Both the position numbers and the translations under genes were made by a program. From Anaerolineales bacterium (lineage in GTDB: Bacteria > Chloroflexota > Anaerolineae > Anaerolineales > E44-bin32): 64,000 nt of DNA. The stretch lies in contig JARRPX010000015.1 of NCBI GenBank assembly GCA_037382465.1, positions 1 through 64,000 on the forward strand, written 5' to 3'. The notes beneath the pieces were generated by a model. The model was not told the DNA's origin and ran no database searches. It worked only from the letters and a program-made list of their open reading frames with translations. Each line of letters opens with the position of its first letter. The first letter of the stretch is position 1. This document shows positions 1 to 64,000 of the stretch, in pieces.

Positions 1-1
1 C

Positions 2-61
2 GTGAATCCGAACTACTTCGATGCCCAGTACGCACTCGAGTACGTCGGCGCAACGCCATAG
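2..61 (+). CDS. C-terminal end of an unidentified protein (partial)
   Basis: An open frame enters from the window edge and stops at TAG 59-61, giving a 19-residue tail that ends in ALEYVGATP. Codon choice is typical of the neighbouring genes. The fragment is too short to assign a family. It is followed by about 130 nt without coding signal before the ferritin gene, so it probably belongs to a separate transcription unit. Confidence 0.4.
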   Translation: MNPNYFDAQYALEYVGATP

Positions 62-192
62 ATCTCTGCCCCCTTATCGGACGCAAGTAACTTCTGTGAA
101 TTCTAATCATCTAAAGGGGTGAGGTATATCCATTCAATTTTATACACGAGTGTACGCCAAGAGGCGTGCATCGTTGGAAGGAGTAAATGAAG

Positions 193-705
193 ATGTTAAT
201 CAGTAAAACATTAAATCAAGCCATGGACACACAAATCGGCAGCGAGTTGGGCGCCTCCAACCAGTATTTGATCATCGCCTCGTATTTCGATAACGAGTCG
301 CTGCCCGAGTTGGCCGGTTTCTTTTTCCGCCAATCGGATGAGGAGCGCATGCATGCGATGAAGTTCGTGCGTTACATCCTGGACGCAAACGGCCGCGTCG
401 AGATTCCTTCGATCCCAGCACCCCCGACTGAGATCCAATCCGCTGAGGCGGCCGCTAAAATGGCGCTCGATTGGGAAGTGGAAGTCACAAAGCAGATCAA
501 CAACCTGATGGATTTGGCCATCAAGGAGAACGATCACATCGCTCAGGATTTCCTGCGCTGGTTCGTGACGGAACAATTGGAGGAAGTGTCCACCATGGAT
601 GAATTGCTTTCGGTCATCCGCAGAGCAGGGGAAAAGCAGCTGCTGCTGGTCGAGGATTTTTTGGTCCGAAAGGGAGACCCGCACGCAAGCGAAGAGGCGG
701 CGTGA
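193..705 (+). CDS. ftnA: Non-haem bacterial ferritin (FtnA-like)
   Basis: Iron-storage ferritin that oxidises Fe(II) and stores ferric mineral in a cytosolic 24-subunit cage. The 170-residue length and four-helix pattern fit FtnA. Ferroxidase-type ligands are visible: Glu in IGSELG near residue 18, Glu and His in EERMHAMKF near residues 51 and 54, and further Glu in the third and fourth helices (DWEVEV, TEQLEEV). Two in-frame ATGs exist at 187 and 193. The GGAAGGAG at 176-183 is 9 nt from 193 but only 3 nt from 187, and FtnA proteins usually begin with ML-, so 193 is preferred. It is a single gene closed by a hairpin terminator and convergent with the next gene. The ferritin assignment is firm; the ligand positions were matched by eye. 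Confidence 0.93.
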   Translation: MLISKTLNQAMDTQIGSELGASNQYLIIASYFDNESLPELAGFFFRQSDEERMHAMKFVRYILDANGRVEIPSIPAPPTEIQSAEAAAKMALDWEVEVTKQINNLMDLAIKENDHIAQDFLRWFVTEQLEEVSTMDELLSVIRRAGEKQLLLVEDFLVRKGDPHASEEAA

Positions 706-724
706 TCTCCGCTGAATCGATATT

Positions 725-763
725 CGAACCACCCGCGTACTGTAGCGGGTGGTTCGCTTTTGG
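725..763 (+). terminator. Rho-independent terminator after the ferritin gene
   Basis: Perfect 12-bp inverted repeat: CGAACCACCCGC at 725-736 and its complement at 745-756 around an 8-nt loop, followed by CTTTTGG. It lies between two convergent genes, so it may also slow transcription arriving from the minus strand. Confidence 0.85.
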
Positions 764-779
764 TCAAATTGACAAAGCC

Positions 780-1643
780 CTAGTTTGATTCGGCTGCCGA
801 TTTATTCCAGCCGCGGGAATGGCGCTGGTGTTTGGGGGCGTCGAAGTCAGTCCGGCCGAGCAGCGCATCGAGGTCATCGACCATCAAAAAAGGTCTGTAG
901 TTCAGATAATCCGCGCCGGAGGGTACACTGAGCGTTCCGTCCGGGAAAACCATGACGTAGAGACGGTCGAGTGTGTCGTGATCGAGCCAGTTAATCTGGA
1001 AACGATGGGGGCTGCTTTCGACAGTTTGACGCAGCTTCGAGAATGCCTCGTCGTCGACGAGGAGTCCTTCCCAATCGCATTCCGCCATGGAGCGAGGGAA
1101 GGCCTGGAACACGTTGTAGAAGAGTCGATTTTGCATGCGCCCGGCGTAGCCGTCGAGCAAATCGACGGTGGCGGGGATGGAATCCAGGTTACAGCTTGTC
1201 ACAGGAGTGGCGACTTTAACATCGATCGTTGGAAACTGCTCAAGCAGGTCCAGATCTCGCAGGATCGTCCGGAAGTGCCCCGGTTTTTTCGTGCGGCTGG
1301 AAATCTCCTCCGAAGGTCCGTCGATAGGGAGTGAGATCAAATCGATCCATCGGCCGTAGCCTCGCAGGAAGCCGTAATCCAATTCGTCCCCCGTCGTCGA
1401 GAGGGCGACTTCCAATCCGAGTTGTTTGGCGTATCGGATCAATACGCCGATATCCGTTCGCAAGAGCGGATCGCCGCCTGTGTAGACGATCCGTCGTGCT
1501 CCAAAGGAATGGATTTTTTTAACGATGGCGATGGCATTGTCGGTATCAACTTCGTTTTCGAAATCCTGGGGACCCCAGCAATATGGGCATTCTTGATTGC
1601 AGCGTGAGGTTACGTGGTAGTCGATCGTCGTAAAAGAAGTCAT
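780..1643 (-). CDS. Radical SAM protein of unknown function
   Basis: Carries the 4Fe-4S/SAM motif CX3CX2C as CNQECPYC close to the N-terminus, followed by YTGGDPLLR, the GGE-like SAM-binding motif. No extra cysteine cluster of the SPASM or twitch type is visible in the C-terminal third. The frame extends upstream to a GTG at 1700, but only the ATG at 1643 has a ribosome-binding sequence (AGAGG, 10 nt upstream) and it places the cluster motif about 15 residues in, which is usual. A TATACT -10-like element lies at 1724-1729. The overall order (CX3CX2C, GGDP, STTG, late DDEAF segment) is loosely like nucleotide-modifying radical SAM enzymes, including viperin-type ones, but nothing seen here proves a substrate. 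Confidence 0.8.
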   Translation of the reverse strand: MTSFTTIDYHVTSRCNQECPYCWGPQDFENEVDTDNAIAIVKKIHSFGARRIVYTGGDPLLRTDIGVLIRYAKQLGLEVALSTTGDELDYGFLRGYGRWIDLISLPIDGPSEEISSRTKKPGHFRTILRDLDLLEQFPTIDVKVATPVTSCNLDSIPATVDLLDGYAGRMQNRLFYNVFQAFPRSMAECDWEGLLVDDEAFSKLRQTVESSPHRFQINWLDHDTLDRLYVMVFPDGTLSVPSGADYLNYRPFLMVDDLDALLGRTDFDAPKHQRHSRGWNKSAAESN

Positions 1644-1938
1644 GAAACCCTGCCTCTGTATGTCAGGGAACCATGAGAAATCAGACGTCATCTCAAGCAC
1701 ATCGGTTTGATGGCCGTACTTGCAGTATAACGCAGTTCCACGTTCTCGGGTCGGTTATTTTTTAAAACTGATCGTAATTCCAGGAATATCAATCATTCAT
1801 CCAAACGTCTGAACGGGGAAAATAGATATCATCGATATGGAATTCCAAGTTGCATCCTTTCGAGACGGAGCGGAAGTCGCAGGAAGGTGAGCCGGAAGCA
1901 ACGCGGATCTTCATCAAAAGCCGGGTTGGCGACGGACT

Positions 1939-3150
1939 TTATAGAAGTTCCAGCTGTTTTGCCGGGCGATGGCCATCGAGCGTAATGTACGGTGCGGCAC
2001 GCTCGGCCACGATGCCGATTCTACGCAGGTCTCCCAATTCACGGAAACGCTGCTCTCCGCGCAGTTTGAGAATCGAAGTTGCACTCTTGAGGCCGATTCC
2101 CGGCACGCGTAATAGAACCGATCGATCTGCCCGATTGATCTCCACCGGTGTGTGGGCCAATGCGTTCTGTGCATAAGCGATTTTCGGATCGCGGTCGAGC
2201 GGCAGCAGCCCTTCCTTTGTGAACGATATTTCTTCGAAGTCGAAACCATAATCGCGCATCAGGAAGGAGGCTTGATACAGCCGATGCTGACGAAGCGGAT
2301 CGGTAGGGGTGTGGTTTTCGAGTGGGGTTCCGGCAACGGGATTGAAGGCCTCGAAATACGTACGCTTCAACCCCACGTTTTGGAATAATTTCTCGACCAG
2401 GCTGAGAACTTCGATATCGTTCTCGCCTGCAGCGCCGATGACGAACTGCGTGCTGCTCGATGGCCAGCGTCGATTCCACCCTTCGATGGGATCCCGACTC
2501 TGACGGATATCCTCGACCCAGATCAACGATTGTAGCAGTTCCTCGTGAAAACGTTTCATCGGGGCAATGCGCGACAGATGATTCTGGTCGGGCGCTTCGA
2601 GATTGATCGAAACGCGATCCGCCAGCCGCATCGCCTGAAGCACTTGATCGCGTTCGACTCCCGGCATGATTTTTAGATGCAGGTACCCCCGATAGCCGAG
2701 TTTGTGGCGAAGGATCGAAGCGGTGTCGAGCAGTTTGGTTTGTGTGAGGCTTCCACCGCGGATCACTCCGGCGGAAAGGAATATACCTTCTACGGCTCGC
2801 ATCTGGTACAGCCTGAAGTATGTTTGAGCCATGTCTTCTGCCGAAAATGTGACGCGGCGGAAGTCACGACCGGCCTGGAAGGGACAATAACGGCAGTTCC
2901 GTTCGCACGCTGTGCTGAGCATGGCCTTCAACAGAGGAATACGTTTACCTCCGGAGAAGACGGCGTTGGTGATGCGAATGATCCTGCCGTCGATGTTGAC
3001 TTCGCGATCGTTCCATTTCTCGCCGTATTTATTCCGCAGTTCGGCCGGCGTATATGCGCAGCTTCTCCGTTGTTCCCGAATCGAAGCATTCCCTTCGGAT
3101 TCGAAGGTCATCGCTCGAGCGGCATGCGACAATTTATCCAGGGTGTCCAT
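1939..3150 (-). CDS. Radical SAM protein with C-terminal helix-hairpin-helix (putative DNA modification/repair type)
   Basis: Length 403 residues. The cluster motif CERNCRYC has its cysteines at residues 82, 86 and 89. The C-terminus from about residue 335 holds a helix-hairpin-helix (LLRVPGIGLKSATSIL), a DNA-binding fold. This architecture matches the family usually named putative DNA modification/repair radical SAM protein (rSAM_link_UDG), which in many genomes sits beside a uracil-DNA-glycosylase-like partner. No such partner is visible in this window. The ATG at 3150 lies 9 nt after a TGC-TATCAT element, and a LexA-box-like sequence overlaps that promoter. The substrate is unknown. Confidence 0.88.
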   Translation of the reverse strand: MDTLDKLSHAARAMTFESEGNASIREQRRSCAYTPAELRNKYGEKWNDREVNIDGRIIRITNAVFSGGKRIPLLKAMLSTACERNCRYCPFQAGRDFRRVTFSAEDMAQTYFRLYQMRAVEGIFLSAGVIRGGSLTQTKLLDTASILRHKLGYRGYLHLKIMPGVERDQVLQAMRLADRVSINLEAPDQNHLSRIAPMKRFHEELLQSLIWVEDIRQSRDPIEGWNRRWPSSSTQFVIGAAGENDIEVLSLVEKLFQNVGLKRTYFEAFNPVAGTPLENHTPTDPLRQHRLYQASFLMRDYGFDFEEISFTKEGLLPLDRDPKIAYAQNALAHTPVEINRADRSVLLRVPGIGLKSATSILKLRGEQRFRELGDLRRIGIVAERAAPYITLDGHRPAKQLELL

Positions 3151-3159
3151 ACCTCAACC

Positions 3160-3177
3160 ATGATAGCACAAACGTTC
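3160..3177 (-). promoter_or_regulatory. Extended -10 promoter with LexA-box-like sequence for the repair-type radical SAM gene
   Basis: On the minus strand TGC plus TATCAT (3168-3160) forms an extended -10, 9 nt before the ATG at 3150. Immediately upstream and overlapping the TGC is GAACGTTTGTGC (3177-3166). This is one mismatch from GAAC-N4-GTTC, the Gram-positive-type LexA box seen in the lexA promoter at 63735-63746, and it has the same GAAC-N4-GTGC form as the second box there. Confidence 0.45.
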
Positions 3178-3372
3178 TAGATATACAACACGGTAAAGGT
3201 TCGTTCTTCACCGGAAAAGACGGACCGATGCGCAGGAATGTCGGGCGAATCACCAAGGCGGGATCTCCGTGCTTGACCGGCCCCGGGTGAGGTACTAGAA
3301 TCTTGATTCGAGCGGAGGCGGAATCCCATTACGGCGCAATAAATGGCCAATGTTTCCTGCGCGCGCGGGATA

Positions 3373-3381
3373 TGCTATACT
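3373..3381 (+). promoter_or_regulatory. Extended -10 promoter of the membrane/ATPase operon
   Basis: TGC followed by TATACT (3376-3381), with no convincing -35. The predicted start of transcription is at about 3388-3390, so the GTG start at 3390 would be at or within about 2 nt of the mRNA 5' end. It opens the eight-gene operon that runs to 11756. Confidence 0.5.
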
Positions 3382-3389
3382 GCGCGTAG

Positions 3390-3632
3390 GTGAACGAAGA
3401 GCGCAGTGCTTCCGAACGTGCCGCAAATTGGCTTCGACATTTCGGCTTGGGATTTGCAGCTGCCGGATTTCTCGAGGCATTCCGCTCCCTGACGTATATC
3501 GGCGCCCAAGTGTTGTTCTTGTTTGAGCCAATGATTGGCTGGCGCAGTGATTCGATCCGGGATTTTGCGCAGCTCCTGGAGGATCCCGATCAGGTCGAGG
3601 ATCTGATTCAGCGCCTGCGGGAGGAGGGATAG
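3390..3632 (+). CDS. Small protein of unknown function, first gene of the membrane/ATPase operon
   Basis: An 80-residue protein, mostly amphipathic helix, with a short hydrophobic stretch in the middle (YIGAQVLFLFEPMIGW) and an acidic C-terminus rich in D, E, Q and R. The GTG start has no upstream ribosome-binding sequence and lies directly after the extended -10 at 3373-3381, so the message may be leaderless. It ends 3 nt before the next gene, which supports co-transcription. No family was recognised. The small size with tight packing suggests an accessory of the membrane proteins that follow. Confidence 0.7.
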   Translation: MNEERSASERAANWLRHFGLGFAAAGFLEAFRSLTYIGAQVLFLFEPMIGWRSDSIRDFAQLLEDPDQVEDLIQRLREEG

Positions 3633-3635
3633 CCG

Positions 3636-4373
3636 TTGAACGTGGTGGGGATATTGGTTCTGATGCTCTTCATTGGTGGCCTGATCGTCTACACCACCAT
3701 CGGTAGGCGTTGGCCTGCCGTCTTTCGTCCCTTGCCTGCATACGATGATTTGGGAGCGGCGATCGAAGAAGCTGTCGAGGCCGGAGAACGCGTTCACGTG
3801 TCTCTGGGTACCGGCTCGGTGATCGGTACGGACGTTGCACCCGCGCTGGCTGGATTGACGATGGTGTCGAAAATCGCTGAAATTACATCTGTCAGCGACC
3901 GGCCGGTCGTCGTCACCGCAGGGGATGCCGCAATGGCGCTCCTGGCGCAGGATACCCTCCGAACAACCTACAATCGCATCAACGCCAGCGAGGCCTACAG
4001 TCCCAATGCTGGAAGGATGCTCGGTCCAACCCCGTTCTCATATATCGCCAACCTTCCGGTACTGATCGATACGGAGAAGGTATCCGTTCACGTTTTGGCT
4101 GGTTCATTCGGATATGAAGGGGCTTTGGCAGTGGATTTCGGGACCCGGCAGGGGGCTTTCTGCCTGGCCGGCACCGATGACGTGCAGTCTCAGGCGCTGA
4201 TCTATGCTACGGCAGAAGATCCGCTTGTCGGGGAGGAGCTCTTCGCGGCAGGAGCCTATTTCAATCAGCATCCAGTGCACCGGGCGGGATTACGCGTACA
4301 AGACCTGATGCGCATGATCATTATCGGCGGTATATTGGCGGGGACAATATTGCGCGCTTTGGGGGCGTTCTAG
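3636..4373 (+). CDS. DUF6754-like membrane-anchored protein
   Basis: A 245-residue protein with an N-terminal transmembrane helix (residues 4-20, VGILVLMLFIGGLIVYTT) and a C-terminal one (MIIIGGILAGTILRAL). Between them lies a soluble domain with alternating glycine-rich strands (VHVSLGTGSVIG, GALAVDFGTRQGAFCLAG) that looks Rossmann-like or alpha/beta. This matches my memory of DUF6754 proteins of Chloroflexota, whose function is unknown. The start is TTG at 3636, with GGAGGAGGG shortly upstream at the end of the preceding gene. Its stop overlaps the next start by 1 nt, so translation is probably coupled. Confidence 0.78.
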   Translation: MNVVGILVLMLFIGGLIVYTTIGRRWPAVFRPLPAYDDLGAAIEEAVEAGERVHVSLGTGSVIGTDVAPALAGLTMVSKIAEITSVSDRPVVVTAGDAAMALLAQDTLRTTYNRINASEAYSPNAGRMLGPTPFSYIANLPVLIDTEKVSVHVLAGSFGYEGALAVDFGTRQGAFCLAGTDDVQSQALIYATAEDPLVGEELFAAGAYFNQHPVHRAGLRVQDLMRMIIIGGILAGTILRALGAF

Positions 4374-5005
4374 TGAAATTGGGTGCGCACCTCGTCTGGG
4401 CCGTTGTGGCGGGCACTGCGGGTCTGTTTGTCCTGTTGGGTTACTTTATCGACCATGAAATCATCATCGCCATGCGCTTGGTGCTCATGCGTTGGGCGGT
4501 TCTCATCGCTGCCTGGGCATTGATCCTCGGGATCATCAACATCCTTTACGTGCATTTCATAAAAGTTCAGGATATGGAGCCAGGCTGGCCTTACAGCATT
4601 GTGTTGATGCTGGCGTTGATCGCAACCATCGTGTTTGGTTTCCTGTTCCGCCCCGACAGCGAAATCATGGTCATGGTGTTCAATTACATTCATTTACCCA
4701 TCGAAACCAGCTTGATGGCCTTATTGCCGATAACTCTGGCCGTGGCGGGATTCCGCCTTGTATCCCAAAAACGAGATTGGGCCAGCATGGTTTTTGCCGG
4801 CACGGCGTTTCTCGTTCTTCTGGGTACGGTGCAATGGCCTTTTTTCTCGGACGACATGTTCGAAAATCTTTCCGGATTGCGGGACTGGCTGGTTCAAGTT
4901 TTGGCCTCGGGAGGAGGGCGGGGAATTCTGTTGGGTGTCGCCCTGGGGGCAATCGTTACCGGTTTGCGGGTCTTGCTGGCCGTCGATCGACCATACGGGG
5001 ATTGA
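4373..5005 (+). CDS. Integral membrane protein, about six helices
   Basis: A 210-residue, strongly hydrophobic protein with about six predicted transmembrane segments (for example residues 7-25, 36-58, 71-88, 104-120, 129-145 and 178-198) and short polar loops. The GTG start overlaps the stop of the preceding gene (TAGTG), typical of translational coupling. No enzyme motif is visible and the family was not recognised. Its place between a DUF6754-like protein and a zinc-ribbon membrane protein suggests a role as the membrane core of the same assembly. Confidence 0.78.
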   Translation: MKLGAHLVWAVVAGTAGLFVLLGYFIDHEIIIAMRLVLMRWAVLIAAWALILGIINILYVHFIKVQDMEPGWPYSIVLMLALIATIVFGFLFRPDSEIMVMVFNYIHLPIETSLMALLPITLAVAGFRLVSQKRDWASMVFAGTAFLVLLGTVQWPFFSDDMFENLSGLRDWLVQVLASGGGRGILLGVALGAIVTGLRVLLAVDRPYGD

Positions 5006-5009
5006 ACGC

Positions 5010-7526
5010 ATGGCGGAAATTCGCTGTCCCATGTGCAGCCAGTTGAACCCTGAAGACGCAGAAGTGTGCGTTTCCTGTCAGGCGCGTTTGAAGCCTCTGG
5101 TCGCGGACAGTGCTCCGTCCGGTGCGGCTGACGACAGGCTCGAGACGCCGGCAGCACAAGCGGAAGGCGGAGCAGACCAGGGCTCGGATTGGTTGTCTCG
5201 CATACGTAGTGGTGCCGCGGAGTCGGATGCTCGGGATGAGGAACAAGCGGAGGATTTGACCCCCGATGCAACCCCGGATTGGCTTGGAAGATTGCGCGAT
5301 ACGCAGGCCCAACAAGCAGATCAGCAAGTTGGTCAGGAGGCCGAGTCAGACTGGGCGGCTCAGCGTGCGGCGCCTGATGAATCTCCCCCCACCCCTGACG
5401 CGCAAGAGGGTGAGGTTCCAGATTGGCTGGCGCGTATTCGCCAGCGCGAATCTGAAGAAACTGCTGCTCCACCCGAGACGCCAGAAATTAACGATGTGGA
5501 TTGGCGATCCCGCCTCGGACAAGGCGACAGCGCCGGTGTGGAGGATGTGGAAATTTCGGCGCGCCTCATGGGGCAGATGGAGGAACCAGAAGCGGACATG
5601 GGGTTGGAAGCCGATCAAGCTGCGCCGCAGTTCAGCCAACCCGCATGGGATGAACCCGTCTCTGCGGGAATCGATGATCGGCAAGAACTCCCCTTTCTGG
5701 CCGATGAACCTTCCTCCCCGGCAGGTGGAGAATACGACCGCCCGGAAGAACCGGGCGCTCTCGAATCTGATCTCTCCGATGTTGAATTACCGTGGTTGGC
5801 TTCCACAGAATCTCATCCAGAGTCGTTCCCGGATGAAGGTGATTCGGGCGGGTCTGCCGTGGATGATGCGGCTGAATTTTCCGAGGATCTCGAATTCGAA
5901 TGGCCTGAAATCGAGGGGCTGGACGAACCTTCCGGGATGCCGTGGGAAAGTGAAGCAGAGGCGCAGGAAGCGCAAGGTGAACAGGCTTTCGATTGGTTGG
6001 AATCCGGCGAGCCGCAACAGCCTGCTCCACCGATGGACGATGGTGTACTTTCCGGTGACGAACCCGAAGTTGCTCCAGACATATCGGCGGAGGAGCGCAT
6101 CTTTGGCGTCGACCTCGGGCTGGATGCGGAACTTCCAGACTTTATGGAACCTGCGCCGCCTGAAGCCGTCGAACCCCCAGCTTCATCCGCGTTAATCCTC
6201 GAGGAAGAGCAGCCCCCTGAGGCTCCGAGCGGAGTCGATCTAAGCCTCGACGATATCGATCTGCCGGATTGGCTGGCAGACATGCAGGGACCTGCTGGAG
6301 CGCCAGGTCGGGAGGAGATCGTCGATGACGCGGCGTTGGCGCCTGCCACATTGCCCTCCTGGTTGGAAGCCATGCGTCCCGTTGACAGTTTCCGCTCGGT
6401 CATGGACGGGGAATCTGCCGATAGCCAGGCCGTAGAATCGGCCGGACCGTTGGCCGGGCTGCGGGGTGTGCTCATGGCTGAGCCCGTCGTGGCCATGCCG
6501 CGTGCTGCGACGATTGGTTCTGCGGGTCTCGAGGTGACTGAACGGCAGTTCGCGCAGGCTGAACTCCTGCAGCATATTCTCGTGGAGGAGGAGCGTGAAT
6601 TCCCACCGGCCCAACCTGCACAAACGGGCCTGCCGCTGCTGCGTTGGATCATCAGCATCGTCCTGGTGCTGAGTGTGGCAATGCCGACGTTTCTACCGTC
6701 GATCTTTTTCGGCGTGTTCCCCAAGAACTTGTATCCCGATTTTTCAAAATTTTTTGCGGTGGTCGAGAGTCTTCCCACGGATGCGCCGGCGCTCGTCGTG
6801 TTCGATTATCCGCCCGGATACAACGGCGAGCTGAGTACGATTGCAGGGCCGTTCCTGGAACATCTCGTCGGGCGAGGGGTTCCGATCGCAACGTTATCCA
6901 CGACGCCCACCGGTCCCTCCTTGGCCGAAGCGATCCTCAGTAAGTATGGTGAGAACTGGACCAATTACATCCACCTGGGCTATTTATCGGGCGGGCCTAC
7001 TGCGGTTCAAGTTTTTGCGGCTGCTCCACGTATTGCTATTCCGAGGGGCTTCAAAATTCCAACTACGCTTCAGGATGATCAAATTCTGCCCGATAAGCGG
7101 GAAGTCGATATTACAGTCTGGCAATCGAGGCTTCTCGGAAACGTCGAAAGACTTTCTGATTTCAGCATGGTTGCGGTCATCACCGCCGGCCCTGAAAATG
7201 CACGCACCTGGGCCGAGCAGGCACCGAAATGGCTGGACGGCAAACCGCTGATCATGATTTTAAGTGCGGGTGCAGAGCCGTTGGTGTGGCCGTACTACGA
7301 ATCCACGAATCCACAAGTCCAAGGCATCATTGCGGGAATGCCGACGGCAGTTGGTTATGAGTTGTATCTAAACGGACAGACCCACGCAGCAGAGAACAGA
7401 TGGGATGCTTTTGGGTTCGGCATGTTTTCCGCCCTGCTGCTTCTTCTCGTTGGTGGGTTGTACGGCCTTGGAAGAGGATTGTGGCGCCTCGGTATGAGAA
7501 CGACCCAAGGTGGCGTGGATGACTGA
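5010..7526 (+). CDS. Zinc-ribbon protein with repeated D/P-W-L motifs and membrane-anchored C-terminal domain
   Basis: An 838-residue protein. It begins MAEIRCPMC with a CX2C...CX2C zinc ribbon (Cys 6, 9, 20, 23). A long acidic, proline-rich, probably disordered region (about 30-530) follows. Through it recur short tryptophan motifs: SDWL near 59, PDWL near 89, SDW near 113, PDWL near 137, VDW near 163, LPWL near 260, FDWL near 327, PDWL near 419 and LPSWL near 448. A transmembrane helix (about 541-563), a 230-residue alpha/beta domain predicted outside the cytoplasm, and a second helix (about 802-825) complete it. The frame is open upstream to 4758 but that part overlaps the previous gene; ATG 5010 lies 4 nt after its stop and starts at the zinc ribbon. 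It looks like a cytoplasmic scaffold tethered to the membrane. Function is unknown. Confidence 0.82.
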   Translation: MAEIRCPMCSQLNPEDAEVCVSCQARLKPLVADSAPSGAADDRLETPAAQAEGGADQGSDWLSRIRSGAAESDARDEEQAEDLTPDATPDWLGRLRDTQAQQADQQVGQEAESDWAAQRAAPDESPPTPDAQEGEVPDWLARIRQRESEETAAPPETPEINDVDWRSRLGQGDSAGVEDVEISARLMGQMEEPEADMGLEADQAAPQFSQPAWDEPVSAGIDDRQELPFLADEPSSPAGGEYDRPEEPGALESDLSDVELPWLASTESHPESFPDEGDSGGSAVDDAAEFSEDLEFEWPEIEGLDEPSGMPWESEAEAQEAQGEQAFDWLESGEPQQPAPPMDDGVLSGDEPEVAPDISAEERIFGVDLGLDAELPDFMEPAPPEAVEPPASSALILEEEQPPEAPSGVDLSLDDIDLPDWLADMQGPAGAPGREEIVDDAALAPATLPSWLEAMRPVDSFRSVMDGESADSQAVESAGPLAGLRGVLMAEPVVAMPRAATIGSAGLEVTERQFAQAELLQHILVEEEREFPPAQPAQTGLPLLRWIISIVLVLSVAMPTFLPSIFFGVFPKNLYPDFSKFFAVVESLPTDAPALVVFDYPPGYNGELSTIAGPFLEHLVGRGVPIATLSTTPTGPSLAEAILSKYGENWTNYIHLGYLSGGPTAVQVFAAAPRIAIPRGFKIPTTLQDDQILPDKREVDITVWQSRLLGNVERLSDFSMVAVITAGPENARTWAEQAPKWLDGKPLIMILSAGAEPLVWPYYESTNPQVQGIIAGMPTAVGYELYLNGQTHAAENRWDAFGFGMFSALLLLLVGGLYGLGRGLWRLGMRTTQGGVDD

Positions 7527-8247
7527 ACTCAGCGGCCTCGATCTCATCGGCACACTCATCGCCGCGCTGCTGACCGTGATGGTGCTATCTTATATCATCG
7601 GCGACAATTTCCTTTTTCGCCTGGCGACGTACATCTTCATCGGGGTTGCCTCTGGGTATGCGGGCTCTGTTGCCGCGCACAGCGTCTTGGGCCCAGGTCT
7701 TTTTTCACCGTTGCTTAATAATAGTTTACAGGGGATCTTCGAATCGAAAAACATCATCAACTTGCTGATCCCATGGTTGATGATTTTGCTTCTTTCGTTG
7801 AAGATTTTTCCGGGCGGCGCTCGCTACGGGGGCTTACCGATGGCGATCCTCGTCGGCGTAGGCGCCGCCGTTGTTGTTGGCGGGGGTATTACAGGCACGT
7901 TGATCCCACAATCCCTTGGCGCCACGGAGACGGTCGATTCTCTGCTCCAATCGTCGAATGCGGAAGAGCCACTCTACGAAAGGCTTATCTATGCGGTCGT
8001 AATGCCCCTGGGCACGATCAGCACGTTGATGTATTTTCGTTTCAGCGCCAAACGGGAGCTTTCCGGTGAAGCTCGCCGGCCTTTCATAACGAGTGTGTTG
8101 GCTACCGTCGGTAAGTTTTTCATCGCGGCGACATTTGGGGTGATGTACGCCGGTGCCCTGGCATCATCGATCGTCATTCTTGCCGAGCGTTTCCAATTCC
8201 TGAAAGATGTCTTGTCGATGTTGGCGGACAAGTTGGTGGGCGGATGA
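7519..8247 (+). CDS. Polytopic membrane protein of the same operon
   Basis: About 242 residues with seven or so hydrophobic segments, including LIGTLIAALLTVMVLSYII near the N-terminus, a glycine-rich helix (ILVGVGAAVVVGGGITGTL) in the middle and a last one containing GVMYAGALASSIVIL. A GTG at 7510 is in frame, but AAGGTGG at 7507-7513 fits ATG 7519. Either start overlaps the upstream gene's stop. The downstream ATPase gene overlaps by 4 nt (ATGA). No family was recognised. Overlaps on both sides mean it is almost certainly made together with the zinc-ribbon protein and the ATPase. Confidence 0.78.
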   Translation: MTELSGLDLIGTLIAALLTVMVLSYIIGDNFLFRLATYIFIGVASGYAGSVAAHSVLGPGLFSPLLNNSLQGIFESKNIINLLIPWLMILLLSLKIFPGGARYGGLPMAILVGVGAAVVVGGGITGTLIPQSLGATETVDSLLQSSNAEEPLYERLIYAVVMPLGTISTLMYFRFSAKRELSGEARRPFITSVLATVGKFFIAATFGVMYAGALASSIVILAERFQFLKDVLSMLADKLVGG

Positions 8248-10004
8248 ACACGAACATCGACATCGAAACCCTCCTGGCGATCGACGTAGGCAGTGTGCAC
8301 ACGCGCGCGATCCTGTTCGACGTCGTCGACGGGCAATATCGCCTCGTTGCAACCGGCCGAGTTCCTTCGACTTCGGGTGCCCCGCTGTTCGACATCAGCG
8401 AAGGCGTGCGCAACGTGTTGGATGAATTGAAGCGCATCTCGGGGCGATCCTTCATAGACGATTCCGAAAATTTGATCATGCCGGTCGCCAGTGCCAGCGC
8501 TGGGGTCGACCGCTTCATGGCTACGGCTACAGCCGGGCCGAAAGTACGCACTATCCTGGTTGGCCTCATGCCTGGGGTTTCCGTGGAGAGCGTGCGTCGC
8601 CTGGCGGCGATGAGTTATCTGGATGTCGTCGGGGAGATCGACCTCATGGACCGCCGCCGGGATGAAGAGCAAATCGATGCCATTCTATCCGCGCGACCGG
8701 ATTTGATCCTCATCGCTGGCGGCACGGACGGCGGAGCGATAGATTCGGTTCTGCGTATGGTCGAAACCGTGAGTCTGGCGTCACGATTGCTGCCCATCAA
8801 CCAGCAGCCCAGAATCATCTACGCGGGCAACCAGCAGATTGTGGGCGCCATAGGTGATTATTTCGGAGATTGGGCGACCCTCATCCCATCGTTGAACGTG
8901 CGGCCAAGCATCGAAACGGAAGACATCGCTCCGGCTCGTAAACGCGTTACGGACGGCATCGCCGAGCTGCGTGCAGCTAAGATCGCGGGATTTGACGAAC
9001 TTATCGATTGGTCGGACGGTCACTTCATGTTGACGGCGGATGCTTTCGGCCGGGTGATACGATATTTGAGTCAGGTATACAGCCCGGAGAAAGGTGTCCT
9101 GGGGATTGACCTTGGCGCCAGTCAAGTGACCGTTGCCGCTGCTTTTGACGGCAATCTCGATGTTTCTATCCTGGCGGATTTGGGAATGGGTACGTCGTTG
9201 GATGGCATTCTTGAACGCGGCAAGATAAGCGATATCAAGCGCTGGTTGCCGATCGAATTACCCGACTCCTACGTGCGTGATTACATTCACAACAAGACGC
9301 TGTTTCCGCGCACGGTACCGACCATTCTCGAAGAGCTACATCTCGAGCACGCCCTGGCACGGGAAATCGTGCGTCTGGCGGTTAAAAAGGCACGTTCGGG
9401 TTGGGCGGGAAACAGCGCTGCGCATTCTTCTGTTTTAATGCCGCCGTTGGAACCGATCATTGCCAGCGGCGGCGTGCTGACAGGTGTGCCCCGACCGGAA
9501 TTCGCCGCCTTGATGCTTTTGGATGCCATTCAACCGACCGGTATCACGACTCTGGTTCTCGATCCCAACAGTTTGACACCGGCGCTTGGCGTTGCGGCCG
9601 GACAAATGCCGGTCGTAACAGTCCAAGTCCTCGAGACCGGGAGCTACATCAGCCTGGGTACGGTCATCGCACCCATTGGACGCTCGCGTAAGGGTAGGCG
9701 TATTCTAAGTTTACGGCTCGAGCGAACGGATGGAGGTGAAGAGGTCACCGGGGAGTTAAGAAAGGGGCAATTGGTGCGTATACCGCTTTCCCAGGGAGAA
9801 CAGGGCAGGCTTACTATCCGGCCCGAACGAGGCATCGACGTCGGTTTCGGCGGGCCGGGGAAGGCGGGGACAATTCGTGTTTCCGGAGGCGCCGTGGGTT
9901 TGGTCATCGATGGGCGGGGTCGACCTTTGCAGCTTTCGAAAGATCCGGCCCACCGACGGGAACTCAATCAGAAATGGCTGTGGGACATTGGAGCGATGGA
10001 ATAG
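8244..10004 (+). CDS. GlmL/MutL-family ASKHA-type ATPase
   Basis: A 586-residue protein with an actin/Hsp70-like phosphate motif near residues 9-22 (LLAIDVGSVHTRAILFD) and a second one near 285 (VLGIDLGASQVTV), plus AGGTDGGA and GMGTSLDG loops. This is the pattern of the glutamate mutase L (MutL) family, which accompanies B12-dependent glutamate mutase in fermenters. No mutase subunits (GlmS/GlmE) and no B12-binding DXHXXG motif are visible in the window. Instead the gene is embedded among membrane proteins, overlapping the upstream one by 4 nt. I infer a mechanical or assembly ATPase role, as PilM or FtsA play for their machines; this is unproven. Confidence 0.85.
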   Translation: MNTNIDIETLLAIDVGSVHTRAILFDVVDGQYRLVATGRVPSTSGAPLFDISEGVRNVLDELKRISGRSFIDDSENLIMPVASASAGVDRFMATATAGPKVRTILVGLMPGVSVESVRRLAAMSYLDVVGEIDLMDRRRDEEQIDAILSARPDLILIAGGTDGGAIDSVLRMVETVSLASRLLPINQQPRIIYAGNQQIVGAIGDYFGDWATLIPSLNVRPSIETEDIAPARKRVTDGIAELRAAKIAGFDELIDWSDGHFMLTADAFGRVIRYLSQVYSPEKGVLGIDLGASQVTVAAAFDGNLDVSILADLGMGTSLDGILERGKISDIKRWLPIELPDSYVRDYIHNKTLFPRTVPTILEELHLEHALAREIVRLAVKKARSGWAGNSAAHSSVLMPPLEPIIASGGVLTGVPRPEFAALMLLDAIQPTGITTLVLDPNSLTPALGVAAGQMPVVTVQVLETGSYISLGTVIAPIGRSRKGRRILSLRLERTDGGEEVTGELRKGQLVRIPLSQGEQGRLTIRPERGIDVGFGGPGKAGTIRVSGGAVGLVIDGRGRPLQLSKDPAHRRELNQKWLWDIGAME

Positions 10005-10044
10005 TGGTCTGGCATCAACCTTGCAACGTAAGGCACGGTGAGAT

Positions 10045-11112
10045 ATGAAAAAGTCGTATAACATACCCGTGACTCACGTCGTTTCCATGACGACGATCCG
10101 GCGAGAACGCTTGATGCCAGTTCCCGGAACGGTGCTCGTGGGTGTGAACGAATCCGTCAAGGGAGATCAGGTGTTGGCAGAATCCGCACCCACACCACAT
10201 CATTATTTTTTGAACGTCGCCCGTGGTCTGGGTGTGCCCGTGCGCCGCGTGGGGCAATATCTGGTGCGTAAAGCCGGAGAACGGGTTGAAAAGGGAGAGA
10301 TTATCGCCGGCCCGGTGGGTTTTGCGCGGCGATCCGTACGCGCCCCGCACGATGGGCGCATCGTGGCGATCACGCGCGGACGGGTGCTGTTCGAAGTGCG
10401 AGCAGAACCGATGGAATTACAGGCGGGTTTCCCCGGCCGGGTAATTGCTACGGATGGCGTTCAAACCATAACCCTCGAAACCAGCGGCGCCCTGGTTCAA
10501 GGCATATGGGGGAACGGTTTGCAGGATGCCGGCATCATGCGGCTCGCGGGGGATGATCCGTCGAGCAGACTGCGAGCGGGTCAACTCGATATCAAATTGC
10601 GCGGCGCGATCGTGGTTGCGGGAATATGCGACCACCCTGCACCATTGAAACAGGCAACGGACATCTCCGTGCGCGGAGTCATATTGGGAAGCATACTCTC
10701 GGATATTATTCCCGTCGCGAAGGAATTGCCTTATCCGTTGATTATTACGGAGGGTTTTGGGGAGCTGCCGATGAACAGCGCTGCTTTTCAAATCCTGGGG
10801 AGCAACGTGGGACGGGAAGTATCGATCGATGCAACCCCGATGGAACCCTACAAGATAAACCGCCCGGAGGTCATCATTCCGCTGCCTTCGAACGTGCCTA
10901 TCGAACTGCCGAACGAAGTGATCCCGATCAAGCGCGGAATTCGTGTGCGCATTCTACGTGCACCCCATCGAGGTAAAGTCGGCAAGGTGCGAGAGATGCT
11001 GCCCAGGGCGAGCATCTATCCGAGCGGCGTACACGCCGTGAGCGCAAAAATCGAGCTGGAACAGGGTGGCGTGATCTCCGTTCCTGTGGATAATTTGGAT
11101 GTGATTCAATGA
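10045..11112 (+). CDS. Barrel-sandwich plus KOW-like domain protein of the membrane/ATPase operon
   Basis: A 355-residue soluble protein. Residues about 65-115 read like a barrel-sandwich hybrid (lipoyl/RnfC-like: VRKAGERVEKGEIIAGPVG, then VRAPHDGRIVAITRG), without the lysine of a true lipoyl site. The C-terminus (about 295-340, RVRILRAPHRGKVGKV) resembles a KOW motif. The gene lies 40 nt after the ATPase, preceded by GGTGAGAT. No catalytic residues were recognised. The architecture suggests an adaptor that binds other components of the complex. DUF-level assignment was not possible by eye. Confidence 0.72.
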   Translation: MKKSYNIPVTHVVSMTTIRRERLMPVPGTVLVGVNESVKGDQVLAESAPTPHHYFLNVARGLGVPVRRVGQYLVRKAGERVEKGEIIAGPVGFARRSVRAPHDGRIVAITRGRVLFEVRAEPMELQAGFPGRVIATDGVQTITLETSGALVQGIWGNGLQDAGIMRLAGDDPSSRLRAGQLDIKLRGAIVVAGICDHPAPLKQATDISVRGVILGSILSDIIPVAKELPYPLIITEGFGELPMNSAAFQILGSNVGREVSIDATPMEPYKINRPEVIIPLPSNVPIELPNEVIPIKRGIRVRILRAPHRGKVGKVREMLPRASIYPSGVHAVSAKIELEQGGVISVPVDNLDVIQ

Positions 11113-11186
11113 GACCCATCGCCGGTTGTGGGCCGATTGCCCAGCGGGAGGCCGCTTGCCGGTTTGGAGAGTAAGGAGCATGGATT

Positions 11187-11756
11187 ATGGCAGAAGATTT
11201 TGAGGTGGGTGGCTTACTGCCCGGAGAGTCCTCGAGCAATCGAACCTTCGTTATGGCTGCCGTCGGATTGGGCGCCTTGCTGATTCTAAGTATGGCTTGC
11301 TTGGCGGCCTACGCATTGTGGTATGCGCCAAGACAGAAAGTAGCGCAACAGACAGAGGCGGCGGAAATCGTACTGCAGAACACGGAAGTCGCCGGTACGC
11401 AAACCGCAGAAGCGTCGGGCGCCACGGAAGCAGTTGCCCCTCCTACGGAAGCGGAAACTGCCACACCATCTCCGACGATCACGCCGACTCAAGTCGTCGT
11501 GCTGCCCACCAACACGCCTACGGAATTCTTGACCCTGGGCACGGTCGAACCGGGCACGGCGACCGCGGCCGCCCAGGCTACGCTCGATGCGGAAATGGGG
11601 GGAGGCGGAGGTGGAACACCGACGGCAACAGCCTTGCCGGTGACCGGCTTTGCGGACGAAGTGGGTATGCCGGCGCTGCTATTGCTTGCAGGGGCCTTGC
11701 TGGCCGTCATTTTCGTCGCCCGGGGCATTCGAACGCGTGGCGAGGTACAAGACTGA
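11187..11756 (+). CDS. Surface protein with LPVTG-type C-terminal sorting-like signal
   Basis: A 189-residue protein. It has an N-terminal membrane segment (about 21-46), a Thr/Pro/Ala/Glu-rich stalk with repeated TP and TAT units, a run of glycines (about 138-143), then LPVTG at 150-154, a hydrophobic helix (about 160-178) and a positively charged tail (RGIRTRG). This order is exactly that of LPXTG sortase substrates. AAGGAG lies 8 nt before the ATG. No sortase gene is visible in the window. It is the last gene of the operon and could be the exported product or surface anchor of the system. The stalk may alternatively just hold a bitopic protein away from the membrane. Confidence 0.78.
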   Translation: MAEDFEVGGLLPGESSSNRTFVMAAVGLGALLILSMACLAAYALWYAPRQKVAQQTEAAEIVLQNTEVAGTQTAEASGATEAVAPPTEAETATPSPTITPTQVVVLPTNTPTEFLTLGTVEPGTATAAAQATLDAEMGGGGGGTPTATALPVTGFADEVGMPALLLLAGALLAVIFVARGIRTRGEVQD

Positions 11757-11783
11757 GCCGTATAGATTTCTCAGTGTTTACAG

Positions 11784-11823
11784 TTGACAATCGAGCAGGG
11801 TCAATATACGATTGACCCTGCTC
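11784..11823 (+). promoter_or_regulatory. Promoter with overlapping 13-bp palindrome before the AAA/winged-helix regulator
   Basis: TTGACA (11784-11789) is followed after 17 bp by TACGAT (11807-11812). The perfect inverted repeat GAGCAGGGTCAAT / ATTGACCCTGCTC (11793-11805 and 11811-11823, 5-nt gap) covers the spacer, the -10 and the start region. It could be an operator for the regulator encoded 27 bp downstream or a terminator for the upstream operon. The tail (ATAATTTAA) is a poor U-tract, which favours the operator reading. Confidence 0.55.
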
Positions 11824-11850
11824 ATAATTTAACGACGAAAAGCACAAACG

Positions 11851-13164
11851 ATGGATATGCAACTATCTGATCTGGCACTTCGATTGCTGGGCGACCTTGC
11901 TGCTGGAAATTGTGTTGCGATTACAGGATTGAGCAATTCCGGAAAATCGACACTCATGCGATCTCTGGCAACGCAAGAAGCCAAGGACGCCTTTTACCAA
12001 GCCGGCGGTCGCCACGGCTTTCTCATCTACATCGATTGCAACCATGCAGTATCGATATCGGCGCAGGCTTTTTATGAGGTCGTATTACGAACGGTATTGG
12101 AGAGGCTGACGGATCAAATTTCCGAGGATCTGGCAAAGGGGTTGAGAAATTACTATGAATCCGTAACGGAAGCCGAATCGGCGTTCGCCGCTTCTCTCTC
12201 TTTCAATCTTGCTTTGAGCGATCTCTGTGAACAATTGGAGGGCGATCTTTGCCTGCTCCTGGATGAGTTCGACGAAATTTATTCGTCGCTCGACGAGCGT
12301 GCTTTGCTCAACTTGCGCGCGCTGAGGGATCGGTTCAGCGATCGTCTGGCGTATGCGACCGCAACACTGCGCGGACTTCCTGTTTTACGCGGCCGTCCCA
12401 TCGAAGGGGAATTCGCCGAGTTGTTCTCCCGGTTTTGTTACACAATGCCGCTGCTCGATGACGCGCAATCCGAACAAATCCTCGAGAAGCTCCAGCTCGG
12501 TTCAATTACCGAGGAAAAACGCTCGTTTTGTGTATCGATGGCAGGTGGACATCCGGGTTTATTAATCGCCGTTGCTCAAGTGGTGGCGGCTTCTGCGGAC
12601 GATAAAAAAGCGTATCAAGTCGAACGCGTAAGCCGTGAACCGCAGCCGAGGGCAGAGTGCCTGAAGTTGTGGGATCAGCTCAACGAAGATGAACAGGCTC
12701 ATCTGAGTTCATTGGCGACGGATCCTCAATCCGGACTACCGCAGCAGCATCTCCGCCATCTGGAACAACTCTCGCTACTCCGCGGTAAAAAGATCTTTTC
12801 CCCGATCTTCGAGGACTTCTTGCTGCGGAAATCGAGAGGGCCCGAAATCGACGCGCAGGGTGTTTACCTCGATTCGGACTCCGGCGACGTGTGGGTCGAC
12901 GGCGTGCGTATCCCCGTGTTGACCGACCTTGAATTCCGTTTGCTCGCGTTGCTGTATGAGCGGCTGGATAAATTGACCGATAAATACCGCATCGTTACAG
13001 CCGTGTGGGGGGAAGAGTACCTTGGCGATGTGGATGATGCGCGAGTGGAGAAATTGGTGAGTCGCTTACGCAGCAAGATCGAGACCGACCCTGCCGAGCC
13101 ACGTTATTTGATTACGCAGCGCGGCCGCGGGTATAAGCTTTTATCCGTGCCGCGCACGCAGTAA
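11851..13164 (+). CDS. P-loop ATPase fused to OmpR-type winged-helix DNA-binding domain
   Basis: A 437-residue protein. The Walker A motif GLSNSGKST lies near residues 29-37 and Walker B (LCLLLDEFDEI) near 133-143, as in AAA/STAND-like ATPases. The middle (about 190-300) looks like the helical lid/winged region of AAA proteins. The last 100 residues form a trans_reg_C domain (LTDLEFRLLALLYER ... VWGEEY ... VEKLVSRLRSKIE ... RGRGYKL). There is no receiver domain, so DNA binding is probably controlled by nucleotide binding instead of phosphorylation. It has its own promoter, overlapped by a 13-bp palindrome that may be its operator. The domains are clear; the target genes are unknown. Confidence 0.85.
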   Translation: MDMQLSDLALRLLGDLAAGNCVAITGLSNSGKSTLMRSLATQEAKDAFYQAGGRHGFLIYIDCNHAVSISAQAFYEVVLRTVLERLTDQISEDLAKGLRNYYESVTEAESAFAASLSFNLALSDLCEQLEGDLCLLLDEFDEIYSSLDERALLNLRALRDRFSDRLAYATATLRGLPVLRGRPIEGEFAELFSRFCYTMPLLDDAQSEQILEKLQLGSITEEKRSFCVSMAGGHPGLLIAVAQVVAASADDKKAYQVERVSREPQPRAECLKLWDQLNEDEQAHLSSLATDPQSGLPQQHLRHLEQLSLLRGKKIFSPIFEDFLLRKSRGPEIDAQGVYLDSDSGDVWVDGVRIPVLTDLEFRLLALLYERLDKLTDKYRIVTAVWGEEYLGDVDDARVEKLVSRLRSKIETDPAEPRYLITQRGRGYKLLSVPRTQ

Positions 13165-13537
13165 ACTGCAATCATTCGTCTTATCGTCCTGCTCGAATTA
13201 TCTTCCTTGCACTCGAAATCTGCTGCAGAGTAGCCGTGTTCTGGGGAAGGGGAAACATCGATCCATCATGGGATAGTCAGCATGATGCTGCGCTTTGCAT
13301 CAACGTCGAGATTCGAGCATGGCTGGAAGCTGCTGTAGCGCGTCGTTTTCCCCTTTAACGACAAACTTGCGTTCCAACTGCGATTGGGGCAAACTAGATG
13401 AATAATTCATCGGTGTTTATTCCGCAGTGTGATTACCAGGAACGAGATGGATCTAGATTTTATCCACGTCTTTTATAATCATCATCAAGTGTCAATGCCC
13501 ACCCCGCGGACGTGGATTGATTGAGGTTTAGACTGAT
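13165..13537 (+). promoter_or_regulatory. Intergenic region with TATAAT box flanked by a 9-bp inverted repeat
   Basis: No gene is supported in these 373 bases. TATAAT at 13474-13479 is a good -10, with a weak -35 (TAGATT). The repeat ATCCACGTC (13462-13470) returns inverted as GACGTGGAT (13509-13517), flanking the -10 and the expected transcription start of the following response-regulator gene. GAGG lies upstream of its ATG at 13538. Confidence 0.4.
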
Positions 13538-14656
13538 ATGGCCGAACCGACGATAATGGTCGTGGAAGATAACGTTTCACTTCTCGAAGGCCTCAAGGAC
13601 CTTCTGGAGAGCACCGGCTATCGAGTCGAAATCGCCGAAAACGGCGGGGAAGCACTCGAGTTACTCGAAGACGTCAAGCCTGACTTGATCATTTCCGACA
13701 TCATGATGCCCAGGCTCGATGGCTATGAATTCCAGGCCAGGGTACGTGAAAAGCCGGAGCTGCTCGGCGTACCGTTTATTTTCCTGACCGCGAAAGGGGG
13801 AAGAGATGACATCCGCTTGGGTAAAGACCTCGGAGCGGACGATTACATAACCAAACCCTTCGACGAAGAGGATTTGCTGGTTGCCGTCAGGTCCAAGCTC
13901 TCTCGTTGGGGCGATCTAAAGAAAGTGCAGGACGAGCAGATTGCTGGCATCAAACAAAATATCCTGCTCACCATGAGCCACGAATTCCGCACGCCATTAT
14001 CCTAAATACTCAATTACGCAGAAATGCTCGATGAGAATTATGAAACCATTGCCCCCGAGGATTTTCGTTTGTTCATGAAGGGAATTCAAAAAGGCGCGGC
14101 ACGTTTGAACCGGCTTGTGGAGGATTTCATTCTCCTCGTTGAGTTGGAGACGGGGGAAGCTGAAAAAGCATACCAAATCCGCAGACGCGAGGTCGCGGAT
14201 TTGGGCGCATGGCTGCGGGTTACCTGCCGCCGTTTTGAAGACGATGCAGGCGCGAGAGGCTTGAACCTCATTCTCGATATACCCGATCAACTGCCGGTGC
14301 TTGTCGTGGATGAATATTACCTGGCGAATGCGTTGGGACGGATTGTCGAGAACGCGATAAAGTTTTCGAAATCCACGAGCGAGTGGGTACGTGTGATGGT
14401 GAACGTTACCGATGAAGCACTCAGGATCTCCGTACAGGATCAGGGAATCGGAATTCCTGAGGAAGAAATGGAATCGCTGTTCAACATCTTCCATCAGATT
14501 GATCGAGCGAAATATGAACAACAAGGAATCGGCTCCGGGCTGGCGATTTGTCAGCGAATCGTCTCGATCCATGGGGGAAGTGTGAGCGTCGAGAGCGAGC
14601 ATGATGTCGGCACGGTAATCACGATTGAATTACCGTTTGAAGCGGCCTCGGGATAA
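13538..14656 (+). pseudogene. Receiver-histidine kinase hybrid split by an in-frame stop codon
   Basis: Codons 1-155 encode a complete receiver domain (acidic pocket VVEDN, phospho-acceptor Asp in LIISDIMMP, Lys in ITKPF) and the first half of a kinase H-box, ending SHEFRTPLS. TAA at 14003-14005 follows. The same frame then continues ILNYAEMLDENYE and encodes the rest of a HisKA helix and a full HATPase domain (N-box NAIKF, G1 DQGIGI, G2 GIGSGLAI). In relatives the codon after PLS/PLT is commonly Tyr (TAC/TAT), so one base change explains the stop. An ATG at 14024 could restart translation, but without the phospho-accepting His half. An inactivated gene, a stop read through, or a base-call error are all possible. 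Confidence 0.8.
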
Positions 14657-14740
14657 ACTGTCTGCTGCGAAAATCTCAGTCATGGCGAATTGTCGTTCCT
14701 TCGATTGCTTTCAATCTACGATTTATTTGGGATGTTGGGG

Positions 14741-15469
14741 ATGATGCGAATTAAAATCCTCTTCTCCATCCTTCTGTTTATTTCCCTTGGCGCTTGCCGC
14801 ACCCCAACACCCGAACCCTTGCCGGCAAGTACGATCGTCGAGAATTGTGTTGAGAGAATGCAGGCGCTATCCGGGTTCCATTTTTTGATCGAACGCAGTG
14901 GGTCACCTTCTTTCATCGACGCTAACCAATCTCTCGCCTTCCGCAGGGCTGAAGGCGATTTCCAGGCGCCGGATCGGGCGAGTGCAACCGTTCGGGTGAT
15001 CGGACCCGGGATCGTCGCCGAAGTCGACATCATCAGTGTCGCCGAAAATCAATGGGAAACCAACGTGCTTTCCGGAGAATGGCAGGCATTGCCGCCAAAC
15101 TGGGGCTTCAATCCCGCCTCGCTCTTCGATCGAGACATCGGCATTCAATCGATCTTGATCTCCGATCTGCGGAATCTCCGTTTACTCGGATACGAAGAAC
15201 TCGAGGAATATCCCGGTCAATTGCTGTATGCATTGGAAGGGACTCTCGATGGCGAGCGGCTCTACCGATTGAGCTACGGAATGATCGGTCCGCACACATT
15301 GGAGATCTCACTATTCATCGCCCCGGAAACCTTCGAGCTGTATCGTTTGAACATCGTCGATCACCGGTCGGACGCGGAAGAAGATACGCTGTGGCAGCTT
15401 GATTTCTGGAATTTCGATCAGTCGATAGACATCGTTCCACCCGAAGTGATTGGGGATTCGAACTCGTGA
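14741..15469 (+). CDS. LppX/LprAFG-family lipoprotein
   Basis: A 242-residue exported lipoprotein. The signal peptide MMRIKILFSILLFISLGAC ends in a lipobox (LGAC), after which the mature protein begins CRTPTPEP. The body (TIVENCVERMQALSGFHF ... GPGIVAEVDIISV ... FNPASLF) fits the LppX_LprAFG fold, a lipid-carrying half-barrel known from mycobacterial LprG and LppX. ATG 14741 is preferred over an upstream TTG at 14690 because the latter would precede the signal peptide with an odd tail. Its stop overlaps the GTG of an MFS gene by 4 nt, the same pairing as mycobacterial lprG-Rv1410c. I infer lipid or glycolipid transfer to the outside. Confidence 0.82.
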   Translation: MMRIKILFSILLFISLGACRTPTPEPLPASTIVENCVERMQALSGFHFLIERSGSPSFIDANQSLAFRRAEGDFQAPDRASATVRVIGPGIVAEVDIISVAENQWETNVLSGEWQALPPNWGFNPASLFDRDIGIQSILISDLRNLRLLGYEELEEYPGQLLYALEGTLDGERLYRLSYGMIGPHTLEISLFIAPETFELYRLNIVDHRSDAEEDTLWQLDFWNFDQSIDIVPPEVIGDSNS

Positions 15470-17040
15470 CTGCGATCGCGCAAAAGGCGAATCGCTCGGT
15501 GATCATACTCTGGATCTGTCTGCCGATTTTCATCGGCGCGATGGATCTCACCGTGGTATCCGCGGTCCTGCCCCAGGTCATTTTCGATCTCGAAATACCA
15601 CTGCAGACCGGTCTGGATGAAGCGGCATGGCTGGTCACGGGTTATCTTCTGGCCTACAGCGTCGCCCTGATGTTCATGGGGCGATTATCGGATATCTACG
15701 GCCGACGCAAAGTCTTTCTGATTTCACTGACCGTCTTTGCGGTTGGGTCCTATCTCGTGGCAGTTGGTGAAACATGGCCGACTCGCTTCGCGCTGCGCAC
15801 GATCTACACGTTCGCCGAAAATCGTCCAGATCCCGCACACGTCTCTCTGGCCGTTTTGATCGCTGCGCGGATGATCCAGGCTTTTGGTGCAGGCGCCATG
15901 GTGCCCGTCGGAATGGCACTCGTTGGAGATTTGTATCCCATCGGAGAGCGGGCAAAACCTTTGGCTGTGATCGCCGCCGTAGACACCGCGGGTTGGGTCG
16001 TGGGGCATCTGTACGGCGGCATTATCGTCCGCTTCTACGATTGGCGAACGATTTTCTGGCTCAACCTGCCGCTTTGTCTGCTGGCGTTCGTCATGATTTG
16101 GAAGGTTCTGCGAGGTACGGCAAAAGAAAGCGCGAGTGCGCGGATGGACTGGTTGGGTGCCAGTCTGATCGCTGCGAGTCTCGTTCTACTCAACGTTAGC
16201 ATGGGGACGAAAATGGAGCTGGGAGGAGCGATTTCACAGGCGGGTCATACCGGTCTGCCTTCCTACGCGCTGCCTTTCGCCGCTGCAGCCGTTGGTTTGT
16301 TCGCGATATTTTTGCTGCGCCAAGCTCGCTTCGAACACCCGCTCATTCCCCTGCGCCTCTTCCGCTTACCGAACTTCACTTCGGCTACACTGGCCAATTT
16401 CCTGGTCGGTTTCAGCCTTTTTGTGGCCATCGCCAACGTTCCCCTTTTTATCAATACCGTCGTGGCACGAACGTTGGAACAAGGCGCCTGGGAGAGCGGT
16501 TGGGTTCTCTCCGCACTTACGGTTCCAATGGCGCTCGCCGCGTTGCCCGGTGGCTGGCTGACTGCAAGACGTGGCTATCGTACACCGGCGATTATCGGAT
16601 TGCTTGTGAGCTTGATTGGCTTTATACTAATGACCGCTTGGCAACAGGACACGCCGTATTCAGTGATGTTGCCGAATTTGATTCTGGCCGGGTGTGGATT
16701 TGGATTGACGATCGCGCCCATCGCTGCGGCCGTGATCGACAGCGTTCCTGCACCATTCCGGGGGACGGCTTCTGCGTTGGTCATTTTCTTTCGCTTGATG
16801 GGGATGACGCTCGGGGTTTCCAGTATGACCGCTTACGGCTTGTATCGAGCGGATATACTCACCGACCGGTTGCTGCCACTCAATGCCGGTTTGAATGAGA
16901 GCTTACAAGTTGGGATGGAAGTCGCCGTCCAAGTGGTACGTGAAACCTTTTTGTTTGCAGGCCTCGTATGCGTAATCGCGCTCCTGCCTGTAATTCGCAT
17001 CAGGAGCAAGAGAAGACCAAAGGAAGTAGAAAATGAGTGA
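15466..17040 (+). CDS. MFS transporter, 14-helix DHA2-like, coupled to the LppX-type lipoprotein
   Basis: A 524-residue integral membrane protein with about 14 hydrophobic helices. The N-terminal AMDLTVVSAVLPQ motif and the loop 2-3 motif GRLSDIYGRRKVF are typical of drug/proton antiporters of the DHA2 type. Length and helix number match mycobacterial Rv1410c/P55, which works with the lipoprotein LprG in exporting triacylglycerides and related lipids. It starts with GTG overlapping the lipoprotein stop (GTGA) and ends overlapping the next gene by 8 nt. The substrate is inferred from the pairing only. Confidence 0.86.
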   Translation: MTAIAQKANRSVIILWICLPIFIGAMDLTVVSAVLPQVIFDLEIPLQTGLDEAAWLVTGYLLAYSVALMFMGRLSDIYGRRKVFLISLTVFAVGSYLVAVGETWPTRFALRTIYTFAENRPDPAHVSLAVLIAARMIQAFGAGAMVPVGMALVGDLYPIGERAKPLAVIAAVDTAGWVVGHLYGGIIVRFYDWRTIFWLNLPLCLLAFVMIWKVLRGTAKESASARMDWLGASLIAASLVLLNVSMGTKMELGGAISQAGHTGLPSYALPFAAAAVGLFAIFLLRQARFEHPLIPLRLFRLPNFTSATLANFLVGFSLFVAIANVPLFINTVVARTLEQGAWESGWVLSALTVPMALAALPGGWLTARRGYRTPAIIGLLVSLIGFILMTAWQQDTPYSVMLPNLILAGCGFGLTIAPIAAAVIDSVPAPFRGTASALVIFFRLMGMTLGVSSMTAYGLYRADILTDRLLPLNAGLNESLQVGMEVAVQVVRETFLFAGLVCVIALLPVIRIRSKRRPKEVENE

Positions 17041-18713
17041 ACAAGAATCAACAGCCCCGGTTTCCGAATCCAGTGATCGCCGGAGGATGTTTGTAGGATT
17101 CGGCATTCTCGCAGGCGTCATTCTCGTGATCGTCCTTGCCGTCGTGATCCTGCTTTTCGTCGATCCCTTCAGGTGGGACTTGCTGGGCACGGCCGGAAGG
17201 GATGCGGCGGCTGAGGCAATGCCAACCGACGTAGTCTTGTATCTCCACCTGGACATGGATCGTCTCGGTGATGAAAACCTCGAAGCGGTCGTACGTGCAC
17301 TCTCACCTGAACCGCTGGAGGAAGGCACGACGTTCCTCGATCAAACACTGGAACAGGTGGACGAGTGGCTCGGTGAGGAAATGAACATCACCTACAGTGA
17401 AGATATCCAACCCTGGATCGGGAACGATGCGGGCCTCGGCGTCGTAGATTTGATGGCAGGCGTGATTGGTGGAAGCGCGGAAGAGGGAATACTACTCGCT
17501 CTCGAGGTCGACGACGAAAGCGCAGCGGATGTGTTTCTCGATCAAACCATCGCCGAATTCGAGGAGAGCGGTGGTACCGTAGAAGAGGAAATCTACGAGG
17601 AACAAACCATCTACTTCATCGAAAATGAGATGACGAGTGACGTCGCGATCTGTCGTTCGGGTGATCTGATGCTCATCGGTGAAACCGTAACCTCCATTCA
17701 AAACGGAATCGATGCCCAGAATGGTGACTCACTTGCCGATCTTGAAGGCTACCGGGATGCGATCGGGGGGCTGCCCGGCAGCGAAATTCTGACGATATAT
17801 ATGGATATGGTGAAGTACCAGGAAAGTATGGAGCCGTTACTCTCTATGGCATACGGCCCGGGGATGTCGGATTTGATGTCCGAATCAACAGGCGTCGCCG
17901 CTTCCGTCGGTGTGGGGATCTCCGCCGTGGGGCTATTTCAACACCAACCCCCAAATCCCATCCATGGCACCAGAAGATACGATCCTGTATCTCGCATCCG
18001 GGTTCGACGCAGAGAATATCGAGCAGACGAGAAAAACTATGCTGGAGATGTTGGGCGGCCAGGGGGCGGATGCGGAAGAAGCGCTGGCGATGTTTACCAC
18101 GGCATTTGGTTTCGACCCGATCGACGATCTCCTCGGCAGCCTGGACGGCGAATTCGATTTCTTGCTGGTGCCGTCCTCTTCAGGTGTGTTGGCTGAATCC
18201 CTGGACATTCCCCTCGGTTTTGCGATTTTAGCCGAGACCAATAAACCGCAGAAATTGCTGGACGTTGCCGATAACTTCAGCGCAGCGATGGAAAGACAAG
18301 GAATCGGAGAAGCTGAGGTCAGCGAGCAGGAGTTCGGAACAATATATGACCTGGTGAACATGTTCAATGGAGATTCGATCCTCACCTACGGCGTCAGTGA
18401 TGATCGTCTGATGATCGGATCGTCGCTCGATATCCTTGCTGATCTGTTCGACGGTGGTCCGTCCCTTGCGGACAGCGATAGTTATCAGGACATTTGGAAA
18501 GAATTCCCGAAGAACATGGCTCCCGTGGTGTACGTAGACATCGAAGGTTTGATCGGACAGCTTCGGGAGGTGATGGAGCCCTGGGAACGGGAAGATTTCG
18601 ACGAGGAAGCTGGTGAAGTCCTGGCTGCGATGAAATTCTTCGCTGCAGCAGCAGCGCCAATGAAAGGCAATATTGGTAGAGCCACTTTTATCCTGTTTGT
18701 TGAAACCGAATAA
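17033..18713 (+). pseudogene. DUF3352-like membrane-anchored protein with a frameshift
   Basis: The first frame (17033 onward) gives a charged N-terminus, a transmembrane helix (about 22-44) and an acidic extracytoplasmic domain (AAEAMPTDVVLYLHLDMDRLG), typical of DUF3352 proteins. Near 17929-17933 the homology-like text jumps to the +1 frame, which continues YFNTNPQIPSMAPEDTILYL to the stop at 18711-18713. An extra G in the GGGG run at 17929-17932 would explain it. The start is ATG 17033, AAGGAAG 6 nt upstream, overlapping the MFS gene. Both halves keep the same acidic composition, so the damage is recent or a sequencing error. Function is unknown. Confidence 0.78.
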
Positions 18714-18772
18714 GCACGTCAATCTCCGTATCTCGTGCGATCCCGGAACTGCGACCGGTTCATTTCAGTGGA

Positions 18773-19522
18773 TTGCACGAGATTGTTGTAGATATCGAAG
18801 AAAAGGGTATTTCACGCAAGAATTATCCCAGAACAGAGCGCCCGGCTTGGTTCTTTCCTGCTGCCGTCTGTGTAATCTTCATGATGGCGAATTTAGCCTG
18901 CAGCCTTCCGGCGGTCTTGAAAGATACGGTTGTGGATGACATCGTTCTGGATGCGCTTGGCCCGATAGGCCAATCGCTATACCTGCTTGCCGCCATCGGC
19001 GGCGCGCTTTTACTCTTCGCGGGTTGGAAAATTTATCGTTTCATCGTCGCTTTACCCGGATTCTTTATCGGGGCAATGCTCGGTGTGCAGATCGCTTTCC
19101 ATCTGGATCAGAGCGGGTGGATCGCACTACTTGCCCTGCTCGTCGGTGGGATGATCGGTGCCTGGCTCGCCCTGGCGGTTCACGATCTCGCCATCTTCGT
19201 CATCGGAGTGGTAGGAGGCATCTTGCTCGCCGACACGCTGTGGGGAGTGTTTTCGACGACAGATCCAACGTTGTTGTTCGAAGTCGGCGCAGGAATCGCA
19301 GGTGGGATACTGCTGTTGGTGATGTCCAGAGCCTGGATGATGCTGCTTTCAGCCGCAGTCGGGGCGGTGATGTTCGTCTGGGGCGTGCAGATCAGTTTGG
19401 TCTATGCTCTGCTTTTCTTCATTCTGGGGATCGTCGTGCAATCGCTGTTGTCACGTGCAATGGGGGAACGGGCGTACGAGCAAGCGTCTGAGGCGGAACA
19501 TCCTCCGATGATAAACGAATAA
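18773..19522 (+). CDS. TMEM198/DUF4203-like membrane protein
   Basis: About 249 residues from a TTG start at 18773. The first hydrophobic segment (AWFFPAAVCVIFMMANLAC) is followed by some seven glycine/alanine-rich helices (LLFAGWKIYRFIVALPGFFIG, AGGILLLVMSRAWMMLLSA). This is the repetitive pattern of TMEM198/DUF4203 domains. The start is uncertain because no clear ribosome-binding sequence precedes it. It lies 59 nt after the frameshifted gene, and a strong terminator at 19565-19594 ends the unit. Confidence 0.7.
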   Translation: MHEIVVDIEEKGISRKNYPRTERPAWFFPAAVCVIFMMANLACSLPAVLKDTVVDDIVLDALGPIGQSLYLLAAIGGALLLFAGWKIYRFIVALPGFFIGAMLGVQIAFHLDQSGWIALLALLVGGMIGAWLALAVHDLAIFVIGVVGGILLADTLWGVFSTTDPTLLFEVGAGIAGGILLLVMSRAWMMLLSAAVGAVMFVWGVQISLVYALLFFILGIVVQSLLSRAMGERAYEQASEAEHPPMINE

Positions 19523-19564
19523 AGGCAGCCTTCTTGATTCCGCAGGATCGTTCGTATAATTTGT

Positions 19565-19594
19565 AAGGGCTCACGCACGTGAGCCCTTTTTTCA
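19565..19594 (+). terminator. Strong Rho-independent terminator
   Basis: GGGCTCAC (19567-19574), loop GCAC, GTGAGCCC (19579-19586), then six T. It closes the unit that ends with the TMEM198-like gene and lies between convergent genes. Confidence 0.93.
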
Positions 19595-19619
19595 TTTTAA
19601 ATTTATCCTCGTTCTGCAC

Positions 19620-21071
19620 TTACTCTGCTAATGACCCGCCAAAATCCAGCAGCGCTTGTACTTCATCCGAATTGGGGGCTTCGGCGTAGATGCGCAGCAC
19701 CGGTTCCGTGCCGGAAGGTCTGATCAAAAGCCAGGAGTCATCCTCGAGGATGTATTTCACACCATCGAGCGTGTTGACTTCGCTTACCTTTACGTCGCCG
19801 ATTTTATCCGGCGCAGTACTGGCAAGCTGCCGGACCAAACGAGGTTTCTCGATCGGACGGGACAAGCGTAGATCGAGGCGGGCGTACTGGATCGGCCCTG
19901 CTTCCTTCAGGAGTTCGTCGACCAATACGTTGAGTGGCTTTCCGGTCACCGCCACCATTTCGACCAGCATCAAGCCCATGAGGATTCCATCGCCCTCGGG
20001 GATGTGGCCTTTGAAGGAAATCCCTCCCGATTCCTCGCCGCCGATGAGCACATCGTCGCGAAGCATGTGTTCTGCAATGTAGTTGAAACCCACAGGAGTC
20101 TCGATTACCTCCAGGTTGTAGCGGCGCGCGAGGCGATTGATCATCTGTGTCGTCGAGACGGTTTTCACTACTTTGCCGGTAAAGCCGTGGTGTTCAACCA
20201 GATGTTTGAGTGCCAAGGCCATGATGCGGTGTGGATCGACAAACTGTCCCCTGCCATCCATGGCGCCGATGCGATCGGCATCCCCGTCTGTGGCCAGGCC
20301 AAGTTGGCCATGCCCTGCGGCAATGGCGCCTGCCAGTGCTCCCAGGTAGCGGGCGATGGGCTCAGGATGGATTCCGCCGAACCCGGGATTCATTTCCCCC
20401 CGCACCTCGAAAACCTCACAACCGGTTCCCTGCAGAATGCCTTTGATCTGTCCTCGCCCCGAGCCGAACATCGAATCGACGACAATGTGTTGCGGATTGT
20501 CGGCGATGGAATCGAAATCGATGAGTGAACGCAGATGATCGTAGTAGGCCGGCGTCGGATTGTAGCGTTCGATGAGGCCCGCTTCCCGCGCGCTTTCGTA
20601 TTCCATCAAGTTGGGTCCCCGGCCCCGGGCCTCGTTGTCGTTCAGGTACACCTCGACCCGCCGGCACTGTTCCCGCATCGCGGATCCGCCGTATGCGGCT
20701 TTCAGTTTGACGCCGTTGTACCGCGGTGGGTTGTGGGATGCAGTGATCATCAACCCGGCGATCGCGCCGAGATGCCTGACTGAATAGGAAATCGTAGGCG
20801 AGGGAACGTCGGCGGAGGTGAGGTACACCTTGTAGCCGTTGGCAGCGAGTACGCGCGCGGCTTCGACAGCGAAGCGATCGGAGAGAAAGCGGGTGTCGAA
20901 ACCTACGACCATACGTTTCGGGTCGGGCTGCACGCCGCTGGTCATGCCGTTGAGCCATTCCGCCGAGGCGACGGCGTCCGCAATCGCCTGGGCTACGAGA
21001 CGTAGATTGTGAAAAGTAAATGTGTCTGAGATTACGGCACGCCAACCGTCGGTACCGAAATGAATGGGCAT
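19620..21071 (-). CDS. Alpha-D-phosphohexomutase (phosphoglucomutase/phosphomannomutase)
   Basis: A 483-residue cytosolic enzyme that moves a phosphate between C1 and C6 of a hexose or hexosamine. All four family motifs are present: the phosphoserine loop TASHNPP (near residue 111), metal-binding DGDADR (near 245), the sugar-specificity loop GGEESGG (near 335) and the phosphate-binding RPSGTEP (near 460). The metal motif and length fit the PGM/PMM group; GlmM proteins usually carry GDAM/GEQSGH variants, so GlmM is less likely. The exact substrate cannot be read from the sequence. It is the first gene of its strand after a terminator and is not tightly linked to its neighbours. Confidence 0.92.
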   Translation of the reverse strand: MPIHFGTDGWRAVISDTFTFHNLRLVAQAIADAVASAEWLNGMTSGVQPDPKRMVVGFDTRFLSDRFAVEAARVLAANGYKVYLTSADVPSPTISYSVRHLGAIAGLMITASHNPPRYNGVKLKAAYGGSAMREQCRRVEVYLNDNEARGRGPNLMEYESAREAGLIERYNPTPAYYDHLRSLIDFDSIADNPQHIVVDSMFGSGRGQIKGILQGTGCEVFEVRGEMNPGFGGIHPEPIARYLGALAGAIAAGHGQLGLATDGDADRIGAMDGRGQFVDPHRIMALALKHLVEHHGFTGKVVKTVSTTQMINRLARRYNLEVIETPVGFNYIAEHMLRDDVLIGGEESGGISFKGHIPEGDGILMGLMLVEMVAVTGKPLNVLVDELLKEAGPIQYARLDLRLSRPIEKPRLVRQLASTAPDKIGDVKVSEVNTLDGVKYILEDDSWLLIRPSGTEPVLRIYAEAPNSDEVQALLDFGGSLAE

Positions 21072-21166
21072 ACAGACTCCTAGCGGGATGATTGGGCGGC
21101 GGGATTGTAACAGCAGGTAAGGCGATGGTCAACCGGCGGAATGGTCATGGCGGCGGTTTCCCTTGA

Positions 21167-22462
21167 TCAGGCGGATGTGTACTTGAGACCGACGACGAGA
21201 TCGTTGAGGTTGGTTCCACTGGGACCGGTTATCAGCAAAGACCCCAACGCCTCATGGAAGGGGAAGGAATCGTTATTGCCGAGCGCTCCTTCCGGATCCA
21301 GGCCGAGTCGGCGGGCGCGGGGAATGCTGTCTCCTGTAACGATCGCGCCGGCGCCCGGAGTGGGGCCATCGACTCCGTCTGTAGCCAGCGCCATCACTGC
21401 GCAACCGGGAGTCCCTTCAAGCTTCAGGGCAGCGGCAAGGGCAAGTTCTTGATTGCGGCCTCCGCGTCCATCCCCCCGAATATCGACGGTGGTCTCGCCT
21501 CCCGCGAGCAGACATGCTGGACCGGATGTCCGCAGCAGGCTGTTGGCCATCCGCCTTCCCGCGCTGCGCGCTTCTCCTTCCAATCGCTGGGTGAGGACTC
21601 GCGTGGGAAACCCTAATTCGCGGGCTTTTTCCCGTGCTGCGTGAACGACCAGGCGGTTGTTACCGATGACGATGTTTTTGGGTGGAGACGTCCGGGGCAG
21701 GGATTTTCGGCTTTGGCGCAGTGTGCGCTGGATGCTTTCCGGGATCCGGCTCCACAAATGGTACTGCTCCAAGATAGCACGAGCTTGTTCGGGTGTCGGC
21801 GCACGAAGCACGGTGGGTCCGGAGGCGATTGCGGAGAGGCGATCGCCTATCACGTCGGAGAGGATCAAGGATACGACCCTGGCGGGTGCAGCCATTCGGG
21901 CCAGGCCTCCCGCTTTGATCCGGGAGATGGCGCGGCGGACGACGTTGATGGATTCGATCGGCGCGCCGGATTTCAACATAAGCGAATTGATCCTGCGTAT
22001 GTCTTCCAGGTCGATTCCCGGGCGGGGAAGCTCGAGCATGGCCGATCCGCCGCCCGAGATCAGCGCCAGGACGAGATCGTCCGCCGCCGTATCGGCGAGC
22101 ATTACGGCGACCGCACGACCCGCATCCAAACTGCCCTGGTCCGGCAGTGGGTGCCCCGTTTGGAAGACCTGCAATCCGCGCGGGAGCGGTCCTTCAAATT
22201 CCTTCGGTGCGGCGATCAGACCTTCCGCGAATGGACGATCGAGGATATGTACTACGGCCCGGCTCATTGCGGGAGATGCCTTTCCAAAGGCAACGAGGAA
22301 GAACCGGTCGATCGAGTTCCGCCGGATCGTCAGGTCATCGATCTGCAGCGCGTCATCGCACAGGCTCAGCTTGCGGCGGATCAATGCGTCCGGATCTGCC
22401 ACCGCCATCGCTGCGCTGCGAATGGACTTCAAATGAGCCAAATGGTCACGATATTTCAACAT
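21167..22462 (-). CDS. Glycerate 2-kinase, GckA/MOFRL family
   Basis: A 431-residue enzyme expected to convert D-glycerate to 2-phosphoglycerate using ATP. Family motifs are LVAFGKASPAM near the N-terminus, ALISGGGSAMLELP (about 138-151), SDVIGDRLSAIASGPT (about 207-222), LAGGETTVDIRGDGRGGRNQE (about 325-345) and ATDGVDGPTPGAGA (about 365-378), which together define the DUF4147 plus MOFRL arrangement. The start is the ATG at 22462. It may serve glycerate produced from sugar acids, consistent with the uronate genes further along, though these are 38 kb away. No operon partner is visible. Confidence 0.93.
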   Translation of the reverse strand: MLKYRDHLAHLKSIRSAAMAVADPDALIRRKLSLCDDALQIDDLTIRRNSIDRFFLVAFGKASPAMSRAVVHILDRPFAEGLIAAPKEFEGPLPRGLQVFQTGHPLPDQGSLDAGRAVAVMLADTAADDLVLALISGGGSAMLELPRPGIDLEDIRRINSLMLKSGAPIESINVVRRAISRIKAGGLARMAAPARVVSLILSDVIGDRLSAIASGPTVLRAPTPEQARAILEQYHLWSRIPESIQRTLRQSRKSLPRTSPPKNIVIGNNRLVVHAAREKARELGFPTRVLTQRLEGEARSAGRRMANSLLRTSGPACLLAGGETTVDIRGDGRGGRNQELALAAALKLEGTPGCAVMALATDGVDGPTPGAGAIVTGDSIPRARRLGLDPEGALGNNDSFPFHEALGSLLITGPSGTNLNDLVVGLKYTSA

Positions 22463-22573
22463 ACGTTTACATGGATGAGTGAATATCGACGATCCTCAGT
22501 ATCTTCGCAGGATCCGATGTGCTCTACGATGAGCCGGCAGTAAAACCCGCGCGGTAGCAGTGGATCGTCTTGA

Positions 22574-23860
22574 TTATTCCGTCTGGCCGCTGGCGATCGA
22601 TTGTGCGACACTGACTGCTGCGTTGGATGGCTTTACCCCATCACGAATTACCGCGACGATGGCATCGCGGATGGGCGGCCCAAATACGGCCAGCGTTTCT
22701 GGCGGAAGTTCAGGCCGCATGATGGTTACCAGGCTGCTGGCCAGGGATGTTTCCGGACCTTCCGGCCACTGGGATAAAGCCAGGTTTGTCGGCGGCAGCA
22801 TACCCAGGGCGTGTGTCCATGGGCCGAGGAATTCCGGATCCGTGAGCCAGTCGATCATCTGCGCCGCCAGTTCCTGGTTATCGCTGTCGTTGTCGACGAT
22901 GGCCAAGGACCACGTTTTCGCGAACCCAATACCGGGTTCTGTTTGCGTCGGCAGTGGGACGGCGGAGAGGACACGCAGATCGCTTTCCAGGAGGAATTCA
23001 TCCAACGGAGCGACCGCACTGGTCGCTCGTTCTGCGACAAGCGCCTGCCAGGTTTCGGTTGCGCTGGCATATTGAAGAGCGGCCGTCGATAAGATATCAG
23101 AGTTCCAGGCCGAGTCGTAGAAAGTAAGAACTTCGGTCAACACGATGGGATCGAGTGCCGGATCGCCGGCATCGTCGACGAGAGAACCGTCGAGCGCCAG
23201 GTACTGTGCGAGGCTGAAACTCGCCGCTGGATCGTTGGCCGGAAAAAGGAACGATTCAGGTCCGGCGAGGATGTTGGACCAGGTCATCGGCGGTGTTTGG
23301 AAGAGAAAGGTGCGATAGGCCAGAATTTCGGTTTCGCTGGCGATCGGACGGCCGTAGAAGCTTCCCTCGATTCGAGCGATGGAGACCGTGTGGTCGTACC
23401 AGGCGGGAGACGCCGGCGCTTCGAGGAACGTTTCGAGGGGCAGGATCAGGCCGTCGATTGCAGCCGCTCGAAGGCTTTCCGGGGTAAGACTGATGATGTC
23501 CGGTGTTACACTCGGTGCAGCGACCATGGCGGTCGCCAGACTTTGATACAAGCCTCCAACCCCCGTTTCCTCCTTGATGCGAATTTCCACCTCCACGCCG
23601 GAATGACTGCTTTCAAACAAATCCAGGCGTTGCCGCAGCAGCATACCGGCCGGACTGCCATCGTCCGGATCGAATGCAGGCGCCAGCCAAAGCCGCAAGA
23701 CGTTATCAGCTGGTTGAGGTGACTCAGTCGGGGTGGCGGTTCGAATTTGCTCAGAAGGAGCCGGCGTCATCAATTCAGGTCCGTTCGTTTCTTCGGCTGG
23801 AACGCAAGCAGAAACAAGCAGGACCGAGATTACGAGGAAAGTGCGGTGTAATTTACTCAT
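22574..23860 (-). CDS. Extracellular solute-binding lipoprotein (ABC transporter type)
   Basis: About 428 residues. The signal peptide MSKLHRTFLVISVLLVSAC has a clear lipobox (VSAC), so the protein is lipid-anchored outside the membrane. The mature part has the two-lobed periplasmic-binding-protein look of sugar-binding proteins: LRLWLAPAFDPDDG, VEVEIRIKEETG, and the late NQELAAQMIDWLTDPEFLGPW segment. The ORF is open to 23881, but ATG 23860 begins the signal peptide. A TATAAT box (23875-23870) ends 9 nt before it. No ABC permease or ATPase is adjacent, so the partner transporter is elsewhere or absent. Confidence 0.88.
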   Translation of the reverse strand: MSKLHRTFLVISVLLVSACVPAEETNGPELMTPAPSEQIRTATPTESPQPADNVLRLWLAPAFDPDDGSPAGMLLRQRLDLFESSHSGVEVEIRIKEETGVGGLYQSLATAMVAAPSVTPDIISLTPESLRAAAIDGLILPLETFLEAPASPAWYDHTVSIARIEGSFYGRPIASETEILAYRTFLFQTPPMTWSNILAGPESFLFPANDPAASFSLAQYLALDGSLVDDAGDPALDPIVLTEVLTFYDSAWNSDILSTAALQYASATETWQALVAERATSAVAPLDEFLLESDLRVLSAVPLPTQTEPGIGFAKTWSLAIVDNDSDNQELAAQMIDWLTDPEFLGPWTHALGMLPPTNLALSQWPEGPETSLASSLVTIMRPELPPETLAVFGPPIRDAIVAVIRDGVKPSNAAVSVAQSIASGQTE

Positions 23861-23869
23861 GTCCACGGC

Positions 23870-23875
23870 ATTATA
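23870..23875 (-). promoter_or_regulatory. TATAAT -10 element of the solute-binding lipoprotein gene
   Basis: A consensus TATAAT on the minus strand with 9 nt to the ATG at 23860. Predicted transcription start is 2-4 nt before the start codon; no ribosome-binding sequence fits between. No convincing -35. Confidence 0.5.
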
Positions 23876-23988
23876 CTGCATACTTCGGAAAGTGGATTTT
23901 AGCGATTTGAAAGCAGCGGAGGCTGCATCCTTCGTGCGAAGACGGCGGTTGAAAGTACATATGCGCCATCAGCATTGTGGAATGGATG

Positions 23989-23997
23989 TGCTAGAAT
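23989..23997 (+). promoter_or_regulatory. Extended -10 promoter of uvrC
   Basis: TGC plus TAGAAT (23992-23997), 8 nt before ATG 24006. Predicted transcription start falls at or next to the ATG, so the message may be leaderless. No SOS box was seen here. Confidence 0.5.
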
Positions 23998-24005
23998 TTG
24001 ACTCG

Positions 24006-25865
24006 ATGGCAGCATCCGATCAGATCCAGCCGATCCTGGAAGGGATCCCCTCCAAGCCGGGTTGTTACTTGATGAAGGATGCGCGCGGGCAGGTGATCTA
24101 CGTCGGTAAGGCCGTCAACCTGCGCAACCGCGTGCGTTCCTACTTCCATGCCTCCGCGTCACACAGTCGGAAAGTCAGCGAAATGATCGAGCACATCGCC
24201 GACATTGAGTGGATCGTTGTCGGCTCGGAACTCGAAGCTTTGATCCTCGAAATGACACTGATCAAGCGCTATCGCCCCAAGTACAACGTACGCCTGAAGG
24301 ACGACAAGCGTTATCCGTACATCAAGGTCCATTGGGCCGATCCTTTTCCGAAGGTGACAGTGACCCGCCGCGTACGCGACGACGGCTCCCGCTATTTCGG
24401 GCCCTACACCAGCGTGTGGGCCGTACATCAAACGCTGGATGTCCTGCGGAAGATATTTCCATACCTGACGTGTGACCGCCATATCACCGGGGAAGATTTA
24501 CGGGCCTGTTTGTACTACGATATTAAGCTCTGTGCAGGACCCTGCATCGGCGCCATCGATAAAGCCGCCTACCGCAAGATGATCGATCACCTTTGCCGAT
24601 TCCTGCAGGGTCAGACCGCACCCGTGGTTGAAAACCTGGAAGCAGAGATGCAGTGCGCTTCTGCCGGCATGGATTATGAACGCGCAGCCGTCATTCGAGA
24701 TCAGTTGCAAGCCATCGAGAAGGTCGTCGAACAGCAGAAAGTCGTCCTGCAGGAGAAGGTCGACTCGGACGTCATCGCTTTTGCCAGGGACGATCGCGAC
24801 GCTTGTGTGCAGGTTTTCTTCATTCGCGCCGGCCGGTTGATCGGGCGAGAATATTTCGTGTTGGAGGGCACACATCAAGCGGATGACGTCGATCTCGTGC
24901 AGTCCTTCGTGAAACAATTCTATGCCGATGCGGCTCACATACCCCAACGTGTACTGCTGCCCACCGAAATCGAAGAGAGTCAGATCATCGAAAGGTGGCT
25001 TTACCAGCGCCGGGGTGGGAAGAAAGTCCGCCTCGTCGTTCCCCGCCGCGGGAAGAAAAGGGATCTGGTGCGGCTGGCCACCGAGAACGCCGCTGAGACG
25101 TTGGCCGCCCTGCGCGCACAGTGGGAAGCCGATCGCAGCAAACACGTCGAAGCCGTGGCGGAATTACAGACTGCGCTTGCCCTGTCCAAACCTCCCAACC
25201 GCATCGAATGCTACGACATATCGAACATCCAGGGCACGGCGGCCGCAGGCTCGATGGTCGTTTTTGAACAAGGCACGCCAAATAAACAGCTCTATCGTAA
25301 ATTCACGGTAAAAACCGTCAAAGGTCAGGATGATTTTGCCAGCATGGAAGAGGTGCTCGACCGTCGATTCCGGCGTTGGAAGATCGCCGACGAAGAAGCG
25401 CGTAAACCCGGCGGGAAACGCGACGCTTCTTTTGGTTTCTTGCCGGATTTATTGATCGTCGATGGGGGCAAAGGACAGCTGGGCCGTGCGGTAAAAGTGC
25501 TGGATCAATATGATCTCTCGGGCGAGGTTCCCGTCGTTGGCCTGGCCAAAGAGCACGAAGAGCTGTTCCTGCCGGATAATCCCGATCCCGTGTTGCTGCC
25601 GCGCCGGTCCGAGGCGCTCTACCTCATCCAGCGCATCCGGGACGAAGCCCATCGTTTCGCACTGAAGCACCACCAAACGCAGCGACGCCGCTCCGGTTTG
25701 TCGTCCAAACTGGATCACATTACCGGAATCGGCCCTGCGCGTCGAAAAGCGCTGATTCGGGTTTTTGGTGATGTGGAACGTATTCGCCGGGCGAAAGTGG
25801 AAGAGTTGATGCAGGTCCCCGGAATCAGCCGTGGACTGGCCGAGCGCGTAAAGGCAGAGCTGTAG
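24006..25865 (+). CDS. uvrC: UvrABC excinuclease subunit C
   Basis: A 619-residue nuclease of nucleotide excision repair that cuts both sides of a lesion after UvrA/UvrB have marked it. Domains in order: GIY-YIG nuclease (SKPGCYLMKDARGQVIYVGK, from about residue 16), a cysteine-bearing linker (CLYYDIKLCAGPC, usual in UvrC), the UVR motif that binds UvrB (about 215-250), an RNase H-like nuclease (IECYDISNIQGT ... LLIVDGGKGQL) and a C-terminal (HhH)2 domain (ITGIGPARRKALI, VPGISRGLAERV). The frame is open upstream to 23733, but that part has no family resemblance; ATG 24006 follows an extended -10. Confidence 0.97.
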   Translation: MAASDQIQPILEGIPSKPGCYLMKDARGQVIYVGKAVNLRNRVRSYFHASASHSRKVSEMIEHIADIEWIVVGSELEALILEMTLIKRYRPKYNVRLKDDKRYPYIKVHWADPFPKVTVTRRVRDDGSRYFGPYTSVWAVHQTLDVLRKIFPYLTCDRHITGEDLRACLYYDIKLCAGPCIGAIDKAAYRKMIDHLCRFLQGQTAPVVENLEAEMQCASAGMDYERAAVIRDQLQAIEKVVEQQKVVLQEKVDSDVIAFARDDRDACVQVFFIRAGRLIGREYFVLEGTHQADDVDLVQSFVKQFYADAAHIPQRVLLPTEIEESQIIERWLYQRRGGKKVRLVVPRRGKKRDLVRLATENAAETLAALRAQWEADRSKHVEAVAELQTALALSKPPNRIECYDISNIQGTAAAGSMVVFEQGTPNKQLYRKFTVKTVKGQDDFASMEEVLDRRFRRWKIADEEARKPGGKRDASFGFLPDLLIVDGGKGQLGRAVKVLDQYDLSGEVPVVGLAKEHEELFLPDNPDPVLLPRRSEALYLIQRIRDEAHRFALKHHQTQRRRSGLSSKLDHITGIGPARRKALIRVFGDVERIRRAKVEELMQVPGISRGLAERVKAEL

Positions 25866-25883
25866 GCGCAAATGGAGGCGCAG

Positions 25884-26258
25884 ATGCGTGTTGCCTGGAT
25901 CGTTGATGACGACGACGAAATGAGTCAAGCTGTAAGCTTGATGTTGAAGCTGCTGGACTATTCCTGTGAGATCTTTCGTGATGCACGCAGTACTGGCCGA
26001 CAAATGCTGCAGGGCCGCAAACCGGACGTCTTCATTCTGGACATCAACATGCCGAATGTGTCGGGAATTGACTTGCTTCAATTCATTCGTTCACGCCAGG
26101 GTTTCCAACATATCCCGGTGGTGATGCTGTCTTCCGAAACCACTGACGCCCAGGTGGATGAAGCCATGCGGGTCGGTGCGGATGCGTTCGTTTTCAAACC
26201 GGTAACGCTGGAAGAATTGGAAGAGGCGTTGGATCGAGCGATTCACAAGCGCTTATGA
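25884..26258 (+). CDS. Single-domain response regulator (CheY-like)
   Basis: A 124-residue stand-alone receiver. The acidic pocket is VDDDDEM, the phospho-acceptor Asp lies in VFILDINMP near residue 52, followed by the Ser/Thr switch (VVMLSSET) and the conserved Lys in VFKPV. No output domain. ATG 25872 is also in frame, but GGAGG at 25874-25878 serves ATG 25884. It follows uvrC by 18 nt and may share its transcript. The partner kinase is unknown. Confidence 0.9.
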   Translation: MRVAWIVDDDDEMSQAVSLMLKLLDYSCEIFRDARSTGRQMLQGRKPDVFILDINMPNVSGIDLLQFIRSRQGFQHIPVVMLSSETTDAQVDEAMRVGADAFVFKPVTLEELEEALDRAIHKRL

Positions 26259-26303
26259 ATGTGGTATACCAATCATTCTTCCCCTGATGATGAAGATCAC
26301 CTT

Positions 26304-26309
26304 TATAAT
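26304..26309 (+). promoter_or_regulatory. TATAAT -10 element before the glycosyltransferase gene
   Basis: Consensus TATAAT about 60 nt upstream of the ATG at 26371, with no good -35. AGGAG at 26360-26364 is the ribosome-binding sequence. Confidence 0.45.
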
Positions 26310-26370
26310 CTACAGCCCGTTTCGCTGCACTTTACTAAACAATGGATCAATAATTTAGGAGCCTTGGAAC

Positions 26371-27981
26371 ATGCCAAGTGTAATTCGGTACTCTGGGAGC
26401 GTAAATGAAGATCGATCTAAACGATCTGGTTTGTTGAGCTTCCTTTATTGCTGTGCGCTGCTTTTGTGTGGATTGCTGGCTACTTATTTACTTTCCCTCG
26501 CGATGAAAAGTGGTATGGGAATAAGCAGCGATTCAATTGCCTACATCGGCGTTTCCGAGCACATCGTCGCTGGGAAAGGTTTGAATTGGATCGGTGGGGA
26601 TGGAACATTACAGCCAATGACACATTTTCCTCCGCTGTATCCCTTATTGCTTGCCGGGATTCAGACTGCGGGATTGAGCAGTATTGAGGCGGCAAGATGG
26701 ATTAACGACCTAGCCTTTGGTGCGAATGTTTTCATGATTGGCTGGTTCATTTTCCGCATAAGTGGCAACTTCTTCGCCCCGATCGTAGGTTCTCTTTTAG
26801 CTGCGTGCTCACCGATCATGATTTCTTGGCACAGCATGGCCATGTCGGAGCCTATTTTTATCACTTTCTTGCTTGTTGGGATGGGTTTGTTGAGCAAGTA
26901 CTTCGAGCGAAAAAGGGTGATTCTGCTGATTGGTGCTGGAGTGTTATTTGGTTTGCATTATCTGACCCGATATGCGGGCTTGTCAATAATTGTTGCGTCA
27001 ACACTCGCTATTTTCCTTAGTCGGGCATTCAATACAAAACAGAAAATTCGATCCATTCTAATGTTTTTGCTTGTATGCATTACCCCAATGATGGTTTGGA
27101 TGGTGCGCAATATGTACTTGGCAGGCAATTTCACAAATCGAAGGATACTCTGGCACCCTCCAAGTGTGTCAAAAGTGAAACACGCATTTGCGATATTTTG
27201 GGAATGGATCGTTCCATATAAGTTCACCTACACAGTGCTATATGGAATTATTTTTAGTCTGTTGATAACGGCCATCTTTCTCGTCATCTACTATCGTAAA
27301 CTAGGCAAAGAAAAATGTATAAAAAAGGTAGATCGTGCACTAAAGAATAGCTTACTCATCATTCTGATACTCTACGCCTTATGTTATTCACTCCTTATTT
27401 TGGCAACGATGACCTTTTTTGATGCGTCAACTCCAATGGACACGCGGATAACTTTACCCTTGTACATTGTCTTTTTGATCCTGATGCCCTCCGCGCTAAC
27501 AATCCTTTTTCGAGGGAGAAGTAAACCACTAAAATACATCTTGTTGTGTACCTTGAGTGGACTCCTTCTGGTTTCGTATATTCACAGAAGCGTTGAACTG
27601 ATTGATGTGATCAGCGTATATCCCCGCGGATATGGTTCGGAATCGAAACAGCAATTTGCAGATATCGATGAATTACGTGAACTTCCAGCTGACACTGTAA
27701 TTTATACAAACAATATCGAAGGTTTGTATTTCCAATTTAACCTGTATGGGCATCGGACTCCAATTGGATTCGATAGTGTCACGATGTTAAACAAACCACA
27801 ATATAAACAAGAGTTGACACAGATGCGGGAATTATTAGAAACCGAAAAAGCTGTATTGGTTCTATTCTTTACACATATACGAATTACACCGTCTGAATGG
27901 ACAGATGGCTTGAAACTGTGGTGGGAATATCAGGGAACGGCTCTGTATGCTGCGAAGGATTTTTACGATCGGAATCCTTAG
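26371..27981 (+). CDS. GT-C fold membrane glycosyltransferase (PMT/ArnT-like)
   Basis: A 536-residue protein with about 11 hydrophobic helices. The first extracytoplasmic loop contains SSDSIAYIGVSEHIVAGKG and MTHFPPLYPLLLAG, the acidic-residue plus FPPLYP arrangement of dolichol/polyprenyl-phosphate-mannose-type glycosyltransferases (PMT_2 superfamily). It probably transfers a sugar from a lipid carrier outside the membrane; donor and acceptor are unknown. AGGAG lies about 6 nt before the ATG. The gene and its flanks (about 26270-28175) are visibly AT-richer than the surroundings, with AAA, ATA and TTA codons rare elsewhere in the window. That fits acquisition from another genome. It is a single gene with its own promoter. 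Confidence 0.85.
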   Translation: MPSVIRYSGSVNEDRSKRSGLLSFLYCCALLLCGLLATYLLSLAMKSGMGISSDSIAYIGVSEHIVAGKGLNWIGGDGTLQPMTHFPPLYPLLLAGIQTAGLSSIEAARWINDLAFGANVFMIGWFIFRISGNFFAPIVGSLLAACSPIMISWHSMAMSEPIFITFLLVGMGLLSKYFERKRVILLIGAGVLFGLHYLTRYAGLSIIVASTLAIFLSRAFNTKQKIRSILMFLLVCITPMMVWMVRNMYLAGNFTNRRILWHPPSVSKVKHAFAIFWEWIVPYKFTYTVLYGIIFSLLITAIFLVIYYRKLGKEKCIKKVDRALKNSLLIILILYALCYSLLILATMTFFDASTPMDTRITLPLYIVFLILMPSALTILFRGRSKPLKYILLCTLSGLLLVSYIHRSVELIDVISVYPRGYGSESKQQFADIDELRELPADTVIYTNNIEGLYFQFNLYGHRTPIGFDSVTMLNKPQYKQELTQMRELLETEKAVLVLFFTHIRITPSEWTDGLKLWWEYQGTALYAAKDFYDRNP

Positions 27982-28175
27982 GTGAGGCTTACCGTCGAGG
28001 TTTCAAACATTTCCCTTGTTAATGCGTGATTGTAGTATGCGACGTATCCTGTTTTACAGTTACGTGTCGCAAGATCATTTTCGGGGATATATTCGATTGT
28101 GATTGATATATTGAGCTACTGAATCTGATCAACGATCCTCAAATCCTAAATACAAATTCATTCCCTATTTGTGAA

Positions 28176-29843
28176 TCATTCTACGGCCGGCGGCTCGATG
28201 AGAAGTCCCAATCTCGCTGCGGCCGTACAGAGATGCATCCAATCCTGCTCGCGGATGAGGATCACCGTCGGCCCGAGGGTTTCCTGTAGATAGCGGGCGG
28301 TCGATCGATTGTTCTGCAGAAATTCCAAAGTCTGCGTATCGTGCACCTGCAGGATCAGATTGCGTTCGATCCAGGCTTCCGATCCCCTTTCGGACCAGCG
28401 CTCCAGTGCTTCGATTAACGTGGGCGGCATGTCTTTTTCAACGGCAGATTCAAGGATGGAAAGGATGTGGCTGTATTCCAAGCCCTGGTCCTTCGCGACG
28501 TCCAGCGTGGTGGGGGTGATTCGGTAGTGATAGTTGTCTTCGTCTATCGATTCCCACTTCGTAAAACGTGCAATTTGATATCGCAATGATCTCACGGCGC
28601 GCCGTGGTACACGCAGGCGTGCGTCCGCCCATATGGACGCTGAGGCCGAACTTTCCTTGATCGTGAGCGCTGTTTCACTGTCGAAGAAGAGCGAAACGGC
28701 CGGCGTGAGACGGAAGAACGCCGCGGCATCGTGCTCAGACAGCATTCCAAGGTCGGTTACGCCCAGCCAATGGAGTGGCCCCAGCAGCATGTACCGCAGC
28801 ATTGCGCCATCGATTGCATCCCAATCGTCGAAGCCGTGCAGGATCGAACCCGTGCGTTTGTCTTTGAAATACCAGGAACTGAAGTCTCCTGCCGGACGCT
28901 GGAAAGCCGGCTGTCGTATGCGTACGTCCTCCACGAAGCCGTCCAACCCCCACCAGGTTCCGTGGGGGATTTCCTGCATCAGTTGGAGCGCCGCACGACG
29001 GGAAGTGCTCGGGTCGTTCGGCCAACGATCCCCCGAGCGTTCCAGGTATTCGATACCCTGCAGGTCGTTCCATTCCGTGGATCGAAGCCAGGTGAGCAGC
29101 AGAGTTTTCAGCGCCTCCGCCCGGGTGGCTTCGAGGAATGCCCGCGTGTTTTCCGGATGCGGAGCGAGCGGTTTGTCGTTAAGAATGGAGGCCTCGCGCA
29201 GAATACAGATCAAGAAATCGAGCGAATCGGGTTGCAGTAGAAATGTCGCCAGACGGCTGCGTCGCTGCTGGCTGAGTGTATCGCTCTTCTCGGGATTTTT
29301 TCGTAGGGCTGCAAGAATCGTCGTGGCGTCATCCACGGCAGCCGATGAAGTTGCGATGCGGACGGCGGGTGTTTCTGAGGGATGGCCATACGGTTCGCGT
29401 TCGTGCCGGGACGGTTGTGGGAGTATGTGGGCCAGATCGTTGGGAATGTATGCGAACTCCATCGGGCCGGTTTCGCTGTCCCCAAAGGCGCGTGCGATCA
29501 GGCCTCGATACCACAACGATTCGAGCGGAGATGCGGGAGATCGCCATGGTTTGTCCCGATCACGGCGGGCGGCACCCATCTCGCGCAGCGGCCCAAACAT
29601 GCGTATTAAATCGGAAAGCGGCGCCTGGTCTCCGTGGCGTTGGATGTAGACGAGTGTTTTGCGTACACCGGAGGGCAAAGACTGGACGATCTCTTGCGCG
29701 GTGGGCGGATCCAGCATTTGCTTGGTGAGTGATTGCGCCGCGTGGCGCGAGGAAGCGGAGGGAACGTCAAATCCCCAGAGTTCAGATATGATCCGTAGGT
29801 GACCGAGGTCATAATCTTCGAGCGTTCGCTGTAAGGTCCTCAT
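28176..29843 (-). CDS. Helicase-associated protein (XPB/Ssl2 C-terminal-like domain), no helicase core
   Basis: About 555 residues from ATG 29843; a TTG at 29885 would add 14 residues. The C-terminal half (from VPRRAVRSLRYQIARFTKWESI) and the repeated winged-helix-like segments (LRTLEDYDLGHLRIISELWG near the start, SLPSGVRKTLVYIQRHG) resemble the Helicase_C_3/XPB-Ssl2-like family described in Actinobacteria and Chloroflexota. No Walker A motif is visible, so it is not a helicase by itself. A DNA-binding or regulatory role is likely. It follows the lipid-kinase-like gene on the same strand after a short hairpin (29873-29888). Confidence 0.7.
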   Translation of the reverse strand: MRTLQRTLEDYDLGHLRIISELWGFDVPSASSRHAAQSLTKQMLDPPTAQEIVQSLPSGVRKTLVYIQRHGDQAPLSDLIRMFGPLREMGAARRDRDKPWRSPASPLESLWYRGLIARAFGDSETGPMEFAYIPNDLAHILPQPSRHEREPYGHPSETPAVRIATSSAAVDDATTILAALRKNPEKSDTLSQQRRSRLATFLLQPDSLDFLICILREASILNDKPLAPHPENTRAFLEATRAEALKTLLLTWLRSTEWNDLQGIEYLERSGDRWPNDPSTSRRAALQLMQEIPHGTWWGLDGFVEDVRIRQPAFQRPAGDFSSWYFKDKRTGSILHGFDDWDAIDGAMLRYMLLGPLHWLGVTDLGMLSEHDAAAFFRLTPAVSLFFDSETALTIKESSASASIWADARLRVPRRAVRSLRYQIARFTKWESIDEDNYHYRITPTTLDVAKDQGLEYSHILSILESAVEKDMPPTLIEALERWSERGSEAWIERNLILQVHDTQTLEFLQNNRSTARYLQETLGPTVILIREQDWMHLCTAAARLGLLIEPPAVE

Positions 29844-29900
29844 GGCTGCAGTACGCAGTTTCGCGCTTGTCCCACTTGTCTGCAAGTGCCTCGCGCCGGG

Positions 29901-30815
29901 CTAGCGGATAATCTGGATCGCCTGCGGCAGCACGTCGACTTTCAGGCGCTGTATTTTTGAGCTGAATCCGGCGAAAACCTCACCGTCGATGTGCGCCGTG
30001 AACGGATCGTCGGACACGAGATCGAGCTGGCGAAACGAACCCAGGCGGACCGGTTCGAAGCGGCCGTGCGTGCCGCGCATCACTTCTGGTATGAGACGGA
30101 ACATCATCGGACGGGATACGTGCCGGATCATGGCGTAGTTGAAGATGCCGTCGTCCGATTTTGCTCCCGGTGCGACGTAGAAGCCACCCCCTTCGCGCGG
30201 ACCGTTGCAAAGCACCAGCATGAGCACGTTTTGCTCGAACTTTTCCGTGTCCGTTGTAATGATCATATGCGGTGCGTCGTGGTTGCGCAAGATGGTTTGA
30301 ATTACCGCCCACAGGTACATGCCGAAGCCTTTGATGCGGGTAATGCTGTAGGAATGGATCGTAACCGCAGCATCGAAGCCGATCCCCAGCGTGTTGTCGA
30401 CAAATTCCGTACGCCCCGAATCATCCGTTACCCGACCCAGATCGATCGAACCGGTCTCGCCGGCGTAGACGCGCTGCATGGCGATCTCGGCGTCTTCCGC
30501 GATTCCGTTGTTCGAACAGAAATCATTGCCCGATCCAAGGGGCACGGCAGCCAATTTGGGACGGCTCTCGGCCGGCGTGTGCATCAATCCATTTACGACT
30601 TCGTGAACCGTACCGTCGCCGCCGAGGGCAGCGATCACTTCAAAACCGTCCCGGCACGCTTGTTCCGCAAGCTCGGTGGCGTGTCCGGGGTATTCCGTTG
30701 CCGCCCAGGAGCCACCGCCGCTACGCTCGACGATCGACTGCAGGACCATGGCTGTGTTCCAGGCCCGGCCGCGATTGGCGTGTGGATTGAAGATCAGTTT
30801 TATTTTTGTGTCCAT
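29901..30815 (-). CDS. Diacylglycerol/lipid kinase family protein (DgkB/YegS-like)
   Basis: A 304-residue protein with the catalytic-core pattern of this family: FNPHANRGRA at the N-terminus, the nucleotide-binding GGDGTVHEVVNGL (about 65-77), PLGSGNDF (about 93-100) and FDAAVT. It should phosphorylate a lipid such as diacylglycerol, but YegS-like proteins vary in substrate. AGGGAG lies 8 nt before the ATG at 30815. The start is convincing because FNP appears a few residues in, as usual. Confidence 0.92.
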   Translation of the reverse strand: MDTKIKLIFNPHANRGRAWNTAMVLQSIVERSGGGSWAATEYPGHATELAEQACRDGFEVIAALGGDGTVHEVVNGLMHTPAESRPKLAAVPLGSGNDFCSNNGIAEDAEIAMQRVYAGETGSIDLGRVTDDSGRTEFVDNTLGIGFDAAVTIHSYSITRIKGFGMYLWAVIQTILRNHDAPHMIITTDTEKFEQNVLMLVLCNGPREGGGFYVAPGAKSDDGIFNYAMIRHVSRPMMFRLIPEVMRGTHGRFEPVRLGSFRQLDLVSDDPFTAHIDGEVFAGFSSKIQRLKVDVLPQAIQIIR

Positions 30816-31437
30816 GACATCGGCTCCCTCGCTGCGGTCGGAATTCGTCGTTCGTTCGTGCGGCTACCGGTCGTTATTTGGACGGCTGAGGTTATATCGG
30901 ATAGCCAATAGTACTTTTTTTAAGCCTAACGTTCCTTGACTTATCGCGTTGTGGTTATTAAATTGAAGTTGTGCGAGCTCCAGGGCACCAATAGATCGAT
31001 TGTCTTCGTCGGCCTTGGCTAATTCCGGCTCCGTCCCTGAACCGCCAAAGAAAGAGCGTGCGTTTCAGGAAAAGATAGCGCCGACCTGCTGGAAATATGC
31101 CCTTCCGTTAAGGTTTATCGACGATGGCGTCCCGACGAGAGCGGCAGTGTCGGGCTATCTTGAGGATGGCAGGGAGCTCGTCGGCGTTGTTCCTCATCCG
31201 ATGCTCAAGTGACTTTCTCCGATTTTTAGATCGTAAAACTCCCAATGTCCTCGGAAAATAGACCACGAACGTTACTTCACCAAGTTGGTCTTATGTTCTC
31301 AACAAGAATCAACCCTCAAGATAAATGGAGGGTGCGACGTTTCGAGAAGATTCGCGGGCAGCTTTTCTTGGCAAAATTTGGGTGATTTTTACTGATCTCT
31401 GGGAACGCCCATTCAAATCCCGGCGGTTACGGGCGAG
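30816..31437 (+). other. Long weakly coding intergenic region with a candidate promoter
   Basis: TTGACT (30936-30941), a 17-bp spacer and TAAATT (30959-30964) look like a plus-strand promoter. The only open frame of note downstream is the doubtful 70-codon one at 31000-31212. ACCCTC/GAGGGT (31312-31333) forms a weak hairpin without a T-tract. Nothing else was recognised; the composition is more AT-rich than the flanking genes, and a degraded gene is possible. Confidence 0.35.
31000..31212 (+). CDS. Doubtful small ORF, function unknown
   Basis: Seventy codons from TTG with no ribosome-binding sequence. The text (PEPPKKERAFQEK ... GVPTRAAVSGYLEDGRELVGVV) is not obviously random and a candidate promoter lies 36 nt upstream. 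No family was recognised. It may be the remains of a longer gene. Confidence 0.22.
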   Translation: MSSSALANSGSVPEPPKKERAFQEKIAPTCWKYALPLRFIDDGVPTRAAVSGYLEDGRELVGVVPHPMLK

Positions 31438-32040
31438 CTATCCTTCGAGGATGGCTTTTATTTCTCGTATCGTCTGGGCCGGTGTCTGGAAGTGGATCGC
31501 CTGCAAACCAACGGCTCTTGCTCCAAGGATGTTCTCCGGGAAATCGTCGACGAAGACGGCTTGTTCAGGATTGACGTTCAGCCGTTCGATGGTGCGTTGG
31601 TAGATGCGTGCGTCCGGTTTTGCGATGCCGACTTCGGCCGAAATGACGATCTCATCGAACGCATCCGCGATGTGCCAAGTATTTCGCAGCACCTCTCTCA
31701 GATCCGGCCAAGCGTTGCTGAGTAACGCGGTCTTGTATCTGGGGCGTAAATCACGGATGAACTGCACCAGTTCCCAGTCCACCCGATCACCCTTCCAGAA
31801 GTCGCGTTCCAATTCCGGGCGCGCTTCAGGAGGCAGGCCGAGTTGTTCGATGACCCAGTTCCAGACGTCATCCGGGCGTGCTTCTCCGAGTGTGGCTTTG
31901 CGCCCCATCTCGCCCTCGAAAACGATTTGCGATAGTCTTCGGTCGGGCAGCCCGAGTTTCTTTTCCCAATGCGTTCTTCCGCTTTGGTCGTGCGTGCGCA
32001 CGATGACGCCGCCCAGGTCCCAGATGACAGCTTTTAACAT
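31438..32040 (-). CDS. HAD-family hydrolase, subfamily IA
   Basis: About 200 residues from ATG 32040 (MLKAVIWDLGGVIV); an ATG at 32058 is also in frame. Motif I is WDLGGV with the nucleophile Asp, motif II LLSNA, motif III Lys in KPDARIY, and motif IV VFVDD. The Gly-Gly after the nucleophile is seen in the YihX/epoxide-hydrolase-N-like branch, so a sugar-phosphate phosphatase role is plausible. It is the last gene of the ABC/GNAT run on this strand, 86-104 nt after the second GNAT gene. Confidence 0.9.
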   Translation of the reverse strand: MLKAVIWDLGGVIVRTHDQSGRTHWEKKLGLPDRRLSQIVFEGEMGRKATLGEARPDDVWNWVIEQLGLPPEARPELERDFWKGDRVDWELVQFIRDLRPRYKTALLSNAWPDLREVLRNTWHIADAFDEIVISAEVGIAKPDARIYQRTIERLNVNPEQAVFVDDFPENILGARAVGLQAIHFQTPAQTIREIKAILEG

Positions 32041-32144
32041 GACCCCGTCGATTTCCATGTCAGTTATTCGCGCCGGCTTGATCGATCAGCAAGCAGATTG
32101 TATCCGAAAGTACGCCGCTTGCGATCGTGATCGGTTGGCCGCAT

Positions 32145-33170
32145 TCAGAGCGACTCGGTCGCCAGTTCAACACCGGAACGAAGTTCGAGGGCGTACGTCA
32201 GCCGGTTGCGTTCGACGTGCATTCCCGCCCGTTTGTAGAGGCGCAGGGCGCCGGTGAGATTTTCGGCGTCCACACCCAGCCCCACGCCCTGTTTGCCGCG
32301 GCGGCGAAACTCGACAAAGGCATGCCGCAGGAGCGCCAAACCGAGTCCCCTCCGGCGCCAGGGCCTACGCACACACAATTCTCCAACCCAACCGATCGCT
32401 GCGTCGTCGTCGGCTTCCGGTCTGCACAATGCCATGCCTGCGATTTCTTCGCCGTCGACGGCCAAAAACCACAAGGAAGGATCGAAACCGTCGCGATTGA
32501 CGAGAAAATGCAACCAGCGATCGAACCCTTGTTCAAAGGTGGTTTCTACGTAACCCCAATGATCTCGGAACGCTTCGTCGTTTGCCAGGTAAACGGCTTC
32601 AGCGTCTTTGGCGTGATTGTACGTCCGCAGGCCGATTCCCCGGGGCCAGGTTGACTCGGATAGCGGTCCGTTGAAATCGATGCGCATGCGATAGGCTCGT
32701 CGAATCAAGCGCATTCCGAAATCTTCGAACAGGCCCTGGCTCGCCTGGTGATCGCCGTATGTGCCGCAGTACATGGCGATACGATACGGTTCGGGAACGC
32801 GGTCGAAAGTGGCTTCGATGGCGCGCGCTTTGCCCCAACGAAGCATCGCCGTTCCGATACCCTGTCCTTCCCATCGAGGATCCACCCGCGCCCAGACCCA
32901 GGGGTGAACGGGAGGGTCGAAAATTGCCCAGACTTCAACGCAGCCAACGATCGTGTCGTCCTTTGACAACACGAGGCGCGTGTCGTGTTCGAGTTCGAAT
33001 CCGGGCGCCTGCCATTCGCGGCGGTATTTGGTGGGCGTGAATTCGTCCACGCCGATCATCTTCTGCGAACAACGATTGAACATGCTCACAGTTTCTTCGA
33101 GATCGTCCATCGTTGCCGGACGGACGTTGAAGCCCCTGCGTTCGAAAGCTGAAAAAGGTGTTGGCTTCAT
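32145..33170 (-). CDS. Tandem-GNAT acetyltransferase, copy B
   Basis: A 341-residue protein made of two GNAT folds. The N-terminal one contains the acetyl-CoA loop as RWEGQGIGTAML (near residue 100), the C-terminal one as VRRPWRRRGLGLALL (near residue 263), where the Q/R-x-x-G-x-G/A pattern binds acetyl-CoA. It is a clear paralogue of the next gene upstream: both have DEAFRDHWGYV before the second domain and the same VRRPWRRRGL loop. It lies 24 nt after that gene in the same operon as an ABC-2 exporter. The double domain resembles mycothiol synthase MshD in layout, but the substrate is unknown. Confidence 0.87.
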   Translation of the reverse strand: MKPTPFSAFERRGFNVRPATMDDLEETVSMFNRCSQKMIGVDEFTPTKYRREWQAPGFELEHDTRLVLSKDDTIVGCVEVWAIFDPPVHPWVWARVDPRWEGQGIGTAMLRWGKARAIEATFDRVPEPYRIAMYCGTYGDHQASQGLFEDFGMRLIRRAYRMRIDFNGPLSESTWPRGIGLRTYNHAKDAEAVYLANDEAFRDHWGYVETTFEQGFDRWLHFLVNRDGFDPSLWFLAVDGEEIAGMALCRPEADDDAAIGWVGELCVRRPWRRRGLGLALLRHAFVEFRRRGKQGVGLGVDAENLTGALRLYKRAGMHVERNRLTYALELRSGVELATESL

Positions 33171-33194
33171 ATGCGCTTCTCTTTCTTGCGGTAC

Positions 33195-34235
33195 TCATCC
33201 GCGGGTCGAATCTGTCTGATCGATACTGTTCCGGTAGGTCGTATAGCGTTTCACCGACTTGTATCCGACGCTCTCGTATAACTGCAGTGCACCGTTGGGA
33301 TTCCGTGTGTCGACGCCCAGACACGCTTCCTGCATGCCCATGCCCTTGAGCGAGTGCAGGGATTGGGTGAGCAGTGCACGAGCGAGACCTCGTCTGCGCC
33401 AGGGTCGGCGAACGCAGACGTTCTCCGTATAGCCGCGCTTTCGACCGTATTGTCGATTTTCGGCGTGGTCGATGAAGTTCAGAACCATCCCGGCGACTTG
33501 ATCCCCGTCCCATGCGACTTCCCACAACTCAGGTTGGAAACTGTCGCTTTTCTGCCACCATTCGTAGGCCGACTCCGACACCGGAACGTAGCCCCAATGG
33601 TCGCGGAACGCTTCGTCCATCGCTTCCCATACCAGACGGTAGTCTTCAGGTTTCACCGGGCGGATCTCCAAACCCGGGGGCAACGGTTTTCGCTCGATGT
33701 GTTCCGAAAGCGGCCGCAGCATGTCGTAATCGAATCGGATTGGCCGGTAGCCGTGCGATTCCAGCATCGTCATCGAACTGGTGTCGCTGTCCGCAGCCCA
33801 GGTCTGGAAAAACCGTGGACCGTTCGAACGATGGCTCTTTGCGAGCGTGCGCAAGCGTTGCTGTGCGAACTGAAGCAGCGCGGTGCCGATTCCCATGTGG
33901 CGCCAGCGCGGCAGGACGTGTCCGATGTGATGGTAGATGCGCGGTCCCGGCTCTTCCTGATTCCAATGAACCCGGACGAAGGCAAGGGCATCACCCGCCG
34001 CTTCTGCGATCAGCACGTTCTTGAAGGGATTGAAATGATCGAGGTACGCAAAGGTGCGCGCGGCATCCTCCTCACTCCAACGAAAATCGATAGCCTCGAC
34101 GTCGTAGCAACGCTGCGTGATGTCCGCGATGATGGCGATGTCATTCTCGCCGCGATAGAGCCGGTAGCGCACATCCACCTGCATGGGAAATGTGCTTCTC
34201 TCTATGGGTTTTCTCTGTACGTGTTCCTGCAACAT
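33195..34235 (-). CDS. Tandem-GNAT acetyltransferase, copy A
   Basis: A 346-residue double-GNAT protein. The first acetyl-CoA loop reads PRWRHMGIGTALL (near residue 110), the second VRRPWRRRGLARALL (near residue 275). The start ATG 34235 follows GAGG. It lies 27 nt after the ABC-2 permease and 24 nt before its paralogue, so all are probably one operon. An acetylating resistance or modification role together with an exporter is plausible, but no substrate is known. Confidence 0.87.
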   Translation of the reverse strand: MLQEHVQRKPIERSTFPMQVDVRYRLYRGENDIAIIADITQRCYDVEAIDFRWSEEDAARTFAYLDHFNPFKNVLIAEAAGDALAFVRVHWNQEEPGPRIYHHIGHVLPRWRHMGIGTALLQFAQQRLRTLAKSHRSNGPRFFQTWAADSDTSSMTMLESHGYRPIRFDYDMLRPLSEHIERKPLPPGLEIRPVKPEDYRLVWEAMDEAFRDHWGYVPVSESAYEWWQKSDSFQPELWEVAWDGDQVAGMVLNFIDHAENRQYGRKRGYTENVCVRRPWRRRGLARALLTQSLHSLKGMGMQEACLGVDTRNPNGALQLYESVGYKSVKRYTTYRNSIDQTDSTRG

Positions 34236-34262
34236 ATTTCTACCTCTTCAATGTAACTTGAA

Positions 34263-35090
34263 TCATCCATCTCGGCTCAGTTTCCCGGTGCGTTTTGCGT
34301 AGCGTTCGGCTACACGGAAGATCTGTAGACCCATGGGAATGGCGATCACACCGATGAGCAGCGCCGGCCAGATATCCGACCACAAGCTGCCGAGTGCGGT
34401 GCCATCGAGCATGGCGGAACGCACCCCCTGCAGCACGTACGTCGCAGGCGAGAAGACCGCCGCTTTCTGCAGCAGATCCGGGAGCACGTCGATCGGGTAG
34501 TAGACCCCGGAGATGAGCAGCAGTGTGGCGATGATCACGTGCGTCATCTGCGCGCCGCGCTCCGGAAAGAGCAGCGGCAAAATCGAGCCGACGATCCCCA
34601 CACCGATGAACGAGAGACTGCCGGAAAGCAGTACGACAGTTGCGCCGAAGATGTTGGCCTGGGCGAGGTTGATGTCGAAAAGCTCAACTGTCACCAGCAA
34701 GATGACGCTCGTGAATAAAAAACTGTACACGACGGCGAACATCGTCTGCCCGGTCATGTGCGTGATGCGGCGGATTGGGGCCATGAGGGTGTACTCGATC
34801 GTGCCCTCCCAGCGTTCCAGTCCAATGATGTCGGTGATCCAGTAAAAGATCGTCGCCAGATAGCGCCATACGAGTGTCCCGATCACCAGGTACAGTACGA
34901 GGAAACGCCCGTCAACACCTTCGCCGCCCACCTGTTCCATGCCCATGCCGATGTAACTCACCGACAGGCTGTTGGTGATCGAATAGGTCATCCAGACCAT
35001 CTCCCAGGACCAGTAGCGTTTCACCAGATAGATGTTGCGCTCCACAAATGCGTAGGAAGCTCTCATTTCTTGAAATGCTGACGATACCAT
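34263..35090 (-). CDS. ABC-2 type transporter permease
   Basis: A 275-residue protein with six hydrophobic helices and the ABC-2 membrane signature toward the C-terminus (LLLISGVYYPIDVLP followed by FSPATYVLQGVR). It forms an exporter with the ATPase encoded just upstream. AAGGAGG at 35101-35107 lies 10 nt before the ATG at 35090. Such pairs (DrrAB-like) export drugs, lipids or polysaccharides. The following genes are acetyltransferases, so a modified small molecule is a possible cargo; this is inference. Confidence 0.9.
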   Translation of the reverse strand: MVSSAFQEMRASYAFVERNIYLVKRYWSWEMVWMTYSITNSLSVSYIGMGMEQVGGEGVDGRFLVLYLVIGTLVWRYLATIFYWITDIIGLERWEGTIEYTLMAPIRRITHMTGQTMFAVVYSFLFTSVILLVTVELFDINLAQANIFGATVVLLSGSLSFIGVGIVGSILPLLFPERGAQMTHVIIATLLLISGVYYPIDVLPDLLQKAAVFSPATYVLQGVRSAMLDGTALGSLWSDIWPALLIGVIAIPMGLQIFRVAERYAKRTGKLSRDG

Positions 35091-35140
35091 TTTTGCTTTG
35101 CCTCCTTGATTGCTTCGTTGCGGACAAAGGCGGGCGTCTC

Positions 35141-35980
35141 TCAGTCCACCTTTGTCCCATTTCCGTTCGGTTTGGCCAGCTTCTTCCCCGTGAGTTCGAG
35201 GAACACGTCCTCCAGGGTCGGTTCGTGGCCGTTGGTCGCCTTGACCAGCTTCTTCAATCGAGCCGGCGTGTCCATGGCCACGACCTTGCCCAGATCCATG
35301 ATGGCGATGCGATCACACAGTTTGTCCGCCTCGAGCATGTCGTGCGTCGTCAGCAAGATCGTCGTGCCGTCCTGATCGCGCACTTCACGTACCAGGGCCT
35401 GAACCTCACGTTTGGAGTGTGGATCCAACCCGGTGGTCGGTTCGTCGAGCAGCAGGATGGCCGGCCGGGTGAGCAAGGCGCGCGCGATGGCGACTTTCTG
35501 CTGCATACCGCGCGACATTTCCTCGATCGGTTTTCCGGCGGATTCACGCTCGAGGCCCAGACGCTCCAGGAGTTCAAGCGCACGCTGGCGGGCTTTACGA
35601 TTGTTCAAACCGTAGAGATGCGCGGCGTAGCTCAAGTTCTCCATCGGGGACAATTTTTTGAAGAATGCCGCCTCGACGGATACCCGATTGATCAAGCGTT
35701 GGACTTTGATCGGTTCTCGGACGACATCGTACCCCAGAATGGTCACATCGCCGCCGTCCGGCAAGAGCAGCGTGGCGATCACGCGCACCAACGTGGATTT
35801 GCCGGAACCATTCGGTCCCAGGACGCCGAAGATCTCGCCTCGTTTCACTTGAAAGGAGACGTGATCGACGGCCACGGTCGCGCCGTCCTGGCCGTTTTTC
35901 TCCTTGCGGCGCCAGAGAAGAAGGTTGGGTTTGTTGAAAATCTTGTATGCGTTCCGGACATCAATCGCTTTTTGATTCAC
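35141..35980 (-). CDS. ABC-2 type transporter ATP-binding protein (DrrA-like)
   Basis: A 279-residue ATPase. Walker A is GPNGSGKST (near residue 55), the signature is a variant MSRGMQQK in place of LSGGQ (near residue 150), Walker B is ILLLDEPTTGLDPHS and the switch His lies in TTHDM. The GTG start at 35980 has AAAGGAG about 7 nt upstream. The gene is preceded by a leader region with a strong promoter, a 33-residue ORF and terminator-like hairpins, so its expression is probably conditional. Confidence 0.94.
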   Translation of the reverse strand: MNQKAIDVRNAYKIFNKPNLLLWRRKEKNGQDGATVAVDHVSFQVKRGEIFGVLGPNGSGKSTLVRVIATLLLPDGGDVTILGYDVVREPIKVQRLINRVSVEAAFFKKLSPMENLSYAAHLYGLNNRKARQRALELLERLGLERESAGKPIEEMSRGMQQKVAIARALLTRPAILLLDEPTTGLDPHSKREVQALVREVRDQDGTTILLTTHDMLEADKLCDRIAIMDLGKVVAMDTPARLKKLVKATNGHEPTLEDVFLELTGKKLAKPNGNGTKVD

Positions 35981-36005
35981 CGAGATTCTCCTTTATAAAC
36001 AAATC

Positions 36006-36025
36006 GGCCGCGGTTTTCCGCGGCC
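36006..36025 (-). promoter_or_regulatory. Perfect hairpin in the ABC operon leader
   Basis: GGCCGCGG, a 4-nt loop and CCGCGGCC, located between the leader terminator and the ribosome-binding sequence of the ATPase gene. The core CCGCGG is self-complementary and occurs four times in about 70 nt, so this hairpin and the terminator stem can pair with each other in alternative ways. Confidence 0.6.
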
Positions 36026-36042
36026 AAAAGTCGGACGAAAAT

Positions 36043-36074
36043 AAAAAACCGCGGGCGCTGGAGCGCACCGCGGT
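36043..36074 (-). terminator. Attenuator-like terminator between leader ORF and ABC genes
   Basis: On the minus strand ACCGCGGTGCGC (36074-36063), loop TCCA, GCGCCCGCGGT (36058-36048), followed by six T. A small hairpin (TCTCGT/ACGAGA, 36074-36089) precedes it. It ends the short leader transcript unless read through, and the ABC genes have no other visible promoter. Confidence 0.72.
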
Positions 36075-36092
36075 CTCGTGAATACGAGATGG

Positions 36093-36194
36093 TTACCTGT
36101 CGGTAGGCGCACTCCGCGAAGGCATGCTGGCAACGAGTCCAATATCGGACTGAATGCGAAGCACCTGGATACTGCTGAGGCGAATTTTCATCAT
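36093..36194 (-). CDS. 33-residue leader peptide or small protein upstream of the ABC exporter
   Basis: Short ORF starting MMKIRLSSIQVLRIQ and ending PTDR. AAGGAAGG (36210-36203) lies 8 nt before the first ATG, an excellent ribosome-binding sequence, and a strong promoter lies about 27 nt further up. A Rho-independent-type terminator follows within 20 nt of its stop. The arrangement is that of a translated leader that controls read-through into a transporter operon, as known for inducible antibiotic-resistance genes. Alternatively the peptide itself is the product. It has no double-glycine or other export motif and no cysteines. Confidence 0.62.
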   Translation of the reverse strand: MMKIRLSSIQVLRIQSDIGLVASMPSRSAPTDR

Positions 36195-36227
36195 TCGGTG
36201 CGCCTTCCTTTCTTGAAAGATGTGCCT

Positions 36228-36256
36228 AGTCTACTGTAAAACGATACCATCGTCAA
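36228..36256 (-). promoter_or_regulatory. Strong sigma70-type promoter of the ABC/GNAT operon
   Basis: TTGACG (36256-36251), exact 17-bp spacer, TAGACT (36233-36228) on the minus strand. The predicted start of transcription at about 36221 gives a leader of roughly 240 nt before the ABC ATPase gene. Confidence 0.72.
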
Positions 36257-36286
36257 CCCTGTCGTCCCAAATGATTGCACTCTTCG

Positions 36287-38152
36287 CTACGGCATCTGCA
36301 GCAAGGCGATCGCCTGCTCGACCGAATCGGGGCTGCCGATCAGGCCGATGCGGTCTCCGAGTTGGAGAACGGTATCGCTGTGCGGCACGGAGACGCTTTC
36401 CTCGTGCTGGATGCTCAATATGAGTGCGTTGCCGGGCAAGCGAATCTTGCGCATGGGAATCCCGGCCAGCCGGGAATTGCTGCAGTATACCTCTCCAACT
36501 TCGACGTCGGCCGTGTCGTGCAGCAGGATATCGAACGCCAACGGATAGCGAATGGCGCCTTCGAGCGCCATCGCAGTCGCGAGCGCAGGCTGAACGACTT
36601 TCACACCCAAGTTTTGAAGCTGCGGGATCAATTCGACGTCGCTGATGCGTGAAATCACCAGGGGGATGTCGAAGGTCAGGCGGGCGAGGCTGCATACCTC
36701 CAGAGTTTCTGTGGAACTGCTGGTCAGGTCGAGCAGGACGCGGGCCGTCGCGGCATCCGCTACGGTCAATGCGGAATGGAAATCCGTACAGTTGCGGTGG
36801 ATCGTCACTTTAAGCTTTTCAAAGGCTGGGATGCGGCTTTCGTCCGGGCAGATAACGGAAACCCGTTCGCCGCTCGGCAGCAGGCGTTCAGCCAGGAATT
36901 CGGCCATCTGATCTTGCCCCAGGATGATCACGCCCTGGCGGACGGCTTCTTCGCTTTTCGGATAGAGTCGGTTAAAGAGGAGTGGTGCGAAAGTGCAGGA
37001 GATGATGGCGAGCAGGATGATGGCGGCGTTCAGCGCCTCGCTGATCACGCCCAGATCGCGGGCGATCGATGCGGCGGCGATGATCAAAGAGAGCCGGGCG
37101 GAGAGCAGGAAACCCGCCGCAAGCGATGCGCGCCACGGGAACTGGAAACGGAAGATCGACGCCGGGATGACTTTGACCAAAGCGGCCAAGACAACGAGCA
37201 CCGGTATGAGCAGCAGGGCGGAAGGAGATTCGATCAGCGCGCTCAGATCGAATTCTACGCCGACCATGATGAAGAAAATGGGGATGAAGAAGCCGTAGCC
37301 GATGGCGTCGAGTTTCTCACGTGATTCGACGTCCGTCGATCCGGCGATCAGGCTGGCAATCGCACCGGCCAAAAACGCTCCGAGGATCAGCTCCACACCG
37401 AGCGCCTCGGCAAGCACCACCCAGGAAACCATCAGGGCGAAAGCGCCGCGAACGCGAATTTGGGCCGTGGCGCTGGAGAGGTCACTGAGAATCCGGCGTA
37501 GGAAAGCCGCCTCGGTGAAACGCTGCCCGATCCTTGCCGCCAGCACGAACAGCGACAATAACGCTGGAATAAGCAGCAGATCGAGCGTCAGTCCCTGGCT
37601 GTTTATGGCGATGACGATGGTCAGCAACAGCAGGGTGACGAAATCGGCGATGGAGGCTGCCACCAACAAATACTGCCCATAACGCGAGTCCAGGATTTCT
37701 CTTTCCTTGAGCACCGGGACGACGACGCCGAGCGAGGTCGTGCTGAGAATCAGCGCCATCAAGAGCGGATTTTGGACGCCGTCCAGCAACGATAGGGCGT
37801 ACGCGCCCAGCAGCGCAAGCCCGAGGGTGCCCGTCAGCAGAATGAAGGCGACGGGGAGCGGTTGTTTCCACCACGCATGCTTTGCGCTGTTTCCGCGCGT
37901 GGGCAGCAGCAAATTAAAATCCACTTCCAATCCCGAGAGGAACATCAGGTAGGCAAACCCGAATTCGGCAAGGAATTGCAGAATGGGTGAACTGTCGACC
38001 AGGTTGAAGCCGCTGTGGCCGATGATCACGCCGGCGAATATTTCGCCGACGACGATGGGGAGACGCAAGCGTCGGATGCGGCTGGTGAGAATGGGAACGA
38101 CCACGGCCAGCACCGTGATCAGCAAGAGTGCAGAATAAGGATTGTGATCCAA
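36287..38152 (-). CDS. Kef-type cation:proton antiporter with RCK domain (CPA2 family)
   Basis: A 621-residue protein. The N-terminal 390 residues form about 12 helices of the Na+/H+ exchanger fold (LPIVVGEIFAGVIIGHSG, FLSGLEVDF). The C-terminal part is a TrkA-N/RCK nucleotide-binding domain (GVIILGQDQMAEFLAERL) followed by a TrkA-C domain (LPGNALILSIQHE ... LQLGDRIGLIG). The Rossmann loop reads GQDQMA instead of G-x-G-x-x-G, so NAD(H) binding may be altered. The TTG start at 38152 follows GGGAG. It lies 56 nt after homoserine dehydrogenase on the same strand. Confidence 0.92.
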   Translation of the reverse strand: MDHNPYSALLLITVLAVVVPILTSRIRRLRLPIVVGEIFAGVIIGHSGFNLVDSSPILQFLAEFGFAYLMFLSGLEVDFNLLLPTRGNSAKHAWWKQPLPVAFILLTGTLGLALLGAYALSLLDGVQNPLLMALILSTTSLGVVVPVLKEREILDSRYGQYLLVAASIADFVTLLLLTIVIAINSQGLTLDLLLIPALLSLFVLAARIGQRFTEAAFLRRILSDLSSATAQIRVRGAFALMVSWVVLAEALGVELILGAFLAGAIASLIAGSTDVESREKLDAIGYGFFIPIFFIMVGVEFDLSALIESPSALLLIPVLVVLAALVKVIPASIFRFQFPWRASLAAGFLLSARLSLIIAAASIARDLGVISEALNAAIILLAIISCTFAPLLFNRLYPKSEEAVRQGVIILGQDQMAEFLAERLLPSGERVSVICPDESRIPAFEKLKVTIHRNCTDFHSALTVADAATARVLLDLTSSSTETLEVCSLARLTFDIPLVISRISDVELIPQLQNLGVKVVQPALATAMALEGAIRYPLAFDILLHDTADVEVGEVYCSNSRLAGIPMRKIRLPGNALILSIQHEESVSVPHSDTVLQLGDRIGLIGSPDSVEQAIALLQMP

Positions 38153-38208
38153 ATGTGATTCTCCCGAATATCGCAGATCGAATAGGTGATGCCTAGACGT
38201 GCCGGTTG

Positions 38209-39234
38209 CTACTTGAATGCCTGGATGAAATCTGCCAAGAGTCCGTAGGCGGTTGTCCGCGTGCTGGGGTTGGATTCGACGATCGTGAGATCGCCGAGCA
38301 CGTCGCTGCGGAAAGTGATGGCACAGGATGTGCCCTGCACGTCGAAAAGCGGATTCTCGGGTCCCACAAGCGTAGGCCGCACGCTGGCGTGGATTCCCCC
38401 ATCGTGTTTCTCCGCGCGGCAGAGCAGTTTCCAGCGCGTTCTCTCCGCCGCAGCCGATAGGACGTCCTGTGGATCGATATTTTCGATACCCTCACGTTCG
38501 ACCTGATCCGGTGTGAGCGGGGATCCAATGAGCACGGTGACCAGAGCCGCCACTTTGATGGCGGCGTCCCATCCCTGTGTGTCTCCCTGCGGATCGCTTT
38601 CGGCGATGCCGATGGCTTCGGCGGCGGCGACCGATTCCTCGAAGGACTTCCCGTCTTCCATGAGGGACAGGATAAGGTTGGTGGTCGAGTTCAGGATGCC
38701 CTCGAAGGAAAGGATTTCGGCGGCCGGAAGTGTTTCTCGCCAGGTTGCAAATACCGGGGCGCCGTCCATCACCGTGGATTCGAACAGGAAGCGCTTGCCG
38801 TGCTCCTTCGCCAGCACGGTCAATTGGTCGAAGGCATGGACCACGGGTCCCTTGTTGGCCGTAATGGCGTGCATTCCGTTTTCCAACGCGGTGCGGATGT
38901 GGTCGATTGCCGGTTGGCCGCTCTGGTAGTTGACGGGCGTATTTTCGAAGAGAACGTCCGCGCCGCATCTGCGGACGAAATCGAGGCTATCCTCCGGCGT
39001 CTCTACCGTCGAGAGCCGGGAGAGCGATACTCCTCGGCCGGCGAGATCGAGGGCTTTCTCGAGCTCGATACCCTGTGAATCCAGCGCCGTCCCGTGACGT
39101 CCCGTAGCGATGCCCACGACACGCCAGGCGATGCCGTGTCTGTCGCGCAGAGTCTTTTGCTTATCGAGCAAGAGGCGCGCCAATGCCTGGCCGACGTTAC
39201 CGAATCCGATAAAAGCGATTTTTACGTCCTGCAT
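38209..39234 (-). CDS. hom: Homoserine dehydrogenase
   Basis: A 341-residue enzyme that reduces aspartate semialdehyde to homoserine for threonine and methionine synthesis. The NAD(P)-binding motif is IGFGNVGQALA near residue 9, the catalytic Lys-bearing loop is TANKGPVV (near 124), and FEGILNSTTNLIL and DPQGDTQGWDAAIK match the substrate domain. It lacks the C-terminal ACT regulatory domain, so threonine feedback of the usual kind is unlikely. The start ATG follows GAGG, with a TGG-TATAAT promoter inside the end of the upstream gene. Confidence 0.93.
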   Translation of the reverse strand: MQDVKIAFIGFGNVGQALARLLLDKQKTLRDRHGIAWRVVGIATGRHGTALDSQGIELEKALDLAGRGVSLSRLSTVETPEDSLDFVRRCGADVLFENTPVNYQSGQPAIDHIRTALENGMHAITANKGPVVHAFDQLTVLAKEHGKRFLFESTVMDGAPVFATWRETLPAAEILSFEGILNSTTNLILSLMEDGKSFEESVAAAEAIGIAESDPQGDTQGWDAAIKVAALVTVLIGSPLTPDQVEREGIENIDPQDVLSAAAERTRWKLLCRAEKHDGGIHASVRPTLVGPENPLFDVQGTSCAITFRSDVLGDLTIVESNPSTRTTAYGLLADFIQAFK

Positions 39235-39269
39235 GCTACCTCGATCAACTGCGTCGTTAATTGCGAAGG

Positions 39270-39278
39270 ATTATACCA
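39270..39278 (-). promoter_or_regulatory. Extended -10 promoter of hom
   Basis: TGG plus TATAAT (39275-39270) on the minus strand, 35 nt before the ATG at 39234. It overlaps the stop codon region of the preceding gene. Confidence 0.5.
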
Positions 39279-40020
39279 GTGGGTACGGGTAAGGCCGCCC
39301 CGGGCCGGGCTTGGGGAAGCGCCGGGCCACGAGCAATTTCCTGGCACGATCTTTTAGCGCCTGGATTTCGTCTTCAGAAAGCAGTTCCTCGTAGGCGGTG
39401 TACAACTCCCCAGCCTCATCCAGACGCTGCAGAAACGCCTTCACGTCGGCGAGAAGTTCCTGCGGGATGGGTTCGTCGACGAAGTCCCACACCACGGTGC
39501 GCAGCTTGTAGTCCTGGTGGAAGCACACGCCGTGATCGATCAAGTGGATGTGTCCATCCGGCGCCAGGAGAACATGGCCGCCTTTACGATCGGCGTTGTT
39601 GATCAGAAAATCGAAGACGACGGCCGGGCGCAGCCGTTGTTTCTCCATCTCGCTGAAACTGAAGTAGTGACGTTCCGGGTCGGCGTCGATGAACAACTGC
39701 AGGGAGCCCGATCCGGCAGGGCCATCCCGGCGGAGCACCGTCGGGGGAACGAGATTCCACCCCAGCGCGTTACTGGTGATGAAAGCTGCAACTTCGCGTG
39801 CGGCGAGTGTCCCGCGCGGGAAGTCCCACAACGGTCGCTCCCCCTGGGATGGTTTATACACGGCCGGTAGCGTTTCTTGATCGCAGGTCACCTGGGCGAG
39901 GAAGGTGTAATTCGAACTCCAGGTGAATTGACCGACGACCTCGATCTCACCGAAGGTGAGATCGTGCAGCACTTTCTGGAGTTCCGTATCCGTTGGAATC
40001 ATCGTCTTCCACTTCGACAT
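39271..40020 (-). CDS. SCO1664-family protein (PI3/4-kinase-like fold)
   Basis: About 249 residues from ATG 40020; the frame is open to 40212 but that part overlaps the previous gene. Kinase-like features include the Lys in PAVYKPSQGERPLWDFPRG, the catalytic-loop-like FDFLINNADRKGGHVL and the metal-binding-like IHLIDHGVCF. This matches the SCO1664 family, found in Actinobacteria beside DUF3090 and MSMEG_4193-type phosphatase genes, as here. The substrate is unknown. A second ATG six codons later could also start it. Confidence 0.85.
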   Translation of the reverse strand: MSKWKTMIPTDTELQKVLHDLTFGEIEVVGQFTWSSNYTFLAQVTCDQETLPAVYKPSQGERPLWDFPRGTLAAREVAAFITSNALGWNLVPPTVLRRDGPAGSGSLQLFIDADPERHYFSFSEMEKQRLRPAVVFDFLINNADRKGGHVLLAPDGHIHLIDHGVCFHQDYKLRTVVWDFVDEPIPQELLADVKAFLQRLDEAGELYTAYEELLSEDEIQALKDRARKLLVARRFPKPGPGRPYPYPLV

Positions 40021-40070
40021 CAATAGCAGCGCATACTTACTGCTGAATTCAGGATGGGTTCCCGGAAACG

Positions 40071-40598
40071 TTAGTGTTTGTGGCCGTTGCGTTTGGGGCA
40101 GAAGTGGCCCTCGGGATCGATGGGTTGACCGCAGTTTCCGCAAATCGGGCGTCCGCGGCTGGCGACTTCCAGTCCCCAGGCGCACATACTGCGGAGTTGC
40201 GATCGTGTGCACCAGAATCGCGCGACGTCGCCCGCATCGAGGTCTTCGCCTTCGGCTTCTATCTCGCGCGCTACGAGCACTAAAAGATCGTTGTCTTCAT
40301 CGTATCCCAAGCCCATGTGTCCGACACGAAAGGCGGGATCGATCGGTTTTTCGAGCTCCATTTCATCTTCGACGAAGGCCGCTTCCGCGTTCGAGAGATC
40401 CGGGAATCGTTCGTCGAGATCGGCGAGAAATTGTTCCAGTCCGATCGCCAACGACTGCACCTGCTGCTTTTCAACGATCAGGGTGATTAATTCCTCACCT
40501 TTGCTTGCCTGGATATAGAACACGCGTTGGCCCACGGGGCCAATGGCCCCGGTCGTGATTCGAGTTACCGGCTTCAGATCGTATTCCTTGGATGTCAT
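40071..40598 (-). CDS. DUF3090 family protein with C-terminal zinc-ribbon-like end
   Basis: A 175-residue protein (KEYDLKPVTRITTGAIGPVGQRVFYIQA at the start, in pieces typical of DUF3090). The C-terminus holds CGNCGQPIDPEGHFC, three spaced cysteines plus His that could bind zinc. GGAG lies just before ATG 40598. It is the middle gene of the conserved trio. Function is unknown. Confidence 0.87.
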   Translation of the reverse strand: MTSKEYDLKPVTRITTGAIGPVGQRVFYIQASKGEELITLIVEKQQVQSLAIGLEQFLADLDERFPDLSNAEAAFVEDEMELEKPIDPAFRVGHMGLGYDEDNDLLVLVAREIEAEGEDLDAGDVARFWCTRSQLRSMCAWGLEVASRGRPICGNCGQPIDPEGHFCPKRNGHKH

Positions 40599-40662
40599 CC
40601 GGACTCCAGCAACGATGTCTCCTTTGAAACCATCGCTTTTTCCCAGTGCTACAGGAAGTATA

Positions 40663-41286
40663 TCATCCTCGCTCGGCCGCCAAGGTGGCGCGCCGGTCGT
40701 TCAGACCGACGAGGCGTACGTGAGCGCCGTGGACCTGGAGAATGCTGATGGAAGCTGGTGAAATCGTCAGCCGTTGAAAAAGGTCGAGCGGCAGGCCGAT
40801 GTAATGTGCGAGGGCGAGCTTGATCGGATCGGAGTGGAAGATGCAGGCGATGACCGCCTTGGGCGTCCCGTATTGAGCGCGCAGCGTCTCCAGTTCGGAG
40901 ACGATGCGGGCCTGGGCCTCGGGGAAGGATTCGCCCTCGGGAAAACGCGCCAATGAGGGGATGCTCTGTATGATCCGCCACAGCTTCCGCCGGTATAGCC
41001 TTTTCAGCGAAGCGCCTTGCCATTTCCCGTAATGAATCTCCCCCAGGTTTTCTCTGACGATGACATCCTTTTTCTTTGCTGCGGCTAGCGGTGCGGCGGT
41101 TTCCAACGCCCGTTCGAGCGGACTGGAAAAGATCGCCCGCAGTCTGACGGGTCTCAACACTTCCGCCAGGGCTTCCGCTTGCAGCTTACCGCGCGCATTC
41201 AGGTGTACGTCGGGAAGCCGGCCGGCGAGTTTCCCTGTTTTTACAAAGTCGTTCTCGGCGTGCCGGATGAGCAGGATGGTGGTCAT
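40663..41286 (-). CDS. Histidine phosphatase, MSMEG_4193 type
   Basis: A 207-residue enzyme of the phosphoglycerate-mutase-like histidine phosphatase superfamily. The catalytic motif LIRHAEND puts the phospho-accepting His near residue 8; SSPLERALETA, the acid residue in GEIHYGKWQG and FHSDPIK (second His, near residue 150) complete the site. It follows rarA by 9 nt and precedes DUF3090 by 64 nt. The physiological substrate is unknown. Confidence 0.9.
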   Translation of the reverse strand: MTTILLIRHAENDFVKTGKLAGRLPDVHLNARGKLQAEALAEVLRPVRLRAIFSSPLERALETAAPLAAAKKKDVIVRENLGEIHYGKWQGASLKRLYRRKLWRIIQSIPSLARFPEGESFPEAQARIVSELETLRAQYGTPKAVIACIFHSDPIKLALAHYIGLPLDLFQRLTISPASISILQVHGAHVRLVGLNDRRATLAAERG

Positions 41287-41295
41287 ACGCGTCGC

Positions 41296-42720
41296 TCAGC
41301 GTTTTTGATCGCCACGGCGGGTGAGGTCTCGTTTGATAGTTTGGATTTCGCGTTCTTGCGGCTCGGGAAGGGACTCGACCTGCTCGATGCCCAGCGCTTT
41401 ACGCTGCGCCTCGCGCCAGCGCGCCAGCCTGTTTTCGACTTCCGTTTCGTACCCCTGATCGGAAGGTTCGTAGAACACCGTTCCCAGGAGCTCGTCGGGC
41501 AAATACTGCTGGCCAATGTGGTGGGCGGGAAATTCGTGCGGGTACTGGTATCCTTCGCCGTGCCCCAGTGCTTTTGCGTCGCGATTGGCGTCCTGGAGAT
41601 GTTTGGGCACATCAACGATGCCCCTTTCTTCGACCAATTTGTACGCTTTGAAGTAGGAGACCGCACTGTTCGATTTGGACGCCGTGGCGAGGTAGAGCGT
41701 GGCCTCCACGATGGGGTACACCCCTTCGGGCAGACCGACGAATTCGAAGGACTGCAGCGCCGCAGCAGCGACGACCAATCCCATCGGATCGGCCAATCCG
41801 ATGTCCTCGGAAGCCAGGATCAGCAGTCGGCGCAGGATGAAGCGCGGATCCTCGCCGGCGTAGAGCATCTTGGCCAGCCAGTAGAGCGCGGCATCGGGAT
41901 CCGACCCGCGCACGGATTTGATGAAGGCAGAGATGGTGTCGTAATGTGCGTCTCCGTCCTTGTCGTAGAGAATGGCCCGGCGTTGGATCGATTCCTGCGC
42001 TACGTCGAGGTCGATGTGAATCGTGCCGCTTTTATTGGGCGGGGTGGTTTCGACGGCGAGTTCGAGGGCGTTGAGGGCATTGCGCGCGTCGCCGCCCGCG
42101 ACGTGAATGAGATGTGCCAGTGCATCCTCGTCGATCTTGATCGATCTGTCGCCGTAACCGCGTTCTTTGTCGTGCAGCGCGTGCTCGATGACCCGGCGTA
42201 AATCGTCGTCGTCGAGCGGCCGCAGTTGGAAGATGCGCGAGCGCGAGACCAGCGCACCGATGACTTCGAAATACGGGTTCTCCGTGGTCGCCCCGATCAG
42301 CGTGATGGTGCCGTTCTCGACGTGGGGCAGCAGGGCGTCTTGCTGCGCTTTGTTCCAGCGGTGGACTTCGTCGACGAAGAGGATGGTGCGTTTGTTGTAC
42401 AGTTTGCGCCGTTCCTGGGCTTCGTGGATCACGCGCCGCAGTTCCGGTTTCCCGGCCAACACGGCTGACATGGTCTCGAAGTGGGATTGCGTCGTGTTGG
42501 CGATGATCATCGCCAGAGTCGTTTTTCCGGTGCCCGGCGGGCCCCACAGAATGATCGAGGCGAAGAGGCGATCGGCTTGAATCGCGCGGCGCAGCAAACA
42601 TCCCTCGCCGACGATTTCCTCCTGTCCGACGAATTCATCCAAATTGCGCGGCCGAACACGCGCTGCCAGGGGCGCTTCGTGCATCAAACGTTCACTCAAG
42701 GCGTGATCGAAGAGGTCCAT
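41296..42720 (-). CDS. rarA: Replication-associated recombination protein A (RarA/MgsA, AAA ATPase)
   Basis: A 474-residue AAA clamp-loader-like ATPase acting at stalled replication forks. It starts with PLAARVRPRNLDEFVGQEEI; Walker A is GPPGTGKTT (near residue 60), Walker B ILFVDEVHRWNKAQQD, sensor 1 GATTEN, and the C-terminal tetramerisation region contains DPDAALYWLAKMLYAGEDP and SEDIGLADP, both highly characteristic. A tail of about 40 charged residues extends beyond the usual end. A TGG-TACAAT element lies 12 nt before the ATG. Confidence 0.96.
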   Translation of the reverse strand: MDLFDHALSERLMHEAPLAARVRPRNLDEFVGQEEIVGEGCLLRRAIQADRLFASIILWGPPGTGKTTLAMIIANTTQSHFETMSAVLAGKPELRRVIHEAQERRKLYNKRTILFVDEVHRWNKAQQDALLPHVENGTITLIGATTENPYFEVIGALVSRSRIFQLRPLDDDDLRRVIEHALHDKERGYGDRSIKIDEDALAHLIHVAGGDARNALNALELAVETTPPNKSGTIHIDLDVAQESIQRRAILYDKDGDAHYDTISAFIKSVRGSDPDAALYWLAKMLYAGEDPRFILRRLLILASEDIGLADPMGLVVAAAALQSFEFVGLPEGVYPIVEATLYLATASKSNSAVSYFKAYKLVEERGIVDVPKHLQDANRDAKALGHGEGYQYPHEFPAHHIGQQYLPDELLGTVFYEPSDQGYETEVENRLARWREAQRKALGIEQVESLPEPQEREIQTIKRDLTRRGDQKR

Positions 42721-42732
42721 CGGTTATTCGAT

Positions 42733-42741
42733 ATTGTACCA
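42733..42741 (-). promoter_or_regulatory. Extended -10 promoter of rarA
   Basis: TGG plus TACAAT (42738-42733) on the minus strand, 12 nt before the ATG at 42720, predicting a leader of only about 5 nt. Confidence 0.45.
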
Positions 42742-42878
42742 ACGAGTCGCCCTGCATGAGGCTTTTTCTATCAGAATTGCATCGGGCTTTCCCTATGTGT
42801 ATCTGATGAAGTTGATGACGGCCAGTAGGGCATTGCGTTTGGGCTGCATGGGTGCTGGACTCCGAGTTAAGCAGGCTA

Positions 42879-42887
42879 TGTTAGAAT
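42879..42887 (+). promoter_or_regulatory. Extended -10 promoter of the maf-PBP-rsgA operon
   Basis: TGT plus TAGAAT (42882-42887). The first downstream ATG (42897, 9 nt away) opens a 15-codon frame, and the maf start proper is further on. Confidence 0.45.
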
Positions 42888-42896
42888 GTCCCCTCG

Positions 42897-42944
42897 ATGG
42901 ACACTTGCACTGCGCACGGGATGAAATCAAGCTGCTGTGCGTAA
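42897..42944 (+). CDS. Possible 15-residue leader peptide upstream of maf
   Basis: ATG placed 9 nt after an extended -10 encodes MDTCTAHGMKSSCCA and stops at 42942-42944, 17 nt before the GTG of maf. It has no ribosome-binding sequence and would need leaderless initiation. Three of the residues are Cys. It could affect translation of maf or be chance. Confidence 0.3.
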   Translation: MDTCTAHGMKSSCCA

Positions 42945-42961
42945 TCGGGAGTACGATCGCA

Positions 42962-43645
42962 GTGACAGGGAAGGAAACGGAAAGACAGGCGTTCACGCTG
43001 GCCTCGGCCTCTCCGAGAAGACGGGATTTGATGGGACTGACCGGATGGGACGTACGCGTTATTTCCACCGACGTGAACGAGCGTACGAAATCCGGCGAGG
43101 ACGCCCAGGCATTGGCCCGCCGCCTGGCGGAGGCGAAAGCCAGAAGTGCGCTGGAGCGGTCGAACCCGGAGGGCATCCTGCTCGCCGCGGACACGGTCGT
43201 GGAATACGAGGGCCGGCTGCTGGGCAAACCGGGTGACGAGCGAGATGCGCTGCGCATGCTGACGGAACTGCGCGGGCGGAATCACACCGTCGTGACGGCG
43301 CTGGCGATCAGCCAACCCGGTAACGGATCGGTAGAAATCGAAGCCTGCAAGACGTCCGTCCCGATGCGGGAATACGCTACGGAGGAACTGCGTGCGTATG
43401 TCGCCTCCGGACGTGCCTTCGATAAAGCCGGCGGATACGGAATACAGGACGAGGATTTCCATCCGGTCGATGTGGATCGATTGGCCGGCTGCTTTGCCAA
43501 CGTGATGGGTTTGCCATTGTGTCATCTCGTGCGCGCCGCGCGACGAATGGGAGTCGAGCCGCCGATAGACGTTCCGGCGGCATGCCAGGCGTATACCAGC
43601 TATACTTGTCCGGTGTACGCGGAGATATTGAGGGACGCATCGTGA
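42962..43645 (+). CDS. maf: Maf-family nucleotide pyrophosphatase
   Basis: About 227 residues from GTG 42962, with GGGAG 10 nt upstream. The frame is open to 42734 but earlier text shows no resemblance. Maf motifs: LASASPRRRDLM at the start, ILLAADTVVEYEGRLLGKPGDE in parts (the catalytic Asp in AADT) and FDKAGGYGIQDE. It hydrolyses non-canonical or certain canonical nucleoside triphosphates. The C-terminus is extended by about 35 residues with CQAYTSYTCPVY, unusual for Maf. Its stop overlaps the penicillin-binding-protein start (GTGA). Confidence 0.9.
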   Translation: MTGKETERQAFTLASASPRRRDLMGLTGWDVRVISTDVNERTKSGEDAQALARRLAEAKARSALERSNPEGILLAADTVVEYEGRLLGKPGDERDALRMLTELRGRNHTVVTALAISQPGNGSVEIEACKTSVPMREYATEELRAYVASGRAFDKAGGYGIQDEDFHPVDVDRLAGCFANVMGLPLCHLVRAARRMGVEPPIDVPAACQAYTSYTCPVYAEILRDAS

Positions 43646-45945
43646 AACGACTATCGATTGTCTTTCTCTTTGCACTCGCGCTTTCTGCTTGTACGGGTTC
43701 GAACGGCACGCCGAATCAAGACGGAGGAGAAGGGCTGCCCAGCCCACAGGTGACCACGCTGGCAGCCCCGAACCCGGATGAGATGGCGGTCCGATTTCTG
43801 GATGCGTGGAAAGACATGGACTACGACACCATGTACGCACTCCTGAGCTCGTTGACCCGGGATGGATTGTCCCAAGACGATTTCGTCGAGCGCTATGAGT
43901 ACGTGCGCACCACGGCGAACATCATCAGCCTCGATTACCAGATCGTTTCGAGCCTGGTGATCAGCCCCCAGGCCGCCGAGGTGCGCTACCGTCTGACGCT
44001 GACCAGCGGAGTCGTCGGGGACATCGTGCGCGAGACGCGCATGGACCTGAAGCGCGAAGGCGCGGACTGGCGTGTGGCCTGGACGGAGGGCATGATCCTG
44101 CCCGAACTGGAGGGCGGCAACCGTTTGCGTATGACCACGCTGACTTCGACGCGGGCCAACATCTACGACCGCAACGGCCTGGCGCTGGCTTCCGAGGCGA
44201 CGGCCGATGAACCCAACGTGGCCGCTTTGTGGCTGCAGCCCGATTTGATCGGCGACGCGGATTCGGAAGACGCCATGCTCTCGGCGCTGCGGCGCATGTT
44301 CGGGCTGCCGGACAGCGATCCGATCGTCCAGCGCTATGCGCCCATCCGTTACACGAATTACTTCACCATGTTGGGAACGGTGCCCTACAGCACGTACGAA
44401 AATTACGGCGGATTGATCGCCAACCTGGATGCAGTCAAGGTGCGCTTGTACGGCGCCCGCTACTACTTTGGAGAAGGGCTCACGCCTTTTGCGGGCGCGG
44501 CCGCACCGCACGCCGTTGGATACGTCAGCCAGATTCAGGAAAGTGAATTGGAGGAACTCCGGGCGCGGGGTTACGCGGGGGACGAGTTCGTCGGCCGCAC
44601 CGGGATCGAGGCGGTCTACGAAGACGAACTGCGCGGCGTGCCGGGCGGCACGCTGTATCTCACCGACCCGCAGGGCGAAATCACGGAAGCGCTCGCCTCG
44701 CGCGAGGTAGAGCTACCCTATGCAGTGTACACCACCCTGGATCGCGATCTGCAGTTGGCGGCGCAGGAAGCCTTCGGCGAGTTTGCCGGAGCGATCGTGG
44801 TGCTCGAACGCGACTCGGGCGCCGTGCTGGCGATGACCTCTTCGCCGGGTTTCGACTCCAATCTATTCGACTACGAAAATCCGAACGCGCAGTTCGGCAA
44901 CGCGCTTCCGATGTTGAGCGAAAGCCCGCTGCAGCCCTATACCAATCGCGCCACGAACGGCACCTACCCGCCGGGCTCGACGTTCAAGATCGTCACCTTG
45001 GCGGCGGCGCTCGAATCCGGAGAGTACACCGCCAGTACGATGTACGACTGTCAATTGGAGTTCCTGGAGCTTTACGAGCGGACCGGAAGACCGGAAGATA
45101 TCTTGCACGACTGGCGCTACGACAGGGATTGGCCTCCCGCCGGGAAGATCAACCTGGTCCAGGGCCTGGAATACTCCTGTAACCCGTACTTCTGGCACAT
45201 CGGGCTCGATCTTTTCGACAAAGGAATGCCCACTGCCATTCCCGATATGGCTGCGGCGTTTGGATTGGGACAAGAGACCGGCATCGAGATCGGCGACGCT
45301 GCGGGCCTGGTGCCCAACCCGGAATGGAAACTGGCTGAAGTCGGCACGGGTTGGGAGATGCACGATCCAGTACAGCTCGCCATCGGCCAGGGGGCGATGC
45401 TGGTCACACCGCTGCAAATGGCGCGTTTGGTGGCTGCGGTGGGAAACGGCGGTACGCTGTACCGGCCGAGCCTGGTGCTGCGCGTCGAGAACGCCGACGG
45501 GGACGTGCGCTACGAGTTTGCTCCCGAGGCGCAGAGCGAACTGCCTGTGAGCCCGGAGAATCTGGCGGTCATCCAGCAGGCCATGACCAACGTGGTGCGC
45601 GTGACCACGGCCACGGCCTACCGCAAGTTCCTCGGCCTGAGCGTCAACATCGCCGGCAAAACCGGCACGGCAACCACGGCGGGCGAGGGCGACAACCCGC
45701 ACGCCTGGTTCGTCGGATACACATTCGAGGGGCGCGAAGATAAACCGGACATCGCCATCGCTGTCGTGCTCGATTACCGGGGCGAAGGCTCGGATTGGGC
45801 GGCGCCGGTGTTCCGCAGAATCGTGGAAACTTATTTCCGCGGCCAGGCGCAGTCGCTCTACCCCTGGGAGGCGCGCATCGGTGTGCCCAAGACGGCAACG
45901 CCGGAACCGGAAGAGGGGGAAGCAACGGCCACACCCGAACCTTAA
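43642..45945 (+). CDS. Lipoprotein penicillin-binding protein (class B transpeptidase with MecA_N-like domain)
   Basis: A 767-residue exported enzyme that cross-links peptidoglycan. The signal peptide MKRLSIVFLFALALSAC ends in a lipobox, so it is lipid-anchored instead of membrane-spanning. An NTF2-like MecA_N domain (about 45-150, AVRFLDAWKDMDYDTMYAL), a dimerisation domain (RANIYDRNGLALA) and the transpeptidase follow. Active-site motifs: STFK with Ser 446, SCN at 512-514, KTGT at 673-676. The frame opens earlier (43519), but GTG 43642 starts the signal peptide and overlaps maf. A short TP/EA-rich tail ends the protein. MecA_N-type PBPs include low-affinity ones; resistance cannot be inferred from sequence alone. 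Confidence 0.93.
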   Translation: MKRLSIVFLFALALSACTGSNGTPNQDGGEGLPSPQVTTLAAPNPDEMAVRFLDAWKDMDYDTMYALLSSLTRDGLSQDDFVERYEYVRTTANIISLDYQIVSSLVISPQAAEVRYRLTLTSGVVGDIVRETRMDLKREGADWRVAWTEGMILPELEGGNRLRMTTLTSTRANIYDRNGLALASEATADEPNVAALWLQPDLIGDADSEDAMLSALRRMFGLPDSDPIVQRYAPIRYTNYFTMLGTVPYSTYENYGGLIANLDAVKVRLYGARYYFGEGLTPFAGAAAPHAVGYVSQIQESELEELRARGYAGDEFVGRTGIEAVYEDELRGVPGGTLYLTDPQGEITEALASREVELPYAVYTTLDRDLQLAAQEAFGEFAGAIVVLERDSGAVLAMTSSPGFDSNLFDYENPNAQFGNALPMLSESPLQPYTNRATNGTYPPGSTFKIVTLAAALESGEYTASTMYDCQLEFLELYERTGRPEDILHDWRYDRDWPPAGKINLVQGLEYSCNPYFWHIGLDLFDKGMPTAIPDMAAAFGLGQETGIEIGDAAGLVPNPEWKLAEVGTGWEMHDPVQLAIGQGAMLVTPLQMARLVAAVGNGGTLYRPSLVLRVENADGDVRYEFAPEAQSELPVSPENLAVIQQAMTNVVRVTTATAYRKFLGLSVNIAGKTGTATTAGEGDNPHAWFVGYTFEGREDKPDIAIAVVLDYRGEGSDWAAPVFRRIVETYFRGQAQSLYPWEARIGVPKTATPEPEEGEATATPEP

Positions 45946-45959
45946 CCAAAGGCGAACCC

Positions 45960-46874
45960 GTGACTGAAGAACGCAAAATGCCCGGCCTGATCGTACGTGC
46001 GCAATCCGGTTTCTTTCACGTCGAAACGGACGAAGGCATTGTCGTGGCGGAACTGCGCGGCCGCTTGACGAAAGAACGCATGGAGACCGACGCCGCCGCA
46101 TTGGGCGATCAGGTCTGGGTTCAGGTGCATGCGGACGGCACGGCAACGATCGAAGCGGTCGAGGAGCGCCGGCGTGTGCTATCGCGGCGATCCCCGGGCA
46201 AGATCGAAGTGGAGCAGGTGATCGTGGCCAATCCGGATCAGTTGATCTTCGTCTTCGCCTGCGCCGATCCGGACCCCAATTTCCGCATGCTGGATCGCCT
46301 CCTGGTCGTCGCCGAGCGCGAAGGAATCCCGGCAATCGTCTGCGCCAACAAGATCGACCTGGTCACGCGCCGCAGCGCCAGAGCGGAATTCGGGGAATAC
46401 AAACATCTTGGCTACCGCGTGATCTACACCTCGGCGTTATACGGAAAGGGTATACGCGGTCTGCGCAAGATACTGCGCGGGAAAATCTCCGTTTTCGCAG
46501 GTCCTTCGGGCGCCGGAAAAACCAGTTTGTTGAACGCCGTACAGCCCGGGCTTGACCTGGAGACCAAGGAAATCAGTGAAGCGACGCGGAAGGGACAGCA
46601 TTCGACCGTCGTGCCCAAGCTAATTCCGCTCCGGCGCGGGGGCTACATCGCCGACACGCCGGGCTTGAAGGCCTTCGCCTTGTGGGACATCGAGCCCGAA
46701 GAAGTGGACGCTTATTTCCCGGAGATGCGCCAACTTGTGGCGGAATGCGATTTCAGCGACTGTACCCACGAGCACGAGCCCGGATGCGCGGTCATCGCCG
46801 CCGTGGAAGCGGGAAAGATCAGCCCGGAGCGCTACGATTCCTACTTACGTATCCGCCATGGGGAAGTGGAGTAA
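45960..46874 (+). CDS. rsgA: Ribosome small subunit-dependent GTPase A
   Basis: A 304-residue circularly permuted GTPase that helps mature the 30S subunit. An OB fold (about 10-75) comes first, then G4 ANKIDL before G1 GPSGAGKTS, and G3 DTPG, the order that defines the family. A C-terminal zinc site (CDFSDCTHEHEPGC) follows. The frame opens at 45795 inside the PBP gene, but GTG 45960 lies 14 nt after its stop with AAAGGCG upstream. Confidence 0.95.
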   Translation: MTEERKMPGLIVRAQSGFFHVETDEGIVVAELRGRLTKERMETDAAALGDQVWVQVHADGTATIEAVEERRRVLSRRSPGKIEVEQVIVANPDQLIFVFACADPDPNFRMLDRLLVVAEREGIPAIVCANKIDLVTRRSARAEFGEYKHLGYRVIYTSALYGKGIRGLRKILRGKISVFAGPSGAGKTSLLNAVQPGLDLETKEISEATRKGQHSTVVPKLIPLRRGGYIADTPGLKAFALWDIEPEEVDAYFPEMRQLVAECDFSDCTHEHEPGCAVIAAVEAGKISPERYDSYLRIRHGEVE

Positions 46875-47006
46875 AGACTTCCGAGGGGACCGCGCTGCGG
46901 ATCGACAAATCCTCACAGCAATAAATATTGCATAGAATTGATAACTAACAGCGGAAATTGTCTTCCATGACCCGATCGGAGGATCGTGTTCTGAGAAAGG
47001 AGCGAT

Positions 47007-48023
47007 TTACAGCGGCCGCAGGATGCGGTCCTCGCGCAGACGCTTGAACCACAGCGAAGCGCCGCGAGGCATGGTTTCGATGGCAGCCTCCTGCCAGGCG
47101 CGGACGCCGAGGCCTTGAATGGTCTGGGGTTTATAACCCACGGCCCGCCAGGCACCGACGTGCTGCGCCAAATAGGGAGGCAGGAACAGCAGGGAAGCTT
47201 CGCTCTGCAGTTCAATCGAGGCTTCTTCGACCGCCTGCATCAATGCGGGGATCACTTCTTCGACGGCCAAACCTTGCTCGAAATATAGCTCGTCGATGCG
47301 GGTGACCAGATTCTCGACCTGCCAGCCGGTCACGCCCGCAAGGCGGCTGTCTTGTTCGATCAACAGGTACGCTTTTTCCCCAAAAGCCGCCATGACTTCC
47401 GCACGCGACATGCGCCGTTTTCCGTGCGTGGCGTGGGTAATGAAGCGGCCGATTTCGTCGGCGTCTTTGGGCCGGCCGCGGCGCACGATGTACTCGCCGG
47501 GGCGGGATACTTCGGGCTCCGGCAGCAGCGGTTCTTCGGGCTGCGGCAGCGATGCCCAGGCGTCCTGTACCTGATCCCAGGTGTCTTCGAAAGAGCCGTT
47601 GTTGGTGATGACGATCTTCGCGGACTGGAGTTTCAGCGCCTGCGGGAGCTGCGAGGCAACGCGCTGTTTGGCCATCGTTTCGCTCATGTTGCGTTTTTGG
47701 ATCAGTCTCGCGACCTGGAGTTTTTCGGTCGCATCCACGACCCAGATGGTATCGCAGCCTGCAGCCAGGTCCGTTTCGAGCAATTTAATGGCTTCGATCA
47801 CTACGACGCTGTGTTTCGAGCGGCGGATGAGAATATCAATGGCATGGGTGACCAGGGGTTGAACGATGGCCTCCAGTCGTTCCAGCGCTTTCGGGTCGGA
47901 GAAGACGACTTTTGCCAGCTTGGCTCGGTCGATTTGCCCCTCGCCGTCCAGCACCCATTCGCTTTTACCGGTGGCGATATTGCCGGTGAGGCCGATGACG
48001 TATTTTCCGGGCCAGCGACTCAA
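47007..48023 (-). CDS. coaE: CoaE-like dephospho-CoA kinase with internal deletion, fused to a GNAT domain
   Basis: A 338-residue protein. The N-terminal part has the CoaE P-loop GLTGNIATGKS (residues 11-21), followed directly by EWVLDGEGQIDRAKLAKVVF. In CoaE about 40 residues lie between these, including the conserved IDAD motif whose Asp is catalytic; they are missing here without loss of frame. The rest (HPLI-like QPLVTHAI, VIEAIKLLE, CDTIWVVDA, RNMSE) is normal. Residues about 175-335 form a GNAT-like domain (VRRGRPKDADEIGRF ... ). The TTG start at 48023 has AAAGGAG 7 nt upstream. As written the kinase should be inactive; an assembly collapse is an alternative. Confidence 0.85.
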   Translation of the reverse strand: MSRWPGKYVIGLTGNIATGKSEWVLDGEGQIDRAKLAKVVFSDPKALERLEAIVQPLVTHAIDILIRRSKHSVVVIEAIKLLETDLAAGCDTIWVVDATEKLQVARLIQKRNMSETMAKQRVASQLPQALKLQSAKIVITNNGSFEDTWDQVQDAWASLPQPEEPLLPEPEVSRPGEYIVRRGRPKDADEIGRFITHATHGKRRMSRAEVMAAFGEKAYLLIEQDSRLAGVTGWQVENLVTRIDELYFEQGLAVEEVIPALMQAVEEASIELQSEASLLFLPPYLAQHVGAWRAVGYKPQTIQGLGVRAWQEAAIETMPRGASLWFKRLREDRILRPL

Positions 48024-48093
48024 AGGCGGAACTCCTTTGATACATTAACGTGCTTCATTCTAACCTTGCGTGTATTGGATGTCAAAGGCCACA

Positions 48094-50199
48094 TCATCGA
48101 TTCGGCGATGCGTGGTACACATGGCTCCCGATTGCAAGGTAAATATCGTTCGGTGGACCGAGCGTGAAGGCAGAGATTTCGCCTTCAAAGGGCTCCGTTG
48201 GCAGGTATTTTCCCTGATAGACCAACCGCATGCTGAAGTGCAGTACGCTGTTACTGAAGATGTCGAGGAAATACAGCGACGGCTCCGGGGGCGGCGAATA
48301 GTCGATCTTTGCCGCGATGGCGCCGGGAATTTGCGGTGCCGCCTCGTGCCCCGGTCTATCGTCTTGGAATTGCGGATTCTGCTCGCATTCCACGCGTATG
48401 CGGTTCGTTTCCTCGAAGCGCCGGCAGCGGTCGATGCGGCCGTCGGCATAGAGGATGAACAACTCGTCCCCGGCCATGGCCATGTCGATCGACCCGCCGA
48501 GATCACGCACGTCTTCCACGAAGAACAATTCCGGCGTGCCGCTGAACAGGCCTCCGGTCGCGTTGTAGATCCAGACGGAATTCTTGAGCGGATCGAGTAC
48601 GTACAACGTGTCTTCGAGAACGTCTATGGCGCGGATTCGTCCCCAGCCGATGTCCGGTGGCGAAAGTTGTGCGATCGCCGGCTGGCGTTCCGGCGCGCAG
48701 TACAGCAGCGTGCCGTCCATATCGATGGCCACGACGCCTTCCGCGCCCAGCGCACCCGGCTCGGGTTGAACGACGATGTCCACGATCGGGTCGAGATCGG
48801 CGTATTGGGTGCTCGAGTTGAGGCAATCGAACGCGGGGTCGATCTTGTATCCCCGTTCCGGCGTGCCCCAGGCGTGCCACATAATCTCGTGTTCCGAATC
48901 CAGGACGTAGATATCGGTTTCGGAAGCCGCCAATGCGGTGATGTTCGTGTCGCTGCCGAATCCGCCGCTCACCATGGGTTTGAATTCGAGGCGGCCGATC
49001 AAATCAAGCGCATCCAGCGCCTCGACGGTCTTCTGCCACAACGTATCGGCCTCTTTATTCCAATCGTAGTCCTTTGCCAGTTCCAGGAAATGGCGTGCCG
49101 CATCCCAATCGCCCCGGGCCGCCTCTGCGCTCGGTTTCATCTCTGCGATCTGAACCGCTGCTTCGGCCTGATACAGATATTCTTCGAATTGCTGCGAGCG
49201 GCCGCGTCCGAAGTAGGCGACGGCCGCGATGGCCACCACAACCAGCGGGACGCCCACGGCGGTTCCGATGAGAAAACGGGTGGATAATTCACCGGGCGCC
49301 GGCGGTTCTACGAGACCCGGCATCATACCGGTGAGCAGATTGGCAAAACGGTGACGCAGGGAAATCAGACCGTCGGAAATCTGTTCCCGCACATCATCGA
49401 ACGTTTTCGCGAACTGGCTGCGCGCCGGCCTTGCGGCGCGGCGGTGAGCTGCGGTTTGTGGGCCGGTACGTGGTTGTGCATATTCACCTTGCAGCTCGTT
49501 CCTCGTGTTTGCGGCCGGCTCCTGTTGGGCGATTTTCCTTTCACCCCGCACGACCAGGCGTGCAAGCACGCCGGTAAGATCGTCGTTGCTTGCGGCCACC
49601 AGACGATCGATCGCCTGTACCGGATCGACGGACGAGAGACCGGATAACGTCGTGTCCGACCAGATGGGGGGCGCAGCCGTGGTAAGAATGAAAAGATCGT
49701 TCGGCTGAACCTCGAGGTGATGGTAGCGCACGTAAGGCGAGATGGAGGCGCCCAACGGTCGTCTGCTTGCCTCTTCGGAAGTCAATCGAAGCACTCGCCC
49801 GGGACGTACGAGTACCGCCTGTCCGGTTCCCGCCTGCGCGATGTACAGATCTCCGAGGTGAAGCGCGCCGGCCAAAAAATGACAGCGGATGGGCTCGCTG
49901 ACCTCTTCATCTTGATTCAGGTCGGTGAGGTGATCGTTGATGGTCTCCACGGCCTCGCGCAATGCGGAGGTCACCGAACCCGGCGTGCCGAAGTAGGCGT
50001 CCAAAGCAAGACGCGTGAGGTGGTCGATGAATCCGGATGGGGGGCTGCTGCCATCGGAAAACCGCAAGGTGACGAAGAGCATGTCCTCCTTGCGCCCGCG
50101 CGCTGCCCGCCGCGGCGCGGTCTGTGCGGCCGTGCCGGGTGGCGGTGTGATTCTGACACCGCCACCTGCGATATGGAGTAAGGCTACATCTGCTTCCAA
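48094..50199 (-). CDS. PP2C-like pseudo-phosphatase, membrane helix and beta-propeller-like exterior domain
   Basis: A 701-residue protein. Residues 1-215 read like a PP2C fold (LRFSDGSSPPSGFIDHL in the place of DG-GGH, AGALHLGDLYIAQAGTGQAVLVRPGRV in the place of the GDSR region), but metal-binding Asp residues are mostly lost. A basic linker, a transmembrane helix (about 308-330) and a repeat-rich exterior domain follow (DTLYVLDPLKNSVWIYN, DELFILYADGRIDRC, LYFLDIFSNSVLHF), typical of propeller blades. The family is common in Chloroflexota but uncharacterised. It may sense a signal outside and pass it to Ser/Thr phospho-signalling inside. Confidence 0.75.
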   Translation of the reverse strand: MEADVALLHIAGGGVRITPPPGTAAQTAPRRAARGRKEDMLFVTLRFSDGSSPPSGFIDHLTRLALDAYFGTPGSVTSALREAVETINDHLTDLNQDEEVSEPIRCHFLAGALHLGDLYIAQAGTGQAVLVRPGRVLRLTSEEASRRPLGASISPYVRYHHLEVQPNDLFILTTAAPPIWSDTTLSGLSSVDPVQAIDRLVAASNDDLTGVLARLVVRGERKIAQQEPAANTRNELQGEYAQPRTGPQTAAHRRAARPARSQFAKTFDDVREQISDGLISLRHRFANLLTGMMPGLVEPPAPGELSTRFLIGTAVGVPLVVVAIAAVAYFGRGRSQQFEEYLYQAEAAVQIAEMKPSAEAARGDWDAARHFLELAKDYDWNKEADTLWQKTVEALDALDLIGRLEFKPMVSGGFGSDTNITALAASETDIYVLDSEHEIMWHAWGTPERGYKIDPAFDCLNSSTQYADLDPIVDIVVQPEPGALGAEGVVAIDMDGTLLYCAPERQPAIAQLSPPDIGWGRIRAIDVLEDTLYVLDPLKNSVWIYNATGGLFSGTPELFFVEDVRDLGGSIDMAMAGDELFILYADGRIDRCRRFEETNRIRVECEQNPQFQDDRPGHEAAPQIPGAIAAKIDYSPPPEPSLYFLDIFSNSVLHFSMRLVYQGKYLPTEPFEGEISAFTLGPPNDIYLAIGSHVYHASPNR

Positions 50200-50282
50200 G
50201 GTTTCACTCTCTTGTGTATTTTACAGAATCGCCGCCAATGAGCAACTCTCGGTCTCTGATGGTGCAAGAAGCTTGCCTGGAC

Positions 50283-50291
50283 TGGTAGAAT
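50283..50291 (+). promoter_or_regulatory. Extended -10 element upstream of the acetyltransferase gene
   Basis: TGG plus TAGAAT (50286-50291), about 160 nt before the ATG at 50450. The region between holds a 7-bp inverted repeat (CGTTCCA/TGGAACG) and no convincing gene. Confidence 0.35.
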
Positions 50292-50449
50292 GATACGATA
50301 ATCAGCTCGTCCCTCGAACGTTGCACGGTTGCGTATGTCGACTGAACTTACTTCCCACACACCGTTCCAGCGCCATGTATTACGTTGGAACGCCGTGGCG
50401 AAGATTGTGGATGGGGAAATTGTAAGGCTGGTTTGCGAAAGGAAACAAG

Positions 50450-51472
50450 ATGCGGATCTCTTTTGTGCGCGACGATGAGACCTTCGATTCCCGCTCCGGG
50501 CTCTGGAACCAACTGCTCGCGAAGTCCATCACGAACGTGCCCTTCCTGCGCCACGAATTCCTGCGTGCCTGGTGGACGGACATGGGCGGCGGCGAGTGGG
50601 AATCCGGGGATCTGTGGATCGCAGAAGGTAGAGATGCGCAGGACGATCTGATCGGGATCGCGCCGATTTTCCTTTCCTCCGTAGATGGTCGACGCACGTT
50701 GATGTTCATCGGTTCGCACGAGATCGCGGATTATCTGGATTTTATAACGTCCATCGAAAATTGCGAATCGTTTCTCCTGGCATTCTGCGAATCGCTGGTT
50801 GCAGACGGTCCCGAAGGTTGGGAAATCCTGGATCTGTATAACATCCCCGAAGGCTCGCCCAGTCTGGCGGCGCTGGAGAAACTCGCCGCGGAACGCGACT
50901 GGCAGGTCAAACGGGAGATAACCGCCCCCTGTCCGTGGGTAAGCCTGAACGGTGGTTGGGAGGATTATCTATCCCGTTTGGACTCGAAACAAAGGCACGA
51001 ACTGCGGCGCAAGATGCGCCGGGCAGCGAAACATCTCCCCAGTGTCACCTGGGAGGTAGTGAAACCCGAAGACGATATCGAACGCGCGACGGATACCTTT
51101 TTGGGGCTGATGGCCAAAGATCCCCAAAAGGCGGATTTTCTATCCCGGGCGATGCAGACGCAATTCCATCGGCTGACCCGCAGCGCCCACGAAGCAGGTT
51201 GGCTGCACCTTTCGTTTCTGAAAGTCGGCGAGCAATTTGCCGCGGGGTACCTGAATTTCGATTATGCAAACCGAATCTGGATTTACAATTCCGGCATAGA
51301 TTTGGATTTTCGATCGACTTCACCGGGATGGGTTTTGTTGGGGTACATCATCCGCTGGGCTGCTGAGAATGGCAGGGACGCGGTAGATTTCATGCGCGGT
51401 GATGAAGACTACAAGTACCGCCTCGGCGGCGAGGATCGTTCGATCGTACGTTTGACGATCGAACGAAGTTGA
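50450..51472 (+). CDS. GNAT-fold acetyltransferase of the BioF2-like/CelD type
   Basis: A 340-residue protein with the FemAB-like double-GNAT layout. Diagnostic text: NVPFLRHEFLRAWW near the start, SLNGGWEDYLSRLDSKQRHELRRKMRRA (in parts) in the middle, and a C-terminal VDFMRGDEDYKYRLG. This pattern is the Acetyltransf_6 family, linked in several bacteria to polysaccharide or cell-wall modification. AAAGGA lies 5 nt before the ATG. The next gene, a DMT transporter, starts 21 nt later and is probably co-transcribed. Confidence 0.87.
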   Translation: MRISFVRDDETFDSRSGLWNQLLAKSITNVPFLRHEFLRAWWTDMGGGEWESGDLWIAEGRDAQDDLIGIAPIFLSSVDGRRTLMFIGSHEIADYLDFITSIENCESFLLAFCESLVADGPEGWEILDLYNIPEGSPSLAALEKLAAERDWQVKREITAPCPWVSLNGGWEDYLSRLDSKQRHELRRKMRRAAKHLPSVTWEVVKPEDDIERATDTFLGLMAKDPQKADFLSRAMQTQFHRLTRSAHEAGWLHLSFLKVGEQFAAGYLNFDYANRIWIYNSGIDLDFRSTSPGWVLLGYIIRWAAENGRDAVDFMRGDEDYKYRLGGEDRSIVRLTIERS

Positions 51473-51493
51473 CCCCCCACCGGGCCTTCGACG

Positions 51494-52420
51494 ATGAAAA
51501 GTGCATATCTCGGCTTGACGATAACGGTCGTTCTTTGGGGTGCGTCTTTTGTGGCGACGAAAGTCGCTTTACAGGAGCTCACGCCCGCAGTAATCGCCTT
51601 CTTGCGTTTCGCCATGGGCGTGGTCGTCCTCTTTCTGATCCTGATCAAGCGAAACGAGTTGCGGCGCTTCACGCTTCGAGAATTGCCGTCGCTGAGCGTG
51701 TTGGGCATATTGGGGATCACCGTTCATCAACTGCTTCAAGCCAATGGCCTGCAGACCGCCTCGGCGACTGCCACCTCGTGGATCGTCGCAACGATTCCGG
51801 TGTTCGTCGCTTTGTTGGGCTGGGCTTTTCTCGGTGAAAGGATGTCGGGATCTCGGGTTCTGGGAATCCTGCTTTCCGTCTGCGGTGTGCTCGCCGTTGT
51901 CGGAAACGGTGATTTCAAATCCCTGATCCAGGGAGGCTTCGGCACTCCCGGCGATCGCTTGATCGCCATCAGCGCGGTGAACTGGGCAGTCTTCGTCGTT
52001 CTCAACAAGCATGTCTTCAAGAAAAGTGAAGCATCGGACTCACGATCGGCCGTGGGGCAGATGTTTGCCATCATGTCCATCGGCTGGATCTTATTAATTC
52101 CCTGGGCGATCGCCGACGGTGGGTTGGGGGAATTGGAGCGCGTGAGTCTGCAGGGTTGGCTGGCACTCGCCTTCCTCGGCGTAGGTTGCTCGGGTGTGGC
52201 GTACTATCTCTGGTTTAGCGGCTTGGAGCGTATCGACGCCACGCAGGTGGGCGTCTTTCTATACCTGGAGCCAATCGTGACCGTCCTTCTGGCGTGGCAG
52301 ATCCTGGGGGAGATGATCGGCGCAGCGACAATCATCGGCGGTGCGGCCATCCTCGTGGGGGTTTGGCTGGTCAATCGTAGTCCGGCCCTTCGGCCATCGT
52401 ACGCCTCGCCCGGCGAATAG
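51494..52420 (+). CDS. EamA/DMT superfamily transporter
   Basis: A 308-residue membrane protein with ten helices in two EamA repeats (VVLWGASFVATKVALQELTP at the start of the first; DRLIAISAVNWAVFVVLNKHV of the second). Such proteins export amino acids, nucleotide sugars or metabolites. Substrate is unknown. It has no strong ribosome-binding sequence and probably depends on the upstream gene. Confidence 0.92.
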   Translation: MKSAYLGLTITVVLWGASFVATKVALQELTPAVIAFLRFAMGVVVLFLILIKRNELRRFTLRELPSLSVLGILGITVHQLLQANGLQTASATATSWIVATIPVFVALLGWAFLGERMSGSRVLGILLSVCGVLAVVGNGDFKSLIQGGFGTPGDRLIAISAVNWAVFVVLNKHVFKKSEASDSRSAVGQMFAIMSIGWILLIPWAIADGGLGELERVSLQGWLALAFLGVGCSGVAYYLWFSGLERIDATQVGVFLYLEPIVTVLLAWQILGEMIGAATIIGGAAILVGVWLVNRSPALRPSYASPGE

Positions 52421-52494
52421 CGGTTCATCCGCTGCCCTAGGAATTCCCTTCATAAAGCCGCAACTGCGCCTGGGTTGTCGGAAGTCTCGCAATT

Positions 52495-53436
52495 TTATGG
52501 CCAGGGCCAGATTCCCAGGCTCCAGATGAACGCCAGTCCCAGACCCAGCAGAAAGCCGAATCCCAGCAATGTTACGCCCCACAACATGATTTGTGTGGTC
52601 CGGCTGCGTTTTAAGAATCTTCTCCGTGAGTTTTGGGGCACTTCGAGGATCACGATGGTGATGTTGTCGTGTCCTCCTCGTTCTAGCGCCATGTCCGTGA
52701 GGTGTTCGACGGCCTGCAGGGGATCGTGTTCGACGAGAACCTGCTGGATCTCCTCATCTTCAACCAGATCCGTCAAACCATCCGTGCACAACAAGAGCAT
52801 GTCTCCGGCCTGGAGCGTCATGCCCTGGTTGGATTCGGATTGTTTATCGCTTTCGTTGTCCTTCATCCGCAACCGAATGTCGGGCTCGGTTTGAAGCGGG
52901 GATCCGATGTAACGTCTCAAAACGTGAGCCTGTGGATGATCGCGCGCCTGTTCGGGTTGGATGATGTCATGATCGATGGCCTCCTGCACCCAGGTGTGAT
53001 CGATGCTGATTTGCCGGATCGATCCATCGTGCAACAGGTATATGCGGCTGTCCCCGACGGTGGCCGTGTAGAGTCTCGAGCCGATGATCCAGACCGTGAC
53101 CACGGTCGACCCCATGCCTTGTTGTGCGTCGTTCGTTCGAGCGGCTTTGGCCACGACATCATTGGCTTCCAGGATCGCCTGCTGCAGGCTTAACGTGGGC
53201 TGGGTGATGCGTGAGGCCGTCAATCGATTGACGATGGTCTCCACGGTTAAATCTGAAGCGACCTCGCCTGCATTGTGGCCGCCGATCCCGTCGGCAACGA
53301 TGGCCAGCAGCGCCGGCACGGACGTTCGCTCCATGCGATAAGCCGTTACGGAGAAGCGGTCCTCGTTGTTCGTTCGGGTTTCGCCGGTATGGCTGTGTGC
53401 GGCAACGTTGAGGTGAGGTTTATCGGTTGGTATCAC
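52495..53436 (-). CDS. PP2C-type Ser/Thr protein phosphatase with C-terminal membrane helix
   Basis: A 313-residue protein. All PP2C metal-binding motifs are present: TNNEDRFSV (near residue 23), VADGIGGHNAGEVAS (near 47), GMGSTVV, VGDSRIYLL, CTDGLTD and GGHDNITIV, so it should be active. A single helix at the end (about 288-310) anchors it with the catalytic part inside. It starts at GTG 53436, overlapping the upstream vWA-FHA gene by 4 nt (GTGA). A partner Ser/Thr kinase is not in the window. Confidence 0.94.
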   Translation of the reverse strand: MIPTDKPHLNVAAHSHTGETRTNNEDRFSVTAYRMERTSVPALLAIVADGIGGHNAGEVASDLTVETIVNRLTASRITQPTLSLQQAILEANDVVAKAARTNDAQQGMGSTVVTVWIIGSRLYTATVGDSRIYLLHDGSIRQISIDHTWVQEAIDHDIIQPEQARDHPQAHVLRRYIGSPLQTEPDIRLRMKDNESDKQSESNQGMTLQAGDMLLLCTDGLTDLVEDEEIQQVLVEHDPLQAVEHLTDMALERGGHDNITIVILEVPQNSRRRFLKRSRTTQIMLWGVTLLGFGFLLGLGLAFIWSLGIWPWP

Positions 53437-55319
53437 GTTTGGCTCCCCTGACTGTGTGTGGCAGTGGATGAATTGGCGGCACTCGGATAAATGCGGATCG
53501 TCGCCGGTGGTGCAGACGTGGACTGCAGAAAGCGCAGCTTCACTCGGCCAATGTGGATCAAATCGCCGTGGGATAGTATTCGCCCCTCTTCGGAGACTTC
53601 GTCATAATTGACCCAGGTGCCCGCCTCCGATCCTTGATCTTTCAGCAGGTAATTTCCGCCGGCCTGACGTATGAGGCGTGCGTGTAAATTGGATACGGAT
53701 GGATCCAGCAGCGGTGCCGGAGTCATGCTGGGATCGCGTCCCAGGATGACGTCGACCCCGGTGAGTGGGATGGCATCCATCTCTGTATCATCGCTGTCGA
53801 GCAGCACCAGTCGAGCTTCCACTTCCTGTGGGGTTGCCTGCTTCCGGTAGCCGGCACGTTTCAAATGCTGTCTGAGTACAGACGAGTCCTGTTTGGTTTC
53901 GGCGGCCGCTGCCGTTTGCGAGTGTGTCCCGCTGAGGATCACAGTGGAGACGGCAATGCCCAAAATCAGGACCACGACAGCCCCGATCACGGGCCCGACT
54001 GCGCTGCGCAGTGAACTCAAGCCGCGCGGCGGTGTTTTGACTTCGATGGATACCGGTAGCTCTATGGATACGCCTTGCAGTCCCAGGTTGTCCTCGACGA
54101 CCGCTTGAATCGTATGCGCCTGGGATTGAAGGTACTCGCTCAGATCCCAATCGAGGTAATCGAAAGGTTCCTGATCGCGAACCGCAACGATCTCACCATC
54201 GACGACCAACTGACTTTGTCTCAACGCTCTGGGGTGGCCGTCCGGAAACGTGATCAGCAGCTGCAACGTTCGGGAGGTGGGTGGCAGTTCTTCCAGGGTC
54301 AGGTTGGCTTCGCCGGTCTCTCGGGTGATTTGATCCGGAGGTTGGATGAACGCCACGTCCGGGGGCATCACGTTGATCTCGAAGGTCTGGATTTCGGAAT
54401 AGACCTCGAGGTCGGCGTCGGTGAGGCGAATTTGAACCAGATGACTGCCGGAAGATATGACGTTGGAAGAGTAGGTTAATTTGTATTCCGCACGCTGCGC
54501 CAGGATTTTTTCTGCGAGTCCGGAGAGTCCCAGTTTTGGATCGAAGAAGAGGAATTGGCCGCCGGTTGCTTCTGCCAGTTGGCGCAGCGGTTCGGCTTCG
54601 GGCTGTTCCATGTTCTCTGCCTGGCCGAACAAGACGGGGTGTATGACGATGCCCGACATGCGCGCTCGAGTGATGATGTTGGAAATCGAGACGTCCTGTG
54701 GGATGCGCATCAAGGGTGTCAAAAAAACGACGTGGGTCGGCATGCCCGGATGGGAGGGCGCCTCCAGGGCGATGTCGAGGGCGCGCAGTAGAATGTCGTA
54801 GCCGTTACTGCTCTCCTCAAAAGCCGGCGTGAATTCGTCCAGCGTGGCTGCGAGGTCGACCGTCGAGCGCGTGTGCGACACCAGAATTCCCTCGGCCGTG
54901 ACCAGCCGAAAATCGTCGACGTCGATCACACTCGCTGCCGGCGTCCGCCACCAGGACAGCAGCGCCTGCCTGGCCAATTCGAAACGGGAACGTCCGAGGG
55001 AATCACGCACCTTCATGTCCGCCGTCGTGTTGATCACGAAAACCTGACGCGTCCCGACTTGCTCCTCGGTTACGGTGTGATCCAACTGAAGCGCGTCATT
55101 TTCAAATACACTGAAGTTCGACGCCGAAAGCCCCGAGATATGCTCCCCGGCGCCATCGGTGACCGTGAGGTAGAGCGTTATCCGGGGGAAGTCGTCCGTG
55201 ATCGGCCGGGAGACGCGCACGGTCACGTTCTGCTGCGCATGCGTCAGGGAGAACGGCAACATGAAAAGGAAGATGAGAAACGGAACGCACTTCCGTCGTA
55301 TTGCGGCCGGCTTGGGCAT
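53433..55319 (-). CDS. vWA-like/FHA domain membrane protein
   Basis: About 628 residues from ATG 55319. A signal peptide (CVPFLIFLFMLPFSLTHA) leads to an exterior region with a von Willebrand A-like domain (QVFVINTTADM, HVVFLTPLMRI) and beta-rich domains. A transmembrane helix (about 452-474) follows, then a cytoplasmic FHA domain (VILGRDPSM ... DPSVSNLHARL ... LLKDQGSEAGTWVN), which binds phosphothreonine. The frame opens at 55397 but the signal peptide starts at 55319, 6 nt after an extended -10. Coupled to the PP2C gene, it fits a sensor or scaffold of Ser/Thr phospho-signalling. Confidence 0.88.
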   Translation of the reverse strand: MPKPAAIRRKCVPFLIFLFMLPFSLTHAQQNVTVRVSRPITDDFPRITLYLTVTDGAGEHISGLSASNFSVFENDALQLDHTVTEEQVGTRQVFVINTTADMKVRDSLGRSRFELARQALLSWWRTPAASVIDVDDFRLVTAEGILVSHTRSTVDLAATLDEFTPAFEESSNGYDILLRALDIALEAPSHPGMPTHVVFLTPLMRIPQDVSISNIITRARMSGIVIHPVLFGQAENMEQPEAEPLRQLAEATGGQFLFFDPKLGLSGLAEKILAQRAEYKLTYSSNVISSGSHLVQIRLTDADLEVYSEIQTFEINVMPPDVAFIQPPDQITRETGEANLTLEELPPTSRTLQLLITFPDGHPRALRQSQLVVDGEIVAVRDQEPFDYLDWDLSEYLQSQAHTIQAVVEDNLGLQGVSIELPVSIEVKTPPRGLSSLRSAVGPVIGAVVVLILGIAVSTVILSGTHSQTAAAAETKQDSSVLRQHLKRAGYRKQATPQEVEARLVLLDSDDTEMDAIPLTGVDVILGRDPSMTPAPLLDPSVSNLHARLIRQAGGNYLLKDQGSEAGTWVNYDEVSEEGRILSHGDLIHIGRVKLRFLQSTSAPPATIRIYPSAANSSTATHSQGSQT

Positions 55320-55325
55320 GTGACC

Positions 55326-55334
55326 ATTGTAGCA
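55326..55334 (-). promoter_or_regulatory. Extended -10 promoter of the vWA-FHA/PP2C operon
   Basis: TGC plus TACAAT (55331-55326) on the minus strand, 6 nt before the ATG at 55319; the predicted transcript would be leaderless. Confidence 0.5.
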
Positions 55335-55500
55335 TGTCACTTTGGGTCGGGAACAGGCAGTTTGCAATCGGCTTACAAACCGCGCGCAAGCAGGCACTCA
55401 GGTTGTATGATGCTGTTGAAGGAAGCGTTCGAAAGCTCGTGCAAGTAATCAGAGTCGGACGATTTTCGAGGGTGTGACCGGGATTGCGGAGAGAGCCATC

Positions 55501-55608
55501 ATGAACACGAATGAGCGCATGATCCGTTTCGTTTTCGTCAGTGGTTTTCTGGCAGTCTTGGTTGTTGAGGTCTGGCTTCTGGTTCGAGCAGTCGGCATAC
55601 TCGTGTAG
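55501..55608 (+). CDS. 35-residue single-helix membrane microprotein
   Basis: ATG 55501 encodes MNTNERMIRF, a hydrophobic helix (VFVSGFLAVLVVEVWLL), and a short end VRAVGILV, then TAG. GGAGAGAG lies 5-7 nt upstream. A perfect terminator follows about 105 nt later. Codon use is normal. It is too short for family assignment; single-helix microproteins often modulate a membrane complex. A chance ORF cannot be excluded. Confidence 0.5.
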   Translation: MNTNERMIRFVFVSGFLAVLVVEVWLLVRAVGILV

Positions 55609-55713
55609 ATATTGCAATTATCGGTATATCGTTTGGTTGATGTGTCGGTTTTACAACTTGTGAGAATGTGCTGGTAGTATTTCGTCGGTAGTGTTTAGAG
55701 CCTCCCTCTGGCA

Positions 55714-55755
55714 GACCTTCCCGCTTACCCCCCATAAGCGGGAAGGTCATTTTAA
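55714..55755 (+). terminator. Strong bidirectional terminator
   Basis: Perfect 14-bp inverted repeat: GACCTTCCCGCTTA (55714-55727), loop of 7, and its complement (55735-55748), followed by ATTTTAA. It lies between the microprotein gene and the convergent guaA end. Confidence 0.87.
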
Positions 55756-55855
55756 CGGCGGAGCGTATTTCGACATGCTGATGGGTTAAACATGAATCGA
55801 GACTCGGCGAAATGCGGATGCGATTTGCAGTGAAAAGGGGGTTTGAACTTCGGCC

Positions 55856-57391
55856 TTATTCCCACTCGATCGTTGCCGGAGGCTTGGAGGAGATATCGTA
55901 AACTACACGGTTTACGCTGGCGACCTCGTTGACGATGCGGTTGCTGATGCGCGCCAGGAGTTCATGCGGAAGCCGTGCCCAATCTGCGGTCATGAAATCG
56001 TCCGTCGTAACGGCGCGCACCACGATGGTCTCTGCGTACGTGCGTTGATCGCCCATCACCCCGACGGATCGAATCGGCAGCAACACGGCGAACGCCTGCG
56101 CAGTCTCATCCCGCAGCATACCCGCCTGATGCAGCTCCTGGGTGACGATGTGGTCCGCAGCGCGCAGTTTGTTCAGCCGCTCCACGGTTAATGGGCCGAG
56201 GCAACGCACTCCCAGGCCGGGACCGGGAAAGGGCTGGCGCCAGACGATCGATTCGGGAAGGCCCAACTCGAGGCCAACGGCGCGCACTTCGTCTTTGAAC
56301 AAGTAGCGCAGCGGTTCGATGAGTTCGAAATCCAGGTCGGGCGGCAAACCACCGACGTTGTGGTGGGTTTTGATGCGTGCGGCGACGCGGCGATCCGGTG
56401 CGCTGGACTCGACCACGTCCGGATATATCGTGCCTTGAACCAGAAAGCGAACGTCCCCGGCGACATTCTCGGCTTGTTCTTCGAACACGCGGATGAATTT
56501 CTCGCCGATGATGCGCCGCTTCTCTTCGGGTTCGGTTATGCCATCCAGAGCGTCCAGAAAGACTTCGGTGGCGTCGATGGCGATCAGCCGGGCGCCGAGC
56601 TGTTCCTCGAAGGTCTCCACCACAGTTTCCGGTTCGCCGAGGCGCATCAATCCGTTGTTCACGAAAATGCAGGTGAGTTGATCACCAACGGCGCGATGGA
56701 CGAGCGCGGCGGCCACGGAGGAATCGACGCCGCCACTGACGCCGGCGATGGCCCTGGTCGTTCCGATCCGCGAGCGGATATCTTCGACGGCGCTTTCGAT
56801 GATCGAGGCCGGCGTCCATTGCGGCTCGCAGCCGCAGACGTCGATCACGAAGGCCCGGATGATTTCCACGCCGTTCGGCGTATGGCGGACCTCCGGATGG
56901 AACTGCAGTCCGTAGCGTTTTGCTTGCGGATCCCCCATAGCAGCGATGGGAGAATTATCCGAACTCGCCAGGATGTCGAAGCCGGGAGGCGGCGTTTCGG
57001 TGCGGTCCCCGTGCGACATCCAGACTCGCTGGGTCTGCGATCCCAGCAGCGGATTGGGGGTAACGACGTCGATCGTGGCGTGCCCGTATTCGCGTTCGCT
57101 CGATGCGGAAACGCGGCCGCCCAGGGTATGCGTCAGCGCGTGCATGCCGTAGCATATGCCGAGGATGGGAAGGCCGCTTTCGAGGACATAATCGGGGATT
57201 TGCGGCGCGCCTTTCTCGTAGATCGACGCCGGTCCGCCGGATAGAATGAAACCTTTGGGCCGGGAATCGAGCACTTCTGTGGAAGTTGTGTTGTAGGGGA
57301 ACAATTCGCAGTAGACGCTGATCTCGCGTACACGTCGAGCGATCAACTGCGAGTATTGGGATCCGAAGTCGAGAACGGCGATGGAGTCCAT
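55856..57391 (-). CDS. guaA: GMP synthase (glutamine-hydrolysing)
   Basis: A 511-residue enzyme that converts XMP to GMP with ATP and glutamine. The class I amidotransferase domain has the nucleophile Cys in LGICYGMH (near residue 80) with His/Glu in FHPEV. The ATP pyrophosphatase P-loop [12 protein letters not shown] lies near residue 220 and the C-terminal dimerisation domain ends KPPATIEWE, the usual GuaA end. It starts 5 nt after xpt, forming a purine salvage operon. Confidence 0.97.
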
Positions 57392-57396
57392 TTCCT

Positions 57397-57969
57397 TCAG
57401 TCTTCGAAGATGATTTTATCGTCGTGCATTTCGGTAACCACGGCGAGCGCTTCGATGGGAATGCCGAGGCTGGCAAACACGTCGCGGCCACCTTCGAAAC
57501 GCTTCTCGATCACGGCTCCAATCCCCACGACCGTTGCACCTGCGGCCTGGGTCAGCCGCACGAGGCCCATGATCGTTTGCCCCGTCGCCAGGAAATCATC
57601 GACGATCAAAATCCTTTCCTTGGCACTCAGGTATTCCGGCGAGACGATCAACTCCACGATGTGGCCTTTGGTGTGGGATGCGGTGAGCGTCAGGAAAATT
57701 TGATCGGGCATGGTCACCGGTTTGGACTTGCGCGCGTACACGACGGGGATATTCATGTGCAGCCCGGTCATCACCGCCGGTGCGATGCCGGAAATTTCAG
57801 CCGTGAGTATTTTCGTGGCTTGAACCCCGGCGAATCGTCCTGCCAGCTCTTTCCCGCAAGCGTCCATCAATACCGGATCGACCTGATGGTTGATGAAGCT
57901 GTCCACTTTGAGGATCCCGTTTCCGAGATTCTTTCCATCAGCCAGGATGCGCTTTTTGAGTTGTTCCAT
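57397..57969 (-). CDS. xpt: Xanthine phosphoribosyltransferase
   Basis: About 190 residues from ATG 57969, which has AAGGA 7 nt upstream; a GTG at 57975 is in frame. It makes XMP from xanthine and PRPP. The text ([20 protein letters not shown] in parts, SFINHQVDP) matches Xpt, and the PRPP loop is [13 protein letters not shown] (near residue 125). XMP is the substrate of guaA just downstream. A TACAAT -10 lies about 35 nt upstream, so the leader is too short for a purine riboswitch. Confidence 0.95.
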
Positions 57970-58250
57970 CTGCACTTCCTTGTGCGTGAAACGAATGAGG
58001 ATGACCCATTGTACAACGAGCTATGGCGCGGGTAAAACGATTCGTCGAATTTGGTGTCGTTGTTCACTATTCCGGCATGAGTTTGGTTCAATCTGCTGGG
58101 ATCTGAGCTGTATCGTTCGTCCGACTTCAGTATTCTGGCTGCGTTTGATCTGTGCTTGCTGCCTGGCGATCGTGTTCCCGGAGTGGCTGCCAGCGAGCAC
58201 CGATTGAATTTGATTGGACTCCGACGAAATCTGGCAAACCCGGCTCGAAT

Positions 58251-59249
58251 CTAAAGGGGATCTCGCCGCGGATTGCTGATCCGCGCGCGTTCGAAATGTT
58301 GGATGAGCCAGGCGTTGTACAAATGGTGATACAGGAGGTAGAACGTTGGGCCCAGGGCAACCATTGGATTGATGAAGGCCAGCGCGATCCAGATGACAAA
58401 CGAAAGATTCTTGTGCCCCAAAGATTGCCCGGCTTCCTGCCAGAAATTGTGACCTCCGAGTAAAAAACCCGCGCTGAAATTGATCAGGCAAAGCAGGAGC
58501 GAAATCAGGGCGATGGCGGCCAACGCAGGTATGGAATCCGTGCTGCTGCTGCGCAGATAATACGACGCATTGGCACTGATGATAAAGACATTGGCGATCC
58601 ACAACGGAAACGAGATGGCTTTGCCCCTGCGGATGCGATTTTGTGTGCCCGCGGGAAGTCTGGAAGCGAGACGCGCGAGGATCAACGGCACGAGCATAAC
58701 AATCAACACCGGCCGCAGCACTTCGCCTACTGAAATTCGGATTCCTGAACCGAGCAGGGCCGGCAAGACAGTGGGAATGACGAACGCGCAGGCCAGGTTG
58801 GTCAAAATGACGGAAGCTACGACGTATTCCACTCTGCGCTGGACGAATGCGGTGATGACGGGTGCGGCAATGGCCGTCGGTGCGGCGGCGGTCATGAATG
58901 CGGCCAGAGCGAGGTTGGTGTTGTATGGCGCCAGCACGGCATATCCCCCAAATGCGATGGCCAGGTTCAGGAACAGGATCCAGATCACGTTTTTAGGAAA
59001 CGACCTGAGATCGAAGTCGATGCCCAGAAAGGCAAAGAAAAGCATGACCATCAAGAGATATCGAATGAGAAAGGTCAGGGAATGAGCCTGGGGTACGAAC
59101 ACCCCAACCAGCAAGGTAAATATCAGGGCCAGACCCTTGCCCTGTGTGGGGAGAAATGCGCGTACTTTTGTTATGATGACTTCAGCCTGTAAAGAATTTC
59201 CCCCGCCTTTGGCACGTAAAGGGTGCCTTCGTCTTCGCGGTTCTTCCAT
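58251..59249 (-). CDS. BASS-family (bile acid:sodium symporter-like) transporter
   Basis: A 332-residue protein with about nine or ten helices. PTAIAAPVITAFVQ and the helix pattern fit the bile acid:sodium symporter fold, which carries organic anions including pantoate and pyruvate-like acids. The ATG at 59249 overlaps the LarA-like gene by 79 nt; no better start with a ribosome-binding sequence was found, so the N-terminus (about the first 25 residues, basic) is uncertain. It probably imports an organic acid used by the neighbouring enzymes. Confidence 0.82.
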   Translation of the reverse strand: MEEPRRRRHPLRAKGGGNSLQAEVIITKVRAFLPTQGKGLALIFTLLVGVFVPQAHSLTFLIRYLLMVMLFFAFLGIDFDLRSFPKNVIWILFLNLAIAFGGYAVLAPYNTNLALAAFMTAAAPTAIAAPVITAFVQRRVEYVVASVILTNLACAFVIPTVLPALLGSGIRISVGEVLRPVLIVMLVPLILARLASRLPAGTQNRIRRGKAISFPLWIANVFIISANASYYLRSSSTDSIPALAAIALISLLLCLINFSAGFLLGGHNFWQEAGQSLGHKNLSFVIWIALAFINPMVALGPTFYLLYHHLYNAWLIQHFERARISNPRRDPL

Positions 59250-60433
59250 TCGTCCGGATTTACCTCAGCGGGGTTGAGGTAATCCAGGTTGAGCCGTGCG
59301 CAGTCCTGCGCCGGGATTTTACTGGCCAGCTTGATGTGAACGTTCGGTTTTTCGACGCCGTCTTCCAACACGCCCGCGCCGCGCAGATGCGTGCTGTGTG
59401 CCAGCACACCGAGGGGAATGTCCTTGAAGCGCTCCCAATCGTTCAAGAAATAGGGCAGGATGTGATATCCGACTTCGTAGATATACCTGCCGTGCACGTG
59501 GCTGACCACCTCCAAATCCGGCGCGTAGATGACGACTTCGCCGCCCATTGCAACGACGGGCTCGAGCTTGTACATCGCCTTCGCCGCCGTCCACAGCTCG
59601 TCGTACATGGCTGGAGCACACGAGAGGACTCTGCGGAATGGTTTGTCATAGCGGCGGATGTGGCGCTTCGCGGACAAGTCCGCCGCTTCGTTCCAGGCAG
59701 CGACCGGATCACCGACGAACAAACCTCCCAGACCCTCGCCTTCCACCACCAGGGACACGAGGGAGTGAGGTGTATGCAGCCGGCTCGCAGCAGCATGGAT
59801 CATGGCGCGCACGGGCGTCTCTTTGATCCCGATCGTCCCCACCACGCCCGCCAGCGCGCCGAGCCAGTGCGTTGCGTTGATCATCTCCGCGCCGGAGATA
59901 CCGGGAAAGAGATACTTCTCTCCGCCCGAATATCCCACCACTTCGTGGGGAAACGTCGGCCCCAGGATGAGAATGTGATCGTAGTCCAGGACCGCCTTGT
60001 TGATGCGGATCTCGACTTCATCGGGAAGGGACGGATGCCAGCGCGCGCCTGCAAGCTGCTTGATCTCGTCTTGGTCCATTACACCCAGGGAGGTCAACGC
60101 CGCAGGATCGTCCCAGGCATGATTCAGCAGACCGATGTGCTTGAAGATCGTCGTCCGTTCATCGGCGTCGATGCCTACCAGACGCTGGAGACTCGCTTCC
60201 TGCAGCGCCGGATGCGTACCCAGCGCAACCATGAAATCGAGTCGTTTCGTGTCGCCCAGCAGCTCAACGAGAGTACGGAACAGAAACGGCAGCGGCAAGG
60301 TGCGAGTGTGGTCCGGAATCAGGACGAGCAGACGTTGACCTGCGAATTGGCCTTCGAGCGCGCTCGCAAGCGTGCTGCGTACCTCTACATCCGTCAGCCG
60401 TCGACCGGCCGGGGCGATTGCGTGGATCGTCAT
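59171..60433 (-). CDS. LarA-like nickel-pincer racemase/epimerase family protein (DUF2088)
   Basis: About 420 residues from ATG 60433 (MTIHAIAPAGRR); an ATG at 60448 is also in frame. Family motifs: IPDHTRTLP, the active-site His in LGTHPAL, and the His/Lys pair in FPHEVVGYSGGEKYLFPG, equivalent to the catalytic His and the Lys that binds the nickel-pincer cofactor in lactate racemase. It should racemise or epimerise a 2-hydroxy acid. LarB, LarC and LarE cofactor genes are not in the window. Placed after uronate enzymes, a sugar-acid substrate is likelier than lactate. Confidence 0.88.
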   Translation of the reverse strand: MTIHAIAPAGRRLTDVEVRSTLASALEGQFAGQRLLVLIPDHTRTLPLPFLFRTLVELLGDTKRLDFMVALGTHPALQEASLQRLVGIDADERTTIFKHIGLLNHAWDDPAALTSLGVMDQDEIKQLAGARWHPSLPDEVEIRINKAVLDYDHILILGPTFPHEVVGYSGGEKYLFPGISGAEMINATHWLGALAGVVGTIGIKETPVRAMIHAAASRLHTPHSLVSLVVEGEGLGGLFVGDPVAAWNEAADLSAKRHIRRYDKPFRRVLSCAPAMYDELWTAAKAMYKLEPVVAMGGEVVIYAPDLEVVSHVHGRYIYEVGYHILPYFLNDWERFKDIPLGVLAHSTHLRGAGVLEDGVEKPNVHIKLASKIPAQDCARLNLDYLNPAEVNPDEWKNREDEGTLYVPKAGEILYRLKSS

Positions 60434-60484
60434 CCCGTAAGCCCTCATCCTATTTTAATTAACTGTATCAGATCGTTGCCTGCA

Positions 60485-61321
60485 TCAGACTCCGCTGTAT
60501 GCCGAGAATCCGCCGTCGATGGGTATCACCGCTCCGGTTACGAATGCGGAGGCGGGTGAGAGCAGCCACAGCGTTGCGCCGAGGAGATCTTCGGGTACTC
60601 CGTAGCGTTTCATCGGCGTGTGCGCCAGGATCGCCTGGCCGCGCGGGGTCGGATCGCCGCTTTTCTCATCCGTGAGCAGGAAGCGATTCTGTTCGGTGAG
60701 AAAGAATCCGGGGGCAATGGCGTTGATGCGGATGTGCGTCGAATAATTCTGCGCCATGTGAACGGCGAGCCATTGTGTGAAATTATTGATCGCTGCTTTT
60801 GCCGCCGAATATGCCGGAATACGCGTGAGCGGTCGAAAGGCGTTCATCGACGAGATGTTCAGGATCACGCCTTCGCCGCGTTCCGCCATGCCACGTCCGA
60901 ATACCTGGCAGGGCAGGATCGTACCCAACAGATTCAGATCGCCGACGTGCCGCAGCGCATCGAGCGGCAGATCGAAGAATGACAGGTCGGGACTGGTTGT
61001 GGCCGAAGGGTGGTTGCCGCCGGCTGCGTTGACGAGAATATCGACCGCTCCGAACCGGTTTCGTACGGTTTCATCCGCCTGGTGCAGCGTCTCGATTTCG
61101 AGAACGTTGCCAAAGACGTGCGACGTGCGTTCCCTGACCGCTTCGGGAAACCGGTCGATGGCTTCGTGCGCCAATTCCTGGTTCAGATCGAGCAAGACGA
61201 CGTTGGCGTTGCAGCCCAGCAAGGCGCCGGCAATTACGCTGCCCAGCACGCCCGCTCCGCCCGTGACGACCACCGTACGGCCGGAGAAATCGTAAAGCGC
61301 CGTGAGTTCTTCCATGTTCAT
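60485..61321 (-). CDS. SDR-family oxidoreductase, probably fructuronate reductase
   Basis: A 278-residue short-chain dehydrogenase. Cofactor motif TGGAGVLG (near residues 20-27), NAAGGNH, catalytic Ser in ISSM and YxxxK as YSAAK. The presence of GGNHP-like text and its coupling (ATGA overlap) to a UxaE-like epimerase suggest the D-mannonate/fructuronate oxidoreductase group. It would reduce fructuronate to mannonate. The SDR family is certain; the substrate is inferred from context. Confidence 0.88.
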   Translation of the reverse strand: MNMEELTALYDFSGRTVVVTGGAGVLGSVIAGALLGCNANVVLLDLNQELAHEAIDRFPEAVRERTSHVFGNVLEIETLHQADETVRNRFGAVDILVNAAGGNHPSATTSPDLSFFDLPLDALRHVGDLNLLGTILPCQVFGRGMAERGEGVILNISSMNAFRPLTRIPAYSAAKAAINNFTQWLAVHMAQNYSTHIRINAIAPGFFLTEQNRFLLTDEKSGDPTPRGQAILAHTPMKRYGVPEDLLGATLWLLSPASAFVTGAVIPIDGGFSAYSGV

Positions 61322-62490
61322 GATTCTCCCTCGAGCAGGCCGAGATGTTTCTCGAAATGTGCCTGAAGACCGTCGAAATAGGCATCATCATGTTTAACGA
61401 GTGCGGCCTTGATTTCCTTTCCAAACTGCGCCAGCGCCGAGCCGTACGTCACGTGCAGGACTTCTCTGGCGTGGAAATCGTCCAACAACGCCGGAAGGTC
61501 GCTCGTGTCCGGCAAGAGATCCAACTGCGCAGACACGTGATACGTTTTCCTGTCGCTTTCGTACCGTTCGCGCCCCAACGCATAAATCCTTTCAAACAGA
61601 TCGGTTTCGTACTTCGCCAGGACGCGCAGCGCCTCGAGATAGCTCGTGCCGGCGGTCTTCACGTGGATGCGGTCCCCCCAATATCTGGCGAGCAACGGAT
61701 AGACGCTGAACTTATCCGAACCCGAATGCAGACTGAGCTTGTACCTTCCGAAGTGCGCCGTTACCATGGCATGCCTGGCAAGTTCGGCGTCCAATGCCGT
61801 CAAATCGCCGATGTAATCCACGCCTTTTTCGAATCGTCCGATGAACCGCGGCGCGAGTGAAGTGAATTTCACGCCCCGGCGGGTTAACTCGTTGGCGATG
61901 AAGAAATGCTCCGCCGGAGTGGTGGGTGAATCGGTTTCGTCGACGGAGACCTCGAAATCAAAGCCGTCTTTCACCTCGCTCAAGCGTCTGAACATATCGA
62001 CCGCATGTTGGATGGCTTTGCCGTATTTGGCGGCGGCGCGCATCAATGTCTCCGTATCGAAGCGGCCCCAGGCCTGTTCATCATCGTCACACAGATACAA
62101 CGCTGACAATTCGTCCCAGTCGTAGGCGGCGGTCTTCCCCCGCAATGCGTCCGGAGAATCGCTGTCGGCGGCGTTGTCCACATACTCGCCGGGGTCGACG
62201 GTGAAGAAAGTATATCCCGCCGCGATGAAGGGCGGAATATCGTCGATGGTTTTCAGGTGGTCGGCGTCGGCGCCCCAGGGAGCGTCCCATCCTGCATCTT
62301 CGACGGCGCGTCTGGCGTCGTCCATGACTTGTTGTGGGGTACGGCCCGTGCGGGCGTTCTCGCGCACGGACTGTTGGGCGAAGACCGGGGCAAACTTCGT
62401 GCCGCGCACTGCGGCGATGTGACCCGGCGTGGCGAGCCCGAGACGGTCGCCGAAACCAAAGGAGGGTTGGAGATCAAGTGGAGAAATCAT
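61318..62490 (-). CDS. uxaE: Tagaturonate epimerase-like protein (UxaE family)
   Basis: About 390 residues. The frame is open to 62802, but ATG 62490 has AAGGA 8 nt upstream and begins MISPLDLQPSFGFGDRLGLA, the expected N-terminus. Further family text: ATPGHIAAVRG, VDETDSPTTPAEHFFIANEL, LSLHSGSDKFSVYPLL and HVKTAGTSYLEALR. UxaE converts tagaturonate to fructuronate in galacturonate breakdown. The SDR gene downstream overlaps its stop by 4 nt and would use the product. The family name is recalled, not searched. Confidence 0.75.
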   Translation of the reverse strand: MISPLDLQPSFGFGDRLGLATPGHIAAVRGTKFAPVFAQQSVRENARTGRTPQQVMDDARRAVEDAGWDAPWGADADHLKTIDDIPPFIAAGYTFFTVDPGEYVDNAADSDSPDALRGKTAAYDWDELSALYLCDDDEQAWGRFDTETLMRAAAKYGKAIQHAVDMFRRLSEVKDGFDFEVSVDETDSPTTPAEHFFIANELTRRGVKFTSLAPRFIGRFEKGVDYIGDLTALDAELARHAMVTAHFGRYKLSLHSGSDKFSVYPLLARYWGDRIHVKTAGTSYLEALRVLAKYETDLFERIYALGRERYESDRKTYHVSAQLDLLPDTSDLPALLDDFHAREVLHVTYGSALAQFGKEIKAALVKHDDAYFDGLQAHFEKHLGLLEGES

Positions 62491-62650
62491 CGTTGCATTC
62501 CTTATTATGCCATCGATTTCGAAGCTGGCCACACCGCCGAGTACGACGGCCAGAATCTCACGATCCCCGCTTTTGGCGCTGTAGCTTTCTCCGGCCAGGC
62601 AAGACGATCTCTCGCCCGAGCTGCTGCTCAATTCGTCTTCCGTTGAACCG

Positions 62651-63679
62651 GTGCCCGAAATCGCCGAGATGTGCCGGCGGCAGAACCTGGAAGTCTTCCA
62701 ATTGCACGCCGGTGAAGATCTGCACGCGGCCGTAAGCGCAACGAAACCCGTCGCGCTAACATGGAACCTGTCCAACGCACAGCCTGGCGACTGGGGGTTC
62801 ATTTGCCGTCTGTGGAACTATCCGCATCTGAGCCAGACGCCGTTTCTTTTCTACGGACAGCTCGCCGAAGACCAGGTGGGTATGACGGGTTTTGTGGTCA
62901 AGTCGTCGAACACGGGGACACTGCTCGATGCGATCCTTGCAATGAATCCCTCCGAAGGAAGCGGGCCGGTCCTGATCGTCGATGATGATCCGCACGTGCA
63001 AGCGGCCCATCAAGCTTTTGTGGCGGACGAGTTGCCCGGCTTCCCGATCCGCATCGCAGAAGACGGCGAGCAGGCGTTGGATTTGATGAAGGAAGAAGTC
63101 CCATCGTTGGTCCTGTTGGATCTCGTCATGCCGAAGTTGAGCGGTGCGGACGTGTTGGATCAGATGCGTGCAGATTCTCACCTGCGCCAGGTCCCGGTCA
63201 TTATCCTGAGCAACAAGATGATGACGCTCGTGGACGCCGACCGGAATAAGGGGCATGCCAACGTGACCTTGCAGACCAAAGGCATCTGGTCGGATGCCGA
63301 GACGGCGTCCGCGATGAACCGGGCCATCTTCGGGGAAGATACGCTTCCGGCACACACGAGTGGGCTTGTCAAGCTGGCCATCGCCTACCTGCACCAAAAC
63401 TACGCGCGCCCGATCTCGCGGCGCGAGATCGCTGAAGCCGTCGGGGTGAGTGAAGATTACATCAGCCGAATCTTCAACTGCGACCTGAACATTTCGCCCT
63501 GGGATTATCTCAATCGCTACCCCGTCCTGCGCTCGAAGCATTTGCTGGTGAGCATCGATGAGTCGGTGGGGCACAGCGCTTGCAAGGTGGGCTTTAAGGA
63601 CCAGGCCTATTTCAGTCGTGTCTTCAGCAAGATCTCGGGAATGTCCCCACAGGCTTTCCGCGAGAAATCTCTCAATTGA
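62651..63679 (+). CDS. Response regulator with pseudo-receiver, receiver and AraC-type DNA-binding domain
   Basis: A 342-residue regulator. Residues 1-105 look like a degenerate receiver (VALTWNLSN in place of the Asp strand). The second receiver has VLIVDDDPH and phospho-acceptor Asp in LVLLDLVMP (near residue 160). The AraC domain (two HTHs: ISRREIAEAVGVSEDYISRIF and GHSACKVGFKDQAYFSRVF, in parts) ends the protein. GTG 62651 has no ribosome-binding sequence; coding-like text continues upstream in frame to TAG 62582-62584. It is divergent from the uronate operon and is probably its activator. In related bacteria this tail ends long LacI-sensor/kinase hybrids, so this copy may have lost its front. 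Confidence 0.85.
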   Translation: MPEIAEMCRRQNLEVFQLHAGEDLHAAVSATKPVALTWNLSNAQPGDWGFICRLWNYPHLSQTPFLFYGQLAEDQVGMTGFVVKSSNTGTLLDAILAMNPSEGSGPVLIVDDDPHVQAAHQAFVADELPGFPIRIAEDGEQALDLMKEEVPSLVLLDLVMPKLSGADVLDQMRADSHLRQVPVIILSNKMMTLVDADRNKGHANVTLQTKGIWSDAETASAMNRAIFGEDTLPAHTSGLVKLAIAYLHQNYARPISRREIAEAVGVSEDYISRIFNCDLNISPWDYLNRYPVLRSKHLLVSIDESVGHSACKVGFKDQAYFSRVFSKISGMSPQAFREKSLN

Positions 63680-63726
63680 TTCCCTTTGCTTATTTCAATC
63701 CATCTCTTTCGCGGGTAAAGCAGCGC

Positions 63727-63769
63727 TTGACATAGAACGTATGTTCCGATACAATACGAACAAGTGTGC
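63727..63769 (+). promoter_or_regulatory. lexA promoter with SOS boxes
   Basis: TTGACA (63727-63732), 17-bp spacer, TACAAT (63750-63755). GAACGTATGTTC (63735-63746) lies in the spacer and fits the GAAC-N4-GTTC LexA box of Gram-positive type. A second, one-mismatch box GAACAAGTGTGC (63758-63769) overlaps the start of transcription. This is standard LexA autorepression. Confidence 0.88.
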
Positions 63770-63819
63770 GACAATAAAGTCGATGAAATCGGCTTTATCG
63801 CGAGCCAAAGGAGGCATCG

Positions 63820-64000
63820 ATGGTGAAAGGGAAGCTTTCTGACCGTCAACGCCGGATGTTGGAGTTCATCAATGAGTTCATGCTCGAGAACGGCTATCCA
63901 CCTTCCATTCGGGAGATCGGTGAAGCGGTGGACATCACCTCGACGTCGGTTGTGAATTACAACCTCAATCGACTGGTCGAAGGCGGTTATTTGTATCGGG
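63820..64000 (+). CDS. lexA: LexA repressor (5' part, cut by the window end)
   Basis: The first 60 residues: MVKGKLSDRQRRMLEFINEF begins the LexA winged-helix DNA-binding domain, followed by NGYPPSIREIGEAVDITSTS and VVNYNLNRLVEGGYLYR. This domain binds SOS boxes; the self-cleaving peptidase domain lies beyond the window. AAAGGAGG (63807-63814) is 5 nt before the ATG. The SOS boxes in its promoter agree with the assignment. Confidence 0.95.
   Translation, partial: MVKGKLSDRQRRMLEFINEFMLENGYPPSIREIGEAVDITSTSVVNYNLNRLVEGGYLYR

Follow-up and report, generated by a model that had tools for sequence, protein, structure and literature searches.

MutL/GlmL proteins are described as partners of the B12-dependent glutamate mutase. 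Outside this family, the systems closest to the locus presented here are two adaptors of the ASKHA fold, namely PilM, which acts on PilN in type IV pili, and FtsA, which acts on FtsZ and FtsN. Both are among the structural matches of the MutL-family protein of the locus, and for both a complex with a partner peptide has been solved (PilM:PilN1-12 and FtsA:FtsZ(336-351)). DUF6754 (PF20539) is the other named family concerned; it serves here as a marker of the cluster, and a published function for it was not found. The locus itself is a cluster of eight genes, designated A to H, from a member of the Chloroflexota. It is real, conserved and, so far as checked, undescribed: no publication on DUF6754 or on a Chloroflexi MutL in this role was found in the open-access literature searched, outside which most subscription journals lie.

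The window (the whole stretch of DNA analysed, 64,000 nt long) belongs to an assembly of 3.7 Mb and contains eight co-directional plus-strand ORFs at positions 3390-11756 (Table 1). Eight plus-strand genes with short gaps and overlaps had been announced by the original prediction, and all ORFs and spacings were found as described, the intergenic distances from A to H being +3, -1, +4, -17, -4, +40 and +74 nt. The proposed parts were likewise retrieved: B as a clear member of DUF6754 (103.6 bits for a cut-off of 27, E = 1.3e-29), F as a MutL protein, G as a barrel-sandwich/KOW protein through RnfC-like barrel-sandwich and KOW matches that lie below cut-off, and D as a zinc-ribbon protein through a weak profile match. 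Hydropathy predicts two TM segments each for B, D and H, six for C, four or more for E and none for A and F; G has a single weak hydropathy stretch, which the predicted model of this protein places inside a folded domain. Profile searches assign no family to A, C, E and H, and sequence searches give no recognisable fold for B or for the outer domain of D. Homology between B and this outer domain was rejected (hhalign probability 3%), as was a paralogous relationship of C and E (0.7%). Comparison of A-H with the anti-phage defence models of PADLOC gave no match at E 0.1, absence from that library excluding nothing.

Table 1. Genes of the cluster, with positions in the window
Gene	Position	Strand	Features
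A	3390..3632	+	80 aa; hydropathy shows no TM; family not assigned; conserved as first gene
B	3636..4373	+	DUF6754 (PF20539); one TM at either end; cytoplasmic location predicted for the middle domain (flanking K/R)
C	4373..5005	+	Polytopic membrane protein with about 6 TM; family not assigned
D	5010..7526	+	Zinc ribbon at the N-terminus, then an acidic linker in which (E/D)(L/V/I)PxWL recurs, TM, extracytoplasmic domain, TM
E	7510..8247	+	Polytopic membrane protein; motifs GDNxLFR and GTLxPQ conserved; family not assigned
F	8244..10004	+	MutL-family (PF13941) ASKHA ATPase-like protein; Rossmann-like insertion and extra C-terminal domain
G	10045..11112	+	Barrel-sandwich hybrid, swivelling domain (149-280) and KOW/SH3 domain (292-355)
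H	11187..11756	+	Signal-anchor, Thr/Pro-rich stalk, LPVTG sorting-type signal

Upstream of A, a sigma-70-like site (10/12 match) is located at 3273-3301, in a region where such sites are not above chance. Downstream of H, gene I (11851-13164, plus strand) was considered as a ninth member and rejected, its homologues being scattered, its order not conserved and a promoter-like site preceding it. It encodes an AAA ATPase that ends in a winged helix of the OmpR type (Trans_reg_C), which is an unusual domain order.

Gene order was checked in related Chloroflexota genomes and is conserved. Regions of up to 20 kb around F homologues were taken from about 40 genomes and the homologues of the window genes marked by iterated HMMs; the order A-B-C-D-E-F-G recurs in many families of the phylum, and because of this recurrence the arrangement is not attributable to chance. 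A named collection of 80 other loci, mostly from Anaerolineae, was gathered with a sequence pattern that includes the C-terminal stretch of F; 55 of them contain the complete set ABCDEFGH in one order. Most incomplete loci hold only the genes nearest F, as is expected where a contig ends. Within A-G, median gaps in the collection range from -4 to +7 nt. All loci are labelled Chloroflexota or its groups, save L099, a contig titled Chthonomonas calidirosea (Armatimonadota) with an Anaerolineae-like F, which represents either a transfer or a mislabelled genome bin. At the level of the phylum, DUF6754 is present as a single copy in 44 of 201 sampled genomes (0 of 14 control genomes), and the F profile matches all 44. 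This profile matches 180 of 301 sampled Chloroflexota genomes (about 60%), a few of the 180 having a true GlmL only; among the 14 control genomes, PF13941 was met in two archaea, both below cut-off.

As judged from its sequence, F is a member of the MutL family but not GlmL. It matches PF13941 (MutL) with 196.9 bits (cut-off 27, E = 6.9e-58) from position 2 to 447 of the 450-position model, so that F and GlmL share a Pfam family over its whole length, with the ASKHA core and the inserted region aligning throughout. However, against the GlmL equivalog (NF040745) F reaches 85.9 bits, below the cut-off of 475, and true GlmL-type proteins in a few sampled genomes score 455-567 bits against PF13941. 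A tree built from 34 F and 6 GlmL-type proteins splits the two groups with 100/100 support. F differs further by a C-terminal domain missing from GlmL, with the motif GLVID(A/G)RGRPL, of which D(A/G)RGRP is the most conserved stretch of the family (80/80 loci, a count to be read with the fact that the pattern used to find the loci includes this stretch), and also by fixed membrane-gene neighbours and the lack of mutase genes. That no mutase accompanies this MutL-like gene had been part of the original prediction: glutamate mutase subunit E (PF06368) was not found in the genome of the window, and in a set of 53 genomes it exceeds the cut-off in three, each with a separate true GlmL.

The predicted model of F (pLDDT 93.6) displays a two-lobed ASKHA core, an inserted domain (residues about 98-247) matching receiver/flavodoxin-like Rossmann folds, and an extra C-terminal domain predicted as a beta domain. 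For residues 6-461 the best fold match is FtsA (Z 14.8, rmsd 5.6, 282 residues aligned); BadF-type activators (Z 12.6-13.5), acetone carboxylase (13.4) and PilM (12.5) were matched as well, as was diol dehydratase reactivase. At the sequence level, PilM is likewise retrieved by the F profile (5eou, PilM:PilN1-12, E = 0.0013). An analogy with PilM and FtsA, proposed at the outset, is thus backed both by this sequence match and by the predicted fold. Putative ASKHA phosphate-binding motifs are recognisable with simple patterns in 61/80 and 64/80 loci. F was nevertheless rejected as the FtsA and as the PilM of this genome, where ftsZ is immediately preceded by a canonical FtsA-like gene on G000:C40 and a PilM_2-family gene sits elsewhere. 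FtsA differs from F in that it is devoid of the MutL insertion and of the C-terminal domain.

D is the protein on which F might act. Its first ~540 residues form a cytoplasmic-looking motif scaffold, followed by a TM segment, an extracytoplasmic domain of ~230 aa and a second TM segment. The repeated motif has the consensus (E/D)-(L/V/I)-P-(D/A/S)-W-L-x-x-(L/I/M)-R. Homologues of D average 8.2 P-x-W-(L/M/I/V) motifs per protein, where shuffling of the same sequences leaves 0.37, and the maximum in one protein is 62; the D of the window has five. The density of PxWL is 10.6 per 1000 residues in D against at most 0.4 in the other proteins of the cluster. One F homologue possesses PDWL motifs in its own tail, and some genomes with F-G only (e.g. 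G252 and G008) show no excess of PxWL.

The motif of D, in its form E-L-P-D-W-L-x-x-L-R, resembles peptides at or near the C-termini of the two FtsZ-type proteins encoded in this genome, namely DLDIPAFLRRR and DNLDLPAFLRRR. The second FtsZ-like protein of the genome (L161, 954-3119, plus strand) has its tubulin/FtsZ domain after an N-terminal region of ~380 aa and ends in DNLDLPAFLRRRASIG; its reading frame may join two genes or correspond to a true fusion. Resemblance also exists with the PilM-PilN pair, where, as predicted for F, an ASKHA protein acts on a membrane protein and where short Pro-Trp-containing peptides are involved, such as those in the predicted cytoplasmic part of D. However, the cluster has no pilus gene (A-E, G and H do not match the pilN, pilO, pilP or pilQ families), D matches no PilN family, and the peptides of D are many, repeated and internal.

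The idea that the PxWL motif is private to D was rejected. Searched in a strict DNA form, the motif occurs in the genome of the window only in D and in one TPR protein of 1475 aa with about 11 PxWL motifs, encoded at a place unlinked to the F cluster (L224, on G000:C45, 12126-16553, minus strand). Further genomes of this order have counterparts with 11-13 motifs (L236, L237 and L238). Whatever protein reads the motif of D may have this TPR protein as a second ligand.

The cluster probably encodes a membrane complex, undescribed and phylum-specific as far as tested, that would be built of the TM-anchored proteins B and D together with the polytopic proteins C and E. For its functioning, the reading ranked first, with a probability of about 0.4, is that F, alone or with G, is a nucleotide-dependent adaptor docking on the motifs of D at the B-C-D-E complex. 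F would be a cytoplasmic nucleotide-binding protein of ASKHA type and G its partner. Comparable to PilM on PilN or FtsA on FtsZ/FtsN, F, by itself or paired with G, would find its docking sites in the (E/D)(L/V/I)PxWL peptides repeated along the cytoplasmic tail of D. Many F molecules would so be gathered or switched at one membrane site, with ATP gating the docking, and in Anaerolineae the LPxTG protein H would be added outside. We infer each of these three points, i.e. the assembly of the proteins into one complex, the binding of the motif by F and the gating of this binding by ATP. Docking is proposed because the motif of D resembles FtsZ tails and because solved complexes of PilM and FtsA with partner peptides exist. 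Also counted in favour of the adaptor reading are the conserved order of A-G, the match of the F profile in every genome with DUF6754, the sequence and fold matches to PilM and FtsA, the excess of the motif in D, the zinc-ribbon/PxWL protein that reduced clusters often keep next to F-G, and the F homologue with PDWL in its tail. Counted against the adaptor reading is the fact that BadF-type activators, acetone carboxylase and others are nearly as close to F in fold (within about 1-2 Z); moreover, since the TPR protein is also rich in PxWL, another protein may be the motif reader. The genomes with F-G only in which PxWL is not in excess, and the want of a recognisable fold in the sequences of B and of the outer domain of D, likewise speak against it. 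A broader formulation, slightly less probable and put forward tentatively, is that a MutL-family ATPase freed from B12 mutases gates a multivalent membrane motif scaffold, with F-G as an ancient cytosolic core, in a phylum-wide system of a new kind. The recognisable parts of the cluster are themselves variants of known folds.

The fold matches just mentioned bear on the best surviving alternative, according to which F is a reactivase or chaperone (like GlmL, diol dehydratase reactivase and BadF-type activators) for another enzyme, possibly membrane-bound or B12-dependent, with G and the membrane proteins as the client or its scaffold. Membership of the MutL family fits such a role, as do the matches to BadF-type activators, acetone carboxylase and diol dehydratase reactivase, the existence of F-G without membrane genes, and a fusion found in one Chloroflexota genome. 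The latter (L040, 4233-8024, plus strand) is a mutase-type protein of 1264 aa with a weak N-terminal B12-binding match and a C-terminal MutL domain, in a genome where the A-H cluster was not seen. The alternative is nevertheless unlikely: no recognised B12-enzyme gene occurs within A-H, mutase subunit E is missing from almost all genomes with F, and F forms a clade apart from GlmL, with a C-terminal domain of its own.

Variants of the cluster lead to a second alternative. F-G pairs also occur without B, C and E and are the most widespread unit, around which the membrane genes are gained or lost as a block. The reading of the locus as an envelope machine, advanced by the original prediction, is accordingly supported in part, applying to the expanded form of the cluster and not to these pairs. 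Reduced forms often retain a zinc-ribbon/PxWL protein adjoining F-G after the loss of B, C and E. As F-G exists without membrane genes, its main task may lie in the cytosol. Some families have G unlinked from F and yet present, with one copy in each of 12 genomes checked, ten of which were picked because G is unlinked there. The unlinked G adjoins response-regulator genes or a gene for a protein with a receiver domain and a C-terminal roadblock/LC7-like stretch (L208, 7972-9159, minus strand; also L222 and L223); the roadblock call comes from reading the sequence, Pfam confirming the receiver only. Several F homologues from families with an unlinked G end in a basic-aromatic tail, e.g. KRGFFRRK, which could target them to the membrane and is a further point of likeness to FtsA.

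F-G might therefore be a cytosolic regulatory pair or a pair associated with nucleic acids or the ribosome, linked to the envelope by the membrane genes in some lineages only. Besides its wide distribution and the neighbours of the unlinked G, this is suggested by the domains of G. In the predicted model (pLDDT 91.4), the segment 149-280 resembles swivelling domains, with AF_0055 (Z 11.2) ahead of rifampin phosphotransferase (10.9), the small subunit of aconitase X (10.2) and RraA (9.8). The segment 292-355 resembles the KOW domains present in Spt5 and NusG, at Z values of about 9, a Spt5/uL24/NusG-like relationship also found by profile comparison (E down to 7.5e-9). However, KOW/SH3 folds are frequent in protein-protein roles, and many lineages keep F-G tightly linked to the membrane genes, with ORFs overlapping or nearly touching, so that this possibility is rated as improbable, marginally behind that of a reactivase.

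H displays the features expected of a sortase substrate (LPxTG, hydrophobic stretch and basic tail). A surface protein with an LPVTG signal had been predicted and the signal stood, LPx[TS]G with a basic tail being present in 55 of 75 H proteins, with x varying freely. H occurs only in the class of the window and a few neighbours. H thus appears as a lineage-restricted surface part and not a core component. A system for secretion or export of a surface polymer, with H as its product or tip, along the lines of the original prediction, would agree with these signals, the two sortase genes of the same genome and the polytopic nature of C and E, but is the least probable reading and quite doubtful, because H is absent beyond a few related families while A-G persist, and C and E have no transporter family among their profile matches.

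The adaptor reading set apart, the position of F outside GlmL corrects an annotation in a large and poorly studied phylum: given that the F profile is found in 180 of 301 genomes, Chloroflexota genes annotated as a glutamate mutase helper are mostly something else. The cluster, with DUF6754 and several nameless families, also provides a defined gene set for asking whether a phylum-wide membrane complex exists.
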